From an uncultured Verrucomicrobiae bacterium (lineage in GTDB: Bacteria; Verrucomicrobiota; Verrucomicrobiia; JADLBR01; CALLMV01): DNA of 64,000 nucleotides. The position numbers and the translations under genes were made by a program. The notes under the pieces were generated by a model. The model saw only the letters and a program-made list of their open reading frames with translations, was not told the origin of the DNA and did not search any database. Position 1 is the first letter of the stretch. Each line of letters begins with the position of its first letter. Below, one piece after another: positions 1 to 64,000 of the stretch. The DNA is taken from positions 1 through 64,000 of the forward strand of contig CALLMV010000013.1 in NCBI GenBank assembly GCA_938005615.1. The letters are read 5' to 3'.

Positions 1-78
1 AAAAATTTCTCAGCTTTTTTTAATTCGCTCTTCAGATCATTATGGTAATGCGATCCCAATCTCAGCCTTGGGCATGAT

Positions 79-2112
79 TCAAATCTCAAACTGCAAATTT
101 TTACCAGAACGCGGATAAGGATCATCAGGGAATTTTTTGCGCAGTTGCTCGTAACACCCCAATGCCATCAGGGGCCAGTTGTTGCGGTACATGTCGTAGC
201 GTAAATAAAACACCCTCGGAAAACCTGTACCTGTCGTCTGCGTCTCAGACCAAGAGCCATCAGCATTTTGTGTATCCAGAAGATAACGGATCCCCGCCTG
301 TAAAGAAGGACGAAAGGGATTGCCACAGGCGACTAGGCCCATGATGGCCCAAGCTGTCTGTGAGGCGGTGGAGGGTCCTTTGCCTTTGAGCGCAGGATCA
401 TCGTAAGATGCACATGACTCGCCCCAGCCGCCATCAGAGTTCTGGCAGCTCTCCAACCAGTCGCGGGCACGCACGATCCAGTCTTCATTCATATCGTAAC
501 CGATGGCGGCCAGACCGCGAAGAGCTTGGAACGTTCCATAAATGTAGTTCACACCCCAGCGCCCCCACCAGGAGCCGTCACGGAGCTGCGTGCGTTTGAG
601 CATCTCCACAGCACGGCGAATGGCCCGATGACTTCGTGCAAATCCCAGCTTGCCTAAGCATTCGATGACTTTGGCGGTGATGTCCGAGCAGGTGGGGTCG
701 AGGATGGCGTTGTGGTCTGCAAAGGGCACATCCTCGAGCCAACGTTTAGTGACATCTTTATCGAAAGCGGCCCAGCCTCCATCTTTGCATTGGAAGCTGA
801 GCAGCCAAGCGGTGGCACGGTCGATAAGTTGTTTCTTTTCCTCTTCGTTTGCCCAATCAATCAAGCGCAAGGCCAGGAGTACCTTGGCAGTGTCGTCCAC
901 ATCAGGGTAATATTTGTTGTTGTACTCAAAGGCCCAACCAGAGGCAACTGGATGCGGATTCTTCACTTTCCAATCGCCTCGAAAGTCTTTGATTTCCTTG
1001 CTTAGGAGCCATTGGGCAGCTTTTTGAAGTTCTGGGCTATTGGCCGGTAAGCCGGATTCGGCGAGGGCAACGGCTGTGATAGCAGTATCCCAGACCGGGG
1101 AAAGACAGGGCTGGATGCGCAAGTCGCCTGTTTCCGGGTCTTCAACGTCGAGTCCTTCTAGATCCCGTCGGATTTTCTGTATGATGGGGTGGTCATCGGA
1201 ATATCCAAGACACTTGAGTGCGATGGTGCTGAAGACCATGCCGGGAAAGATCGCGCCTAGGCCATCGGATCCTTCGCCACTGCGCTCTACAATCCACTCT
1301 TCCGCCTTTTTAAGGGCGTGGGCGCGTAGCGGTTTCCAAGGTAGCTTTTCCAAGAGCTTGAGCGTGTAATCCCAACGTAGAAAAAAGTTGCGCCAAGTGA
1401 AAAGTTGGGGGTCTTGCTTCAGAGAGAAATTGTCGCTCTCTGTGCCGTATGGGAAAAGTTCGTGAATATGCTTTTCTGGTGGTAAGTATTTAGTGGGGCG
1501 AAAGTGGTTAATGATGGACAATGGTACGAGCATAGCACGCGACCAAGAAGAGAGGTCGTAAATGGAGAAGTAAAACCTGTTGGGAAACAGAATCATCTCT
1601 ACGGGAATCGTAGGTAGGTAGTTCCAGGAAAACTGACCAAACATGGCCAGCCACATTTTGTTGTATGTGTTCATTCGCGGCACTCCACCCAGGCGCATGA
1701 TATTGGCCTGGGCTCGACGCATGACGGGCTCATCGGGTGGAATGCCAGCAAGTTTCAGAGCAAAGTAGGCTTTTACTGAGGCATTTACCTCAGATGGTCC
1801 CCCCTCGTAGATATTCCAACCCCCATCAGGAAGCTGGCGATCGAGGATGCCTTTGACTAGTTTGGACTGGCGTGAAAAGTCTACTTCGCCAAGCCAATAC
1901 ATGAAGAAGATCCAGTCACTGTGCAGGGTCGAATCCACAGTGAGTTCTGCACACCAATGGCCATCTTGCTTCTGAAGGCCGATCAAGTGATGTTGTGCCA
2001 AACGTATGGCTTGACGCACACGTGTTGGAGTGTCCAAGGTGATGAGCTGGAGTTGGGAAGTGGTGGTGCGTACAACAGTGCGACTTGCTGCTTGTACTGA
2101 TGCAGATGGCAT
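79..2112 (-). CDS. shc: Squalene-hopene cyclase
   Basis: 677 aa; QDGHWCAELTVDSTLHSDWIFFMYWLGEVD N-terminus, repeated QW-type motifs (DGGWGES, DGSWWGRWG), DVDDTAK catalytic-type motif. Confidence 0.96.
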   Translation of the reverse strand: MPSASVQAASRTVVRTTTSQLQLITLDTPTRVRQAIRLAQHHLIGLQKQDGHWCAELTVDSTLHSDWIFFMYWLGEVDFSRQSKLVKGILDRQLPDGGWNIYEGGPSEVNASVKAYFALKLAGIPPDEPVMRRAQANIMRLGGVPRMNTYNKMWLAMFGQFSWNYLPTIPVEMILFPNRFYFSIYDLSSWSRAMLVPLSIINHFRPTKYLPPEKHIHELFPYGTESDNFSLKQDPQLFTWRNFFLRWDYTLKLLEKLPWKPLRAHALKKAEEWIVERSGEGSDGLGAIFPGMVFSTIALKCLGYSDDHPIIQKIRRDLEGLDVEDPETGDLRIQPCLSPVWDTAITAVALAESGLPANSPELQKAAQWLLSKEIKDFRGDWKVKNPHPVASGWAFEYNNKYYPDVDDTAKVLLALRLIDWANEEEKKQLIDRATAWLLSFQCKDGGWAAFDKDVTKRWLEDVPFADHNAILDPTCSDITAKVIECLGKLGFARSHRAIRRAVEMLKRTQLRDGSWWGRWGVNYIYGTFQALRGLAAIGYDMNEDWIVRARDWLESCQNSDGGWGESCASYDDPALKGKGPSTASQTAWAIMGLVACGNPFRPSLQAGIRYLLDTQNADGSWSETQTTGTGFPRVFYLRYDMYRNNWPLMALGCYEQLRKKFPDDPYPRSGKNLQFEI

Positions 2113-2216
2113 TGAGATACTTTCTCAGAGTTTATTTCATGGTCAAATAATATCCTGTTTTGGCCGCGACCGGGTGAGGGCTTGCTTTCGCACAGAATGC
2201 CGCGCAGTCTATCGCC

Positions 2217-2654
2217 GTGAGTGCAAATGTGATGAGTCCTGATGTGCAGGCCTCTGTGGTTTGTGAGGACGTTCGTATGGAGATAAACGGTTCGCAGACG
2301 CTCGTTGGCGTGATCAACGCCATCGTCGCTCCACAGTTGCCCATCCGCATGCTCAAGTGCTGTATTTGGACGCGTTGGTGCTCGGGCGAGGGCACCTTTA
2401 CGCAGCGCGCCCGCATTGTGGCCCCCGACGAAGAGTCCGTCGTGTGTGAAAATTCTGTGCAATTCCGCCTCAACACCGTGGAGATACACGCGACCAATGT
2501 GCACTTCTTTTCTGGTATTCAGTTTGACCACTACGGCTTTTACCACGTGGAGATTTATTTGGAGGAGGATCTGCGACTGCGGTATCCGCTGGCAGTCGTG
2601 CGCCCACAACAGTTGCAGCAGCCGCAAATGCCTTTGCAAGATCCCCCGCTCTAA
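2217..2654 (+). CDS. Conserved hypothetical protein (DUF6941-like)
   Basis: 145 aa ORF between shc and the rRNA methyltransferase; 'VVCEDVRMEINGSQTLVGVINAI' resembles small DUF6941-type proteins. Confidence 0.6.
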   Translation: MSANVMSPDVQASVVCEDVRMEINGSQTLVGVINAIVAPQLPIRMLKCCIWTRWCSGEGTFTQRARIVAPDEESVVCENSVQFRLNTVEIHATNVHFFSGIQFDHYGFYHVEIYLEEDLRLRYPLAVVRPQQLQQPQMPLQDPPL

Positions 2655-2665
2655 GGTGGGGCGCT

Positions 2666-4003
2666 TCAGCCTCTCCGGCCAAAGGTAATAACACACTCGC
2701 AATGGTGGGTTTGAGGAAACAGATCAAACGGGCGAACGCGGTACACTTCATAACCGCCCGCCAGTAGCAGCCGGGCATCACGCGCTTGGGTGCCGGGATG
2801 ACAACTCACATACACAATCGCACGTGGCCGATAGCTCAGCAGTTGCTGTAAGAAACTTTGGCTACAACCTGCTCGCGGCGGATCCAGCACCACAACAGTT
2901 TCATCACCAGCAGTCCGGACCTGTGCAAAAATATCCTCGGCTGAACCGAGGAAAAAAGTAGCATTGTCCACATGATTATGTGCGGCGTTTTGTCGGGCCC
3001 AATGAAGGGAGTCTTCACTGATTTCGATCCCCGTGACTGTTGCAAAAACCGACGCGGCACATAAGCCTAACAGCCCGCTGCCGCAGTAAACATCCAGCAA
3101 GTGTTTCGCACCTGTGGCGGATGCCTCCGAAGTGATGTAGCTAGTAAATCCGGGCAAGATAGAGGCGTTGTTTTGGAAGAACGCGCCGGCAGGATAGAGA
3201 AATTCGAGTGCACCCACACGCTGGCGGCAGATTTCATGCGGCTGGGTATGTACACCCTGATCGCTTACCCGCAGCAGCACTGTGGCCCCGCGCTTAATTT
3301 TTGATGCGCGGCTGCGGATTTGGGATCTCAACGCAGGAAGCGCCTCGTTTATCTCCGCCCGTGCGATAGGGCAGTGCTCGACATCCACCAGCACGTGTCG
3401 AGTACCTGCTCGCAAAAAACCAATGGCACCAATCTCGCCGCTTCGCGGTGAGGCAAAGTGCGGGGTGATCTTGGTGCGGTATCCGTACTGCTCAGGGCTG
3501 GGTGTGACGGGATCAACTTCCGCAGTGATGCCTGCAAGGCGCAGCAGTGTCTCACGGATGCCTTGGCGTTTCCATTCGAGCTGCGCCTGGTAAGTCATGT
3601 GTTGAAGCTGGCAGCCACCACATTGCCCAAATAGCTTGCACTGCGGTTCTACCCGCATGGGCGATGGTCTAAGAACACGCATCAAATCTGCTTGGGAGTA
3701 GTTTTTGTAGTTGCGAAAAATTCTGGCCAACACGCGTTCGCCCGGAATGCTGTGGGGCACCTGCACGACCCAGCGGGAAATCTTGCCGTCGGTGCTGAAC
3801 ACATCGGTGCGAGCAAGACCTTCGCCAGTTTGCGTGAGTGTCTCAATCTCCAACTCTAACTCTTGATGGTAACTGAAGGGCCAATTACGAAAGGTCTGCT
3901 TCACTCGTGCCACGGCCAAGAAGTGCCATATCAACTGGGGCAGGGAAAGGCGGGAATTTGCGCTGTGTGAATTGTCTGAAAACGCTGTTGCGTTGAATCG
4001 CAC
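2666..4003 (-). CDS. 23S rRNA (uracil-5-)-methyltransferase, RlmD/RumA family with TRAM domain
   Basis: FGQCGGCQLQHM cysteine motif, LLDVYCGSGLLGL SAM motif, VLDPPRAGC, IVYVSCHPGTQARD. Confidence 0.92.
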   Translation of the reverse strand: MRFNATAFSDNSHSANSRLSLPQLIWHFLAVARVKQTFRNWPFSYHQELELEIETLTQTGEGLARTDVFSTDGKISRWVVQVPHSIPGERVLARIFRNYKNYSQADLMRVLRPSPMRVEPQCKLFGQCGGCQLQHMTYQAQLEWKRQGIRETLLRLAGITAEVDPVTPSPEQYGYRTKITPHFASPRSGEIGAIGFLRAGTRHVLVDVEHCPIARAEINEALPALRSQIRSRASKIKRGATVLLRVSDQGVHTQPHEICRQRVGALEFLYPAGAFFQNNASILPGFTSYITSEASATGAKHLLDVYCGSGLLGLCAASVFATVTGIEISEDSLHWARQNAAHNHVDNATFFLGSAEDIFAQVRTAGDETVVVLDPPRAGCSQSFLQQLLSYRPRAIVYVSCHPGTQARDARLLLAGGYEVYRVRPFDLFPQTHHCECVITFGRRG

Positions 4004-4011
4004 GCCAAGTT

Positions 4012-4689
4012 GTGCAGTCTGGGTTCATGCGAGTACTGTGGATACCGCCAGGCAAGAGGCCACTGTTTCCGGAGCCAGAGTCCTTGGAGCCCGACGAGCA
4101 CGGGCTGGTGGCCTTGGGCGGTGATATCGCACCCGACGCTTTGGTGGAGGCCTACTCCAAGGGCATTTTCCCCTGGGACGGGAATTTCCCTCATCCTTGG
4201 TTTTCTCCGCAAAACAGGGCGATTTTGGAGCCCTCGCAGTTTCATGTGTCTCACTCCTTACGAAAGTTAGCAGTGTCTGGAAAATACCGCGTTGAGTTTG
4301 ATGTGATGTTTCCGCAAGTGATGCGCCGCTGCATGCTCATCCCCCGGCGAGGGCAAAGCGGAACTTGGATTAGTGAAGAAATGGTGCAGTCTTATACGAC
4401 GCTGTTTAACGCAGGGCTGGGGTTTTGCGCCATTACGCTGGATCAAAACGATCGGCTCGTAGGTGGTTTGTACGGTGTGAAGCTGGGACGTGCGTACTTT
4501 GGAGAGTCCATGTTTAGTGCCGAGCGAGATGCGTCAAAGCTCGCTTTGATGAAATTGTGCCAAAAGCTACTGCGTGAAGGTGTGGAATGGATCGATTGTC
4601 AACAGGATACTGCGCACCTGCGCTCGCTCGGGAGCCGCATCGTGAGCCGACCTCAATTCCTAAAACTTCTGCAAGAGGCTGTAAGATAA
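4012..4689 (+). CDS. aat: Leucyl/phenylalanyl-tRNA--protein transferase
   Basis: LVALGGDIAPDALVEAYSKGIFPW, WFSPQNRAIL, ESMFS..ASK, WIDCQQDTAHLRSLGSR; true start possibly 4027 (MRVLWIPPG). Confidence 0.95.
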   Translation: MQSGFMRVLWIPPGKRPLFPEPESLEPDEHGLVALGGDIAPDALVEAYSKGIFPWDGNFPHPWFSPQNRAILEPSQFHVSHSLRKLAVSGKYRVEFDVMFPQVMRRCMLIPRRGQSGTWISEEMVQSYTTLFNAGLGFCAITLDQNDRLVGGLYGVKLGRAYFGESMFSAERDASKLALMKLCQKLLREGVEWIDCQQDTAHLRSLGSRIVSRPQFLKLLQEAVR

Positions 4690-5073
4690 TATTTGCACCC
4701 TAAAAAGATTTCTCCCTTCGCTTCAACGGAAGATTTCTCGCTGCGCTCGAAATGACAAAATAGCAAACGAAGCAAACACTTACGGGGAGCGCGGGCAAGA
4801 TGTCTGCGATTTCGCGGCCAAGATGGCCGCCCTCCTTTGCGGAGCCTCAGACAGCGCCCCTCCCAAGCGAAAGCTTAGGAACGGGCTCCCCCTTTCAGCG
4901 AAAGCCTGAAAATATTTCCTTAACCGACAGACGCACAGATCGTAAAAGCGCGCTGGCGCAGAACAAAAATACTTTGCTTTAACATATGGACAATCCGGAA
5001 GGCGCCGAGGATGGCGCCCTTCCCTGTTGCAAGCGGCATCCCTCCCTGCGCGGGAGGGGCCGGCGGTTTTGTG

Positions 5074-6528
5074 TTAGTAGCGGTAGTGATCGGACTTGAA
5101 GGGGCCGTTGACGGGCACACCGATGTAATCGGCCTGCTCTTTTGTGAGTTTGGTGAGGCGGCAGCCGATGCGTTCGAGGTGGAGGCGGGCGACTTCTTCG
5201 TCGAGGTGTTTGGGAAGGACTTCGACGCCGATTTTCTTTTTGTCGCGGTTTTGCCAGAGGTCAATTTGGGCAAGAACCTGGTTGGTGAAGGAGTTGGACA
5301 TGACGAAGCTGGGGTGGCCCGTGGCGCAGCCGAGGTTGACGAGGCGGCCTTTGGCGAGGAGGTAGATGCTACGTCCGTTGGGGAAGGTGTATTTGTCCAC
5401 GGCGCCGACTTCTTCGGGTTTGATGGAGGTGATGGTGATGCCGGGGAGGGCGTTGAGTTTGTCGACTTGGATTTCGTTGTCGAAGTGGCCGATGTTGCAG
5501 ACGATGGCCTGGTCTTTCATCTGCTGGAGGTGTTCGACGGTAATGATGTCGCGGTTGCCTGTGGTGGTGACGTAGATGTCCGCCACGCCGAGGGTGTCTT
5601 CGACGGTGAGGACGCGGAAGCCTTCCATGGCGGCTTGGAGAGCACAGATGGGATCGATCTCGGTGACTATGACGTTGGCGCCCATGCCTTTGAGGGCGAA
5701 GGCGCAGCCTTTGCCGACGTCGCCGTAGCCGCAGACCACGGCGGTTTTGCCGGCGATCATCACGTCGGTGGCGCGTTTAATGCCGTCAATGAGGGATTCG
5801 CGGCAGCCGTAAAGGTTGTCGAATTTGGCTTTGGTGACGGAGTCGTTGACGTTGATGGCGGGGAACAGGAGGGTGCCAGCTTTGGCGAAGGCGATGAGGC
5901 GCTTGACGCCGGTAGTTGTCTCTTCGCTGACGCCTTTGATTTCAGGCACCCATTTGTGGAAGATGCCGGGTTGTTCTTTGGCGATTTTTTTGAGGAGGTT
6001 TTTGATGACTTGTTCTTCGTGGGAGGCGGAGGGGGAGTCGACCCATTTGTCTCCGTTTTCCATTTCGTAGCCTTTGTGGATGAGGAGTGTGGCATCGCCG
6101 CCGTCGTCCACGATGAGTTGGGGGCCGAGTCCGCCAGGGTGGCTGAGGGCGCGCCAGGTGCAGTCCCAGTATTCTTCGAGGCTTTCGCCTTTCCAGGCGA
6201 AGACGGGGATGTGGCGGGCGGCGATGGCGGCGGCGGCGTGGTCTTGGGTGGAGTAGATGTTGCAGGAAGCCCAGCGGACAGAGGCGCCGAGGTCGGCGAG
6301 GGTTTCGATGAGGACGGCGGTCTGGATCGTCATGTGGAGCGAACCGGTGATGCGGACGCCATCGAGGGGTTTTTGTGGGCCGTATTTGGCGCGGACGGAC
6401 ATGAGGCCGGGCATTTCGTGTTCGGCGATGTCAATTTCTTTGCGGCCAAAGTCGGCGAGGGTGATGTCTTTGACAAGGTAGTCGGTGAATTTAGTAGATG
6501 TGGCGGGTTTTTCGAGTGTTGCTGGCAT
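5074..6528 (-). CDS. ahcY: Adenosylhomocysteinase
   Basis: [37 protein letters not shown]-terminal [10 protein letters not shown]. Confidence 0.98.
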
Positions 6529-6564
6529 AGTGTGTCCTTTCTTTGGGGTGTTTATTGGCGGGTG

Positions 6565-7743
6565 TTATTTGATAGCTTTTTTGAGTTCGGCTGTTTTGTT
6601 GGGGTTTTCCCACGGGATGTTTTTGTAGTTGGAGGTGTGGCCGAAGTGGCCGTAGTTGGTGCTGTGGGAGTAGATGGGGCGAAGGAGGTCGAGCTGAGCG
6701 ATGATGTCGGCCGGTTTGAAGGAGAAGACGGAGTTAACGGCTTTAAGGATTTTGGCCGGCGCGACGGTCTCTGTGCCGAAGGTGTCGAGGGCGATGGAGA
6801 CGGGTTTGGGGTAGCCGATAGCGTAGGCGAGTTGGAGTTCGACGCGACGAGCGAGTTTGGCGGCCACGATGTTTTTGGCCACCCAGCGGGCGAAGTAGGC
6901 CGCTGAGCGATCTACCTTCGAGGGATCCTTGCCGGAGAAAGCACCGCCTCCGTGGCGACCCATGCCGCCGTAGGTGTCGACGATGATTTTGCGGCCAGTG
7001 AGGCCGGAGTCGCCCTGAGGGCCGCCAATGACGAATTGGCCGGTGGGGTTGATGAGGTATTGGGTTTTGTTGTTAAGGAGGTTGGCGGGGAGTGTTTTTT
7101 TGATGATGTGTTCGATGAGAAAGTCTTCGATGGTGGCGCGGGGTGTGCCCGCGGCGTGTTGAGTGGAGATGACGACGCAGGTGATCTCTACAGGCTGACC
7201 GTCCTGATAGCGAACGGAAACCTGGGTTTTGGCATCGGGGCGCAGCCAGGGGTGTTTGCCGGATTTGCGCTCAGCGGTGAGGGCGCGACCGAGGCGGTGG
7301 GCAAAGATAATGGGAGAGGGCATCAGCTCGGGGGTTTCATCGCAAGCGAAGCCGAACATGAGGCCTTGGTCGCCAGCGCCTTGCTCTGCGCCTTTTTTGC
7401 CTTTGGCAGCGCGAGCATCTACGCCCTGGGCGATGTCGGGGCTTTGTTGGGTAATTGCTTTGGTGATGAAAACTTTATCGGCGTGAAAGACGTCGTCGTC
7501 GTGGATGTAGCCGATGCGGCGGATCGTGTCGCGAACGACGGTTTCGGTGTCAAACTTGGCTTTTGTGGTGATTTCGCCAGCAAGGACGACGAGGTTGGAT
7601 TTGACGAGTGTTTCGCAGGCGACGCGAGAGTGTTTGTCCTGGGCGAAGCAGGCGTCAACGATGGCGTCGGAGATGGTGTCGGCGACTTTGTCGGGATGAC
7701 CTTCGCCTACGGATTCGGAAGAGAAGATACAATCATTTATCAT
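6565..7743 (-). CDS. metK: S-adenosylmethionine synthetase
   Basis: [44 protein letters not shown]. Confidence 0.98.
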
Positions 7744-7758
7744 TGATGATTGATAAAT
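7735..7758. promoter_or_regulatory. Perfect 8-bp inverted repeat spanning the metK start codon and putative -10
   Basis: ATTTATCA-TTGATGAT-TGATAAAT; on the - strand TTGACA (rc of 7772-7777) lies 16 nt upstream of TATCAA (rc of 7750-7755). Confidence 0.45.
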
Positions 7759-7797
7759 GTTTTTTCAGAGTTGTCAAGGCTTATGTCGGATAGGTTC

Positions 7798-8400
7798 TTA
7801 TCGGCGGATGTCCGGTACGTTTGCCGTTTCCTTGAAGAGCCAAGGGGTCTCATGCAAAGGCAGAAGAAGACCAGAGAAACTCGAGTAGACCACTCGCCAA
7901 TCTTCGCGAATGATTTCACCTGGCTTAGTCCAAGTCGCGTTGAGTGGCGCTTGCTGCGTAGTTATCCCGCCTAGACTGGCGTGGATAGCTACAGGGCCTC
8001 CAAAACGTTTTGTCGTATTCGGGGTTACATAGAAAAAGAAACGGTTTTTCCCTTTAGGAATATTGAAGAAACCAACTTCCCTTTTGGAGGCACGGAAGCG
8101 GCTTTCTTGTTTTAAGAGCACCTCGACCTGCAGGTAAACTTCATCGTTCCACTGTGGCAGAGAGTCAAAAGTTACTGTGACTCTTCCCCAAGGCAGAGCA
8201 CCCTCGATGAGAGGGAGTTCGTCGTATTTTATTTCGAGGTTAGCAAGTGTCATAGCAGGCTCTTGTTGTTGCTGCTGTGTTTGAGTTTCGGTAGGGTCAA
8301 CATCCTGGGTATACCCCGGGGATTGAGACCTCAGTAAATGGGTTGTGAAGTTAGTGAAGAAACAAGTGACTGTTAATATTTTTATTAATGGTTTTTTCAT
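7798..8400 (-). CDS. Predicted secreted protein, fifth gene of the pseudopilin cassette
   Basis: 200 aa with hydrophobic N-terminal signal; start overlaps the stop of the 886-aa cassette gene by 4 nt. Confidence 0.75.
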   Translation of the reverse strand: MKKPLIKILTVTCFFTNFTTHLLRSQSPGYTQDVDPTETQTQQQQQEPAMTLANLEIKYDELPLIEGALPWGRVTVTFDSLPQWNDEVYLQVEVLLKQESRFRASKREVGFFNIPKGKNRFFFYVTPNTTKRFGGPVAIHASLGGITTQQAPLNATWTKPGEIIREDWRVVYSSFSGLLLPLHETPWLFKETANVPDIRR

Positions 8401-11057
8401 AAAGTTTCCCTGCTGAGCTCTTCGATTTTATATCTTCTGGTTTGGTTGTCGTATTTAAGTTGAATTCTGCTTTTCATGACGACGCTGGCGGTTTCCTTGC
8501 CTGAGGGGGTGACATTAGCGCCACGTGAGTAGACCACAAAGGAGGTTGAGTTGTGAGTCAAGGCGTTTGCTGTTCCTATTACGGGTCTTTCTTTTTCTCT
8601 GTGTAAGATAGTGGGGCCGAGGATGGCATTTGAATCAAAAAATTCATAAAATTGAGAATAATTTACTAACTTTTTGTTAGTACTAGATAATTGATTCAGG
8701 AAGTAATCCACAGCAGCATCTAAGTTAGGCTGGGAACCCCAATTCTGGATGTTAGCTAATAGTGCCTTTATGGCTGCTCGATCTTTCGTATTGACGTTAA
8801 TGAGACTTTTGTAGGCTTGTGCGGAGGCAGTGCCCCAGGTGGGGTGAGTGATGCTTGCTGTGGGGGGAAAGATTCCCGCATCGAGATAGCCTAGCAAGCG
8901 CCAGTCAGCCGGGGCTTCGTTGAACATTCTTAGTGTTCGGAACGGTCTACCGGCAAAGAGCCAAGCGGTTTCTCCAGCACTTTTAAGATCGCTGCGCACA
9001 AAGAAGTGGTTTTTTGTTCCATTTGGCTGGCTCCACCAGCGCGAGTTGTTGGGGATCAGTTGGTCTCCATCCCAGGGGTTAGAGCCGTAGTAGTTTATAG
9101 TGGCATTTGGAGTGAGGGTTTCTGGCTCTGTCACATTGTGAATAGCCACGTTTTTGTGGAGGGCCCAGGCGTTTCTTTTAAAGTGAAGGCGGGGGTCTGT
9201 GACAAGGTGCAGGTGCTGGACTTCGTTGGGACGTTCGCCTATGGCATTCGGCCTTCCACCGGGGCGCATGATGATAGGTGCGCTAGAACTGGTGGAACGA
9301 TTAAATGTTGCTGGGGAATGAATGATGTCATATTCCCTAACTCTTTGGATGACGCCTTCGTAGTTTCGCCATTTACCTTTGTCTTCTTTGTAAGTGAGCG
9401 TGAGGTCTTTAATCTTGTGCCGGACGTTGTTAAAGGTCGTATCTTTGGGTTGTCTGTCGTTGGGTTCAAATCTTGTTCTTTCTAGATAGGCAGAGGAGTT
9501 GTTCCAAGGATGGGGCACTGTTTTGCCAGAATTTGGACTGATATTATTGGGGTAGGGAATGAACATTCCGAAGAACCCACCGAGGTCGTTGTTAGGCCTT
9601 GTGCCTAGGTAGTTGTAGATGTTAGTGCCTCTGTTACCATTTGTGACTGTGCCTGAGTGCTCGAATTCGAGGTTTGTAATTCTGTATGAATGAAAGAAAG
9701 AGGCATTAGTGCGGTCGCGTTCGATCCGCATGTCGCTGAAGTTGTTATTGAACAGGCTGGTGTCGTAAAACATCAGAGTCGGTTCTTCCCAGGGGTTGAT
9801 CACGCCGATGGAACAGATAAAGAGCGATGAGTTAAGAAGACCATTAATGGCAGGGTTGCTTGCGTTAGAGTAGTTCAGGATAATGCCTGTGCCGAGGTAG
9901 TTGATGTAAGGGTGACCGATGGTTTTACCATTGGCACTGAGGCGACCTTCTGTGCCAAAGAATTCGGGTTCGAGGTCATTGATGTTACTGACTGTGGGGA
10001 TCATGTCTTCGTCTAGGAAATCGACGAGGTTGGCAGCGATGATGAGAGCTTCTTGCTTGGTGTAGCCTAAGCCAGTGACAAGGAAGGTCAGGTCTCCGCC
10101 TCCCCAATTGGCGCTGTTGTCGGCGCGAGGATCGTTTGGATCTACAAGACCGTAAACGACTTTGGCGCGCAGGTTATAGAAAGGGGGTGCGGAGTTTTGG
10201 GAGGGGTCTAGTTCGTCCACGTAATCTTTAAGTTTCTTGAGGTTGAGTCGAGGCCGTCCGTTGGGAGCCAGGGGTGTCGAGGTGGGTGTCATGGAGTAGA
10301 GGTGATCGCCGGCTTTGTTGTCGCCTGCGAATTGGCCTGTTGTGGTGGCTGGGGGTGCAGGACGAATCAGGTTGAGTGTGCTGGTGGAAAGTGCGTTACT
10401 CCTATCAAAGATCGGTAGGACGACTTGGTCGTGTGTGAGCAGGGGGATTTGTCTGATATCATCCGCAGTTTCTGTTCTACTTTGCAGACCGTGTTGAAGG
10501 GCATCAAGCCGGGAGCTTGCGTCCAGTATCCAAAAGGAGTGGTGGGATTTTTGGGCGGGATCTAGTTCATTGACTAGCTGTATGATTCCTGCTTTGCGGT
10601 TGAAGTCACGATTGTCTAGAGGAATGAGTGCGGTGCCATGCGGGCTGGTAACCGGAGTTCTGAGTTCTGTCGTTTTTGTGATTTGGGGTAAGTTGGGTGA
10701 GTTGGCGTTGAGGGCCTCAAGTTCGAGAAAGGAAAAGTGGTTATCGACGTCGTTCTTATTGTAGCCTTGAGTAGCAAAGCTGGGGGAAACGACTTCAGCG
10801 AGAGCAAAGTGTCCCGGTACGGACAGGCTGTTGAAGAGCTCAAGCAGTTTGAGTTTGGCGGCTTCTACGCCATCGTTGGCAGCATTTCTTGCTTGAATGT
10901 GGTTAGAGATGTTGTGAGCAGAAGCACGGTCGAGCCTACTGGTAAGCAGCGCAGCGGAGGTCAGGATGGCGAGTGCGACAAGTATGATAAGTGCCGTGGG
11001 GATGGCGAAGGCTTTGCGCTTTTTCTGCTGTCGGATTGAGATGAGCTTTTTGTGCAT
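8397..11057 (-). CDS. Verru_Chthon cassette protein A-like; GspK-like large pseudopilin
   Basis: 886 aa; N-terminal KRKAFAIPTALIILVALAILTSAALLTSRLDRASAHN prepilin-like helix, very large C-terminal domain. Confidence 0.85.
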   Translation of the reverse strand: MHKKLISIRQQKKRKAFAIPTALIILVALAILTSAALLTSRLDRASAHNISNHIQARNAANDGVEAAKLKLLELFNSLSVPGHFALAEVVSPSFATQGYNKNDVDNHFSFLELEALNANSPNLPQITKTTELRTPVTSPHGTALIPLDNRDFNRKAGIIQLVNELDPAQKSHHSFWILDASSRLDALQHGLQSRTETADDIRQIPLLTHDQVVLPIFDRSNALSTSTLNLIRPAPPATTTGQFAGDNKAGDHLYSMTPTSTPLAPNGRPRLNLKKLKDYVDELDPSQNSAPPFYNLRAKVVYGLVDPNDPRADNSANWGGGDLTFLVTGLGYTKQEALIIAANLVDFLDEDMIPTVSNINDLEPEFFGTEGRLSANGKTIGHPYINYLGTGIILNYSNASNPAINGLLNSSLFICSIGVINPWEEPTLMFYDTSLFNNNFSDMRIERDRTNASFFHSYRITNLEFEHSGTVTNGNRGTNIYNYLGTRPNNDLGGFFGMFIPYPNNISPNSGKTVPHPWNNSSAYLERTRFEPNDRQPKDTTFNNVRHKIKDLTLTYKEDKGKWRNYEGVIQRVREYDIIHSPATFNRSTSSSAPIIMRPGGRPNAIGERPNEVQHLHLVTDPRLHFKRNAWALHKNVAIHNVTEPETLTPNATINYYGSNPWDGDQLIPNNSRWWSQPNGTKNHFFVRSDLKSAGETAWLFAGRPFRTLRMFNEAPADWRLLGYLDAGIFPPTASITHPTWGTASAQAYKSLINVNTKDRAAIKALLANIQNWGSQPNLDAAVDYFLNQLSSTNKKLVNYSQFYEFFDSNAILGPTILHREKERPVIGTANALTHNSTSFVVYSRGANVTPSGKETASVVMKSRIQLKYDNQTRRYKIEELSRETL

Positions 11058-11069
11058 GGGGCTACTTCT

Positions 11070-11951
11070 TTATGGTTTGACGACAGATCCGGTGAAAATC
11101 CTGGTGCGATATTCTCGCATCTTGGGGAGCAGGACATACTGAAAGTTTGGCGATGCTGTGTTAAAATAGTCAGCTTTAGGTATTGATCGGGAGATGATTC
11201 TTTCTACATCCGAACCACCTATCGTTTTGAATGACACATCTATGTAGAGGGGCTTGGAGTCCGGGTTGCTGAGCGTCAGATTGGTATTCCCGCTTTGCCT
11301 GACACCTCCGGCACCGTCGTTGTAAGTTACATTGAACTTCAGATCCCAAAGACAGGGCACAAAAATGGAGTCTGTTTGTGGAGGGCCCTGTTTGATTCCA
11401 GCTGGAGTAGTAAAGATCGCTGGTGTGGAGCCGATGATGTGAAAGGCGGGGAGCGGAGTATTGGGAGGAGGAGGAACGACTGGCGCTGCGGGCATTCTGG
11501 TGTAGAAGCTTGCCGAGTCTAAAAAGGTCCGGCGAAGTGTGAAAACACCGTTCGAAAACTCGCAGTAATAGCCGACGCCGCAAACATCGCCGTTGCCAGC
11601 AGTGCCCATGCGATATGTAGTGGCGAAATAGATTTCTTGGTTGGGGGAGCCAGGGTCGCGGAAGTTTTGTCGAACGAGATAAGTGGCCCCCGGCCGGAGT
11701 GTGTGGAGGTTGGAGAGTTCGCGTGTAATTCTGTGGAGTGCGGCACGGGCGTCGCGCACTGCAGCGTAGCGGTTATCTGCAGAGCGAAGTAGTTGGGTGG
11801 AGTTGGCAAAGATTTGTGAGAGGAACAATGCCATGATGATGAAGATGGACGCTCCCACGAGCAGCTCCACCAAGGTGAAAGCATTCTGTTTCGGCAGGGG
11901 AAACGAGTTTACCCCACTTTGAGTGTGTGGGCTGTTTCTGAGCGGCGTCAT
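11070..11951 (-). CDS. Verru_Chthon cassette protein C-like; GspJ-like pseudopilin
   Basis: NAFTLVELLVGASIFIIMALFLSQIF type III signal; RAALHRITRELSNL. Confidence 0.85.
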   Translation of the reverse strand: MTPLRNSPHTQSGVNSFPLPKQNAFTLVELLVGASIFIIMALFLSQIFANSTQLLRSADNRYAAVRDARAALHRITRELSNLHTLRPGATYLVRQNFRDPGSPNQEIYFATTYRMGTAGNGDVCGVGYYCEFSNGVFTLRRTFLDSASFYTRMPAAPVVPPPPNTPLPAFHIIGSTPAIFTTPAGIKQGPPQTDSIFVPCLWDLKFNVTYNDGAGGVRQSGNTNLTLSNPDSKPLYIDVSFKTIGGSDVERIISRSIPKADYFNTASPNFQYVLLPKMREYRTRIFTGSVVKP

Positions 11952-12466
11952 GATTTGGTAATCGCCTTGGCGATAAGCCCTGTGAATGAGGCTTTATTGA
12001 GGTTAGGTGTACTGTCTGGCAGAACAGCCGCTGGAGGCGTCCAGTAGATGATCATGGAAAGCTGGTTTACTAATGTGGGTGAGGCCGGCGGCTTGGGATA
12101 GGCAGGTGGAGAAGGGTTAAATTTAAGTCTAATGAGAAAAGTCGTCTTGCCGGGTATGGGAGTTAACGAAATGTTCAGCTCATTATCAGCGTAGAGGAGT
12201 TTTTCGTCGCTTTCGGTGTTGAGGTTAATCTTCATGCCGTAGAGGTCGGCGTCGTCAAAATAATCAGCACGCAAACTGGCAAAAATGCTTTGTGCAAGAA
12301 GGCCCGCTTTTGTTTCGTTGTCGGTGTCGAGCAGAGAACGTTGTATGATCGGAAACACTCCCAAAATAGAAACCAGGATGATGGTAGACAAGCCGAGCGC
12401 GATCATGATTTCAACAAGGTTGAATGCTTTCTGACCGGTGCTGAGTATTTGTTTGGTTTGCTTCAT
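11948..12466 (-). CDS. Verru_Chthon cassette protein B-like; GspI-like pseudopilin
   Basis: QKAFNLVEIMIALGLSTIILVSILGVFP; stop overlaps the start of the next gene by 4 nt. Confidence 0.83.
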   Translation of the reverse strand: MKQTKQILSTGQKAFNLVEIMIALGLSTIILVSILGVFPIIQRSLLDTDNETKAGLLAQSIFASLRADYFDDADLYGMKINLNTESDEKLLYADNELNISLTPIPGKTTFLIRLKFNPSPPAYPKPPASPTLVNQLSMIIYWTPPAAVLPDSTPNLNKASFTGLIAKAITKS

Positions 12467-12482
12467 CAGGACAATGTGCGCT

Positions 12483-13142
12483 TCAGTTGGGTCTGTCGAT
12501 CACATCAAATGTGCTCTTGGTGAGATACACGACTGTACCGGTATAGGGGTTGATTCGCAGTGTCTCGGATGGAGGTGATGAGACACTGGAATTCAGCCGT
12601 TCGCGGATGGTGATGTCGGTCTCTGCATTGGGGCTGCGAAGACCTCCCATTTCGTCAAATTCAATGTAGTGAACAGCCGTGCTGGTATTTGGTCGTTTGG
12701 GCAGGTTGTTATGGGTGTCTGTGGGAAGTAGTAGTAGGGCATCACTACTAAAAATGATACCACCGGGAAATCTGCTCCAGGCTGTGAGGGGTTTCCATGT
12801 GTTGTCTTGGGGGTCACGAGCAATGATCGCGAAGATGCCTTGGTGAAAGTTGCTTGGATTAGTCTCGAATTCGCCAGTCAAATTCTCGTGGGCAAAGACG
12901 ATTCGTACGTTCCCGTCATTGGTGATAGCATGTGTTTGTGCTAGGCGAATTGCACTAATCAGGTTTGAGACTGCACCCTTGCGACCCTGAGCTTGAGAAA
13001 GGTTTTTGACTCCGTTGACTCCAGCCACCAAGAGGAGCATAGCTAAAGAGATAACTACAAGCATCTCCACCAGAGTAAATGCATTGAGCCTAGCAGAAAG
13101 CTGATTGGAGGAAGCGTTCATTTGTTTGCGTTGTAATGACAT
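12483..13142 (-). CDS. Verru_Chthon cassette protein D-like; GspH-like pseudopilin
   Basis: NAFTLVEMLVVISLAMLLLVAGVNGVKNL, SNLISAIRLAQTHAITNDGNVRIVF; ORF opens at 13196 but the Met at 13142 or 13121 fits a prepilin leader better. Confidence 0.83.
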   Translation of the reverse strand: MSLQRKQMNASSNQLSARLNAFTLVEMLVVISLAMLLLVAGVNGVKNLSQAQGRKGAVSNLISAIRLAQTHAITNDGNVRIVFAHENLTGEFETNPSNFHQGIFAIIARDPQDNTWKPLTAWSRFPGGIIFSSDALLLLPTDTHNNLPKRPNTSTAVHYIEFDEMGGLRSPNAETDITIRERLNSSVSSPPSETLRINPYTGTVVYLTKSTFDVIDRPN

Positions 13143-13237
13143 AATACTGTTACAAAATGGTGACAAATTAGAATAAAAAATAAAAAAATTTGGCATTTTA
13201 GTTTTCGAAACGCTGGAAGGAGCGTGACTATGTTTTT

Positions 13238-14371
13238 ATGAGAATTGCTTTATTTACGACGAGTTTTGCCCCGACAGTAGGAGGTGCGGAAAAGCAGGCA
13301 AATTTACTCGCGGACGGTCTCAGCCGCCGGGGCCATCAGGTCGTCTTGTTTGCTCCACAGGCCCGGGAAGGATGGACCGAACCTAAGAGGAGATACGAGG
13401 TTGTGAGGTATGTAAGACTTCGGTCGAAGACGTGGCTGACACGAGGCTGGGTGAGCAGGCTACTGGGAAGCTTGCACGCTGCCAAGCGATTTGACGTGGT
13501 ACACGCCCATGGAGTTTATCCGGCAGCTTGGCTTGTGGCTCGGTGGTGCGAGAAAAGCGGTGTGCCGCTTGTAGTGCGTGCCTATGGCGGGGATATTTTG
13601 CCTGGTGAAGAAACTCAACAGCATTGGCTTCGCAGGCTTCGTACGCGCAAAGCTCTTCAGCAGGCCATCGTGTTACTTGCTCAAAACTCGGAGTTAGGAA
13701 GTCTTTTAGCAGAAGCTTCTGGCGCGTCAGATCGGGTAATACCTCTGCGAAATGGTGTGGAGGTGGACTTATTTGCTCAAGATTGCAAACAAGTCACAGA
13801 AATGCGTTCGCGGTTTGGTATCTATGCACTTACTTTAAGCACATTTTATAAGAAGAAGGGGTTGGATGTACTCCTAGAAGCCTGGGCCATTGTGATTAGT
13901 CATGATTTCGCAAAAGGTTGCAAACTGGTCATATGCGGACATGGACCTTTAGAGGGGCAGCTCAAAATGCAAGCAACCCGACTGGGTGTGAACGACTCAG
14001 TGATCTTTCTCTCCGGTGTAAACGGCGAGGAGAAGGTGGCGTTACTGCAAGCTGCTCGCTGTTATGTAAGTAGCGCGCGTAGAGAGCCTTTTTCCAACGC
14101 GATGTTGGAGGCGCTCGCGGCCGGTTGCTGGCTAGTAGCGACCCGCACAGGGGGTAATATCGAGATCGTTCAGCAGAGCGGGCGCGGTGAGCTGGTACCA
14201 GTGGAAGATGCAGCTTCACTGGCTAAGGCTCTGTGCCAGTCACTGCAGGAAGATCGCTGTTTGCACGATAGGAGCTCACGCATGTCTGCGGCGACACCTT
14301 TCAGCCTTGAGTTGATGTTGGATAACTACGAGCAGGAGGTGCTTGAGAGATGTGCAGTTGTGGGTAAATAA
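13238..14371 (+). CDS. Glycosyltransferase family 4
   Basis: FTTSFAPTVGGAEKQANLLADGL, FDVVHAHGVYPA, REPFSNAMLEALAAGCWLVATRTGG. Confidence 0.92.
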   Translation: MRIALFTTSFAPTVGGAEKQANLLADGLSRRGHQVVLFAPQAREGWTEPKRRYEVVRYVRLRSKTWLTRGWVSRLLGSLHAAKRFDVVHAHGVYPAAWLVARWCEKSGVPLVVRAYGGDILPGEETQQHWLRRLRTRKALQQAIVLLAQNSELGSLLAEASGASDRVIPLRNGVEVDLFAQDCKQVTEMRSRFGIYALTLSTFYKKKGLDVLLEAWAIVISHDFAKGCKLVICGHGPLEGQLKMQATRLGVNDSVIFLSGVNGEEKVALLQAARCYVSSARREPFSNAMLEALAAGCWLVATRTGGNIEIVQQSGRGELVPVEDAASLAKALCQSLQEDRCLHDRSSRMSAATPFSLELMLDNYEQEVLERCAVVGK

Positions 14372-14435
14372 ACTTTAGATAGGTTGTTCTTTTCCTCGTT
14401 GCGATGTTTTATAAACATTAGTTACACTACATATT

Positions 14436-15413
14436 GTGGAGGCATATCGTCCCAAGCTCTCACTGGTTATTCCTCTTTATAACGAACAGGGAAACATTAA
14501 AAAACTGCTCGAGGAAATAGAAACGGCTATGCGGGATTACCCCAACGATTGGGAGGTGGTTATCGTTGATGATGGTTCGACTGACGGAAGCAACACTGAA
14601 TTAAACCAGTCTGCTATTGGGAGACAGTGGCTGCGTGTGATCCGGTTGAGCAAGAACTTTGGACAAAGCGCTGCTATTTCCGCGGGTGTGGATCATGCCA
14701 CAGGCGAGGTAATTATCACACTGGATGCAGACCTGCAAAACGACCCTGCGGACATTCCTACTTTGCTTGACGAGATGGGCAAAGGCTATGACGTCGTATC
14801 TGGCTGGCGTTACAAGCGTAAGGATAATTTTTTGTTGCGTTCACTACCCTCAATAATGGCGAATTATATCATTTCGTTGGTCACAGGAGTTCATCTCCAT
14901 GATTATGGTTGCACGCTGAAGGCATATCGCCAAGAGGTAATCAAAGATATCAGAATTTACGGCAAGTTACATCGATTTCTTCCAGCGCTCTGCTCCTGGC
15001 GTGGTGCAAGTGTGGGTGAGGTACGTGTGAACCACCGCCCGCGCACAGTTGGCCATTCTAAATACGGGTTGAACAAGACATTTGGCGTGATCTTGGATCT
15101 CATTACTGTCAAGTTTTTACTGGACTACTCGCAGGCGCCGATGCGTTTTTTTGGCAGTTTGGGAGCTTTGATGGGGATAGCAGGGGCTGGTGCCATGGTG
15201 CATTTGCTCTGGGTAAAGTATGGACTTGGAGAAGCAATTGGAGATCGTCCGCTGTTGATTATCGCTGTGTTATTGATTATTGTTGGGATTCAATTACTGG
15301 TATTAGGCTTACTAACAGAGCTATGCGTCAGGATTTACTACGAGGCGCAGGGCAAATCATCTTACAGAATTACTAAAGTTATCAATAACGTTTCAGAACT
15401 CCGCGAAGGATGA
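14436..15413 (+). CDS. Glycosyltransferase family 2 (DPM/ArnC-like) with C-terminal TM segments
   Basis: GTG start; LSLVIPLYNEQGNI, VIVDDGSTDGS, LDADLQNDPADIP, NHRPRTVGHSKYGL. Confidence 0.93.
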   Translation: MEAYRPKLSLVIPLYNEQGNIKKLLEEIETAMRDYPNDWEVVIVDDGSTDGSNTELNQSAIGRQWLRVIRLSKNFGQSAAISAGVDHATGEVIITLDADLQNDPADIPTLLDEMGKGYDVVSGWRYKRKDNFLLRSLPSIMANYIISLVTGVHLHDYGCTLKAYRQEVIKDIRIYGKLHRFLPALCSWRGASVGEVRVNHRPRTVGHSKYGLNKTFGVILDLITVKFLLDYSQAPMRFFGSLGALMGIAGAGAMVHLLWVKYGLGEAIGDRPLLIIAVLLIIVGIQLLVLGLLTELCVRIYYEAQGKSSYRITKVINNVSELREG

Positions 15414-17152
15414 ATTTATTTCGGAAGGCAGGTTCAATCTCGGATCTTTTCGGGGGCTGGCGTACTTTTAAGGGTGTCTGGTACTGGCTTTTGCCAGCAC
15501 TTCTAGTAGGGGTTATCCTCCGGGCTCTTCTGATGCTTGAAAGCCCTTATGCTTTTGTCCATGTGGATACTGTTGATTTGTTGACGACTGCGGAAAGAGT
15601 ATTTGAGGGACGCCCGCCAACTATTCACGGAAAGAAAACTTTTTTAGTCCCTTTGATTTACACTTTGATTGCCCTTCTACCCATGAGTGCGCTACCGGTG
15701 ATAGCCGGTCTTCAGCACTTTCTGGGTCTCTTGTCAGTCTGTGCGGTAGGGCTGTGCGCACGCATACTTTTCGTCAGATGGCGTTTATGGTGTTTGGCAC
15801 TGAGCCTTGTGATGGCAGTGCATCCAGCTTTTCTTTGGTACGAACATTGCGCGATGCCGGAGTCTTGGGCGGTCTTGGGCATCTGCCTGAGTGCTTTCGG
15901 TATATGCTGGTATGTTCGCGAGCCGAAAAGGTTGAGTTTGTTAGCAGCAGCAGGCGGTTTAGTGCTGTTTGCCGCTTCCCGCCCTGAAGGCCAACTGCTT
16001 TGGCCTGCACTGGTGGCTGCCGTGTTTTACGTCAACAGAACGCATCAACGGAAATGGAGGAAGGTACTGATCTCTATCGCTGTGGGGTTCGTGGTAATGA
16101 TGCTCACGCGCACAAGGCAGTCAGGAATGTTGCTTTTGAGTTCGTTGATCGTTCATGCGCCGGATGAATTTTGGAGTAAACCTGAGGTTTCAACCTCCTT
16201 GATTCCAATCAGAAATATTGCTCGTGATGGTGCAGAATTCCTTCCAGGCGATCGCCTTGTGAGGATTCGAAGGGATTTAAGAAATGCGCTCATTTCTCAT
16301 TACATCGAGCAAGGCATGCAAACTAGGCAAGCCCAACGGAAGGCAGAGTCGTTGGCGTTTAACTTGGCTCTTGAGATTGCTCTTCGTAATCCACACAAGC
16401 TTCCAGGTTGGGCGATATTTCGTGTGTGGGCCACTGCAAACGAAAACATGGAAGGACCATTCTCCGGTGAACGAGCGCTGAATAATCAATTGCGAGCCAT
16501 TCGTTCCTGGGAATCTCGTTGTAATAATCTGCCCTTGCTGACAGGATTGCTATTCGGCGAAGAATTAAAAGAAAGTGAAAGTCTGGAAAATCTGTTGCGC
16601 AGTAAAATACATATGGAAGGCCCAGGCTTATTCCAGTCTTGGCAGCACAATTTTTACTCGAGCGGTAAATTTTTTCACTTCCCGGGAATCGTAGGCGAAA
16701 CGCAGGACCTGCCCCCTTTGCCGGTGATTTGGGCTGTTGCTGCCGCAGGTTTTATTGCAGGGCTTTTCAAGCCTCAAACGAGACCTTTCGTTCTTTGCTT
16801 TGGCTTGGGGTTGGTTGTTTTATTTTTCGCGACGTTTTTGGCAGCAAACGTACGTCCTCGTTTTCGATTGATTTTTGAGCCTATGTGGTGGCTGTTCGCG
16901 GCAGTTTTTTGTGGAGCTCTGTGGGAGTTTTTCCAGCGCCCGAGTCTTTTTCAGCGTTTACGGAAGTCTTCAGGAAAAACTTTAGCCAGGCTGAAGGGTT
17001 ACTTGATTCTAGGAATTTTTTCGCGTTCGCCAGGCTGCCAGACTCCTGGAATAGGACCGTATCCCACAAATCTGGAACCTCCAGTTCCTTCAGCACTTCG
17101 TCCGCTTGCTCTGCGAGGCAGTATAAAATCAAACACGCTGGAACCGTGCTGA
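15410..17152 (+). CDS. Multi-TM membrane protein, possibly a GT-C type glycosyltransferase
   Basis: 580 aa with many hydrophobic segments; start overlaps the upstream GT2 stop; 3' end overlaps the converging NlpC/P60 gene by 154 bp. Confidence 0.75.
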   Translation: MNLFRKAGSISDLFGGWRTFKGVWYWLLPALLVGVILRALLMLESPYAFVHVDTVDLLTTAERVFEGRPPTIHGKKTFLVPLIYTLIALLPMSALPVIAGLQHFLGLLSVCAVGLCARILFVRWRLWCLALSLVMAVHPAFLWYEHCAMPESWAVLGICLSAFGICWYVREPKRLSLLAAAGGLVLFAASRPEGQLLWPALVAAVFYVNRTHQRKWRKVLISIAVGFVVMMLTRTRQSGMLLLSSLIVHAPDEFWSKPEVSTSLIPIRNIARDGAEFLPGDRLVRIRRDLRNALISHYIEQGMQTRQAQRKAESLAFNLALEIALRNPHKLPGWAIFRVWATANENMEGPFSGERALNNQLRAIRSWESRCNNLPLLTGLLFGEELKESESLENLLRSKIHMEGPGLFQSWQHNFYSSGKFFHFPGIVGETQDLPPLPVIWAVAAAGFIAGLFKPQTRPFVLCFGLGLVVLFFATFLAANVRPRFRLIFEPMWWLFAAVFCGALWEFFQRPSLFQRLRKSSGKTLARLKGYLILGIFSRSPGCQTPGIGPYPTNLEPPVPSALRPLALRGSIKSNTLEPC

Positions 17153-18438
17153 GGGACGCTGTTAAAGGTGCGACCAGAACTGGCCCCGGCCATCAGCGGC
17201 TTGCCATCGGATTTGCGCCTGCCGAGGTAAATCATGCTGTGGGTGATCTGGAATTCTCGCTCTTGTGAGGGGTTGTAGGTTGCAGACCAAAAGAGCAGGT
17301 CGCTGGGCCGTAATTCATCAAACTCAAAAGAACTAAGCTTGTCGCTCATCACAGGAAAGATTTGTGTGTTACGCCTGAGCCAAACGTACTGCTGATCAGA
17401 TTGCCGAGGGACATTTTTTATGCCTGCTTGAGTCAAGGTGTATTGCACGAATCCGGAACAGTCTAAACCGCCTGCTTGTGGCGTATTACCTCCAAAGACG
17501 TACGGCAGGTTGAGACTCGTGACACTCAATGCGGAATCTATGATTTTTTTTGCAGCTTCAGGCAAAGATTCATATTCGATCAGCTCACTGGATGGGATTG
17601 TGGATACTGTTAGTGGAGTTGGTGTGGGCGCAAGTTCTGTCGTGGGGGAAGGGGTCTGCAAAGCTGAAATATTTTCCTGAGAAATATCCTCTTTCCGGTT
17701 GTCAGTGGGGTTCGGTTCTTCGTCGATGGAGACAGGGGAACCTGCAGGGACTGTAGGTTTTTCTTGTGGTGTGGGGGAAGACTTAGAATTCTCCTCCTGT
17801 ATCGAACGAATAGGAGCAGAAACAGCGGTTTCGTTTAATTTCTGACTAGTTCGGTCTTGTTCCTGAGAATCAGTCGCGAGCAGCAGCACGTTTTCCTTTA
17901 TCTTAGGGAGCTCTCCCTGCGGTACAGGAGTGGGGCTTGTTTGTAATTCAGATTTCGGCAGACTAGTTCGAGGAAGACTGATTTCTTCTTCTGAAGGCGA
18001 TTCAGGCGAGCTTTCCTTCAATTGCGTGACCTGCGAAGGAGGGGTAATTTGTGCTGTGATAGTACGGTTTTGATTACTCTGTACATCCTGATTTGTCTTT
18101 CGCCTTTGATGTGTTGTGTTTTGGTTTGCTTTTTGATCAGTTTGGGGCCTAGGCGTGTTTGTAGGGGGAGGATTTGGAGTAAAAGTTGTTTTAGGATTTT
18201 GTCTTGCACCTCGTGCTGAATCGACATTCCGTTGAGTAGGGAATCTTTCATTGAGGTTACCGAAAAATTTTTCTAGGGAGCGTTCAACTTTCTGAGCGGT
18301 ACCGGATGATGGCGTCGGCGTTGGAGTCGGTTTGGCACGCTGTTGGGCGGTTGCCGTTTCTGCGAATTCAAAAAATAAGCAAGATATTACCAAGAGAATT
18401 GAAGCCCTCAGCACTAGAGTTTGGGAACGCGGATACAT
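16999..18438 (-). CDS. NlpC/P60 family hydrolase with Pro/Ser/Thr-rich linker
   Basis: LPYVFGGNTPQAGGLDCSGFVQYTLTQAGI, HSMIYLG, FVGYGPIPG; signal-like N-terminus. Confidence 0.88.
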   Translation of the reverse strand: MYPRSQTLVLRASILLVISCLFFEFAETATAQQRAKPTPTPTPSSGTAQKVERSLEKFFGNLNERFPTQRNVDSARGARQNPKTTFTPNPPPTNTPRPQTDQKANQNTTHQRRKTNQDVQSNQNRTITAQITPPSQVTQLKESSPESPSEEEISLPRTSLPKSELQTSPTPVPQGELPKIKENVLLLATDSQEQDRTSQKLNETAVSAPIRSIQEENSKSSPTPQEKPTVPAGSPVSIDEEPNPTDNRKEDISQENISALQTPSPTTELAPTPTPLTVSTIPSSELIEYESLPEAAKKIIDSALSVTSLNLPYVFGGNTPQAGGLDCSGFVQYTLTQAGIKNVPRQSDQQYVWLRRNTQIFPVMSDKLSSFEFDELRPSDLLFWSATYNPSQEREFQITHSMIYLGRRKSDGKPLMAGASSGRTFNSVPQHGSSVFDFILPRRASGRSAEGTGGSRFVGYGPIPGVWQPGEREKIPRIK

Positions 18439-18447
18439 TTATTGCGC

Positions 18448-18810
18448 TTAGGCAGAAAATGATTCGCCACAAGAACAAGTGGCTGTGGCGTTAGGATTGA
18501 TCACTTTAAAACCGCCTTTTTGCAAATCATCTGAATAGTCCAAGTCTGAACCACTCACGAAGAGCGCACTCTTGGGATCAACAAGAATATTAACGCCGGA
18601 TGAACGGACAAGAATATCTTTGGGTTTCGTTTGATCTGTTAAGTCCATTTTGTACTGTAAACCGGAGCAACCGCCGCCAATGACGGCTACGCGTAAAGCA
18701 CCGTCAACCAAACCTTTTTTTTGCATAAGGTACTTCAAACGTTCTGCAGCTTTTGGGAGAACTTTTAAAAGCTTCTCGCTGCCTTCCTTGGCATCTGCAA
18801 GACTGCTCAT
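18448..18810 (-). CDS. HesB/IscA/ErpA-type iron-sulfur cluster assembly protein
   Basis: VAVIGGGCSGLQYKMDL and C-terminal TCSCGESF cysteine motif. Confidence 0.93.
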   Translation of the reverse strand: MSSLADAKEGSEKLLKVLPKAAERLKYLMQKKGLVDGALRVAVIGGGCSGLQYKMDLTDQTKPKDILVRSSGVNILVDPKSALFVSGSDLDYSDDLQKGGFKVINPNATATCSCGESFSA

Positions 18811-18827
18811 AAATTGCCTAGAGAGCG

Positions 18828-19214
18828 TTACCTGTAAATAAACTTACGGGCAGAACGAGTATCAACACCACCCTCAGAATTGGGGCAGTATGGCAGCGGG
18901 TCGCGAAAAGAACGTGTCGGTACGCTATAGAGCCTGTGTCTGGGATGAAAATCACTCACCACATAAACTGGAGCGTGTGCCACGAATCTCGGATGACATG
19001 CCCTAATTACTCTCGGGTAGTGATCAACGACATAGAACCGCGGGTGAGAGATGATATATCCCGAGTGATGGTAAACATGTCGAGGCGTGTAGTATCCCCT
19101 ACATCCTCCTACATAATAAGAAGTGCCTACTGAAAAAAAGAAACCTGCGGACATGTTTTGAACATTTCCTAAAAGAAAACACATGACCGTAAAAGTGGTG
19201 AGTAAGATCTTCAT
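18828..19214 (-). CDS. Hypothetical secreted His/Tyr/Arg-rich protein
   Basis: 128 aa; N-terminal hydrophobic segment, HPRFYVVDHYPRVIRACHPRF. Confidence 0.5.
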   Translation of the reverse strand: MKILLTTFTVMCFLLGNVQNMSAGFFFSVGTSYYVGGCRGYYTPRHVYHHSGYIISHPRFYVVDHYPRVIRACHPRFVAHAPVYVVSDFHPRHRLYSVPTRSFRDPLPYCPNSEGGVDTRSARKFIYR

Positions 19215-19351
19215 AACAGCTTAAAATAACATACAGGCGTATAGTCTCAAATTCATTTTGAAATTTTTTACCAAAAATAATCTGAACACATTACGTTTTA
19301 ATAAGTCATAATGCTTGATTTCTAAATTCTCACCATACAGCTATACAGAAT

Positions 19352-20359
19352 ATGCCTACCACAGCGTTTAAAGTATCCAGTGCGGTATTGATTTATTCCC
19401 TATGCCTACTAGTTGCAAATAAGGCTCTAGCACAAGTCACAGACGGGATCGCCGCATTAGTAAACAACGATGTAATTACATTTTCCGACGTGCGACGGGA
19501 AATCGGCGACGCTGAAAAGGCCATTGCACAATCATCTCTGCCGCCAGAGGAAAAATCCAAAAGAATCCGTGAGCTACGTCTTGCTGCAATCAACGGACTG
19601 ATTGACCGAAGGCTTATCATCCAGGAATTCGACCGCAAACAGTTTCAAATGCCACAAAATCTGGTTGACGCCCAAATACGCTCGATCATCCGTGAAAAAC
19701 ACGGTGGAGATAGAGCCAAATTCAATGCAGCTCTGCGCAAAGAGGGAAAAACAATGGAACAACTCAGAAAGGAAGTTGAGGACGAGCTAAAACTTCAAGC
19801 TATGGTTTTTCAATTCATTCAAAAGCGAGTTGTTGTCTCTCCCGAAAAAGTCGAACGTTACTACAGAGAAAACAAAAAAGAATTTGCACCACCCGCAGAA
19901 GCCCGTCTTGCAATCTTATTTCTCTCACGCTCTGCAAGCCCAGAAAAGAGAACAGATGAGCGTGGACGCACAATCGAGGTCGATCCTCAAAAAGTCCTCG
20001 CAGATGATTTGCTAAGAAAGATCCGCGCAGGTGGAGATTTTGCGGAGCTCACACGTATTTATTCAGAAGGCCCTCACCGAGAAGAGGGCGGTGACTGGGG
20101 CTGGCTTACACAAGAAGCCTTGCGTCCCGACCTTGCAGAAGTTGCCTTCTCACTTTCAAAAGGCTCAGTAAGTAAAGTGATTGAAACAGAAGAGGGCTAT
20201 TACATTATAAAAGCACTTGACGTTAAGAATCCTGGCCCGCCACCGCTAGAAAAAATTCGGGATGAAGTTGAAAAGCGCATTCAAATCATCGAAGGGCGGG
20301 ATATTCAGAACGAATTAATCCAAAGACTGCGTAAAGAAAATTTTGTCAAGATATTCTGA
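19352..20359 (+). CDS. Peptidyl-prolyl cis-trans isomerase, SurA/parvulin type
   Basis: Signal peptide, DGIAALVNNDVITFSDVRRE (SurA_N), FAELTRIYSEGPHREEGGDWGWLTQEAL rotamase. Confidence 0.93.
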   Translation: MPTTAFKVSSAVLIYSLCLLVANKALAQVTDGIAALVNNDVITFSDVRREIGDAEKAIAQSSLPPEEKSKRIRELRLAAINGLIDRRLIIQEFDRKQFQMPQNLVDAQIRSIIREKHGGDRAKFNAALRKEGKTMEQLRKEVEDELKLQAMVFQFIQKRVVVSPEKVERYYRENKKEFAPPAEARLAILFLSRSASPEKRTDERGRTIEVDPQKVLADDLLRKIRAGGDFAELTRIYSEGPHREEGGDWGWLTQEALRPDLAEVAFSLSKGSVSKVIETEEGYYIIKALDVKNPGPPPLEKIRDEVEKRIQIIEGRDIQNELIQRLRKENFVKIF

Positions 20360-21285
20360 ATTCAAAATACACACAAATTCACATCAGCGCAGGCGACTCT
20401 CAAGGTATCGGCCCTGAGATCTGCCACAAACTCAGAGAAGTCTTGCCAAATGATGATTTGGAAAGAATCACCTTCCATGGTTTAAATGAATCAGTAAGCC
20501 AAGCCAGCTTTTGCACTGCGCCCGACGCGCACAACACTGGATTACTCGCTTTGGAAACGGCTACTAAATTATGCCTCGCCGAGCCCGGGTCTGCTTTAGT
20601 CACGTCACCCGTCAGCAAATCACGACTACACAAAGCAGGCTTTGCATTCCCTGGTCAAACAGAATTTCTCGCTCATGCATGCGGACTTGCTGAGGACTCC
20701 GTGACCATGGCTATGATTGGGGAGAGACTGCGTGTTTTTCTCACTACGACACACCTCTCCTTGTCTTCTGCAATTCGTAAAATCACTTCTCGGAATTTAT
20801 TCAGAACGATTTTTCATGCCCACCACATAACATCTTTAATTATCGGAAAAAAAGCACGCCTCGCAATCGCTGCTCTGAACCCGCACGCGGGAGAGGGAGG
20901 TCTCTTTGGTAATGAGGAGCAAGAACTTCTCATCCCCGAATCAGAAAAAATTTCTGCCCAGTTAAATATCCCCTGCCCGCCTGTGCTACCCGCCGACACT
21001 CTGTTTCATCGTACGGCCAATCTTGGAGAGTTTGATGCCATCATCTGCCTCTACCATGATCAAGCACTCATCCCTTTCAAACTCCTACACTTCTACAACG
21101 GTGTAAACCTTACTGCAGGGCTCCCTTTTCCCAGAACATCTCCAGACCACGGCACTGCATTTGATATTGCAGGCAAGGGACTGGCTGACCACAGAAGCAT
21201 GCTGGCCGCCGTGCGTCTGGCACTTCAACTCGCCCCGCTCTGGCACACGATACCCCACTTGCCAATCATCCAAACAGAGCAGTAA
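20356..21285 (+). CDS. pdxA: 4-hydroxythreonine-4-phosphate dehydrogenase
   Basis: ALVTSPVSKSRLHKAGFAFPGQTEFLAH, NPHAGEGGLFGNEE, YHDQALIPFK, PDHGTAFDIAG. The ORF track starts at ATG 20443, but IHISAGDSQGIGPEI is encoded in frame upstream; start placed at CTG 20356. Confidence 0.92.
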   Translation: MNSKYTQIHISAGDSQGIGPEICHKLREVLPNDDLERITFHGLNESVSQASFCTAPDAHNTGLLALETATKLCLAEPGSALVTSPVSKSRLHKAGFAFPGQTEFLAHACGLAEDSVTMAMIGERLRVFLTTTHLSLSSAIRKITSRNLFRTIFHAHHITSLIIGKKARLAIAALNPHAGEGGLFGNEEQELLIPESEKISAQLNIPCPPVLPADTLFHRTANLGEFDAIICLYHDQALIPFKLLHFYNGVNLTAGLPFPRTSPDHGTAFDIAGKGLADHRSMLAAVRLALQLAPLWHTIPHLPIIQTEQ

Positions 21286-21294
21286 CTTTACAAA

Positions 21295-22587
21295 ATGAAC
21301 GTTGCTGATTTGCGTGGCATTTTAAACTACGTACCTCGATATCGCGACCGCACTTTTATCATCAGCATCGATGGTGAGATCGCCACAGAAGAAAACCTCT
21401 CAAACATCCTTCTGGATATCGCGGTACTGTGGAACTTAGGCATCCGAATTGTTCTGCTACACGGCATCCGTGCGGCATTCGAACAGCCTATGCTGGATTC
21501 TGATCCAGATTTGGGAGGGGTTCGTCCTGTGCCGGCCTCAGATCTTGACTCACAAATTACTGCCTCAAACCGTCTGACTCACGAAATACTTGAGGGATTA
21601 GCAGCCAGAAATATCCGCGCACTTTATCCTAACGCCCTAATCGCTGCGCCTGTTGGCATTTTATCCGGCACTGACCACCAAGGTGCTGGCAAGGTCACAC
21701 GAGTTGACACAACTCTGTTGCAGCAAATTCTCAGTCAAGGTCTCATACCAGTCCTTGGCCCTTTAGGATTTGACGGCGAAGGGCACACTTATCGCCTCCT
21801 AACCGACGCAGCGGCCTTTGAAACTGCCCGTGCTCTTAAAGCTGACAAGCTCATCTACATCACCGCACACGACTCACTCATCGGTCGCGACCGCATGAGC
21901 GAACAACTTCCCGTCAGCGAAGCAGAGAAATACTTTAACGCCAATAAAGACAGTCTTCCCACACCACTTCGCCTCAAACTCCAACACGCCATACAGGCCT
22001 GCCATCTTGGCATCTCCCGTGTTCACCTGGTCGACGGACGTCAGGACGAAGCCCTCCTAGGCGAAATCTTTCTCAACGAAGGCACAGGCACGATGATTTA
22101 CGCTAATGAATACCAAGCTATTAGACCTGCCCAAAAGAAAGATGTTCCTGCTCTGCGCAACCTGATGAAACGCGCAGAAAAAAACCAGGAACTTCTCCCG
22201 CGCTCCCGCCAGCACCTACTGGCTAACTTGCAAAATTACAGTGTTTTTGAAATGGACGGACATGTCGTTGGCTGCGCAGCCCTGATCATTTACCCCGAAC
22301 AGGCCGCTGCAGAAATCGCTTCGCTGGTCATTCACCCCTCGCATCGTGGCCAGGGCATCGGTCGCAAACTGATGAATTACCTTGAACAGAACGCCCGCGA
22401 ACGCGGTGCCCAAAAACTCTATGTAGTAAGCACACAAGCAGCAAAATACTTCCAAAGCCTTTCTGATTTTACACCTGTTGAACCAGAAAAATTACCGCCA
22501 CCGCGCTACGAAGCTTGGCTTAAAAGTGGCAGAAATTCCATTGTCCTCCACAAAATACTCAACCACTACCAAAGCGCGAATTTGTGA
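21295..22587 (+). CDS. argA: Amino-acid N-acetyltransferase (N-acetylglutamate synthase)
   Basis: N-terminal amino-acid-kinase-like domain (IVLLHGIRAAFEQ) plus C-terminal GNAT domain (ASLVIHPSHRGQGIGRKLM). Confidence 0.92.
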   Translation: MNVADLRGILNYVPRYRDRTFIISIDGEIATEENLSNILLDIAVLWNLGIRIVLLHGIRAAFEQPMLDSDPDLGGVRPVPASDLDSQITASNRLTHEILEGLAARNIRALYPNALIAAPVGILSGTDHQGAGKVTRVDTTLLQQILSQGLIPVLGPLGFDGEGHTYRLLTDAAAFETARALKADKLIYITAHDSLIGRDRMSEQLPVSEAEKYFNANKDSLPTPLRLKLQHAIQACHLGISRVHLVDGRQDEALLGEIFLNEGTGTMIYANEYQAIRPAQKKDVPALRNLMKRAEKNQELLPRSRQHLLANLQNYSVFEMDGHVVGCAALIIYPEQAAAEIASLVIHPSHRGQGIGRKLMNYLEQNARERGAQKLYVVSTQAAKYFQSLSDFTPVEPEKLPPPRYEAWLKSGRNSIVLHKILNHYQSANL

Positions 22588-24113
22588 AAAAAGTTTTTCT
22601 CAAAACACTATTTCTCGCGCTTCTGATTTTACCTATAGCCTACTTTTTCTTACTCAGCTACGTCAACAGCACTGCTTTCCGTGAGTTAGTTCAGAAGTCT
22701 GCATCTCAAGCCATCAACGGCCATTTAATCATCCCCTCACTTAGTCTGACGTTCCCATTACGCATCACCGCAACTGATATCAAAGTCACAGACAACCTTG
22801 GGGAAAACACCGGTTTACTCAAAAAAATCCATCTGGACATCGCTCCGCACACACTCTTCAGCAATCATATACTGGTCCACAAAATCATACTTGAGGAGCC
22901 AACCATCATCTGGCGAATTAATGAACCACTGCCCGCACCAGCTTTTATCCCAACACCCCAAAAAATCGCTGAATCGCCTTCATCACAAACATCCGGTAAT
23001 CAAGACTCACCACCACCTAAGACCCCGACTGAGGGTGTAGCTACACAACGATCAGCTGCTCCACGGCCCTCAGCACAGAAAAAACAGCTCAGCATCAACG
23101 CCATCTCCATTCAAAATGGCTCACTTCAAGTTCTAGATATTTCGGAGCAACTATTAATCAAACTTCACGGTCTAGAATTATTCGCCACACTCACAACAAC
23201 GCAGGCAGGGCTTATCAACGGCCAAGGCGAGCTGAAAATATCCCAAGTCAACCTCCCTGAAAACTTGCAGATCACTCGCATCACCTCACCCTTCACCTTT
23301 TCAACACAGGTCATCGAACTTGAGCAAATCGAAGCGATTTTTTACGAAGGCCAACTCTCAGGTAAGTTCTCCGCCGATATTCCTTCAGGTACCTATACGG
23401 TTAACACCGAAATCATTAATTCCTCACTACACCAGCTCTTAAAAGCCACAAACCAAACATCCCTCAAATTTCACAACACCCGCCTCAATCTCACCGTTCA
23501 AGCCCAAGGTAACTTCTCAGAGCCTCAAGACACACTCACTGGCCAAGGTGAGTTTGCCGCTGGGCCCATGTCCGTTGCAGACATCCCCGGGGCTGACGCG
23601 CTTCTTCTTATCCTCCACGCCTTGGGCATCTCCGAAAGCACCCAAATCGAAAACGCAATAATGGAAAATCTTCACGGTTATTACACGATCTCCGACAGTA
23701 AAATTCACCTGAGTGAGGCACGTACTTTTCCTGCCGATGCCCCAGTTCTTCTTTCCGCACGGGGCAACATCGGGTTCGATTCTGCACTGGATATTGACTC
23801 CCAACTTATGCTTAGTGCACGTCACTTCCACCTTCCCCACAAGCTGGTGAGGGTACTGGGAGAAACGGGCAAAGAAGGTTATCTCACCGTGCCCTTCACA
23901 CTCACTGGTACAACGGAAAAACCACACATCGAACCTGAACTGGACAACATTCTCACTAGTACCGGAAAAGATATTATTAACCGTGCAGAAGATCTTCTAA
24001 AGGGAATCACACGTCCCGAAAGCAGGGAAAAAATTAAACTCCAGGCAGAGAAGGTTTTTCGCAGCCTTCAGGATCTCGTGCGTCCCAAAGATGAAAAGCG
24101 GGACGAGCGTTAA
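22584..24113 (+). CDS. AsmA-like membrane protein
   Basis: 509 aa; N-terminal TM, GNGEFA/SARGNIGFDSALDIDSQLMLS-type pattern; overlaps the argA stop. Confidence 0.65.
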   Translation: MKKVFLKTLFLALLILPIAYFFLLSYVNSTAFRELVQKSASQAINGHLIIPSLSLTFPLRITATDIKVTDNLGENTGLLKKIHLDIAPHTLFSNHILVHKIILEEPTIIWRINEPLPAPAFIPTPQKIAESPSSQTSGNQDSPPPKTPTEGVATQRSAAPRPSAQKKQLSINAISIQNGSLQVLDISEQLLIKLHGLELFATLTTTQAGLINGQGELKISQVNLPENLQITRITSPFTFSTQVIELEQIEAIFYEGQLSGKFSADIPSGTYTVNTEIINSSLHQLLKATNQTSLKFHNTRLNLTVQAQGNFSEPQDTLTGQGEFAAGPMSVADIPGADALLLILHALGISESTQIENAIMENLHGYYTISDSKIHLSEARTFPADAPVLLSARGNIGFDSALDIDSQLMLSARHFHLPHKLVRVLGETGKEGYLTVPFTLTGTTEKPHIEPELDNILTSTGKDIINRAEDLLKGITRPESREKIKLQAEKVFRSLQDLVRPKDEKRDER

Positions 24114-24200
24114 TTCAAGATACCAGTTTATTCCAAAAGTTTTCTTTTACCTCAGAAGTCAGAAGATAACAATCGGTCTTTCTTAATTGATGCAACACTC

Positions 24201-24926
24201 ATGATAAGCAAGATTGCACGACACATAATTACCAAAAAATTAAAAGTTCCCGATCATAAGTATGAAGAACTTTCACGAGAGCTACTCGCTTACTCTGCTC
24301 AATTCTCTTCCGTTTGGAACAAGCACCAAAGGGCAATTCTCAAACGTATTCGCACACTTACAGATTTGAGTATCTCACTCGGAAGTGGCACTGTCGAAAA
24401 ACCCGGGTGGATATTGATCGATATCCCACTTCGTGGCCCGGAAAACTACCTTCGGTGGGACTGCCGTCGCCGCCTTCCCTTTCGCGACTCCTCTGCCGCA
24501 CGCATTTTGATTGAACACTACTTTGAGCATCTCGACCCGGATACGGAAGTGCCGAGGGTGCTTTCTGAATGCCGCCGCATTCTGCAGCCTGGGGGTTTCT
24601 TGCGTATCATCGTGCCGGATGCGGAGAGGTTCCTGCGAGCATACGTCAGCGGACGGGCAGAGGATTGGTCTGCTCTGGGTTTTAAGCTAGATGCTCTACC
24701 GCCTGACCTCCCAACGCCAATGACTGTTGTCAATCACGTCTTCCATCAGCGAGGAGAGCACAAGGCTGCATACGATTATGATACCCTGCGCCACGTTCTG
24801 CAAACACAGGGCTTTACCCACATCAGCCGCAAAAAATTTGGGGAGTCGGACGACCCAGGCATGACGATTGACCGTCCCAATCACGCTCCGTACTCACTCT
24901 ACGTCGAATGCCGCAAACCGGCCTGA
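24201..24926 (+). CDS. SAM-dependent methyltransferase
   Basis: ISLGSGTVEKPGWILIDI, LIEHYFEHLDP, ECRRILQPGGFLRIIVPD. Confidence 0.88.
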   Translation: MISKIARHIITKKLKVPDHKYEELSRELLAYSAQFSSVWNKHQRAILKRIRTLTDLSISLGSGTVEKPGWILIDIPLRGPENYLRWDCRRRLPFRDSSAARILIEHYFEHLDPDTEVPRVLSECRRILQPGGFLRIIVPDAERFLRAYVSGRAEDWSALGFKLDALPPDLPTPMTVVNHVFHQRGEHKAAYDYDTLRHVLQTQGFTHISRKKFGESDDPGMTIDRPNHAPYSLYVECRKPA

Positions 24927-24972
24927 CACCTTCCGCATTGATAGGACACAGCAAAGATTTCTAATCTTGTAA

Positions 24973-26205
24973 ATGGAATCTCAAGATTGGGAGTTCGTTC
25001 AAGCTGTATCCAGCATTCCTTTGTGGCCAGACGGAGTAGCAATTATCCTCCTCGGGCTGGTTGTGTGTCTTGCTTTGAATACTTTTCTCAGCTTGGCACT
25101 CTTTGCGTCACCGAAGCCCTCTAGTGATAATCAATCGCATCGACATCATCTGCAAAATGTACCACAAGCGTCGGATAACACCCCAAAGCTGACGATCCTC
25201 ATCCCCGCGCGGAATGAAGAATCACGTTTGCCTGCGTGCCTAGATTCGCTGATAGCAAACCCCGACCCAGAGTTGGAAATCCTGGTGCTCGATGATCATT
25301 CCAGCGACGCCACGGCATCTGTGGTTAATGACTTCGCTGCTCGCGATTGCCGCGTCCAACTTTTCAGGGGTGCCCCACTGCCCCAGGGTTGGGTTGGCAA
25401 AAATTGGGCCTGCCATCAACTTGCCCAACATGCACGCGCGCCCTGGTTGTTGTTTACTGATGCGGACACGATTCACCACAGCCAGGGCCCGCTCACAGCC
25501 CTCAGCTTAGCCCAAAAACTTCGCGCTGATCTGCTCTCGCTCTGGCCACGGCAGATCACGCGCACTTGGAGCGAGTGGCTTGTGATCCCCAATATTTATG
25601 TGCTGATCCTCACGCTTCGCCCGCAGTGGATGGAGCGGCTGGTGCGCTGGCCTGTGCTAGGTGCGGCCAACGGGCAATTCCTGCTCATCACGCGCGCTGC
25701 TTACGATGCCTGTGGCGGCCACGCTGCGCTGCGCTCGCACTTGGTGGAGGATGTGGCATTTTCGCGTCTGGCGCGGGCCAAAAAATTCCGTGCGCTCAAC
25801 GCAGACGGGCAGCACCTCGTCGCCTGCCGGATGTATGAGAATTTTTCCCAGGTTTGGGAAGGCTTCACAAAAAATCTGCGTGCGATGTTCGATGACAACC
25901 TGGCCGCGTTTTTTGCGTTTGGGCTGTTTGTATTTGCTGTGTTGGTGCTGCCGTTTTTTCTGCTCGTGTGGTGCTTGGCGGCAGGGCATGTGCTGGCGGC
26001 GATCGTATGCGCGGCGCACTGTTTTTTGATTTTGGGTATTCGTGCCTTGTTGGCCGCGCGATTTCTGAGCCCTCCGCAAAGTGTGCTGTTGCATCCGCTG
26101 GGCTTAGGGCTGGTGCTGCTGATTGCGTGCAACTCCGCGCTGCGCTTGGGCCGTGCGGGCGTCACCTGGAAGGGGCGCACCTACGGGGCCAAAATGTCAA
26201 GTTAA
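24973..26205 (+). CDS. Glycosyltransferase family 2 (HpnB/CrtQ-like)
   Basis: LTILIPARNEESRLPACLDSL, VLDDHSSDAT, FTDADTIHH, GAANGQFLLI, LVEDVAFSRLA. Confidence 0.85.
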   Translation: MESQDWEFVQAVSSIPLWPDGVAIILLGLVVCLALNTFLSLALFASPKPSSDNQSHRHHLQNVPQASDNTPKLTILIPARNEESRLPACLDSLIANPDPELEILVLDDHSSDATASVVNDFAARDCRVQLFRGAPLPQGWVGKNWACHQLAQHARAPWLLFTDADTIHHSQGPLTALSLAQKLRADLLSLWPRQITRTWSEWLVIPNIYVLILTLRPQWMERLVRWPVLGAANGQFLLITRAAYDACGGHAALRSHLVEDVAFSRLARAKKFRALNADGQHLVACRMYENFSQVWEGFTKNLRAMFDDNLAAFFAFGLFVFAVLVLPFFLLVWCLAAGHVLAAIVCAAHCFLILGIRALLAARFLSPPQSVLLHPLGLGLVLLIACNSALRLGRAGVTWKGRTYGAKMSS

Positions 26206-26222
26206 GCCCAAGCAGGCGTAGG

Positions 26223-27326
26223 TCACACGTTGAAGCGGAATTCCATCACATCGCCATCCTTTACGACGTATTCCTTGCCTTCGATGCGCAGTTTGCCTTC
26301 CTCGCGGGCCTTGGCCTTGGAACCGAGAGCCAGCAACACGTCGCATGCCACGGTCTCAGCGGCGATAAATCCGCGTTGGAAGTCGGTGTGGATCACGCCG
26401 GCGGCTTCGGGCGCAGTGGCTCCCACGGGGATGGTCCAGGCGCGGGTTTCTTTCTCGCCTGTGGTGAAGTAGGTTTGCAGGCCGAGGAGCGCGTAGGCTT
26501 CGCGGATGAGGGTGCTGACACCGGATTCCTTAACGCCCAGACCGGCCAGATATTCCGCCGCCTCTTCGGGGGCAAGTTCCACCAGGTCGCTCTCGATCTG
26601 CGCGGAGATGGGCACGGCGCGTGCGCTGTGTTGAGTGGCTACGAATTTTTCCACGGCTTGAACATGTGGCAGCTCATGGGCCCGTGCCAGGTCGGCTTCC
26701 GCCACGTTGCAGGCAAAGAGCGTGGGTTTGGCACTAAGCAGATGCAGCCGGGCAAGTGCAGGGCGCAGATCATCGGAGATCTGGCAGGTGAGCGCAGGCT
26801 TGCCGGCGTCCAGGTGCGGGCGCAGGGCTTGGAGCAGGGCGAGTTCAGCCTTGGCTTCTTTGTCGCCACCGCGTGCGGATTTTTCGATACGGGGGAGTTG
26901 TTTCTCCAGCGAGGCCAAATCGGCGAGGATGAGTTCCGTGGAGATGACTTCGATGTCGCGCACGGGGTCCACTGACCCGGCAACGTGGTGGATGTCGGCG
27001 GATTCAAAACAACGCACGACTTGGACGACAGCGTCGGCTTCGCGGATGTGGGAGAGGAATTTGTTGCCCAGCCCTTCGCCCTGGGAGGCGCCCTTCACGA
27101 GACCCGCGATGTCGCAGAACTCAATGGCGGCAGGCACAACTTTTTGTGATTTTGAGAGGGCGGCAAGGGCATCGAGTCGCGGATCAGGCACGTTGACGAC
27201 GCCGACGTTGGGGTCAATCGTGCAGAAGGGGTAGTTGGCGGCCTCGGCTTTGCGCGAGCGCGTGAGGGCGTTGAACAGGGTGGATTTTCCGACATTAGGC
27301 AGACCGACGATTCCGACTCTGAGCAT
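26223..27326 (-). CDS. ychF: Redox-regulated GTPase YchF
   Basis: [52 protein letters not shown]. Confidence 0.98.
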
Positions 27327-27537
27327 TGCGAAGTGAAGCGGGCGCAGCGGCTAGAGGGAAGGATGTTTTGCGATGACGTGTGCCTTTGTCACGCAGGCCC
27401 ATGCCGCTTCGGCAGCAGCGGTTGTTTATTTTCTTATATTTTTACTATATTTCAATATTAAAATATTAAAATACAGTAAATAGATTTTGAAGAATTGCTG
27501 ATGTGCATTTTCGGGGTTTGGGGCTGTGCTAGAGGCT

Positions 27538-27619
27538 TGCGCGCGAGAGGACTCGAACCTCCACGGTATTACCCACTAGAACCTGAATCTAGCGCGTCTG
27601 CCAGTTCCGCCACGCGCGC
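27538..27619 (-). tRNA. tRNA-Leu (CAG)
   Basis: Reverse complement GCGCGCGTGGCGGAACTGGCAGACGCGC...TAGATTCAGGTTCTAG...GGAGGTTCGAGTCCTCTCGCGCGCA: 7-bp acceptor, CAG in a 7-nt loop, variable arm, T-arm; no encoded CCA. Confidence 0.95.
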
Positions 27620-27721
27620 GTGCGGGGAATATGACTTGGCTAGCCCTTCTTCGCAAGTTGGAAGTGGTGTGACAGGATCGATTCGGAGGGCAGTTGGCAT
27701 GGCACATGCAGGAGTATTCTT

Positions 27722-28657
27722 ATGGCTGCTGAGTTGTTGATGCCTTTGCTCATCGCGGGCACGCTGAGCTTATCTCTGGTTTTGTTTCTGATGGCATTGG
27801 AAATGGCCGGCCGGCCAGAACTCTCCGTTAGTGAACGCATCCGTCGCGTGCAGTCCGGCGGGGTGATCCTGAAGGAAGAGGTGCGCACCAAATCACTCTT
27901 TGAAAGGGTGCTCATCCCTCTGAGTGAGAAAATCGGCAAGCTGCTTGGCTCATTCACTCCTGGCAGTCTGACGGAACAGGCATCACGGCTAATTGCGCAG
28001 GCAGGTCTGACTTATTACCTCACAGGAATGCAAATGGCGGGCTTTTGTTGGTTGCTTGCCGCAGCACTGCCCACCGTGCTGCTGGTGCTTTATGGCACGA
28101 CTCCGATGGATCCGTTGATGAGATTTCTCATGCTGGGAATTGCGTTTATGCTGGGGTTCCGTTTACCGATGATGCTGGTGGCCATGCGTGCAAAAAAGCG
28201 GCAGGAAGAAATCCTCAAGGCCCTACCGTTTTCTTTTGATCTTTTGGGTATCTCAGTGGAAGCAGGGATGGGATTTGATGGTGCCATGTCGGCTGTGGCA
28301 GAACGCACGGGTGGTCCCTTTGCACAGGAGCTGATGCGCACGCTGACAGAGATCCGTTTAGGCAAACCACGCAACCAAGCTCTGACAGATCTGGGTGAAC
28401 GCGTGGGGCTGGATGATTTGAAGTCGTTTACTGGTGCGGTGACGTTTGTAAACAACTTGGGCGGGTCTTTAAACGATGTGCTGAAAGTCCAAGCAGAGTC
28501 GATGCGTGTAAAACGTCGTCAGCGCGCGGAGGAAAAAGCAATGAAAGCCCCCGTAAAAATGATGATCCCGTTGGTTTTTTTTATTTTTCCCTGCATGTTT
28601 GTAGTAATTCTTGGACCTGCAGGCATTATGATCTACAATGACTTCATAATGAAATAA
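27722..28657 (+). CDS. Type II secretion system F/TadC-like membrane protein
   Basis: LPFSFDLLGISVEAGMGFDGAMSAVAERTGGPFAQEL, VKMMIPLVFFIFPCMFVVILGPAGI. Confidence 0.9.
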   Translation: MAAELLMPLLIAGTLSLSLVLFLMALEMAGRPELSVSERIRRVQSGGVILKEEVRTKSLFERVLIPLSEKIGKLLGSFTPGSLTEQASRLIAQAGLTYYLTGMQMAGFCWLLAAALPTVLLVLYGTTPMDPLMRFLMLGIAFMLGFRLPMMLVAMRAKKRQEEILKALPFSFDLLGISVEAGMGFDGAMSAVAERTGGPFAQELMRTLTEIRLGKPRNQALTDLGERVGLDDLKSFTGAVTFVNNLGGSLNDVLKVQAESMRVKRRQRAEEKAMKAPVKMMIPLVFFIFPCMFVVILGPAGIMIYNDFIMK

Positions 28658-28741
28658 CGCTCGTGGCTCGAGCGTTAGTCTGTGCAGCTTTCCAGCGTAG
28701 CTTCTTGTCTTTTTCCGAGTTTTGGGTGATGTTTTAAGTTT

Positions 28742-30415
28742 ATGCTTAAAGATCCTTCACGCCGTTACCGGCCTGTGCCGGTGGTTCCTTTGCCAGATAG
28801 GCAATGGCCATCGCGCATGCACAAGCAGGCGCCGATCTGGTGCAGTGTGGACCTGCGTGACGGTAATCAGGCCTTGCCCGTTCCTATGAATGTGGCCCAG
28901 AAGATGGAGTTGTTCGATCTGTTGGTACAGATAGGTTTCAAAGAAATCGAGGTGGGGTTCCCAGCGGCATCGAAAACAGAGTTTGATTTTACAAGAAAGT
29001 TGATCGAGGAGAATCGCGTTCCCGAGGATGTCACGATCCAGGTGTTGGTACAGGCGCGCGAAGAGTTGATCGCACGCACAGTCGAATCACTAAGAGGCGC
29101 GCGTCGAGTTATTATTCATTTGTACAACTCCACATCCCCCTCGCAGAGGAGAATTGTTTTTAACGCGAGCAAAGAAGAAGTCCTCCAGATCGCGCTTCGA
29201 GGCACGCGCTGGATCAAGGAGCGGCTGGGGGAGATGCCCGGCACGGATGTGGTGTTTCAATATTCGCCGGAGAGTTTTTCGGCGACTGAAACGGATTACG
29301 CCCTCGAGGTCTGCGAGGCAGTTATGGCTGAGTGGGGTGCCACCCCGCAGAAGCCAGTGATTCTCAATCTTCCTAACACGGTCGAAGTCGTCACATGCAA
29401 CCAGCATGCCGATCAGATCGAATGGTTCTGCCGAAATATAAAGAATCGCGATGCGGCCGTTATTAGCGTCCACACTCACAACGATCGCGGCACCAGCACG
29501 GCAGCTACCGAGCTAGCTCTTCTGGCCGGTGCTCAGCGTGTGGAAGGCACTCTGTTTGGTAACGGCGAACGCACCGGCAACTTGGATATAGTGACCACCG
29601 CGCTGAACTTCTACGTGCTCGGCATCTCTCCGGGTCTAGACTTTACGGAGATGCGACGCATCCGTGAGGTGTATGAGCGTTGCACGGGTATGGATGTCCA
29701 TGCTCGACACCCATACGCAGGTGAGTTGGTGTTTACGGCGTTCTCTGGGTCGCATCAGGATGCGATCAAGAAGGGTTTCGCTCACATGAAGAACCTGCCA
29801 GCCGATGCAACTTGGGATGTGCCCTATCTGGTGATAGATCCCAGCGATATTGGCAGGCAGTATCGGGAGGTCATCCGCGTAAACAGCCAATCAGGAAAGG
29901 GGGGGATGGCTTACCTGCTAGAAACAGAATTCGGCATCTATTTGCCGCGGGCCCTGCAGATTGAATTTTCAAAGATTGCAAACGACGAGGTGGATCGCTT
30001 GGGACGCGAAGTAAGTGCTGCTGAGATTCGCGATATGTTTTGGAGAGAATATGTCGATCGCACAACGCCTTGGGAGCTGATTCATTTCCACGCAGATGGC
30101 GTAAAGGGGGATATCGCTTGCCGAGCTTCTCTGCTACACCATGGTCGGGAAGTACGCGTCACGGGCCAGGGCAACGGCCCGATTGCTTCTTTTGTCAATG
30201 CGATCATCAATTACGGAGAGCCGACTTTCGAGGTAAGTTTTTATTCGGAGCATTCCCTCTCCTCTGGAACGGAGGCAAGCGCGATTGCGTATATTGAAAT
30301 TTGTTACGACGGAGGAAAAAAACTTTTCGGTGCGGGCGTGGACACTTCCATAGAGTTTGCTTCAATTAAAGCAGTGCTTAGTGCACTTAACCGCAGGGCT
30401 GCGCACAATCGCTGA
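28742..30415 (+). CDS. leuA: 2-isopropylmalate synthase
   Basis: CSVDLRDGNQALPVPM, EVGFPAASKTEFDF, HTHNDRGTSTAATELALLAGAQRVEGTLFGNGERTGN. Confidence 0.97.
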   Translation: MLKDPSRRYRPVPVVPLPDRQWPSRMHKQAPIWCSVDLRDGNQALPVPMNVAQKMELFDLLVQIGFKEIEVGFPAASKTEFDFTRKLIEENRVPEDVTIQVLVQAREELIARTVESLRGARRVIIHLYNSTSPSQRRIVFNASKEEVLQIALRGTRWIKERLGEMPGTDVVFQYSPESFSATETDYALEVCEAVMAEWGATPQKPVILNLPNTVEVVTCNQHADQIEWFCRNIKNRDAAVISVHTHNDRGTSTAATELALLAGAQRVEGTLFGNGERTGNLDIVTTALNFYVLGISPGLDFTEMRRIREVYERCTGMDVHARHPYAGELVFTAFSGSHQDAIKKGFAHMKNLPADATWDVPYLVIDPSDIGRQYREVIRVNSQSGKGGMAYLLETEFGIYLPRALQIEFSKIANDEVDRLGREVSAAEIRDMFWREYVDRTTPWELIHFHADGVKGDIACRASLLHHGREVRVTGQGNGPIASFVNAIINYGEPTFEVSFYSEHSLSSGTEASAIAYIEICYDGGKKLFGAGVDTSIEFASIKAVLSALNRRAAHNR

Positions 30416-31333
30416 ATGTTTCGGTACGCTACACATAGACTGTTGAGCCTGGTACCTACCATGGCGATCATCATTTCACTTACGTTTGCCCTTCTGCGTC
30501 TGGCACCCGGTAATCCTTTTGATGACGAGCGTGCGCTTGATCCAACAGTGCGTGAACGTTTAATCAGAAAATACCAGCTCGACGGGCCGGTGCTCTGGCA
30601 GCTTGCCCGTTATTGGGCGGACTTGCTGCGTGGAGATTTGCGTGAGTCTTTGAAGTACCGCGATCGCAGTGTAGCTGAGATCATTACGCAGGCTCTGCCT
30701 GCATCCTTTACCCTGGGTGCGGTGGCATTTGTACTGTGCCTTGGGCTGGGTCTTACCGCTGGGGTGTTGGCTGCAGCTTTTCATAATCGCTGGCCCGACC
30801 AGCTTCTGATGTTGTTGGCGTTAACTGGTATCTCACTACCGGCATTCGTCATCGGTCCTTTGTTTATTTTGTTTTTCAGCTTCCTGCTGGGGTGGGCGCC
30901 TGTCGGTGGATGGGGATCGCTCTCACAAGTATGGCTTCCTGCACTTGTGTTAGCTCTGCCCTTTGCCGCATACATCGCTCGGCTCACACGCACCTCGATG
31001 CTCGAGCAACTGCGATTGGATTTTGTGCGCACGGCACGCGCAAAAGGGCTTGGAGAAGCACGAGTGATTTTTCTTCACACATTGCGCAACGCCTTTTTGC
31101 CCGTCTTGAGTTACAGCGGCCCGCTTGCAGCAAACATTCTCACAGGATCACTAGTAATTGAGTTGATTTTTCACATTCCGGGAATGGGGCAATTTTTTGT
31201 GAATGGCGTCCTGAACCGTGACGTCTTTCTGGTGTGTGGCGTTGTGATTGTTTACTCTTTATTACTCGTTTTGTTAAATTTAGCTGTGGATCTTGCGTAT
31301 AGCCTTTTGGACAAACGCATTCGTTTAGACTGA
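30416..31333 (+). CDS. ABC transporter permease, DppB/OppB family
   Basis: Multi-TM; DFVRTARAKGLGEARVIFLHTLRNAFLPVLSYSGPLAANILTGSLVIE. Confidence 0.94.
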   Translation: MFRYATHRLLSLVPTMAIIISLTFALLRLAPGNPFDDERALDPTVRERLIRKYQLDGPVLWQLARYWADLLRGDLRESLKYRDRSVAEIITQALPASFTLGAVAFVLCLGLGLTAGVLAAAFHNRWPDQLLMLLALTGISLPAFVIGPLFILFFSFLLGWAPVGGWGSLSQVWLPALVLALPFAAYIARLTRTSMLEQLRLDFVRTARAKGLGEARVIFLHTLRNAFLPVLSYSGPLAANILTGSLVIELIFHIPGMGQFFVNGVLNRDVFLVCGVVIVYSLLLVLLNLAVDLAYSLLDKRIRLD

Positions 31334-31339
31334 GCGAAA

Positions 31340-32266
31340 ATGAGTGCACGACCTTTAACAGATTCTGAGGTCGGTCGCTTAGGCGTCGTCCTAAGGTGCA
31401 ATCCCAGAGTCAGTATATCTTTGGTAACTTTGTTGCTCGTGATCGCAGCCGCTTTGGTTGGGCCACTAATATCGCCTTATTCCTACGATCAAGTCAGCGG
31501 TAACATCTTTGCCCCTCCCTCTGCGGCGCATTGGTGCGGCACAGACAACTTGGGCCGCGATGTGCTCACGCTCAGCCTACACGGAGCGCGCATTTCTCTA
31601 CTCGTCGGATTCTTAGGAGCGATACTTTCTCTGTTCATCGGCGTAACTTGGGGTTGTATGGCTGGCTATCTCGGCGGCATTTGGGATGCCGTGCTGATGC
31701 GAATTGTGGATGTGTTGTTTTCCGTGCCTCGTTTGATACTGGTTATCGTTGTCCTAGGATTTCTGGATGGTTACTCACGCCAGTGGCTGATGCGGCAAGG
31801 GCTTGCGGAATTTGGCCCACAAGTGCGTTTGGCCATCCTTTTATTCGGTCTTGGTGCGGTTCAGTGGCTTACTATGGCTCGAGTTATTCGCGGGCAGGTA
31901 CTGTCTCTCAAAGAACGTGAGTTTGTGAAAGCGTCGTTACTGCTAGGTCAATCCCATATAAAAATTATCCTTCGACACATCATTCCAAATTTGACAGGAA
32001 TAATTCTAGTTTACTTAACTTTGACGATTCCGGTTGTTATTCTTGAAGAATCCCTGCTTTCCTTCCTCGGGCTGGGTGTCCAGCCACCTATTTCATCCTT
32101 AGGCAGCCTCATCTCGTTAGGAGCGCAGAACATAAATCCCATTAATTCCTTTTTTTGGCTACTTGCTACGCCCGCTTTTTTGATGGGGATGACATTGCTC
32201 GCACTGAATTTTTTAGGAGATGGATTGCGCGACGTTATGGATCCTCGTGCGGAAAGAAAAAACTGA
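31340..32266 (+). CDS. ABC transporter permease, DppC/OppC family
   Basis: HWCGTDNLGRDVLTLSLHGARISL, REFVKASLLLGQSHIKIILRHIIPNLTG, EESLLSFLGLGVQPP. Confidence 0.94.
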   Translation: MSARPLTDSEVGRLGVVLRCNPRVSISLVTLLLVIAAALVGPLISPYSYDQVSGNIFAPPSAAHWCGTDNLGRDVLTLSLHGARISLLVGFLGAILSLFIGVTWGCMAGYLGGIWDAVLMRIVDVLFSVPRLILVIVVLGFLDGYSRQWLMRQGLAEFGPQVRLAILLFGLGAVQWLTMARVIRGQVLSLKEREFVKASLLLGQSHIKIILRHIIPNLTGIILVYLTLTIPVVILEESLLSFLGLGVQPPISSLGSLISLGAQNINPINSFFWLLATPAFLMGMTLLALNFLGDGLRDVMDPRAERKN

Positions 32267-32370
32267 AAAATCGTTGTTACTACTTCACAGCACCGGTCTG
32301 CAGAAGTTTCCATCCGTCCAGCAGTAGAAATCTCCCTTGCGAAGACTTCTCTGGCAGCAGATGACACAAA

Positions 32371-33048
32371 GTGTTAAAACCTATCATGAAACTAAAACAT
32401 CCTTTTTTTGTATTTCTAGCGGTTTTTATTGTTTCATTCCTGCAGTCCTGCACCTTGAGGGAGAGTAAAAAAATTGCCCCAAACAAAGGGGCTGCAACAG
32501 TACGAGCTGAGAAAAAGTCCCATTCCCCTTCATCATATTCTGATGTCCTGCCCAAAGACCAACCTACAACTTCTATTGCAAGCACGCAGCCTAGTGATCT
32601 GCAAGCTGGCTACGCACTGCTCATCCAACTAGCTTCACAACTGCGCCGAGTGGATCAAATATTTATCCTCAAAACTGCCTCTGCTGAAGTGGAAGATGCG
32701 ATAACTCCAGTTAGTGAGTTATTTACTGAAGTCGAAAAGGAACTTAGATCTTGGTTTCGCAACCAGCCTGCACTCGCTTGGAATGGCCTAGTGCTGCCTG
32801 CCGTAGAAACTGAAACACGCAAATCTCTGGAAAAAATCCGTACCAGCGAACTACTCTCAGCCACTGGCAAAGTCTTCGAGAAACGCCTCCTGGCCTCACA
32901 GGATGAGGGTCTTGCCTATGCCTCAGCCCTCATGGCCCAAATTGCCGCAACAGAAACAACCACCGCACGCAAGACCAAATTAAGAGAGTGGCAAAAACTT
33001 GCTGATGCTGCCCGTAGCACAATCAGCACACTCTTGTTTGCACTGTAA
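32371..33048 (+). CDS. Hypothetical lipoprotein
   Basis: 225 aa; FFVFLAVFIVSFLQSCTL lipobox-like signal; 2 nt upstream of the response regulator. Confidence 0.65.
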   Translation: MLKPIMKLKHPFFVFLAVFIVSFLQSCTLRESKKIAPNKGAATVRAEKKSHSPSSYSDVLPKDQPTTSIASTQPSDLQAGYALLIQLASQLRRVDQIFILKTASAEVEDAITPVSELFTEVEKELRSWFRNQPALAWNGLVLPAVETETRKSLEKIRTSELLSATGKVFEKRLLASQDEGLAYASALMAQIAATETTTARKTKLREWQKLADAARSTISTLLFAL

Positions 33049-33050
33049 CG

Positions 33051-34517
33051 ATGCCTACGCGCCCCACCATCTTGATTGTTGACGACGAAAAAAACGCTCG
33101 CGACGGATTACGCGCGGCACTGGAAGATAAATACGATGTCTATGTCGCCGCGGATGCAGAATCCGCACTTAAATTCCTCAAAGAAGAGCCGGTGGATCTG
33201 CTCCTGACTGACCTTCGGATGGCCGGTCAGGACGGTTTAGAGTTGATCAGAACCACACGCCATCTTCCCGAACCGCCGATCTGCATACTCATGACGGCCT
33301 ACGGTGGAGTCTCCACTGCCGTAGAAGCGATGAAAAACGGCGCGGCGGATTACCTCACCAAACCGCTCAACCTAGACGAAGTCGAAGTCGTCATCGCTAA
33401 ACACTTGCGCTCGCGCGCGCTGGAAATCGAAAACAAAGAACTCAAACAACAACTCACCCCCAAACGCGCCACCCTCTCAGAGATCATTGGCTCAAGCGCT
33501 GCACTGGAGCGCGTGCTTGACACCGTGCGCCAAGTCGCCCCCTCCAAAGCCAGCATCCTCATCCAAGGCGAAAGCGGCACGGGCAAAGAAGTCATCGCCA
33601 AAGCCATCCACCGCCTCAGTCGCCGCGCAGCCGGTCCCATGGTCACAGTCCACTGCGCGGCACTCTCGCCCCAACTTCTGGAAAGCGAACTCTTCGGCCA
33701 CGAAAAAGGTGCATTTACCGGAGCCATTGAACGGCGTGCCGGCCGATTCGAAGTGGCCGACGGTGGCACACTCTTTCTCGACGAAATCGGTGAGATCGAT
33801 CCCTCCACCCAAGTCAAACTGCTTCGCTTCCTGGGCGAAAAAACATTCGAACGCGTCGGCTCCTCTAAGACACTGACTGCCGATGTGCGCGTCATCGCCG
33901 CCACCAACAAAGACCTGCGTGCACTCGTCGCCGCCGGCAAATTCCGCGAAGACCTCTACTTCCGGCTCGCCGTCGTCACCATCACCATGCCCCCGCTTCG
34001 CGAACGTCCCGAAGACATTCCCCTGCTCATCCGCGCGTTTCTTAAAGAATTCAACAAAGAAAACGAAAAAAACGTGCAAGGCTTCACCCCCGATGCCATG
34101 CGCATTCTGCAAACCTATCAATGGCCCGGCAATGTGCGCGAACTACGCACCGCCGTGGAGCACGCTGTCGTTCTTGCCCGAGGTAAAATGGCCGAACTCC
34201 ATGACCTGCCGCCGACGATCCTTGCAAATGCGTCATCACTGACCACCTCGCGCGACAGCCCCACAGCAGCAGCACCACAGACGAGCAACATTCCCGCTAC
34301 AATTGGCGGATTTCCGACCACCGGCGCTCTGGACGTGCACGCTCACGAGCGCCGCCTTATCTTCGAGGCACTAGCCCGTACCCGCGGCAACCGCACTGCC
34401 GCCGCCCAAGAACTCGGCATCTCGCGTCGCACACTCCACAGAAAGATTCGCGAACTTGGCCTTGAAAACAAGCGACGGAAATCTTCGGCCTCATCCTCGA
34501 CAGAGTCGCATCCCTGA
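33051..34517 (+). CDS. Sigma54-dependent NtrC-family response regulator
   Basis: Receiver ILIVDDEKNARDG...LLTDLRMAGQDGLEL, AAA+ GESGTGKEVIAKAIH / GAFTGA / GTLFLDEIGEI, C-terminal Fis HTH NRTAAAQELGISRRTLHRKIRELGL. Confidence 0.97.
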   Translation: MPTRPTILIVDDEKNARDGLRAALEDKYDVYVAADAESALKFLKEEPVDLLLTDLRMAGQDGLELIRTTRHLPEPPICILMTAYGGVSTAVEAMKNGAADYLTKPLNLDEVEVVIAKHLRSRALEIENKELKQQLTPKRATLSEIIGSSAALERVLDTVRQVAPSKASILIQGESGTGKEVIAKAIHRLSRRAAGPMVTVHCAALSPQLLESELFGHEKGAFTGAIERRAGRFEVADGGTLFLDEIGEIDPSTQVKLLRFLGEKTFERVGSSKTLTADVRVIAATNKDLRALVAAGKFREDLYFRLAVVTITMPPLRERPEDIPLLIRAFLKEFNKENEKNVQGFTPDAMRILQTYQWPGNVRELRTAVEHAVVLARGKMAELHDLPPTILANASSLTTSRDSPTAAAPQTSNIPATIGGFPTTGALDVHAHERRLIFEALARTRGNRTAAAQELGISRRTLHRKIRELGLENKRRKSSASSSTESHP

Positions 34518-34587
34518 GGCCAGTTGCTTTGAAGCGCCTCCTCCCCCGCTCAATTACTTGAGATCAGGAGCTTTGGATGGGGTTGTG

Positions 34588-35730
34588 TCAAGCAGTCTGC
34601 AACGTAGCAGCTTGCGCTTGGCGGACGCTGGCGATTGCTTGAATAGCGCGGGGTCCATCAAGAGGGGTGTTGAAGCCGCTCCAAGAGAGGCGAAGGGTGG
34701 CTTGGGCATCAGACTCACTGAGGCCCATGGCGGTAAGAACGTGGGAGGCCGTACCACTGCCGGATGTGCAGGCCGAGCCGGCGGAGAGGCAGATGTCGAG
34801 CTCACCGAGTTGTTTGACGGCTTCTGCCGCCTGCAGGCCAGGCAGGCATAGGCTGGAGGTGTTAGGGAGGCGGTGCTGGCGATCCCCGTTAATGCGGGCG
34901 TCTGGAAAGACGTTCAGCGCCTCGCGCTCGAAGTGGTCGCGCATTTGGGCACAGGCTAGGATTTCGTTATCAAGATTTTCTCGCGCGAGGGTGGCTGCCA
35001 CGCCGAGGCCCACAATGGAGGCAACGTTTTCCGTACCACCCCGCAGGCCGTGCTCCTGGCCACCGCCGTGGAGGATGGAGCCAAGTTTATCGGGCTCGCG
35101 AACGTAAAGGATGCCAACCCCCTTAGGAGCATGGAATTTGTGGCCGGAGAATGCGGCGTAATCAATCGGCAGGGCAGAGAGATTCAGGGGGACTTTGCCG
35201 GGGACTTGGACAGCGTCGGTGTGGAATAGAAGCCCTTTGTTGTGACACCAAATGGCGATGTCTTCGATGGGGTTGATGACGCCCGTTTCGTTGTTGGCCC
35301 ACATGACGGAGACGACAGCGGTGTCCTGCCGGACTAGGGATTGGAGGGCTTCGAGGGTGACGCGACCATCGGCGCCGACAGGTGCGTAGGCGACTGCGTG
35401 GGCGTTGCGTTCAAGATGGGCTGCGAGTTTGAGGACAGCGGAATGCTCAATGCGGGTGGTAACGATGTGGCGGCGACGGGTGCGGCGCAACGCCGCGAGG
35501 ATGGCCGCGTTGTCGCTCTCGGTTCCGCAGCTCGTAAAGATGACTTGGCGGGGTTGGCAGCCGAGGAGGAGGGCGACTTGTTCGCGGGCATCTTCAACAG
35601 CCTGGCGGGCTCGGCGAGCAGAAGGGTAGAGACTGGAAGGGTTGCCGTAGTGTTCGGTGAGCCAGGGAACCATCGCTTCGAACACAGCTGGGGCCACGCG
35701 TGTGGTACCGTTGTTGTCAAGGTAGATCAT
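34588..35730 (-). CDS. Cysteine desulfurase, NifS/IscS family
   Basis: MIYLDNNGTTRVAP, FTSCGTESDNAAI, SGHKFHAPKGVGILYVR, SAGSACTSGSGTASHVL. Confidence 0.96.
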   Translation of the reverse strand: MIYLDNNGTTRVAPAVFEAMVPWLTEHYGNPSSLYPSARRARQAVEDAREQVALLLGCQPRQVIFTSCGTESDNAAILAALRRTRRRHIVTTRIEHSAVLKLAAHLERNAHAVAYAPVGADGRVTLEALQSLVRQDTAVVSVMWANNETGVINPIEDIAIWCHNKGLLFHTDAVQVPGKVPLNLSALPIDYAAFSGHKFHAPKGVGILYVREPDKLGSILHGGGQEHGLRGGTENVASIVGLGVAATLARENLDNEILACAQMRDHFEREALNVFPDARINGDRQHRLPNTSSLCLPGLQAAEAVKQLGELDICLSAGSACTSGSGTASHVLTAMGLSESDAQATLRLSWSGFNTPLDGPRAIQAIASVRQAQAATLQTA

Positions 35731-35792
35731 TAGCCAAATATGGTGTTTAGGTAGTGTTGGGTCAAGGCAGGGGGATTATTTCCGGGAGGTGT

Positions 35793-38255
35793 TCAGGGCT
35801 TGGCGTTGGGATAACGGGTACGTAGGTCGGCCTCGAATTTAGCGGCTTCTTGAGTCTGGCCCAAAGTCTTGGCCAGGGAGGCGGCTTTGCGAAGAGCAGC
35901 TGGTGTGAGGTCGGGATCGTCGTACAGGAGGGCGGCTGTAGAATAGTAGCGAAGCGCGTCTTGGGGTTTTTGGATGGCCATGTGCAAGTCGCCAAGGAGT
36001 AGTCGTGCCTGGGCGCTTATGACAGGGTCGCGTGCGTCCGCAAGGATTTGTTCAGCGAGCGAGATGGCGGAGTTGGGTTGATTATCTTGAAGGAGTGCGG
36101 TGGCGTGGAGGAGTTGGGCTTGGGCTGATTCGGAAATGACTTTGTCGTGTGTGTTTAATTTCTGCCAGGCTGCGAGGGCATCGGCTGGACGGTTGATTTT
36201 TGTAGAGGACTCCATGATGCCAAGTAGGGTGATTGTTGTGAGATCGCTGTTTCCTTGGGCGAGGGGCAGCAAGCGGGTAAACCAGTAGTGCGCATCCGTG
36301 TATTGGCGCTTTTCTGAGCGTGTGTGGGCGAGCCAATAGAAAAGCTCTGCGGAAAGCGGCGGGAGATCAGAATTTGTCTCCATAAGGCTGAGGTAGGTGC
36401 GAGCCAGAGGGTCGGCACGTTCGATGTCCTTGCCTGCGGCTGCGATGAGGATAATGTGTTGCAGGGCCGGAGCATGCAAGGGATGGGTCGTCTCTGTGTT
36501 TTCGATGGTGTAAGTCAAGTCCTCAAGTGCGGCAGCGTTATCGCCAGTGTGGTAGGCGGCCAAGCCTCGCCAAAAGCGTGACTCAAGCACGCGTGGGTGA
36601 GACGGATCGGCGGCTATGGAGGCGTTCATCGCCCGAAGGGTCTCGGGCCAGCGCTGAGCACGCGCGTGAATGATGCCGGAGCGGTAGAGGGCTTCAGCTC
36701 TGTGTTGAGTGCGGGGGAAGCGTGTGAGCAGGGTATCCCAGGTGGCTAGTGCATCGGGGTAGTCACCAACAGATTCTTGAGCGATGGCGGTGAGTTGGAG
36801 GGCTGATTCAGTATGAGGGTGATCGGGGTAGTCTTCCAATAACTGCACGAGCAGAGGAATTGCTTTCTGAGGGTTTTTCTCGGAGACGTAGATGTATGCG
36901 AGTTGAAGAAGTGTATCGGGGATGGCATGTGGAGGCTGCTTGATCTGGAAGTTTTGTTCTAAAAGGGGTCGGGCATCTTTGAGCCGACCGTCACTAACAA
37001 GAATGTTGGCCAACATGTGACGAGCGGAAGGGATATGCGGGGAGTCAGGATAATTGTCTATGTAGTTTCGAAGCGGGGTCAGAAGAGTTTCGGTTTCACC
37101 CTGGGAAGCACGGGTTGTGATGAGGTCAAACGCGGCGTGTTGTGCGTAGCGCGAGTCTGGGAACTTTTCTAAGATAATGTTGAGATGTTGCGAGGCACGT
37201 GAAAAATCAGGCGAGGGTTTCAGGCGTTCTGCTGTGGCAACAAGATATAACAGCTCGGGCTGTAACGAGAGTTCCGCACTGGCAGGCAGGCTAAAGCTCG
37301 CAGCATAGCGAAGAAGTTCTTCGTGTTGCCCGGCGGCTGCAAGTGCACGAATCAGGCCAATGCGCGAGAGGCGAAGCCAGGGATCAGGAGGATTGAGTCT
37401 GAGGGTAGTATCAAAGAGACGGATGGCTTCGCTAGTATCACCTTCTCGCAGGGCAGATACTGCGGCACGCGTGCCGGCTTCTGCGCGCAGGGCAGGGTCG
37501 TTCGCCGAGGATATGGCGCGGTTGTAATGACGAAGAGCATCCGAATGGCGACCTTGTGATTCGTAATAACGACCGAGAGCAAGCTCTGCAAAAGGCAGGT
37601 GAGGGTTGTTCTCGCGCACGGCGGTCAGTTGGTCGAGTAGCTCCGGAGTTTCCTGCAATCGGTCGAGGGCTTGGAGGGCTAAAATTTTTGAATAGATAGC
37701 ATTGAGCCTCAAACCTTGGGTAGGTGCGCTTGCGATCACTTCATCGAGTAATGAAAGTGAGCCAACGAAGTCCCGTCGCAATAAGGCATCTTCTGCAAGG
37801 CGCATCTGACTGAATGGAGCAAAGGGTGATGAAGGATTTTTTTGGACGATTTGCTGAAAGAGTGTGCTTGCTTCCTCGGAATCTGGCGAGGTCCGACGCA
37901 GCGAATCGGCAAGTTTGTACGTCATTTCAGCAGCGTCCGGGGAGTTAGGAAATCGAGCCAGAAAAGATCGCAGGGCAGGGATAGCATCTGCATATTTTCC
38001 AGCGGAGTGAAGTGCATTTGCCAAGTTGTATGTCTCTCGTTCGGCTGCGGGATCTATCGCAAAATTCGACGATGTATTGGTTTGCAGTGATACATTTCGT
38101 TCTGCGGTCGAGGGTTTGGGTGTGGCTTTGGGAGCAGGGCCAGTTTGCTCAACTAATGGTCTCTGTGCATGAAGGCGGGAGGCAACGACTGCAATGTTGG
38201 TGAGTAAAATTGCCAATAACAGCTTCAAAAATCCTGGCATATTTGTTTGCGACAC
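35793..38255 (-). CDS. Secreted tetratricopeptide repeat protein
   Basis: 820 aa; signal peptide and many TPR-like units (YNLANALHSAGKYADAIPALRSFLARFPNSPDAAEM). Confidence 0.88.
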   Translation of the reverse strand: MSQTNMPGFLKLLLAILLTNIAVVASRLHAQRPLVEQTGPAPKATPKPSTAERNVSLQTNTSSNFAIDPAAERETYNLANALHSAGKYADAIPALRSFLARFPNSPDAAEMTYKLADSLRRTSPDSEEASTLFQQIVQKNPSSPFAPFSQMRLAEDALLRRDFVGSLSLLDEVIASAPTQGLRLNAIYSKILALQALDRLQETPELLDQLTAVRENNPHLPFAELALGRYYESQGRHSDALRHYNRAISSANDPALRAEAGTRAAVSALREGDTSEAIRLFDTTLRLNPPDPWLRLSRIGLIRALAAAGQHEELLRYAASFSLPASAELSLQPELLYLVATAERLKPSPDFSRASQHLNIILEKFPDSRYAQHAAFDLITTRASQGETETLLTPLRNYIDNYPDSPHIPSARHMLANILVSDGRLKDARPLLEQNFQIKQPPHAIPDTLLQLAYIYVSEKNPQKAIPLLVQLLEDYPDHPHTESALQLTAIAQESVGDYPDALATWDTLLTRFPRTQHRAEALYRSGIIHARAQRWPETLRAMNASIAADPSHPRVLESRFWRGLAAYHTGDNAAALEDLTYTIENTETTHPLHAPALQHIILIAAAGKDIERADPLARTYLSLMETNSDLPPLSAELFYWLAHTRSEKRQYTDAHYWFTRLLPLAQGNSDLTTITLLGIMESSTKINRPADALAAWQKLNTHDKVISESAQAQLLHATALLQDNQPNSAISLAEQILADARDPVISAQARLLLGDLHMAIQKPQDALRYYSTAALLYDDPDLTPAALRKAASLAKTLGQTQEAAKFEADLRTRYPNAKP

Positions 38256-38350
38256 AACAGAGAGTAAACTGGTTCAGTCCACTTGGAAAAGTGAGGAATC
38301 TGTAAACTTATGGGATTCATGGCAAATAATCAGCCTCTAGTATGAGAAAA

Positions 38351-38702
38351 TGGAGGCGGCGGGAGTCGAACCCGCGTGCTGGTGCGTGAGCACCGCCGCT
38401 TCTACAGGCATAGCCGGCGGTAAGTTGTCGGGAGACGCTTTGGCCGTCGGCACCCGGGCGCTCCGTAGCCACCACGTCGTGTTCGCGTCGCCTGGCCGGT
38501 GGCTCGCGGGGCGGCGTGACCCGGCTACTGTCGCCTTGCTCCCCTAGCCGGAGTCAGGGGCAAAGCGTCGCGGAAATTAGGCCGCGAGGGCTACTTGATT
38601 GTTGGCAAGTAATTTTTGCGCGGGGGATTTTACGAGGCCAACCGTGCGTCCTCGGCCTGCCACGGTGACGCGTCCGCATCAGGCGATTGCCGGAGCGCCC
38701 CC
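38351..38702 (-). ncRNA. ssrA: tmRNA (one-piece), proposed tag AQKLLANNQVALAA*
   Basis: 5' GGGGGCG pairs with 3' CGCCUCC (one G-U) before discriminator A; T-arm ACGCGGGTTCGACTCCCGC at the 3' end; tag GCG CAA AAA TTA CTT GCC AAC AAT CAA GTA GCC CTC GCG GCC TAA at 38621-38577. Confidence 0.93.
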
Positions 38703-38707
38703 AGTAG

Positions 38708-38736
38708 GTATAACAAGTTACTCGCGCCTGCGGCAA
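38708..38736 (-). promoter_or_regulatory. Putative sigma70-type promoter of tmRNA
   Basis: - strand TTGCCG (38736-38731), 17-nt spacer, TTATAC (38713-38708), then 5 nt to the proposed 5' G of the tmRNA at 38702. Confidence 0.6.
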
Positions 38737-39270
38737 GTGCAAAGGGAATTTTTTCAGGTTTGCGCTCGCGCAGTCGCGGGGCAAGATGAGGCAGTGGGCC
38801 CGGCACTGCGTTACATTTTTCGTTGGACGGCATATTTCTTCAGTGCGGTGTTTTTATTTTTCTGGTTTGTGGTGGTATTGCCGCGCATGCAGGGCCAGGG
38901 CGCGTCGCTGACGGAGATCATCATATCAACCCTCGGCGCAATCCTCGGTGCGCTCACGCTCAGCGTCCTGCCAGAGATCGCCAACCGCATTGTGGACGCC
39001 TTGGGCGATGTCGCCGCTTCACTTTGGATGCCCGCCGCTCGCCTCGAAAGGCCGCCGCTCAACTACAAACCGGCAGAGTATTATCTGAGGCGGGAGCGCT
39101 GGGCCGATGCGATCGAGGAGTTCGAGAACATCACAAGATACTACCCCTACGAAGAGCGCGCCTACCGCGAGCTCGTGGCGCTGGCCGACAAGCTCGGCGA
39201 CAGACGCCTGCGGCAGAGGTGGGAGCGCAAGTGGTTCCGCCGTTTCCGTAAATCGCATAAGCGCTGCTAA
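38737..39270 (+). CDS. Hypothetical membrane-anchored TPR-like protein
   Basis: Hydrophobic YFFSAVFLFFWFVVVLP, C-terminal AEYYLRRERWADAIEEFENITRYYPYEERAYRELVALA; the ORF opens at 38599 inside the tmRNA, so a downstream start (GTG 38737 or later) is likely. Confidence 0.6.
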   Translation: MQREFFQVCARAVAGQDEAVGPALRYIFRWTAYFFSAVFLFFWFVVVLPRMQGQGASLTEIIISTLGAILGALTLSVLPEIANRIVDALGDVAASLWMPAARLERPPLNYKPAEYYLRRERWADAIEEFENITRYYPYEERAYRELVALADKLGDRRLRQRWERKWFRRFRKSHKRC

Positions 39271-39545
39271 TCCGGCAGACTGCTAAAAAATCACTCACCC
39301 CTAGCGACTGCCGTGTATTCAACGCCACCCGTGGACCGTGCGCGCCACCTTTTTCATGCAGATTACTAAAGATTCTCTGAAATAAACCTAACTTAAAAGC
39401 AAAATTTCCTAAAAGCGACTTCCGGGACGTAAAGAAGTAAAACCTCTAATATTTTTCCTTGATAGACATAGGGGCATTACCAATATGCAAATGTGTGCAT
39501 TAAGTGTGTCTTGTGACATTCCTGCCGCAAACTTAAAAGAAACTC

Positions 39546-41237
39546 ATGAATAAACGCTCGTTTACAAAAAAGCCTTACATTGCAATTCTTCTTGCCTTCG
39601 CTGCGGGATGGCACACCGCAACACAGGCACAAACCACATACTACTACGATGAAAACGACACTACCGCCGGCTGGGGCGCACCAAACGCCACCTCCTGGGA
39701 CGATACGTCCAGTTTGTATTGGTCCACCAGCACACTTGGCACAGCCTCGACCAATCTGTGGTCCAATAACCCCTTAGACACCATGAGCTTTGGCAGTGCC
39801 GTTACGGCGTGGAACTTTGCCGCTACGCAAAACATCAACCTCACTGGCACCATCAACGCTGCTGGCCTCGATACCTGGCTAGCGAGCGCAACAACCTTCA
39901 ACCAACCCTTTCGCCTGCAGGGCGGCACCATCAACGCCGGCGCGACTAATTTCCTCATTCGCAACCAAGTTGGTGGTGGGCCCAATGCTAACACACAAAA
40001 CCTGCGCATCGACTCCGTAATTCAAGGCTCGGGAGGCCTAACTCTCGACACCACTGTCGGCACTCGTAATGTGAATGCGGAAACCCGTCTGGCTGGCAAC
40101 AACACCTACACCGGCGTCAGCACAGTGCGGCGTTCCACCCTTGCCATCTACAATGACAACTCCCTTGGGGCATCAGGCGCAGGAAATGACACACTGATCG
40201 AGCAAGGTGGGCGCGTTCTCTTCGCTGGTCTTAACGCAGGGCCAACACCCTTAAACGTCAACGAAAGCTTCCGCGTTCGCATCCAAGACGCGGCCAATCC
40301 TGATGCGGTAGCTATCCGCTCTGCCAACGCCGACAATGTTCTCAACGGAAATGTTGACTTTATTACCGGTAATGGCGGAGGAAACGACATCGCTATCAGC
40401 GTCAACACGAACAACACCTTCACTATTAATGGCAATATCACAGGGGTCCAAGTCGGAACGGCCAACACCCCCAGAATCATGCTATCAACGTCAGGCGGCG
40501 CGGCCTCTCAAATAATCGTCAACGGCGATATCGGTGAGGCGAACGGTGCCACTACAGCCATTCTTATAAACGGGTCGGCCTCAGGTCCTAACACCGGAAC
40601 AGTTGTCTTCTCCGGCAACAACACATACACTGGCCAAACAGTTATTCGTCGCGGCATCCTGCTGCTGGACAGTGCAACTGCACTCAACGGTTCCAGCGCA
40701 ATCATCATGGGAGACGGCGGTCTAACAGACTCCACCAACACACTTCGCCTTTTGACTAATGGCGCATACACCGTCACCCAAAACATCAGCATCAACAACG
40801 CCAGCGGCGCAAATACATACACCGCCGTGATTGGCGGCAACAGCGCCCACACATCCACATTCACCGGTCAAATCACTATCAACGACACGAATAGTGGCAC
40901 CTACCAGCTCACTGCCGCAGCTGGTGGCCAGGTCAACTTCACCGGTCTCATCACCGATGGAACAAACACAAAAACCATCCAAAAAACGGGTGCTGGTGTC
41001 GTGAACCTCAGCCGCGCTGCTGGTAACACCTACGACGGTGGCACTATCGTAACAGCAGGCACTCTGCTGGTGAACAATACCACAGGTTCGGCCACCGGCA
41101 CCGGAACAGTCACCGTCAACTCCGGTGCAACACTCGGCGGTGAGGGATTCATTTCCGGCGCGACCTCTGTCAGTGGCTCTGTCAGTCCCGGCAACAGCGG
41201 CATAGGCACACTCTCTGTTGCCAACAACGTCACCTAG
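39546..41237 (+). CDS. Autotransporter-associated beta-strand repeat protein (passenger part; ends at in-frame TAG)
   Basis: Signal peptide; TLAGNNTYTGVSTVRRSTLAIYNDNSLG, FSGNNTYTGQTVIRRGILLLDSATALNGSS, LSRAAGNTYDGGTIVTAGTLLVNNTTGSATGTGTVTVNSGATLGGEG repeats. Confidence 0.88.
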   Translation: MNKRSFTKKPYIAILLAFAAGWHTATQAQTTYYYDENDTTAGWGAPNATSWDDTSSLYWSTSTLGTASTNLWSNNPLDTMSFGSAVTAWNFAATQNINLTGTINAAGLDTWLASATTFNQPFRLQGGTINAGATNFLIRNQVGGGPNANTQNLRIDSVIQGSGGLTLDTTVGTRNVNAETRLAGNNTYTGVSTVRRSTLAIYNDNSLGASGAGNDTLIEQGGRVLFAGLNAGPTPLNVNESFRVRIQDAANPDAVAIRSANADNVLNGNVDFITGNGGGNDIAISVNTNNTFTINGNITGVQVGTANTPRIMLSTSGGAASQIIVNGDIGEANGATTAILINGSASGPNTGTVVFSGNNTYTGQTVIRRGILLLDSATALNGSSAIIMGDGGLTDSTNTLRLLTNGAYTVTQNISINNASGANTYTAVIGGNSAHTSTFTGQITINDTNSGTYQLTAAAGGQVNFTGLITDGTNTKTIQKTGAGVVNLSRAAGNTYDGGTIVTAGTLLVNNTTGSATGTGTVTVNSGATLGGEGFISGATSVSGSVSPGNSGIGTLSVANNVT

Positions 41238-41624
41238 AACGGAGGCAACGACTGGGTCTTCGAACTGGGCACATCCCAACCCACACTCACCTTGGCAAAT
41301 ACCGGCGGCACACGCGATCTACTCGACATCACATCGGGCGACTTCCTCAAAGGCACAGGTGCCTCATGGAACTTCGATTTCGCCAATACCGGTTCCGTCG
41401 GCTGGTATAAACTCGTCGATTGGACGGGCACCACCAACTTTGTCGCGAGCGATTTCACATTCACCAACCTTGCCCCGGGCCTGCTCGGCGACTTTGTTGT
41501 GGATAACGCCACCTCTGCTCTCTACATTAATGTGTTTATTCCAGAACCCAGTACATGGGCCGCGCTCATCATCGCCCTAATCGCTGCGTTCCTCCTGCGC
41601 CGCAAAAAAAGCTGCCGCGCATAA
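41238..41624 (+). pseudogene. C-terminal continuation of the beta-strand repeat protein with PEP-CTERM sorting signal, same frame after TAG
   Basis: Frame is continuous from 39546 across TAG 41235-41237: NGGNDWVFELGTSQPTLTLANTGG...FIPEPSTWAALIIALIAAFLLRRKKSCRA*. Confidence 0.8.
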
Positions 41625-41647
41625 CCAATCGCCATAACTCCCCTAAC

Positions 41648-41680
41648 AAAGCCGCCCGCCACACAGGCGGGCGGCTTTTT
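41648..41680 (+). terminator. Rho-independent terminator
   Basis: GCCGCCCGCC-ACACA-GGCGGGCGGC followed by TTTTT. Confidence 0.9.
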
Positions 41681-42067
41681 AATTATTCACGAAAATCACA
41701 TAATCGCACACACCGAGCCCGGCAGGATTCACACCCCCGAATGTTTTCACTAGCCGAAGTGCACTGACTGTGAAGGCACTCACGCTATCCGCGCAATTCC
41801 GCGTCAGATGCCGCAAGCAGTAACGCCACAGGATGAGTCAAGCACGCCTATCCAAGCCGTAAAAGACTGACTGCAACATAAGGCCAAGACGCAAAAAAAC
41901 TTCCGTTAAAAACACCTAACCCTCATCAGCGACTCGTCGTGAGCTAAAAAATTTGTTATTATATCATAATATTAATATATTCCAATATAGTTAGAAAATA
42001 TGATAATCGTTGTTGGGAAGCGATCCATGCCGCGAAATCACCAGACAGTCAGGGGGGCAATAGACGC

Positions 42068-42091
42068 AAAAAAGTCCCGCTCTGCGGGATT
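42068..42091 (-). terminator. Rho-independent terminator on the - strand
   Basis: - strand TCCCGC-AGA-GCGGGA-CTTTTTT. Confidence 0.8.
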
Positions 42092-42232
42092 GCTCAGACG
42101 CCTCCGAGAAATCGGCGCAATCCGTGGTATTTTCCCAAATGCAGACAGGTCTTTCCGATGTGGTGAACGGAAAGATCATCCCGCACTTCGTGGGCAGAGG
42201 GTCCGCGCTTGCGTTACGTGCAAGAGAGCGGG

Positions 42233-42790
42233 CTATTCGATGGCTTCGAGGTTGCGGCGGTAGCGGATAGGCTCAAAAGCGCGGGTGGAGCGGTTGAAGT
42301 TAGAGACGCCGGCAGATTCAGGTGTGGGCTTGATGTCGCGCTGTTCGCCCAGCCCCACGGGCTCGTAGCGGGTGAGCACGAAGACGTCGAAAAGGCGGTT
42401 GATGACGGGGTCGTAGGCAGGGTCTTTGTCGAAGTAGCCGTAGAAGCGGTATTGCATGCGGTCGTCCGCATCACGACTCGAGAGGCGGCGGTGCGGGGCC
42501 GGCATGCGGTCTTCGTTGAGCATAATTCGCTTGGCTAGGCTCCAATCTTGGTCTGGGCGTTTGATGAAGCCCCAGGTGGAGTGCGTGGGGTGAAATTCGC
42601 GCTGCGCATCCCAGTAGGGCGGAGGGTTAGCGTTGAGTTGAGCAACACGCTGGGGTGTGAAGACGCGGTTGCCTGGGGGGATACTGCTGCCGCCTGATCC
42701 TGAGCTGCCAGTTGTGCTACAAGAGGTGAGGGCGAGGGTGAAGCCAAGTGTGAGGGCTATGAGCAAGTGTGGGATGTTGTGGGTGTTCAT
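42233..42790 (-). CDS. Hypothetical lipoprotein
   Basis: 185 aa; LLIALTLGFTLALTSCSTTGSSGSGG lipobox. Confidence 0.75.
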   Translation of the reverse strand: MNTHNIPHLLIALTLGFTLALTSCSTTGSSGSGGSSIPPGNRVFTPQRVAQLNANPPPYWDAQREFHPTHSTWGFIKRPDQDWSLAKRIMLNEDRMPAPHRRLSSRDADDRMQYRFYGYFDKDPAYDPVINRLFDVFVLTRYEPVGLGEQRDIKPTPESAGVSNFNRSTRAFEPIRYRRNLEAIE

Positions 42791-42812
42791 GGGCGAAAGA
42801 TTGTGGTCGCAG

Positions 42813-43526
42813 TTATCTTCTGGCCTCGGGCGGAACTTGGTTCACCCAGCGACCGCCTGGTGTGGAGATGATGGGCATCATGGCTCCGTAGGAGTAATCG
42901 GTCTTGCCGACAGCTCCCCACATGGAGGTTTTCGTGGCTTGCCTCCAACGGTCTACCCAGTATTCGCCGGGGTGGCATCCCCAGGAGGTGTTGAGGGAGT
43001 CGCGGCGGAAGGCGCGCGGGCTGATCAGGGGCAGGTCGCGGGTGTGGAGGAAGACGGTGGAGCAGCCGTCGATATTGTTGCTGTAATCGAACATGAAGCA
43101 GGCTTTGTTGCTGTGGCCGAACATATCGAGCTGCACGATGGGGTGGCGCGAGCGGTCTTGCCCGCGGTTGATGTAGAAGATGACTTCATCTGTGCGACGG
43201 AACCAGCGGATAGGTATTCCTAAACCGGCTGCCCTTTGCTCGATGTCGGCAATGATGTTGATTTCCTCTTCAGGGTTTCGGCGCTCGTAACCTGTGCGAT
43301 AGATCATCCAAGTGACGATGTCGCCGGGTTTAGCTTTGGCTTGCATTTCGCGGAGGCGGGTTTCTGCGGTTTGGATGAAGTTCCCCCAGTATCTATCATG
43401 GCGGATTTGTTTATCACGTTCATGTTTATTAAGTGCAGGGCCACCGCTGATGACAAGGTATTCATCGGCTGACAAATGAATCACCATGCTAACAATGCAA
43501 AGCATAACGGCAACGAATCGTGACAT
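42813..43526 (-). CDS. Hypothetical secreted protein
   Basis: Signal peptide MSRFVAVMLCIVSMVIHLSA; ORF opens at 43571 but the Met at 43526 fits the signal peptide better. Confidence 0.65.
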   Translation of the reverse strand: MSRFVAVMLCIVSMVIHLSADEYLVISGGPALNKHERDKQIRHDRYWGNFIQTAETRLREMQAKAKPGDIVTWMIYRTGYERRNPEEEINIIADIEQRAAGLGIPIRWFRRTDEVIFYINRGQDRSRHPIVQLDMFGHSNKACFMFDYSNNIDGCSTVFLHTRDLPLISPRAFRRDSLNTSWGCHPGEYWVDRWRQATKTSMWGAVGKTDYSYGAMMPIISTPGGRWVNQVPPEARR

Positions 43527-43579
43527 AGTGCTGTTTCTAAGCGTGGGCAGGGAGACTGCAAGCGGTATCATGTTTTAAT

Positions 43580-44509
43580 TTAATCTTTAATTGCGACTAT
43601 CGTGTAACCAGAACTCATAAGAAACTGTAAAAGACTGTTTTCTCCTAGCAAGTGACCTGCTCCCACGACAAAAAAAGGCGGCTTTTGAGATGTGTTCATT
43701 TTCTCTATCATAAGAGGTGTCCACGCTCGGTTGCGCTGCGTTAACAGTTTTTCCCTTGCCACACTGTTTTCGGGAAATTGCAAAAGAACATATTTCTCGA
43801 TTAATTCTACGTTACCCGTTTTCCAAGCCTGCACAATGTCTGCAATCATCACCTCGGAATCAGGCAACTGGGCTAGTAAGTTTGCGATTAACTCATCTGG
43901 ATGTTCACGACCAATTTCGCTGAGAATTTCGATCTGTTGCAAAGGATTTTCCAACCAAGAAATCTTGCGACCTTCATCTGTAGCCTCTGAAAAAATGAGG
44001 TAATCCACACCCGAATTATGATCGTAACCCAGGTTTTGTAATTGCAGCCGGGCAATCATCATGGCTGCCATCCAAGGTTGCCGGGAAGAGACCACGTCTA
44101 GGCTTAACTCAGTCTTTGCGAGGTGTTTTTTAAGGAGCTCTTGAGTTTCTGCTGTGATGAGATCCGAGAGCTGCTGTCCCTCAGGCAATCGGGAATTTCT
44201 TACAACACTCCTCTGAAACTCCCTGTCACTGGCTGTACTCAGATCCGTCTCAAAGACTATTTCACCTGAGTTTGCGAGGGCATGTTGGAATGCGACAGGT
44301 AGAGGCAAATCAGTCTGTCGCAGCAGATGTATGGATCCTCCCAAGTATCCTACCACTCTTCCACCTTGGTGGATTGAAAATACAAAACCCGGACCAAACT
44401 CTTGCGCCACTGTCCGAGAAGCCATCGCAACACTTAAAGCCAACACCGCGATTTTTAAAGATCGATACCACATAAATTTCCGACTACATCCAGTTGTTGC
44501 GCATATCAA
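43580..44509 (-). CDS. TraB/GumN family protein
   Basis: GYLGGSIHLLRQTDLPLPVAFQHALANSGEIVFETDL; PFFVVGAGHLLGENSLLQFLMSSGYTI. Confidence 0.9.
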   Translation of the reverse strand: MICATTGCSRKFMWYRSLKIAVLALSVAMASRTVAQEFGPGFVFSIHQGGRVVGYLGGSIHLLRQTDLPLPVAFQHALANSGEIVFETDLSTASDREFQRSVVRNSRLPEGQQLSDLITAETQELLKKHLAKTELSLDVVSSRQPWMAAMMIARLQLQNLGYDHNSGVDYLIFSEATDEGRKISWLENPLQQIEILSEIGREHPDELIANLLAQLPDSEVMIADIVQAWKTGNVELIEKYVLLQFPENSVAREKLLTQRNRAWTPLMIEKMNTSQKPPFFVVGAGHLLGENSLLQFLMSSGYTIVAIKD

Positions 44510-44651
44510 CTTGGAAACAAAAAATCTGACTCAAGTTCATGAAAAATCCGAAATAGCCGACATTTTTACGGATGGAAGCTCGCAACTGATTTGTCATTTC
44601 CTTCGCGAAAAAACTCTTCTGTCCTGCCATGGAAAGCTATTCACTTCAGAG

Positions 44652-45416
44652 ATGCTCAAGCTCGTAAGCACAGATTTTGATGGCACCTTGGTGGGCTTTG
44701 AACCCGAACAGAGTTCGCCCAGAGAATTTTTAGAATGGGTCGTTGAATTTCAATTTCGCGGTGGTGTCTGGATGATAAATACAGGCCGTTGGGTGGAATC
44801 TATCGTCGAACGCATCCAGACTTTGGAAATCTTTCCCAAGCCGCAGTTTCTAGGCTGTGGAGAGCGTGAGCTTTACGAACTGGTAGGCGACACATATGTT
44901 TCCGTCGAACCGTGGAACTCCCACTGCGATGCTGCCCACGAAAAACTACGGCAAGAATTTCACGCGGCATTCTTGGAAATCAAACATTTTTTGGAAGCAC
45001 ACACTCATGCGCTGATACTCGATGAGAAGGAAACTTTCTCCGGATGCATGGCTTCTTCGTTGAGCGAAGCCGACCACATTTCCGAATTCCTCCAAAAGCT
45101 CTTCGTGAAATATCCCGAAGTATCCGTGGCCCGCAACGATGTGTATTTTCGATTCTCTCACGTAAATTATCACAAAGGCGCCTGCCTAGCGCATGTGCGC
45201 GAGATGCTCGGCATACCTGCAAGTCAGACATTTGCAATTGGCGACCATTATAATGATTTGCCGATGCTCGATAAGAAGATTGCCACACACATCGCTTGCC
45301 CTGCAAATGCCGTCGATGCCGTGAAGCGCCAAGTCGTATCGCAGCGTGGTTTTGTGTCAGGGAAAAACTACACTGAAGGTACGGTGGATGCACTCCGAGA
45401 ATTTCACATTCAGTAA
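44652..45416 (+). CDS. HAD-superfamily hydrolase (Cof-like)
   Basis: MLKLVSTDFDGTLVG, MINTGRW, KGACLAHVREMLGIPASQTFAIGDHYNDLPML; ORF track start (44331) lies inside the antisense TraB/GumN gene. Confidence 0.88.
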   Translation: MLKLVSTDFDGTLVGFEPEQSSPREFLEWVVEFQFRGGVWMINTGRWVESIVERIQTLEIFPKPQFLGCGERELYELVGDTYVSVEPWNSHCDAAHEKLRQEFHAAFLEIKHFLEAHTHALILDEKETFSGCMASSLSEADHISEFLQKLFVKYPEVSVARNDVYFRFSHVNYHKGACLAHVREMLGIPASQTFAIGDHYNDLPMLDKKIATHIACPANAVDAVKRQVVSQRGFVSGKNYTEGTVDALREFHIQ

Positions 45417-45467
45417 ATTAGTTTTGAGCCCGCTTCTGACCCGAAGAGTAAGATTTTCCAAATCAGC

Positions 45468-47405
45468 TTATCGGGCCGATGCAGTTACTACATCAAGCTC
45501 TGTGTTTTTTTGATTATTGGCCTCGTCTTGGGCGAACACAGTTTGTCTTTCTAATTTACGAAGGATTTTTTCCACTGCATTTACAGGTGTGATGCCGTGC
45601 TTCGCGCGGAGTGCATCTACCTTGCCGTGGTCAATAAAACAATCCGGCCAGCCTATCCGAACTACCGGGACGGTGATTTCCATATCGGCAAGCTCAGCCA
45701 TTACAGCAGCGCCAAAACCGTTGTTGAGTACATGATCTTCAAAGGTGCAAATGACTTCTGCACGTGAAGCACTTGCTCGCAGTAGGTCGCGATCCAGGGG
45801 TTTGATAAATCGAGGATTCACCACTTCAGCGTGTATGCCGTGCTCTAACAATAAATCCGCCGTTTGCTCTGCCATCGGATGCAAGGTGCCCAAGCCCCAA
45901 AGAGAAACCCGGCTACCCGGACGCGTGATCTCACCTTTGCCAATCTGCAACAAACTGGGCTCGGGCTTGATTGCGGCACCGGGGCCAGTACCTCTGGGGT
46001 AGCGCAGCGCACTTGGGCCTTCGTGCTTCAGGCAGGTATAGAGCATATCCACAAATTCATCCTCATCTTTCGGGGCCATGTGGATAATATTTGGTATGCC
46101 TCGCAGGTACGCGATGTCGAACAGCCCATGGTGAGTAGGACCGTCATCGCCAGACAATCCCGCCCTGTCCATCGGGAAGACAACTGGCAGATTTTGCAAA
46201 CATACATCGTGCACAATCGGGTCAAAAGCCCTCTGCAGGAATGTGGAATAAATCACGCAGAACGGTTTAAGCCCTCGGGTAGCCATGCCCGCAGCAAAGA
46301 TGACTGCATGCTCCTCGGCGATGCCCACATCGAAGTAGCGCGTGGGGTGGCGTGGTTGGAATTTTACCAGACCTGTGCCCGAGGGCATCGCACCTGTGAT
46401 TGCTACGAGCCGGTCATCTTTGTCGGCTAGGTTGGCGAGGGTTTCACCCAGAATTTCAGAGTACGTTTTTTGGCCAGCTTTGGGCGTTTCGCCCGTTTCA
46501 GGATCAAAGGGCCCCAAGCCATGAAACTTCATCTGAGAGGATTCGGCAGGTTTGAAGCCTTTGCCTTTTTTCGTAAGCACGTGCAGTATGACGGGGTTCT
46601 CTGCTTTTTTAAGAAACTCAAAAGTCTTAATCAAAGAGACTACGTCATGCCCATCGAGCGGGCCGTAGTAGGTGATGCCCATCTCCTCAAATAACGTAGA
46701 AGGGAACATCAGTCCTTTGAGCCCCTCTTCCACTTTGTGTGCGAAATGAACGGCCCCTTGACCGCCAATCCATTGTAGAAATTGTTTCGCGCGATCGTGC
46801 AGATGCGAGTAAGTGGTGGATGTCGTGATTCGGTTGAGATAGTTGGCAATTGCTCCGACGTTCTTATCTATAGACCACTCATTGTCATTGAGCACGATGA
46901 TCAGCCTTTTTGTGGCCGAGGCTACATTGTTAAGTGCTTCAAACGTAATACCGCATGTAAAAGCCGCATCACCACACAGTGCCGTAATGTGCTCTTTACC
47001 ACCCTGTAGATCGCGTGCAGTAGCCATTCCTAGCGCTGCTGATAGACCCGTCCCCGCGTGCCCCGCGCCAAAGTGATCGTGTTCACTCTCAGTTCGCAAC
47101 ATAAACCCGTTGAGCCCTCCGGGTTGACGAATCGTGTGAATGCGATCAGCGCGTCCAGTGAGCATTTTGTGTACATAAGCCTGATGGGAAACATCCATCA
47201 CGAGGCGATCTTCTGGAGAATTAAACACATAGTGCCAGGCGATCGTTAACTCCACCACACCGAGGTTGGGACCTAAGTGACCACCAGTTTTGGCGAGCGA
47301 TTTGATTAACTCATCTCGGATTTCTTGAGCCAGTACAGGAAGTTGATCTTGAGGGATCTTCTTCAAGTCTGCGGGGCCATTGATCGAATCAAGCAAACGA
47401 GGCAT
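45468..47405 (-). CDS. dxs: 1-deoxy-D-xylulose-5-phosphate synthase
   Basis: GGHLGPNLGVVELTIAWHYVF, GHAGTGLSAALGMA, FDVGIAEEHAVIFAAGMATRG, DRAGLSGDDGPTHHGLFDIAYLR. Confidence 0.97.
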   Translation of the reverse strand: MPRLLDSINGPADLKKIPQDQLPVLAQEIRDELIKSLAKTGGHLGPNLGVVELTIAWHYVFNSPEDRLVMDVSHQAYVHKMLTGRADRIHTIRQPGGLNGFMLRTESEHDHFGAGHAGTGLSAALGMATARDLQGGKEHITALCGDAAFTCGITFEALNNVASATKRLIIVLNDNEWSIDKNVGAIANYLNRITTSTTYSHLHDRAKQFLQWIGGQGAVHFAHKVEEGLKGLMFPSTLFEEMGITYYGPLDGHDVVSLIKTFEFLKKAENPVILHVLTKKGKGFKPAESSQMKFHGLGPFDPETGETPKAGQKTYSEILGETLANLADKDDRLVAITGAMPSGTGLVKFQPRHPTRYFDVGIAEEHAVIFAAGMATRGLKPFCVIYSTFLQRAFDPIVHDVCLQNLPVVFPMDRAGLSGDDGPTHHGLFDIAYLRGIPNIIHMAPKDEDEFVDMLYTCLKHEGPSALRYPRGTGPGAAIKPEPSLLQIGKGEITRPGSRVSLWGLGTLHPMAEQTADLLLEHGIHAEVVNPRFIKPLDRDLLRASASRAEVICTFEDHVLNNGFGAAVMAELADMEITVPVVRIGWPDCFIDHGKVDALRAKHGITPVNAVEKILRKLERQTVFAQDEANNQKNTELDVVTASAR

Positions 47406-47728
47406 AAATGTTCATCTTGCGGATTGCACGCTTCGAATCAAGGCAACTTTTTGCCTCAAAGTGCGAGGGCAAAAAATCTGAAGAAACACGCTTGGATTCG
47501 TAAAGAGCTAGCCCATAAGCCGCGAAAGCCTGGCTGGCAATTCGAATCGCTTCGCACGCATCGCCTGCAACACGCCCTGTGCGGCCAGTAATGGGAAATG
47601 TCTTTAACTTAAAAATTAGCTCATCAATTCACGTAATTATGCAAAAAGCTTGAAATTGATGTTGTTGACTCTCGACGATTCTAAAGTGGTGCACAACGTT
47701 AAGCCACCCTGGCTTAAACAGATGTACT

Positions 47729-47765
47729 ATCTCAATCTGTTTCTGAGTTCGAGTACACTATTACC
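47729..47765. repeat. 37-nt direct repeat pair 1, copy 1
   Basis: ATCTCAATCTGTTTCTGAGTTCGAGTACACTATTACC, identical to 47800-47836. Confidence 0.97.
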
Positions 47766-48727
47766 CGGCGGGTGGCGTCCTGTCGGGCGATCTCCGCGCA
47801 TCTCAATCTGTTTCTGAGTTCGAGTACACTATTACCTATTCTTGATCCAGTGCTCAGAAAGCTCGCTAAATCCACCTCATAGACACTAGCAGACCGAGCG
47901 GCAGAATCAGGAGAGAAGCCAAGTGCATCCAACACAGAATTCAGTCCACCCGCGCGTACCAAGGCATCGCCAGGCATCACAATTAAGTCCGGCTGCATCA
48001 CAACCATTGCTTCACGCGAAAGCGGCTTATAGCCACGAAAACCTTCAACGGCGTTACGCCCCCCTGCTGCTTCTATGACTTCTTGAGCCACAGTTCCCCA
48101 GCCAGCCGCCAGCCAATTCCCCATACCTGGTGGGGACATCAGGAAGAGAACACGCGGCGCTACACCCGCTAAAGGGTCAGTGCGGAGACTTCGCTCTACA
48201 TGCTCTGCTAGTCCCTCTGCCTGGCAAGGACAACCCAGGACACTGGCCACGTGTTTAATCTTCTGCGGCACACTCATGAGACCTTGGGACTCGTCGATGA
48301 TGGCAACAGGCACACCACTGGCTTTCAACTGCTGTATCGCAGCAGGAGGACCACTCAGAGAAGATGCCAGAACAAGTGTAGGTCGTTGCGCAAGTACACC
48401 TTCAGCAGAGAAATTTCTGTAATAACCGACTCGGGGTAGTGTGTCGTAATCCGGAATCGTGGTGCAGGATTCATCGACCGCCACAACACGTGCTCCACAA
48501 TTCAAATCATAAACAATTTCACTCAGGGCCACTCCCAGCACAACGACACGTGAAAGTTTGCCTGTGAAACTTTTTTCCTGCGAGTGCAATTCTTCATTAA
48601 CTTTGCTTTCATCAGCAGGCCTGCAAGCTGCTAAAACAATAGCGGCAATAATTTGGATCGAGCAGCTAGCGTTTTTGAGGGAACTTCTATTTTTGATTTT
48701 GAGAATCATTATTATTTTATGAAACAA
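47732..48727 (-). CDS. ABC transporter substrate-binding lipoprotein (BtuF/HmuT-like, metal-chelate class)
   Basis: IIAAIVLAACRPAD lipobox; RVVVLGVALSEIVYDLNCGARVVAVDESC..PRVGYYRNFSAEGVLAQRPTLVLASSLSGPPAAIQQLKASGVPVAIID. Confidence 0.88.
   Translation of the reverse strand: MFHKIIMILKIKNRSSLKNASCSIQIIAAIVLAACRPADESKVNEELHSQEKSFTGKLSRVVVLGVALSEIVYDLNCGARVVAVDESCTTIPDYDTLPRVGYYRNFSAEGVLAQRPTLVLASSLSGPPAAIQQLKASGVPVAIIDESQGLMSVPQKIKHVASVLGCPCQAEGLAEHVERSLRTDPLAGVAPRVLFLMSPPGMGNWLAAGWGTVAQEVIEAAGGRNAVEGFRGYKPLSREAMVVMQPDLIVMPGDALVRAGGLNSVLDALGFSPDSAARSASVYEVDLASFLSTGSRIGNSVLELRNRLRCAEIARQDATRRVIVYSNSETD
47800..47836. repeat. 37-nt direct repeat pair 1, copy 2
   Basis: Exact copy of 47729-47765; 34-nt insert 47766-47799 between copies. 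Confidence 0.97.
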
Positions 48728-48788
48728 CTTCTTTGCAGAATTTCAAGCGTGCCTTAATTGCTTCATGTTAATGCTGCTAAACGCAGGC

Positions 48789-50075
48789 TCAGCGATCGCA
48801 CTCGCCCATGACGAAATCAAGTGAACCGAGAATTGCCACGGTATCACTGACCATGTGACCGGGCAGAAGCTTGGGAAGAATGGAAAGATTCACAAAACTA
48901 GGCGCGCGAATCTTCAGCCGGTAAGGAACACCGCCGCCTTTGGAGCAGATGTAAAAGCCAAGCTCGCCTTTCGGATTTTCCGCACCAAAGTACACCTCAC
49001 CGTGGGGGGCTTGTATTCCTTGGGTGACGATCATGAACTGGTGTATCAACTCCTCCATTTTGGTGAGCACCGCCTCCTTAGGAGGAAGGGTGTTTTTGGG
49101 ATCGGTGTAGCAGATGGGACCCGAGGGCAGTTTTTCAATGACTTGCCTGAGTATCTTCACGCTTTCGCGCATTTCCTGAATACGGCAGTAGTAGCGGTCG
49201 TAACAATCGCCCACGCTGCCGATAGGTACTTCAAAATCGTATTTTTCATAGCCGCAGTAGGGGTGCACTTTGCGTAAGTCGTGTTCTATGCCAGATGCCC
49301 TTAGATTGGGGCCAGAAAGTGCGTAAGCAATAGCGTCTTCTTTCGTGATAATGCCGAGATCCTTGGTCCGGTCCACGAAGATTTTGTTACGTGACAGTAA
49401 TTTATCTATTTCGTCAATCCGTGTAGGGAATTCTTGGAGGAATTTTTTTAACGCGGGGATGAAATCCGCAGGTAAATCGCGAGTCATTCCCCCCACTCTT
49501 GTGTAGCTTGTGGTGAATCGCGCACCTGTGAGCATCTCAATGAGGTTGTAGAGTTTCTCACGTTCAGTGAAGGTATAGAGGAATACCGTCATGGCCCCGC
49601 AATCCATCGCAAAGGCCCCAAGACCGAGGAGGTGTGCAGAGATGCGTGCTATTTCACAGCAGATGACGCGGATGGCCTGGCCACGCGGGGGAAGCTCCCA
49701 GCCCATAAGTTTTTCTACAGCTAGGGCATAAGCGACGTTGTTGGCCAGTGGAGCTAGATAGTCAAGGCGGTCCGTGTAAGGGACAAACTGGTTGTAAGTC
49801 ATGTTTTCGGCGATCTTCTCGTCGCCGCGATGGAGGAATCCGACATCTGGCTCCGCTTTTGTGATGATCTCTCCATCGAGTTCCAGGACGATGCGCAGGA
49901 CACCATGGGTCGAGGGATGCGAGGGGCCCATGTTAAGCACGAGCCGCTCCGACTCTGGGTTGGATTCGTTGTATTTTTCTGCTTCTTTTTCGAATTTTGC
50001 AGCGATGTCGAGGTGCTCAACTTCTATTGTCCGTACATTTTGTGAAGGACTGGGTTTTGTGGCTAGTGTGCTCAT
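48789..50075 (-). CDS. nuoD: NADH-quinone oxidoreductase subunit D
   Basis: LVLNMGPSHPSTHGVLRIVLELDGE, GFLHRGDEKIAEN, C-terminal ILGSLDFVMGECDR; ORF opens at 50150 but MSTLATK at 50075 avoids nuoC overlap. Confidence 0.97.
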   Translation of the reverse strand: MSTLATKPSPSQNVRTIEVEHLDIAAKFEKEAEKYNESNPESERLVLNMGPSHPSTHGVLRIVLELDGEIITKAEPDVGFLHRGDEKIAENMTYNQFVPYTDRLDYLAPLANNVAYALAVEKLMGWELPPRGQAIRVICCEIARISAHLLGLGAFAMDCGAMTVFLYTFTEREKLYNLIEMLTGARFTTSYTRVGGMTRDLPADFIPALKKFLQEFPTRIDEIDKLLSRNKIFVDRTKDLGIITKEDAIAYALSGPNLRASGIEHDLRKVHPYCGYEKYDFEVPIGSVGDCYDRYYCRIQEMRESVKILRQVIEKLPSGPICYTDPKNTLPPKEAVLTKMEELIHQFMIVTQGIQAPHGEVYFGAENPKGELGFYICSKGGGVPYRLKIRAPSFVNLSILPKLLPGHMVSDTVAILGSLDFVMGECDR

Positions 50076-50079
50076 GGGT

Positions 50080-50718
50080 TTAGTGTGGTGTGCGGCTGCG
50101 TGGCTCTGCTTCGTGTGCAAAATCGCTTGTGGAAGTAACGAATGGGCCACCCTCCATCGGAGCTGCGTCAGTGAAGTGTCCGTCAGGCATGTGGACTGGG
50201 AGACCCTCCAAGGGGAACTCTTTTCGTAGTGGGAAGTGCGGGTATCCTTCCCACATAAGGATTCTCCTTAGGTCTGGGTGTCCGATAAATTTGATGCCCA
50301 TCATGTCATAAATTTCGCGTTCGTGCCAATTGGCTGTGGGGTAAATGTCTGAGATAGTGTGTAGTTCTGATTTCTCTTCAGAGACGCGGCAACTGAGGCG
50401 TAAGTGCCGTTTAGTTTGCAAGGAATAGTGTTCGTAAACAATTTCGAATCGCGGCTCTTCATTTTCGTGATCTACGCTGGAGATGTCTAAAAGGTAGTCG
50501 TAATTCAGCTTGTCTCTCAGAAACAAAGAGACTTCGCGGATCAATTCCGCATCGCGTAAATAAAGCGAAATCTCACCACGGAAAATAGGCCTCAACTCTA
50601 AACTTTCTGCAAACTCATGCAAAAGTGGTTTGAGATATTCGGCGCTATCTGTGTGCAAAATCTTGTGGCCAGCGGAGTGTGGTTTCGTGAGAGGTGCTTC
50701 TGAGGCTGTGGCAGACAT
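50080..50718 (-). CDS. nuoC: NADH-quinone oxidoreductase subunit C
   Basis: ISDIYPTANWHEREIYDMMGIKFIGHPDLRRILMWEGYPHFPLRKEFPL. Confidence 0.96.
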   Translation of the reverse strand: MSATASEAPLTKPHSAGHKILHTDSAEYLKPLLHEFAESLELRPIFRGEISLYLRDAELIREVSLFLRDKLNYDYLLDISSVDHENEEPRFEIVYEHYSLQTKRHLRLSCRVSEEKSELHTISDIYPTANWHEREIYDMMGIKFIGHPDLRRILMWEGYPHFPLRKEFPLEGLPVHMPDGHFTDAAPMEGGPFVTSTSDFAHEAEPRSRTPH

Positions 50719-50728
50719 AGTAGGGGTT

Positions 50729-51250
50729 TCAGGAAGCTAGAGCGGGTTCCTGTTTCAGAGCCAGTGTAGAATGCTCCTTTTCAATCTTTCTCTGCAGGCG
50801 CATCAGCCCTTCAAGAAGGGCTTCAGGCCGAGGTGGGCATCCCGAGATGTAAACATCGACGGGGATCAAACGGTCGATTCCCTGAAGCACTGCATAAGAA
50901 CGATACATGCCGCCAGAGGAAGCACAGGCTCCCATGGCAATGCACCATTTCGGATCAGGCATCTGATCATAAATTCGTTTAACGGCTAAGGCCATTTTAT
51001 AAGTCACTGTACCTGCAACGATGAGGAGATCCGCTTGACGCGGGGAGAAACGCATGACTTCGGCACCAAATCGTGCGATATCAAATCGAGATGATGCGGC
51101 TGCCATAAGCTCGATTGCGCAGCATGCTAGACCCATAGGCATGGGCCAGATGGAGTTTTTTCGGATCCAGTTGATGGCGGAGTCGAGCCGAGTCAGCACG
51201 ACATTGCCTTCTACTTTGGAATTGTAGCTCATTTCGCCGGTGTTCGACAT
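50729..51250 (-). CDS. nuoB: NADH-quinone oxidoreductase subunit B
   Basis: [64 protein letters not shown]. Confidence 0.97.
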
Positions 51251-51521
51251 AGTTGTAAGCTAATCGCACCGGGATGCTAGGCAAGAGGAATTGTGAAAGT
51301 TTTCACAAACTTAAGCTATTTTATTTATTCAGCAAAATGATACGACGTTGTGCAAGATTACGGCATCGAGGGGACATTGATCAAATGCTCAGTTGTGTCA
51401 CGCGTGAAGAAATTTGCTACAGGCGTTGGGAAATTTGAGGTAGTTGTAAATCTGACTCAGGTTCTGGATGCATTGGGGAATTTTGTTTGCCCGGAACAAC
51501 GGCTGATGCAGATTAAAGGAA

Positions 51522-53543
51522 ATGTTTGCTGCAAACATCTTTAAAAGGACAGCTTGGCCCGCTTTGTTCTGTTTGATTATACCTGTTTGCTTTTCGGATG
51601 CTGCGGAGTCCAACCAGCTGAATGACCAGAGGGACAACCGGCTTTCCCTCTCCAGCCTTCCGCAAGAGTTGCGCGAAGTTGTAGCTTCTGCAGCTAGCCT
51701 GCTGCGGCAAGGCAAGCCTGCTGAGGCCTACACGCTTGTGGAAAAGGATGTTTCCCTTCCCGCTGCGCCTCCCGAGGTGCTTGCTCTGGGAGCGCTTAGT
51801 CTTGCGCGTGACAACCGTGCGCCCCGTGCTTTGCGTCTTGCAGAGCTGCTCACCGCCACACCGGGCTATCGGCTCTCTGGTTTGGCGATCCTCTACGATG
51901 TACAGTCCCGGGCCTATTCTAGTACACTGGCCGTAAACACTGTCTCCTCAAGAATGGGGGATGTAAATTCTTCTGTGTGGACAAAATTAGGCGAGACCTA
52001 TGCGGAAATACTCACGGAGTTTGCCGCAAAGACAGCAGCCGAAGTCATAGACTTGGCACTGCCAATATTTCAACACGCCGCAGCCGTTTCCATGCAGGAA
52101 GACAGATCAGCAATTGTGCTCACCCACCTGCGCCTGGCCGATCTACTCTCTGCAAGAAATGATATTCCAGCAGTGATTGAATCTTTAAGGCGTGCGCTCG
52201 ATGCGGAGCCTGACAATCGTGAAGCATTGGTGCGCTTGGCTGTAGCGATGATTGAACAAGGCAGTCTGTTAGAGGCTGCAGCAGAATTGGAAAAAGTGAT
52301 CGAAAAACACCCTGATTACCTGCCTGCGCTCACTGCCCTTATTGAGTTGTATGTGAATTTAGAAAAGAAAGATCAGGCGATCGCACTCATGGAAAAATGT
52401 TTGGAACGTGCGGATTTCGATTCTGAACTTGGCCTCGCAGAGTTGGCTGCTCGCATCAACGCTTGGGGGCTGACTTACAAGCTATCGCTTCGGGCCCGGG
52501 ACCGCGAACCCGAATCGGTGCGAGCGCACATTTTTCTCGTGGAGTCGGCATTGCGCGAAAAACTTAAAGAAGAGGCCCTCACCCACGCAGGCGAGGCTTA
52601 TGCACAATTCCCCAACAGTCCGCTGATTATCCAAATGGCCGTTGTTGCGGCGCGCGAGGCTGGGAAGTTTGACTTGGCAGAAATTTATCTCAACCGATTA
52701 GAAAAAATCACCAACGAGGCGACTGAAGGCATCAGCCCCAAAGACGTAATGGTCGAGCGAGCCATCCTCGCAGAACGCCGCAACGATCTAGCTGAAATGG
52801 AAAGGCAATTCCGCCGTGTCCTAGAAATAGATCCCGACAATCACTTTGCCATGAATTACATGGCCTACACTTTCGCCGATCGGGGAATTCGCCTCGAAGA
52901 AGCGTTAGGTATGATCACAAAAGCCATTTCGCTTGAGCCACAAAACTCCGCTTACCTCGATACCCTCGGTTGGGTGCACTATATGCTGGGAGATTTCGCC
53001 AAAGCTTACGAATTCATCTCGCAGGCCGCAGAAATCGGTCCCCCCCACGAGGAGATTTTTGAAAACTTAGGCGATGCTGCCGACGCGCTCGGACGCCACA
53101 AGGAAGCACTTACTCACTGGAGAAAATCTCTGGAATTGCAACCAGATCGTCCCTTTGTAGCAGAAAAAATTCAGGCCGTAGAGCGCGGCGAAAGACTCAA
53201 CCACCCCTTACCATACATTCCACCGCCTGGTACGCCGCCGCTTGTAACTAATAGTAATGATAGTGAGACAAAAGATTCTGAACGTTCAGAACATACTAAA
53301 ACAGATACCCTGAGCACTGAGCAGAAAATTCCAAAATCAAACAACCCAAAAACCTCGCCGATGAACCCCCCCAGCCAAAGTGACGATGAGCCCTTGCAAG
53401 AAAACAACGATCCTTCCAGCAACGAAACACCTTTAGCTCCTCCCGATGAAGACACGCATGACAAACCCAATGACAATTCCGATCCAAACACCACAGACGA
53501 CACACCGCCTGACCTCACGGAGCTCCTAATCCAATACTCCTGA
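51522..53543 (+). CDS. Tetratricopeptide repeat protein with low-complexity C-terminal tail
   Basis: LGMITKAISLEPQNSAYLDTLGWVHYMLGDFAKAYEFISQAAE; Asn/Pro/Ser/Asp-rich C-terminus. Confidence 0.88.
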   Translation: MFAANIFKRTAWPALFCLIIPVCFSDAAESNQLNDQRDNRLSLSSLPQELREVVASAASLLRQGKPAEAYTLVEKDVSLPAAPPEVLALGALSLARDNRAPRALRLAELLTATPGYRLSGLAILYDVQSRAYSSTLAVNTVSSRMGDVNSSVWTKLGETYAEILTEFAAKTAAEVIDLALPIFQHAAAVSMQEDRSAIVLTHLRLADLLSARNDIPAVIESLRRALDAEPDNREALVRLAVAMIEQGSLLEAAAELEKVIEKHPDYLPALTALIELYVNLEKKDQAIALMEKCLERADFDSELGLAELAARINAWGLTYKLSLRARDREPESVRAHIFLVESALREKLKEEALTHAGEAYAQFPNSPLIIQMAVVAAREAGKFDLAEIYLNRLEKITNEATEGISPKDVMVERAILAERRNDLAEMERQFRRVLEIDPDNHFAMNYMAYTFADRGIRLEEALGMITKAISLEPQNSAYLDTLGWVHYMLGDFAKAYEFISQAAEIGPPHEEIFENLGDAADALGRHKEALTHWRKSLELQPDRPFVAEKIQAVERGERLNHPLPYIPPPGTPPLVTNSNDSETKDSERSEHTKTDTLSTEQKIPKSNNPKTSPMNPPSQSDDEPLQENNDPSSNETPLAPPDEDTHDKPNDNSDPNTTDDTPPDLTELLIQYS

Positions 53544-53547
53544 AAAA

Positions 53548-55332
53548 ATGTACAATTCCCTCGGGCGATTTCTGAACTGTACTCTCCTCTTAGCACTACT
53601 CGCCTTGAGCTATTGCATCCCGCGCGATCCCGCGCCTCAGACTCGTGCGAGACCACCTGTCACAGAGGCGGGCTTTCCCGTTAGCGATTTACCGCAGGGG
53701 CAATTTGGCGGGCGCCTTATTCTCTCTCAGCTATCAGACCCACGCACCTTCAATCCGATCATTGCGGAAGACGCGGCTTCCGGGGCCATCGGTGGCATCC
53801 TCTTTCCCGGGCTGACCCGGGTAAACCCAGTTACGCTCGAACCTGAGCCCGAGCTTGCTGAGCGGTGGGAAATCTCTGAAGATCAACGCTCCTTCACCTT
53901 CTACCTACGCCGCGGCCTGACTTGGAGCGATGGACATCCCTTCAGCGCAGACGATGTTATCTTTTCGCTTGATACTGTGATTCAACATCCCTCCGTCATC
54001 ACACGCACAAAAACCTTCCTCTCGGTGGATGGTAAAAAGTTCGACTTTGAAAAAATCGACGACTATACCATACGCATCACCACACCGGACATCTATGCTC
54101 CGTTCCTCATATTTATCGGTACAAACATTATCCCCAAACACATCTACGAACAACACCTGCAAGATGGGACTTTCATGCAGCAAATGGGCATCAACACGCC
54201 CCCGCACAAACTACCTAGCCTTGGCCCTTTCCGCCTAATGAGATTCGTACCAGGCCAACGAATCATCTTTGAGCGCAATCCTTACTACTGGACGCTCGCC
54301 CCAGACGGGTCACGATTGCCTTACCTCGACCACCTCATCCTCAACACCGCGCGCGACGCCAACGCCGCCTTCATCCAATTTCTCTCGGGTAAGACGGATG
54401 CAGAAAACATCCGCCCCGAAGATGTCCCCATGGCCCGGCGCCTCGCAGAGAGACGTGGCTTTAGCGTTATCGAGCGTGGCCCATCGGATGGGACTTCCTT
54501 TCTCTGGTTTAACCAAAACACAGGCACCAATCCCAACACAGGCCAGCCGCTGGTGTCACCCCACAAACTGCGCTGGTTCCGCGATACCCGTTTTCGGCAG
54601 GCAGTATCCTACGCGCTTGATCGTGAAGGCATCATTCAGTCGGTGTTCATGGGGATGGCCGTGCCTTTGTGGAGTTGTGAAAGTCCTGCCAATGTGCGTT
54701 GGTTCAATCCCAACGTCAAAAGCTTTCCTCGCGATCTTGCACGGGCGCGCGCCTTGCTCGCTGATGCGGGGTTCAAGCAACAGGGCGGCACGCTGCAAGA
54801 TTCCGAAGGCCATCCTGTGGAGTTTACTCTCATCACTAACAAAGAAAACACGCTTCGTTCAGATATCGCAGTTGTGCTTGCCAACAATCTTGCGGAGCTT
54901 GGGATCGCAATGCGCATTCAGCTCCTTGATTTTAACGCTCTCATCGGTCGCATTTCCGACAGCTTTGATTACGAGGCCTGCCTTCTTGGCCTCACGGGTG
55001 GGGCTAGCGATCCCTCCTCGGCGCTGGACACCATCTCTTCCTTTGGTCGCATGCACTTGTGGTTTCCACAGCAGAAGACACCCTCCACCGAAGCTGAAGC
55101 GCGCATGGATGAGCTGATGCAGTTACAACTGCGCACGCTCGACTACAACTTGCGCAAGCGCTACTACGATGAGGTGCAGCAAATCATGGCCCGCGAACAA
55201 TTCTTCATTTACCTTGTAACACCCACGGTGTTTGGCGCACTGCGCGACGGTTGGCAAAATCTGCGCCCTCCGGCCACTGCAGGCACATCTCTGCTGTGGA
55301 ATCACGATGAAATTTGGCGTCCTCAGCCCTAG
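53548..55332 (+). CDS. Peptide ABC transporter substrate-binding protein
   Basis: LSDPRTFNPIIAEDAAS, LAERWEISEDQRSFTFYLRRGLTWSDGHPFSADDVIFSLDTV. Confidence 0.94.
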   Translation: MYNSLGRFLNCTLLLALLALSYCIPRDPAPQTRARPPVTEAGFPVSDLPQGQFGGRLILSQLSDPRTFNPIIAEDAASGAIGGILFPGLTRVNPVTLEPEPELAERWEISEDQRSFTFYLRRGLTWSDGHPFSADDVIFSLDTVIQHPSVITRTKTFLSVDGKKFDFEKIDDYTIRITTPDIYAPFLIFIGTNIIPKHIYEQHLQDGTFMQQMGINTPPHKLPSLGPFRLMRFVPGQRIIFERNPYYWTLAPDGSRLPYLDHLILNTARDANAAFIQFLSGKTDAENIRPEDVPMARRLAERRGFSVIERGPSDGTSFLWFNQNTGTNPNTGQPLVSPHKLRWFRDTRFRQAVSYALDREGIIQSVFMGMAVPLWSCESPANVRWFNPNVKSFPRDLARARALLADAGFKQQGGTLQDSEGHPVEFTLITNKENTLRSDIAVVLANNLAELGIAMRIQLLDFNALIGRISDSFDYEACLLGLTGGASDPSSALDTISSFGRMHLWFPQQKTPSTEAEARMDELMQLQLRTLDYNLRKRYYDEVQQIMAREQFFIYLVTPTVFGALRDGWQNLRPPATAGTSLLWNHDEIWRPQP

Positions 55333-55338
55333 CCGTGC

Positions 55339-56307
55339 ATGAAGAAATACATTTTGCAACGCCTCTTGTTGTTACCTTTGATGCTTTTGGGAATCAGCGT
55401 GATTTCTTTCACTTTGCTCAAGCTTGCACCGGGAGATTATCTTGACTCGCTGAAACTGGCACGCGATGTGAGCCCCGAGTTAATTGAGCGACAAAAACAG
55501 CAGCTCGGACTGGACCGTTCGGCTCCAGAGCAATTTCTGCGCTGGCTTGCTTCGGCCGTGCGTCTGGATTTTGGATATTCATTCACTTATAAAATTCCTG
55601 TTGTTGAACTGATTGCTCAACGCTTGCCGGCCACTTTTCTCTTGGCGCTGTGTGCGACGTTGTTTGCCTGGATGATTGCCATCCCCCTGGGGATTCTTGC
55701 GGCCATCTGGCAGGGTTCATTTTTCGATCGCTTGTCCTCCGCGCTGGCCTTTTTCGCTCTGGCAGTGCCGGAGTTTTTTTTGGCACTGCTTGCGGTCTTC
55801 TTTGCTTCGCAGACGGGTTGGCTTCCCCTAAGTGGCCTGACGAGTATTGATCACGAATTTATGGCGCCCTGGGAGAAAGTTTGGGACGTGACGCGGCACC
55901 TTTTTTTGCCCACATTGGTCCTGGGGATTGGCTCGATTGCCTCTTTGATGCGAATCATGCGCTCCAATTTTCTGGAAACGATGCGAGCGGAATTTGTGAC
56001 TGCGGCGCGGGCCAAAGGGCTGAGTGAAGGCCGTGTCCTTTTGGGCCACACTCTGCGCAACGCCATCAATCCGCTTGTGACGATCTTTGGTTATTCAATC
56101 GCCGGGCTGCTGAGCGGATCGCTCATTGTCGAGATCGTCATGGGCTATCCGGGGATTGGTCTGTTGGTTTACGAAGCTTTTTTTCAAAAAGATATCTACG
56201 TCGTGATGGCAAGCATCCTAATGGCAAGTATTATGCTGGTGCTCGGCAATTTGGTGGGCGACATCGCACTGGCCCTTTCCGATCCCCGCATACGTTTGGA
56301 CAAATGA
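55339..56307 (+). CDS. Peptide ABC transporter permease, OppB family
   Basis: LLLPLMLLGISVISFTLLKLAPGDYL, EFVTAARAKGLSEGRVLLGHTLRNAINPLVTIFG. Confidence 0.95.
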   Translation: MKKYILQRLLLLPLMLLGISVISFTLLKLAPGDYLDSLKLARDVSPELIERQKQQLGLDRSAPEQFLRWLASAVRLDFGYSFTYKIPVVELIAQRLPATFLLALCATLFAWMIAIPLGILAAIWQGSFFDRLSSALAFFALAVPEFFLALLAVFFASQTGWLPLSGLTSIDHEFMAPWEKVWDVTRHLFLPTLVLGIGSIASLMRIMRSNFLETMRAEFVTAARAKGLSEGRVLLGHTLRNAINPLVTIFGYSIAGLLSGSLIVEIVMGYPGIGLLVYEAFFQKDIYVVMASILMASIMLVLGNLVGDIALALSDPRIRLDK

Positions 56308-57392
56308 AAAATACCTCCCCAGAACTTGCTGCCGAGACACGCCGCGTGTGGGCAAAGTTTTTGCGTCAACCAGCGGCACGGATCATTTTTGTAATTTTGT
56401 CGGTGCTTTACTTGGGTGCTTTGTTTGCTCCGTTTCTGGCGCCATATACGGCTGCATCACAACATCTGCCTCACGCCTTTCATCCCCCTACCCCGCTGTT
56501 TATCAGCGGAGGCAAAGTATGCGTACACGAGTATGAGTTAACGGACGTTGCGACCCGCACATTTACTGCGGTGCAGGGGAGTGCAGTGCCAGTGCAACTG
56601 TTTGCCCGCGGCGAGCCATACAAGCTCTTTTTTCTGATACCGTTCGACAGGCACCTGTTTCTCGTGCCGCAAGGGCATCGAATTTACTTGTTTGGTGCAG
56701 ATCACTTCGGGCGCGATGTCTTCAGTAGAATACTGTACGGCTCTCAGGTGTCACTGTCCGTGGGCTTAATAGGGATCGCCATTACGGTGAGTATTGGCCT
56801 GGTGCTGGGCTCATTGGCGGGTTATCTGGGCGGGTGGACGGATCATTTGCTGATGCGGACCACGGAGATTTTGATGTCCATTCCTGGGTTGTACTTGATT
56901 CTGGCACTGCGCGCGGCTTTTAGCGAGAAATTGGACTCCGTGCAAACGTACTTGATGATCGTGGTGATATTTAGCTTGATTGGCTGGACGGGGATGTCGC
57001 GGGTGATCCGTGGCATGTCACTGAGCCTGCGCGAGCGAGATTACGTGACGGCAGCGCGCGCTTTGGGAGTGCCTGGTTGGCGAATCTTGTTACGCCATAT
57101 AATTCCGAACACTTTCAGCTACGTGATAGTTGCAGCCACGCTCAGCGTTCCTGGCTACATCTTGGGAGAGGCGGCCCTCAGTTTCCTGGGTTTGGGCATC
57201 GCCGAGCCCCACGCCAGTTGGGGGTTGATGCTTTCGCAGGCGCAAAGTATTCGTGTGCTGACTAGCTTTTGGTGGATGTTGCTGCCAGGGGTGTTTATCA
57301 TCATTACTGTAATGACGTTTAATTTCCTAGGTGATTGCCTGCGCGACGCTGTGGATCCGCGATTTCAACCCCTCACCTTGCAGAAAAAATGA
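56304..57392 (+). CDS. Peptide ABC transporter permease, OppC family
   Basis: LFGADHFGRDVFSRILYGSQVSLSVG, RDYVTAARALGVPGWRILLRHIIPN, GEAALSFLGLGIAEPHASWG. Confidence 0.95.
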   Translation: MKNTSPELAAETRRVWAKFLRQPAARIIFVILSVLYLGALFAPFLAPYTAASQHLPHAFHPPTPLFISGGKVCVHEYELTDVATRTFTAVQGSAVPVQLFARGEPYKLFFLIPFDRHLFLVPQGHRIYLFGADHFGRDVFSRILYGSQVSLSVGLIGIAITVSIGLVLGSLAGYLGGWTDHLLMRTTEILMSIPGLYLILALRAAFSEKLDSVQTYLMIVVIFSLIGWTGMSRVIRGMSLSLRERDYVTAARALGVPGWRILLRHIIPNTFSYVIVAATLSVPGYILGEAALSFLGLGIAEPHASWGLMLSQAQSIRVLTSFWWMLLPGVFIIITVMTFNFLGDCLRDAVDPRFQPLTLQKK

Positions 57393-58291
57393 CGCCAGAT
57401 AAGCCCTCATCGCAAAACGATGCGACCACACACTATATCTCCGAAATGCAGGATACGTTGATTTCTATTCGGGATTTGCGTATCACCTTTCGCCAGGCTG
57501 GGCGACAGACACGCGCTGTAGACGGCATTTCTCTGGACATCCGGCGCGGGGAGACGCTGGCGTTGGTTGGCGAAAGTGGCAGTGGTAAGTCCGTGACGGC
57601 ATTGGCTCTGACGCGTTTACTGTCTACGCCCCCGGCCCACTATGATTCGGGGCAGATTTTGTTTGAGGATCGGGATGTTTTGAGTCTACCTGTTCGCGAG
57701 TTGCGTGCGCTTCGCGGCTCGGGCATTGCTTATATTTTTCAGGAGCCTGGGGCTGCTCTCAATCCGGTGTTTACGATCGGCTTTCAGATTGGCGAAGCTG
57801 TGCGCCTGCATCAGCCACATATTCGCGATGTGCGCAGTGAGATTGTGCGTTTATTGGATCTTGTGGGAATTCAATATCCGCAAATGCGTATTCACGATTA
57901 TCCACACCAGCTTTCTGGAGGGATGCAGCAGCGCGTGATGATCGCCATGGCGTTGGCTTGCCGACCACAGCTCCTGGTGGCCGACGAGCCCACAACGGCG
58001 CTTGATGTAACAATCCAAAAGCAGGTGATCGATTTGTTACGCCGATTAAAGGACGAATTGAACATGACTACGCTGCTCATTACACATAACTTCGGGATTG
58101 TGCATGGGTTTGCTGACCGTGTAGCGGTGATGTTGCGAGGGCGTATTGTCGAAAGTGGACCGACGTCTGAAGTGCTTCAGCGACCGAGGCATCCTTACAC
58201 GAGGGCATTGATCGATTGTGTGCCGCGCCTAGGTAAAAAACTGCCGCGTCTCATCACAATTGACCACGAGAATCTGGATCTTGCCGAGTAG
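57389..58291 (+). CDS. Peptide ABC transporter ATP-binding protein, OppD family
   Basis: LALVGESGSGKSVTALALTRLL, HQLSGGMQQRVMIAMALACRPQLLVADEPTTALDVTIQ; ATG at 57389 overlaps the upstream stop (ATGA). Confidence 0.96.
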   Translation: MTPDKPSSQNDATTHYISEMQDTLISIRDLRITFRQAGRQTRAVDGISLDIRRGETLALVGESGSGKSVTALALTRLLSTPPAHYDSGQILFEDRDVLSLPVRELRALRGSGIAYIFQEPGAALNPVFTIGFQIGEAVRLHQPHIRDVRSEIVRLLDLVGIQYPQMRIHDYPHQLSGGMQQRVMIAMALACRPQLLVADEPTTALDVTIQKQVIDLLRRLKDELNMTTLLITHNFGIVHGFADRVAVMLRGRIVESGPTSEVLQRPRHPYTRALIDCVPRLGKKLPRLITIDHENLDLAE

Positions 58292-58403
58292 TTTTAGCGT
58301 GTGTATTCTCTATTGCTATCAATGTTTAATTGCAGTGCATGCACATCTTGATAGCAAAATGAATGTTGCAAGAGCTGGAACTTGCTTCTGTTGTGTTTAG
58401 GGG

Positions 58404-59711
58404 TTAGGGGCGGCCGATGCCGGTGTAGTCGTAGCCCATCTCGCGTAGGGAATGGTGGTCGAGGAGATTGCGTCCGTCGAAGATCAGCGGGGCAATCATT
58501 TTGTCTTTGAGTTGTTTCCAAGGCAGGTTGCGGAACTGCTTCCATTCGGTGGCGAGAATCACGGCTTCCACCCGATCAAAGACTTCTTCAGGGTTTGCGC
58601 AGTATGTGATGCGCGGGTCGTGACCGAGTTCAGTTTGGGCTTTTTCCAGGGCCTGAGGGTCAGTGACGCGGAGGGAGGCCCCTTCGGCCAAGAGGCGGCG
58701 GCAAAGCTCAATAGCTACGGAGGAGCGAACGTCGTCGGTGTCGCCTTTGAAGGCGAGGCCCAGGACGCCGAAGGTTTTGTTTTTGAGGACCCAGAGTTTG
58801 TTTTTGATTTTTTGGAGGAAGCGGTCGAGCTGGCCGGCGTTGATTTTTTCCACTTCTTTGAGGAGATGGAAGGGGGTGCCGAGTTCGTCGGCGATGTGGA
58901 TGAAGGCTTTGATATCTTTGGGGAAGCATGAACCGCCATAGCCGAGGCCGGCGTTGAGGAAGGCACGGCCGATGCGTTTGTCGGCGCCCATGCCGTCGGC
59001 GACTTCGTCCACGTTGGCGCCGGAGGCTTCGCAGATGGCGGCTACGGCGTTGATGTAGGAGATTTTGAGGGCGAGGAAGGAGTTAGCGGCGTGTTTGATG
59101 AGTTCGGCGGAGTTAATGTCGGTGATGTAGGTGGGGGCGTGGAAGGGTTCGTAGATGGCCTTCATGAGGTCGGTGGCCCGTTGGGAACGCGAGCCGATGA
59201 CGATGCGGTCGGGCTGCATGAGGTCTGCAATCGCGCAGCCTTCGCGCAGAAATTCGGGGTTGGATACAACGTCGAAGATGCAACCTTCGGCGGAGTAGCG
59301 GTTGATGGTCTCGGTGACTTTTTCGCCTGTTTTAACGGGAACGGTGGATTTGTCCACGATCACGCGGTATTGGCCGGGCTGGAGTTGTTGGGCAATCTCG
59401 CGGGCGACGGCTTCGATGTAGGTGAGGTCCACGGAGCCGTCGGGCTGCGGCGGGGTGGGCACAGCGATAAAAATGACTTCACCGTGGGCAACGCCCTCGG
59501 CAGTGGAATCAGTGAAGGCGAGGCGACCTGCAGCAACGTTGTTTTTTACGAGGTCTTCGAGGCCGGGTTCGAAGATGGGGATTTTGCCGGCTTTGAGTTG
59601 GGCGACTTTGTCTTTGTTGTTGTCTACGCAGAGGACGTTGTGGCCGACTTCGGCGAAGCAGGCACCTGTGACAAGGCCCACATATCCGGTTCCGATAAGT
59701 GTGAGTTTCAT
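58404..59711 (-). CDS. ugd: UDP-glucose 6-dehydrogenase
   Basis: MKLTLIGTGYVGLVTGACFAEVGHNVLCVDNN, NPEFLREGCAI, GYGGSCFPKDIKAF. Confidence 0.96.
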   Translation of the reverse strand: MKLTLIGTGYVGLVTGACFAEVGHNVLCVDNNKDKVAQLKAGKIPIFEPGLEDLVKNNVAAGRLAFTDSTAEGVAHGEVIFIAVPTPPQPDGSVDLTYIEAVAREIAQQLQPGQYRVIVDKSTVPVKTGEKVTETINRYSAEGCIFDVVSNPEFLREGCAIADLMQPDRIVIGSRSQRATDLMKAIYEPFHAPTYITDINSAELIKHAANSFLALKISYINAVAAICEASGANVDEVADGMGADKRIGRAFLNAGLGYGGSCFPKDIKAFIHIADELGTPFHLLKEVEKINAGQLDRFLQKIKNKLWVLKNKTFGVLGLAFKGDTDDVRSSVAIELCRRLLAEGASLRVTDPQALEKAQTELGHDPRITYCANPEEVFDRVEAVILATEWKQFRNLPWKQLKDKMIAPLIFDGRNLLDHHSLREMGYDYTGIGRP

Positions 59712-59776
59712 GAAGGGCGTTTTTAACCGATGTGTTGACGCAGGCACAAGCGGGGAATTTTTTTGCAGCGGAGTGG

Positions 59777-60247
59777 TTAACGCCGGAGATTTTTCATGAG
59801 CCGGGAGACTTCTCGTTGAGCATCCTGGCTTTTGAGGGTCTGGCGTTTATCGCCTTTGGTTTTGCCCTGACCGAGACCGAGGCGGACTTTGACGTGGCCG
59901 TTTTTCCAATACATTTCGAGGGCGACGAGTGTTCGGCCTTTTATTTGGGTTTCTTGGAATAGTTTTGCGATTTCGCGCTTGTGGAGGAGGAGCTGGCGTT
60001 CGCGTCGCGGGGCGTGGTTGTGGATGTTGCCTGCGGAGTAGGGCGCGATGTCGCACTGATGCAGGGTGGCGCGGCCTTTGTCTATGCGGGCAAAGGCGTC
60101 GCGCAGGCTCACACCGTTCTCACGGATGGATTTGACTTCCGTGCCCGTGAGGCGGATGCCCGCTTCGATAGTGTCGAGGATGGTGAAGTGGTGGCGGGCG
60201 GTGGGGTTGGTGGCGATAGCCGCCGGCTGATGGGATTTGCCGGCCAT
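59777..60247 (-). CDS. smpB: SsrA-binding protein
   Basis: ILDTIEAGIRLTGTEVKSIRENGVSLRDAFA, HNHAPRRERQLLLHKREIAKL, VRLGLGQGKTKGDKRQTLKSQDAQREVSRLMK; ORF opens at 60358. Confidence 0.96.
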   Translation of the reverse strand: MAGKSHQPAAIATNPTARHHFTILDTIEAGIRLTGTEVKSIRENGVSLRDAFARIDKGRATLHQCDIAPYSAGNIHNHAPRRERQLLLHKREIAKLFQETQIKGRTLVALEMYWKNGHVKVRLGLGQGKTKGDKRQTLKSQDAQREVSRLMKNLRR

Positions 60248-60260
60248 GGGCGTGGGATTT

Positions 60261-60527
60261 TTATGCGCGGGAGCGGCGGGTGCGTGACTGGCGCTTTTCG
60301 CGCGGCTTGGGTGCGGCTTCGGGTGCCACGACTTCAAAGCTGAGTTTTTCTTCGGCAATTTCTTTCAGTGCGACGTCCATGAACGTCATGCGCGGATCCA
60401 CGGGTACCAGAGGGCGGTAGCCCATGCCGAGCTGTTTTACCCGTTGAGAAACCATGTTGACGAGAATCTCTGAACTTTGGACTTTTTCCAACGCGGATTG
60501 GACGAGTTCGGATTTTTGGATGGGCAT
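60261..60527 (-). CDS. DNA-directed RNA polymerase omega-like (Rpb6 family) protein
   Basis: ILVNMVSQRVKQLGMGYRPLVP...MDVALKEIAEEKLSFE. Confidence 0.78.
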   Translation of the reverse strand: MPIQKSELVQSALEKVQSSEILVNMVSQRVKQLGMGYRPLVPVDPRMTFMDVALKEIAEEKLSFEVVAPEAAPKPREKRQSRTRRSRA

Positions 60528-60600
60528 AAGATCTTAAAATAAACTAATTAGGCGGTTCTTTCAAGATTTTTAATAATTATTTCAGTTTCGTTCACGGTAT

Positions 60601-60637
60601 CTGCGACGTTAGGCTCGGGAATTAATCAGAAAAGAAG
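60601..60637. repeat. 37-nt direct repeat pair 2, copy 1
   Basis: CTGCGACGTTAGGCTCGGGAATTAATCAGAAAAGAAG, identical to 60673-60709. Confidence 0.97.
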
Positions 60638-60672
60638 GAGGGAAACTAGGTGACGAGCCGCCACTCGGAGGG

Positions 60673-60709
60673 CTGCGACGTTAGGCTCGGGAATTAATCA
60701 GAAAAGAAG
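60673..60709. repeat. 37-nt direct repeat pair 2, copy 2
   Basis: Exact copy of 60601-60637; 35-nt insert 60638-60672 between copies. Confidence 0.97.
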
Positions 60710-60749
60710 AGAATCTTGACTCTGTGTCACATTACAATTTGGAACTGTT

Positions 60750-61205
60750 GTGCTAGTATCTGTCATGATTGTGAATGCAATCCGTGAGTGTGTGTTTTTA
60801 GTGGCGATCTCACTGGTGCCCGCCTTTGTGTGGGGTGTGATGTCTCCGAAGAAACCAATCTGGGACCCCGAAGTGCTTCAGGAAGGGGAGATCCGCTTGG
60901 CAGATGTGCTGGCATCCGGCGAGGATGTGCTGTGGTTAGATGCACGGGGAAATAAGGATTTTCTGGCAGGGCATATTCCCGGCGCGATGCAGTTGAATGA
61001 AGATAATTGGGATGAGTTATTTATGGAGTTTTTACAAAGCGGTCGCTGGACTCCTGGCAAACGCATTGTGGTCTACTGCGGTTCATCTGGGTGCCATGCC
61101 AGTCATTCAGTGGCTGAAAAATTGCGGAAAAACGCCGGCATTCCCAATGTGTGGGTGTTGAAGCACGGCTGGGAAGCTTGGAAAAGACATCAGGATGGTA
61201 AGTAA
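60750..61205 (+). CDS. Rhodanese-like domain protein
   Basis: LWLDARGNKDFLAGHIPGAMQLNEDNW, RIVVYCGSSGCHASHSVAEKL. Confidence 0.9.
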   Translation: MLVSVMIVNAIRECVFLVAISLVPAFVWGVMSPKKPIWDPEVLQEGEIRLADVLASGEDVLWLDARGNKDFLAGHIPGAMQLNEDNWDELFMEFLQSGRWTPGKRIVVYCGSSGCHASHSVAEKLRKNAGIPNVWVLKHGWEAWKRHQDGK

Positions 61206-61695
61206 GATGATTGGTAATTTGGGTTCTTATAAAGACAGACCTTGGGCAGTGTCTGAGTTTTTTTTCCGTTTATTTATCGCAGTATTTTTTATCATCGCGG
61301 GTGTCATGAAGGTGCCTGATGCCGCAAAGTTTCAGCAGGATATTTTGAATTATCATCTTGTGCCGCATTTGGTCGCGGGAATTCTTGCGATTTTTTTACC
61401 TTGGTTTGAAATCGTTTGTTCTGCGGCGTTAATTTTTCGGAAATTTTACTTCGGAGCTTTGGCGGCTGTGTCCTTCATGATGACAGTTTTTACAGTGGTT
61501 TTTTTGCAGGCCCAGGCTCGTGGAATCGATATTAACTGTGGCTGCTTTGGTAAGTTATCGGAAGGCTATCCGGCATGGGTGATCATCCTCAGGGATTTTA
61601 TTTTGCTAGCCTCGCTTGCATTTCTGTGGTGGTTGGGCTTAAGAAAATTACCGCAAGAGTTGGCTGCTATTACCAGAGCTGAACAACAAAGGTGA
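61195..61695 (+). CDS. DoxX/MauE-like membrane protein
   Basis: FFRLFIAVFFIIAGVMKVPDAAKFQQDILNYHLVPHLVAGILAIFLPWFEIVCSAALI, GIDINCGCFGKLS. Confidence 0.87.
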   Translation: MVSKMIGNLGSYKDRPWAVSEFFFRLFIAVFFIIAGVMKVPDAAKFQQDILNYHLVPHLVAGILAIFLPWFEIVCSAALIFRKFYFGALAAVSFMMTVFTVVFLQAQARGIDINCGCFGKLSEGYPAWVIILRDFILLASLAFLWWLGLRKLPQELAAITRAEQQR

Positions 61696-61737
61696 GTTTC
61701 TTCTTGCTCAAGACTTTTGCAAAACTAATTTGCGTTT

Positions 61738-62088
61738 GTGTCGAACCCAATGGCTCAAACTCGACGGCTTGATGAAAGCCAGCACATTCAAGCACTCCGC
61801 GACCGCGTGGCTTCCATGCCCGAAAACGAGCTTTATCGCTTCTCCCTTGCTAAGGCTTTGTTCGATTGTGGAAATTTTACAGAGTCCATAAGCAATCTTG
61901 AAGTGGCATTAAAAAAGAAACCTGATTGGATGGCGGCGTGCACTTTGCAAGGAAGAGCTTGGCTAGCACTTGGAGACAAACAGCAAGCACGCGCCTGCTT
62001 TTTTAGAGCGGCAGAACTTGCCGCAAGTCAAGATCATGTAACTGCTAGAGAGGATATTCTCAAACAGATGGAATCACTGGATTCCTAG
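61738..62088 (+). CDS. Small tetratricopeptide repeat protein
   Basis: YRFSLAKALFDCGNFTESISNLEVALKKKPDWMAACTLQGRAWLALGDKQQARACFFRAAEL; GTG start. Confidence 0.8.
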   Translation: MSNPMAQTRRLDESQHIQALRDRVASMPENELYRFSLAKALFDCGNFTESISNLEVALKKKPDWMAACTLQGRAWLALGDKQQARACFFRAAELAASQDHVTAREDILKQMESLDS

Positions 62089-62105
62089 GAAGATTTTTCC
62101 AACGT

Positions 62106-63059
62106 ATGTTGTGGGACGAGCTCTTTTGGCTGATACTTTCGCTTTTTCTCCTCTTTATTGGGGGTGAAGCTTTAGTACAAGGCGCGGCATCTTTGGCGCA
62201 ACGTGCTGGACTAACCGCGTTGATGATTGGATTGACAGTGGTTGCATTTGGAACGAGTTCTCCAGAGTTGGTTGTGAGTGTCAAAGCATCGTTTGCAGGT
62301 CAGGGAGATATTGCTTTGGGCAACGTACTCGGCTCGAACATTTTTAACATCGCCGTGATTCTGGGGCTCACAGCGCTTATTTGTCCAATAGCAGTAAAGT
62401 CACAAATTATAAAATTTGACGCCCCGATCATGATTCTAGTTTCGCTACTTTTCCCCTTGCTGATTATCGGAGGCAAAGTTGAATTTTTCGAAGGAGTATT
62501 TCTCGTGTTAGGTATCATCTTTTACACCGTGCTGAACTATTATTTGGCTAAGCGTACTGCCGTCCAGACAGATGAAAACGTCGAATTTGAAGAGGAAGTG
62601 CCGAAGAAAACACCGAACGTCTTCGTGGATTTGCTGCTCGTCTCTGCTGGGATTAGCGTGCTAATTGTTGGTGCACGAATCCTTGTGGATAATTCAGTGA
62701 TTATAGCTCGTGCCTGGGGTGTGAGCGAAGCGGTGATCGGGATTACGATCGTTGCTGCCGGCACGAGTATGCCTGAACTGGTGACGTGTGTCGTAGCAGC
62801 AATTCGACGCCACCCTGATATTGCGATCGGGAATGTGATCGGATCTAATATTTTTAATATTCTTGCTGTAATGGGCTTTTCTTCTCTCGTTCACCCCATT
62901 CATTCAGACGAAATAGGATTCGTAGACATTGCGGTGATGATCGCAGTAGCGATATTGCTGCTTCCGCTGATGTGGACTGATATGAAACTACGCAGGATTG
63001 AAGGGCTTATCCTGATGACAATCTACGCGGGTTACCTGATCTGGCTTTGGCCCAAGTGA
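62106..63059 (+). CDS. Calcium/sodium antiporter, CaCA family (YrbG-like)
   Basis: GLTVVAFGTSSPELVVSVKASFAGQGDIALGNVLGSNIFNIAVILG and second repeat GITIVAAGTSMPELVTCVVAAIRRHPDIAIGNVIGSNIFNILAVMG. Confidence 0.96.
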   Translation: MLWDELFWLILSLFLLFIGGEALVQGAASLAQRAGLTALMIGLTVVAFGTSSPELVVSVKASFAGQGDIALGNVLGSNIFNIAVILGLTALICPIAVKSQIIKFDAPIMILVSLLFPLLIIGGKVEFFEGVFLVLGIIFYTVLNYYLAKRTAVQTDENVEFEEEVPKKTPNVFVDLLLVSAGISVLIVGARILVDNSVIIARAWGVSEAVIGITIVAAGTSMPELVTCVVAAIRRHPDIAIGNVIGSNIFNILAVMGFSSLVHPIHSDEIGFVDIAVMIAVAILLLPLMWTDMKLRRIEGLILMTIYAGYLIWLWPK

Positions 63060-63115
63060 GGTTTATAAGGGAATTTTGCGTAAATGCAGCGAGTCATGGT
63101 ATAACGTAAAAATTT

Positions 63116-64000
63116 ATGCCGAACAAAACCACGAGCAGAAAATCAGTAAATAAAAGCTTACATAGAAAACATAGCGCCATCATGTTTGATGGATCATCAC
63201 GCGCCGCCTCTAGAGCTATGCTCTACCCTGTGGGTTTCAAGCAGGAGGATTTCCAAAAGTCCATTATCGGAATCGCTTCAACATGGAGTCAAGTCACACC
63301 CTGCAATATGCACATCGACGTACTCGCACGCGAGGCTGCTCAAGGAGCCGATAATGCCGGCGGAAAAAGCCTAATATTTAATACCATCACAATTTCCGAT
63401 GGTATATCAATGGGCACTGAGGGGATGAAATATTCTCTTGTGTCTCGCGAGGTGATCGCAGACTCGATCGAAACAGTGGCAGGCTGTGAAGGCTTCGATG
63501 GTCTGGTCGCCATTGGCGGATGTGATAAAAACATGCCGGGATGTGCCATAGCAATTGCCCGCCTGAATCGTCCTGCCGTGTTCGTCTACGGAGGAACGAT
63601 CCTACCCGGATGCTTGAGCCTGCCTACAGGCGAAAAGAAAAATCTCGACATAGTCTCGGTATTTGAAGGGATTGGGAAAAATGCCGCAGGCGAGTTGAGC
63701 GCAGAGGGACTTAGCGAAATTGAGCGTTGCGCTATCCCTGGTCCAGGCTCCTGCGGCGGAATGTATACGGCCAACACCATGGCTAGCGCCATTGAGGCAC
63801 TCGGATTATCGCTGCCTGGCTCCTCCGCACAGAATGCTGTCTCTGAAGCTAAACGAGAAGACGCTCGCCACGCAGGTGCAGCAGTTATAAACCTGATCAA
63901 ATTGGGAATCACACCCCGAGATATTCTCACACGTAAATCATTTGAGAATGCCATTACTTTGGTCATGGCTTTAGGCGGTTCTACTAACGCAGTTTTACAT
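63116..64000 (+). CDS. ilvD: Dihydroxy-acid dehydratase (truncated by window end)
   Basis: [33 protein letters not shown]-like, [65 protein letters not shown]; absent from the ORF track because no stop lies in the window. Confidence 0.95.

Follow-up and report, generated by a model that had tools for sequence, protein, structure and literature searches.

A divergent minor-pilin operon of an uncultured Verrucomicrobiae bacterium, probably specifying an H-I-J-K-type tip complex with a giant GspK-type subunit

Gene content and operon structure

The window analysed here, a 64,000-nucleotide stretch of contig CALLMV010000013.1, carries at positions 7798-13142 five minus-strand open reading frames in the order D-B-C-A-E, all confirmed where the initial annotation had placed them (Table 1). 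The four cassette genes D, B, C and A are contiguous, and the spacings between successive genes from D to E are +16, −4, +12 and −4 nt; an alternative ATG upstream of D, at 13196, would extend that protein to 237 aa. Four consecutive prepilin-like genes had been described, and four are present: the N-termini of D, B and C follow the canonical type III prepilin pattern (A^F[TN]LVE), and that of the A protein of the window (winA), KKRKA^FAIPTALII, is prepilin-like with Glu5 absent. A prepilin-like N-terminus that lacks Glu5 is the usual look of GspK and PilX-type subunits. The coupled secreted protein that had been reported after A was also recovered, with a hydrophobic, signal-like start. A scan for promoters and terminators returned counts no higher than background. 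The pattern goes beyond chance: D, B and C score as pilins in HMM searches, each is specific to its own family, and A matches a family of divergent A proteins (divA, below) at E = 7e-24.

Table 1 Features of the D-B-C-A-E operon and of its A protein, with positions in the window, and the related loci
Feature	Position	Strand	Evidence or remarks
D: GspH/FimT-like minor pilin	12483..13142	-	219 aa; LNA^FTLVEML; TIGR02596 35 bits; Pfam GspH E 0.0016
B: GspI/PilV-like minor pilin	11948..12466	-	172 aa; QKA^FNLVEIM; cassette B family match
C: GspJ/PilW-like minor pilin	11070..11951	-	293 aa; QNA^FTLVELL; N_methyl above cut-off
A: putative giant GspK-type minor pilin	8397..11057	-	886 aa; divA HMM match
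E: 200-aa secreted protein	7798..8400	-	start overlaps A stop by 4 nt; signal-like
A residues 17-76: Glu5-less N-terminal helix of the mature protein, A^FAIPTALIILVALAILTSAALL	10830..11009	-	GspK profile vs winA E 8e-4; AF2 helix
A motif WILDASSRLD, counterpart of A-family W-x-D-D-E-S-x-K-[IVL]-N	10503..10532	-	alignments A3, A4; HMM alignment
A motif around IAANLVDFLDEDMIPT, counterpart of GspK I-x-D-W-I-D-x-D	9987..10046	-	GspK profile placement; co-located local matches of several independent divA proteins
A segment LKSAGETAWLFAGRPFRTLRMFNEAPADWRLL, counterpart of divA SxGELGxxxxxxWRTL...PDWALLDLF and GspK NxPFxxxxELLxV	8886..8990	-	alignments
A motif INVNTKDRAAIKAL, counterpart of GspK INvNTA..vL.AL	8760..8801	-	N754, N756 invariant in A4
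A motif LTHNSTSFVVYSRG, counterpart of LTTxSxxFxVxxxG, C-terminal strand	8520..8561	-	alignment
divA D-B-C-A loci			L082, L083, L084, L238, L240, L241, L246, L248, L249, L251, L253, L254

Relation to the Verru_Chthon cassette

The initial annotation had equated this architecture with the Verru_Chthon cassette, whose four families (A, TIGR02600; B, TIGR02598; C, TIGR02599; D, TIGR02596) are named without a function and for which a literature search on the name "Verru_Chthon cassette" found no paper. Searched with these four models, D, B and C all scored below the curated NCBIfam/TIGRFAM cut-offs (35.1 of 70, 19.5 of 51.4 and 38.1 of 256.5 bits, respectively), and TIGR02600 gave no match to the window's A. 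Profile-profile comparison pointed to a remote and subunit-specific relationship: D aligned with the cassette D family at E = 1.4e-16 (7.7e-8 with the N-terminus removed; remaining families ≥0.03), B with the cassette B family at E = 1.7e-10 (C and D families 2e-5 or worse) and C with the cassette C family at E = 9.2e-12 over 226 columns, against about 2e-6 or worse for window D, B and C paired with non-matching cassette families. With no TIGRFAM cut-off reached, the proposed match thus stands at a remote level only. The window cassette is a divergent sub-type, in which the order D-B-C-A is usual, rather than the TIGRFAM-defined form. Related cassettes occur in many Verrucomicrobiota, with more than a dozen copies per genome in some.

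Relatives of winA were difficult to find. A single-sequence search of 57 related genomes and of a set of genome contigs recovered none, an HMM of canonical A proteins scored 8.8 bits, barely above background, and a test chaining GspK and canonical-A blocks along winA was weak or negative (z = 2.3, −0.3 and 3.2), a test since superseded by the divA profile. The divA subfamily surfaced solely through weak TIGR02600 matches combined with gene order, and occurs as the A of a D-B-C-A arrangement at 10 or more other Verrucomicrobiia loci across many families. Residues 9-866 of winA matched the divA HMM (80.3 bits, E = 7e-24), and residues 81-886 alone still scored 53.8 bits, against 7.5 for the best of 1000 shuffles; the canonical A profile also matches the divA members L083A, L085A and L084A. 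By profile, then, winA is a divA protein. Glu5 is missing from A throughout, and Pfam PilX_N matched, weakly, two other A proteins only.

Mapping onto GspH-I-J-K

The initial annotation had further mapped D, B, C and A onto the type II secretion system (T2SS) subunits GspH, GspI, GspJ and GspK. Controlled profile comparisons upheld this for D (best partner GspH), C (best partner GspJ, E = 1.6e-7) and A (GspK), but not for B, which scored alike for GspI and GspJ. For A, the N-terminal 65-80 columns matched GspK at E = 2-3e-10, and with the N-termini removed divA still matched GspK at E = 3.2e-10, with a second block at 2.2e-5, against ≥0.3 for the G, H, I and J controls and 0.76 for reversed divA. 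When winA itself was queried, E was 0.05 with a thin GspK profile built from three sequences, the NCBIfam GspK model NF037980 reached 14 of 130 bits in the N-terminal part only, and Pfam T2SSK_1st did not match. At the profile level, and by way of divA, the homology of A to GspK extends beyond the N-terminal helix, and the H-I-J-K mapping as a whole is largely supported. With 886 aa, where E. coli GspK has 327, A agrees with the earlier description of a much enlarged GspK.

AF2 modelled winA from a mixed alignment at a pLDDT of 31, with the N-terminal helix as the sole part of any confidence, and a canonical A of 1074 aa at 87.7. Compared with 350,542 PDB chains, the canonical model had no significant match; of the two GspK chains, 3ci0_K ranked sixth (E = 0.54, TM 0.17) and 5vtm_X ranked 42nd.

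Assembly machinery and alternative readings

At a completeness of 75.7%, the assembly gives a partial inventory of the machinery. Among the components found are assembly ATPases (two PilT over cut-off and three PilB-like proteins), GspF-like platform proteins and two GspG-like prepilins. On a different contig from the cassette lies an Amuc_1098/1101-type type IV pilus (T4P) cluster with PilM and two tandem secretins, whose best families are Amuc_1101 and Amuc_1098 (cut-off 750 bits), respectively, all below cut-off. Neither a T2SS operon nor a canonical GspK (Pfam search, E ≤ 1) was found in the 75.7%-complete genome. The GspD/E/F/G-type partners envisaged earlier are represented by E- and F-like proteins, secretins and the two GspG-like prepilins; the secretins, like PilM, come closest to T4P/Amuc families, and a T2SS partner in the form first proposed is not supported. 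With ATPases and a platform present, this genome is not an instance of the machinery-less cassette that the initial annotation had named as a refutation. It contains two further cassettes, at other sites, that pass the A cut-off.

A T4P tip for surface contact, functionally a FimU-PilV-PilW-PilX set in which the enlarged A replaces a separate PilY1-like adhesin, so that the operon would work in adhesion, twitching or uptake and not in secretion, has by our estimate somewhat less than an even chance of being right; it is a narrower form of the reading that we prefer. The T4P-like inventory and the undetected canonical GspK are in its favour, as are the FimU-V-W-X clusters of Myxococcus (PMC7541494), although the incompleteness of the genome weakens the former. 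Across 188 genomes of the class, A-profile matches (E ≤ 1e-8) occurred in 132 of 168 genomes with PilT against 3 of 20 without, a tally (135/188) that takes in short N-terminal matches, possibly to ordinary GspK, so that its use as evidence is limited to near full-length matches; the association is also confounded by phylogeny, because the PilT-less genomes belong mostly to one family. Against this reading, too, the homology of A past its N-terminus is to the inserted region of GspK, which is not known in PilX. That same GspK-specific homology of divA favours a dedicated T2SS tip, whereby each cassette would cap a shared pseudopilus and pick its own cargo, with E as cargo or adaptor. Canonical GspK was present in six of the eight genomes with a cut-off-passing D in a 93-genome sample, several times within a T2SS operon; one genome has at least 16 D genes; and giant beta-strand-repeat or LacZ-like proteins adjoin some canonical cassettes (five large neighbours, picked by size, were examined). 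Yet no T2SS operon was detected in the window's own, incomplete genome, and genomes with a full T2SS already carry their own H-I-J-K. E argues against it as well: at five other divergent-A loci (L084, L251-L254) A is followed by an ORF whose start is signal-like or hydrophobic, but the window's E (winE) could not be aligned with these same-slot proteins. WinE matched no family profile. On balance we regard a dedicated T2SS tip as unlikely.

More improbable still is a reading in which A acts chiefly as an anchored protein of the envelope and just makes use of a pilin-like membrane segment, while D, B and C are remnants of a former pilus operon. The size and divergence of A and the low-confidence model of winA would fit such a reading, but the linkage D-B-C-A is kept across many families, the ORFs are intact with coupled starts, and GspK-like blocks are distributed along A.

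Proposed function and significance

Functionally, the operon probably encodes an H-I-J-K-type complex of minor (pseudo)pilins that primes a filament and forms its tip. The cell's prepilin peptidase would process D (H), B (I), C (J) and A (K), which would then seed filament assembly on the platform of the inner membrane and travel at the filament tip. There, the inserted region of A, grown to several hundred residues, could form a contact surface for a substrate or ligand, with E as a co-translated secreted partner, and a T4P-like machine would probably be common to this cassette and the two further ones in the genome. Such cassettes may, in addition, select cargo and act as exchangeable tips, as the initial annotation had suggested. 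More broadly, and tentatively, Verrucomicrobiota might use modular tips, in which many exchangeable H-I-J-K cassettes supply tips to one or a few shared pilus or pseudopilus machines, and the giant GspK-type tip subunit of each cassette decides what is bound or exported; the D-B-C-A-E set of the window would then fall within a conserved sub-type, and cassettes that pass the cut-off would represent lineage expansions.

The link to GspH-I-J-K would give a concrete, testable function to cassettes of which some genomes carry more than a dozen, and it identifies putative giant GspK-type tip subunits. If different cassettes share one machine, these bacteria would also be a natural test case for the idea that the tip subunits govern binding or secretion by type IV filaments.

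Comparison with known systems

Like the Verru_Chthon cassette, the window cassette has four linked genes, one for a very large protein and three for proteins that begin as canonical prepilins; it differs in the length of A (886 aa, against about 1080-1450 aa in canonical A) and in the order D-B-C-A, which an automatic reading found at just 5 of 80 canonical loci but which is usual in the divergent sub-type. It resembles GspH-I-J-K (XcpU-V-W-X; 3ci0, 5vtm) in order, in subunit roles by profile, in a Glu5-less last subunit and in the GspK-like blocks of A; in contrast, its A is ~2.7 times as long as E. coli GspK, Pfam T2SSK_1st is silent on it, and no T2SS operon was seen in the 75.7%-complete genome. 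With the Akkermansia-type Amuc_1098-1101 T4P cluster the genome shares two secretins with Amuc_1098 as best family and a PilM with Amuc_1101 as best family, at sub-cut-off scores, whereas this machinery lies on a separate contig and its link to the cassette is putative. In Myxococcus xanthus, each of three clusters comprises four minor pilins plus PilY1, PilX lacks Glu5, and one machine is proposed to serve them (PMC7541494), a precedent for several tip sets per machine. Multiple four-minor-pilin clusters, a Glu5-less PilX and a large tip partner make FimU-PilV-PilW-PilX-PilY1 comparable to the window cassette; in M. xanthus, however, the large partner is the separate PilY1 (PMC7541494), whereas in the window the bulk lies inside the K/X-type pilin.

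Operon organization and family assignment

The initial annotation had described five genes, four of them prepilin-like, and reading the ORFs and prepilin N-termini directly confirmed this: D, B, C, A and E follow one another on the minus strand, spaced by +16, −4, +12 and −4 nt in turn. D, B and C carry canonical prepilin signals, and the 886-aa A protein begins with MHKKLISIRQQKKRKA^FAIPTALIILVALAILTSAALL, which is prepilin-like, without Glu at +5. E (200 aa) starts with residues resembling a signal peptide and is followed on the same strand by metK and then ahcY, whereas a divergent glycosyltransferase gene lies upstream of the operon. With a gap of just 54 nt between E and metK, the cassette, metK and ahcY may be co-transcribed; promoter and terminator scans gave counts no higher than background.

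Coordinates and sequence signals of the features discussed
Feature	Sequence	Position	Detail
D-B-C-A-E operon	window	13142-7798	minus strand
D prepilin signal	window		A^FTLVE
B prepilin signal	window		A^FNLVE
C prepilin signal	window		A^FTLVE
E-metK gap	window	7744-7797	
Short GspF-like protein	window	27722-28657	one T2SSF domain match
Tandem secretins clustered with PilM	L027 (own genome, C11)	7672-12633	Amuc_1098 and Amuc_1101 families
Tandem PilB/GspE-like ATPase genes	L016 (own genome, C17)	8707-12078	adjoin GspF/PilC gene
C gene of the C7 cassette	L006 (own genome, C7)	5709-6780	overlapping frames, 201 and 203 aa
D-B-C set	L096 (genome G165)	8055-10755	no A gene adjoining

By the curated NCBIfam rule, none of the four window pilins is a Verru_Chthon family member: D scored 35 bits against TIGR02596 (cut-off 70), B 19.5 against TIGR02598 (cut-off 51.4), C 38 against TIGR02599 (cut-off 256.5; N-terminus only), and A gave zero match to TIGR02600. 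The proposed match to this cassette thus fails at the curated cut-offs, but holds for D, B and C as specific profile–profile matches (at most 45 sequences per cassette family), with E-values of 1.4e-16 for D (7.7e-8 minus the first 30 mature residues), 1.7e-10 for B and 9.2e-12 for C over 226 columns. These E-values are one-against-one, and the real test is the contrast with the off-diagonal comparisons, which the own-family matches clearly outranked. Among single proteins, window D is matched best by the D protein of L096 (E 4e-10), from a genus, probably Akkermansia, in which canonical GspK is missing from most of the members sampled. The window cassette is a variant of a gene set that is already known yet unexplained in function; a search of the accessible literature found no paper that names it.

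A divergent A subfamily

Single-sequence searches with window A, run on 57 related genomes and on the genome-contig collection, found no relative, and an HMM built from 62 canonical A sequences barely recognized it (8.8 bits). A class-wide TIGR02600 search returned many proteins below the cut-off, many of them 800–1300 aa long, and from 20 fetched loci encoding such proteins we defined a divergent subfamily, divA. Window A matched the divA HMM (22 members) with 80.3 bits (E 7e-24) in an alignment spanning residues 9–866, and still at 53.8 bits minus its first 80 residues (best of 1000 shuffles, 7.5). Independent divA proteins match it at common sites, namely the N-terminus, IAANLVDFLDED near 340 and a segment near 660–722, and of the 188 genomes of the class, more than 20, from more than 10 families, hold nearly full-length matches to an alignment with window A as its lead sequence.

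Where neighboring pilins could be typed (several loci are cut or partly typed), the order D-B-C-A was found in the window and at L082, L083, L084, L238, L240, L241, L246, L248, L249, L251, L253 and L254; L085 is a divA locus without it. Among 80 canonical loci the order varies by automatic reading (BCDA 17, BCAD 15, ABCD 15, DBCA 5), the remainder being mostly incomplete; in a few of the 80, the script took an adjoining large ORF for A. At L237, L240 and L241, the D-B-C-A set is preceded upstream by two or three consecutive additional D-like (GspH-like) prepilins.

Comparison with GspH-I-J-K

A GspK profile (28 sequences from E. coli and Verrucomicrobiia) matched the N-terminal 65–80 columns of the A family at E 2–3e-10 (divA, pooled set) and 2e-9 (canonical), compared with 1e-3 or worse for GspG, H, I and J profiles against divA. 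With N-termini removed, GspK matched divA at E 3.2e-10 (143 columns) and in a second block at 2.2e-5, the controls giving 0.3 or worse for G, H, I and J and 0.76 for reversed divA. Elements common to GspK and the A family run through window A in the order WILDASSRLD, IAANLVDFLDED, GRPFRTL, INVNT and LTHNSTSFVVYSRG, and this homology favors a GspK origin of A. Cassette D is nearest to H (E 1.3e-13; 4.7e-4 without the N-terminus) and C to J (E 2.7e-13), and B scores similarly with I and J (E 2.7e-11 and 1.1e-11). Profile comparison thus upholds D=H, C=J and A=K of the initial mapping and is as compatible with B=I as with B=J.

Structurally, the model of a canonical A (L195, 1074 aa; 62 sequences; pLDDT 87.7) has a 62-residue N-terminal helix and strands near 174–218 and again 999–1072, with a large insert between. 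Foldseek against 350,542 chains gave no significant match; GspK chains ranked 6 (3ci0_K, E 0.54) and 42 (5vtm_X, E 2.2), both non-significant, which is weakly suggestive of a GspK-like fold for the modeled protein. The window A model (pLDDT 31) gave no usable structure.

Machinery and further cassettes

Genome content favors a type IV pilus as the machine that the cassette would serve. The window's own genome (1.67 Mb, 51 contigs, 75.7% complete) encodes three PilB/GspE-like and two PilT ATPases, two full-length GspF/PilC-like platforms, two tandem secretins (best family Amuc_1098), a PilM (best family Amuc_1101) and two GspG-like prepilins among others; no canonical GspK was found in this 75.7% complete assembly. 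Tandem secretin pairs are present in other class genomes too. The short GspF-like protein of the window, away from the pilus clusters, resembles another on contig C14. On the side of a type II system, canonical GspK occurred in six of the eight genomes with D above cut-off (93-genome sample), and a separate canonical T2SS-type operon was seen at loci such as L112 and L113. Of 168 genomes encoding PilT, 132 had A-profile matches, versus 3 of the 20 that lack it; this co-occurrence is not an independent test, since most genomes lacking PilT belong to a single family.

Cassettes can be numerous: Verrucomicrobium sp. BvORR034 carries at least 16 D genes above cut-off, and the window's genome has two more cassettes with A above the TIGR02600 cut-off. 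One (contig C7) is ordered B-C-D-A and complete apart from an apparently broken C reading frame, which is a frameshift or assembly error. The other, B-C-A-D, is split across C32 and C46, which very probably adjoin because their ends overlap exactly by 141 bp within the A gene.

Proposed function and known systems

We posit that D, B, C and A would act as H, I, J and K in a priming and tip complex, with A as its enlarged apical subunit; the initial interpretation as a whole is partly supported, and the exchangeable, cargo-selecting tip within it is hypothetical. E is a candidate partner on account of gene coupling, its sole ground; ORFs with signal-like or hydrophobic starts also follow A in L084 and L251-L254, and window E could not be aligned with them. 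Among five hand-picked large neighbors of canonical cassettes, one has a LacZ-like region and three have beta-strand repeats. At L204, L207 and L224, canonical cassettes adjoin giant beta-strand-repeat proteins (TIGR02601), of which one bears a PEP-CTERM signal; these proteins are possible cargo or ligands.

Among known systems, the GspK homologue XcpX of Pseudomonas is considered a controller of pseudopilus length (PMC6211770), and Myxococcus xanthus has a PilX without Glu5 and several clusters, each of four pilins and a PilY1, that are proposed to share a single machine (PMC7541494).
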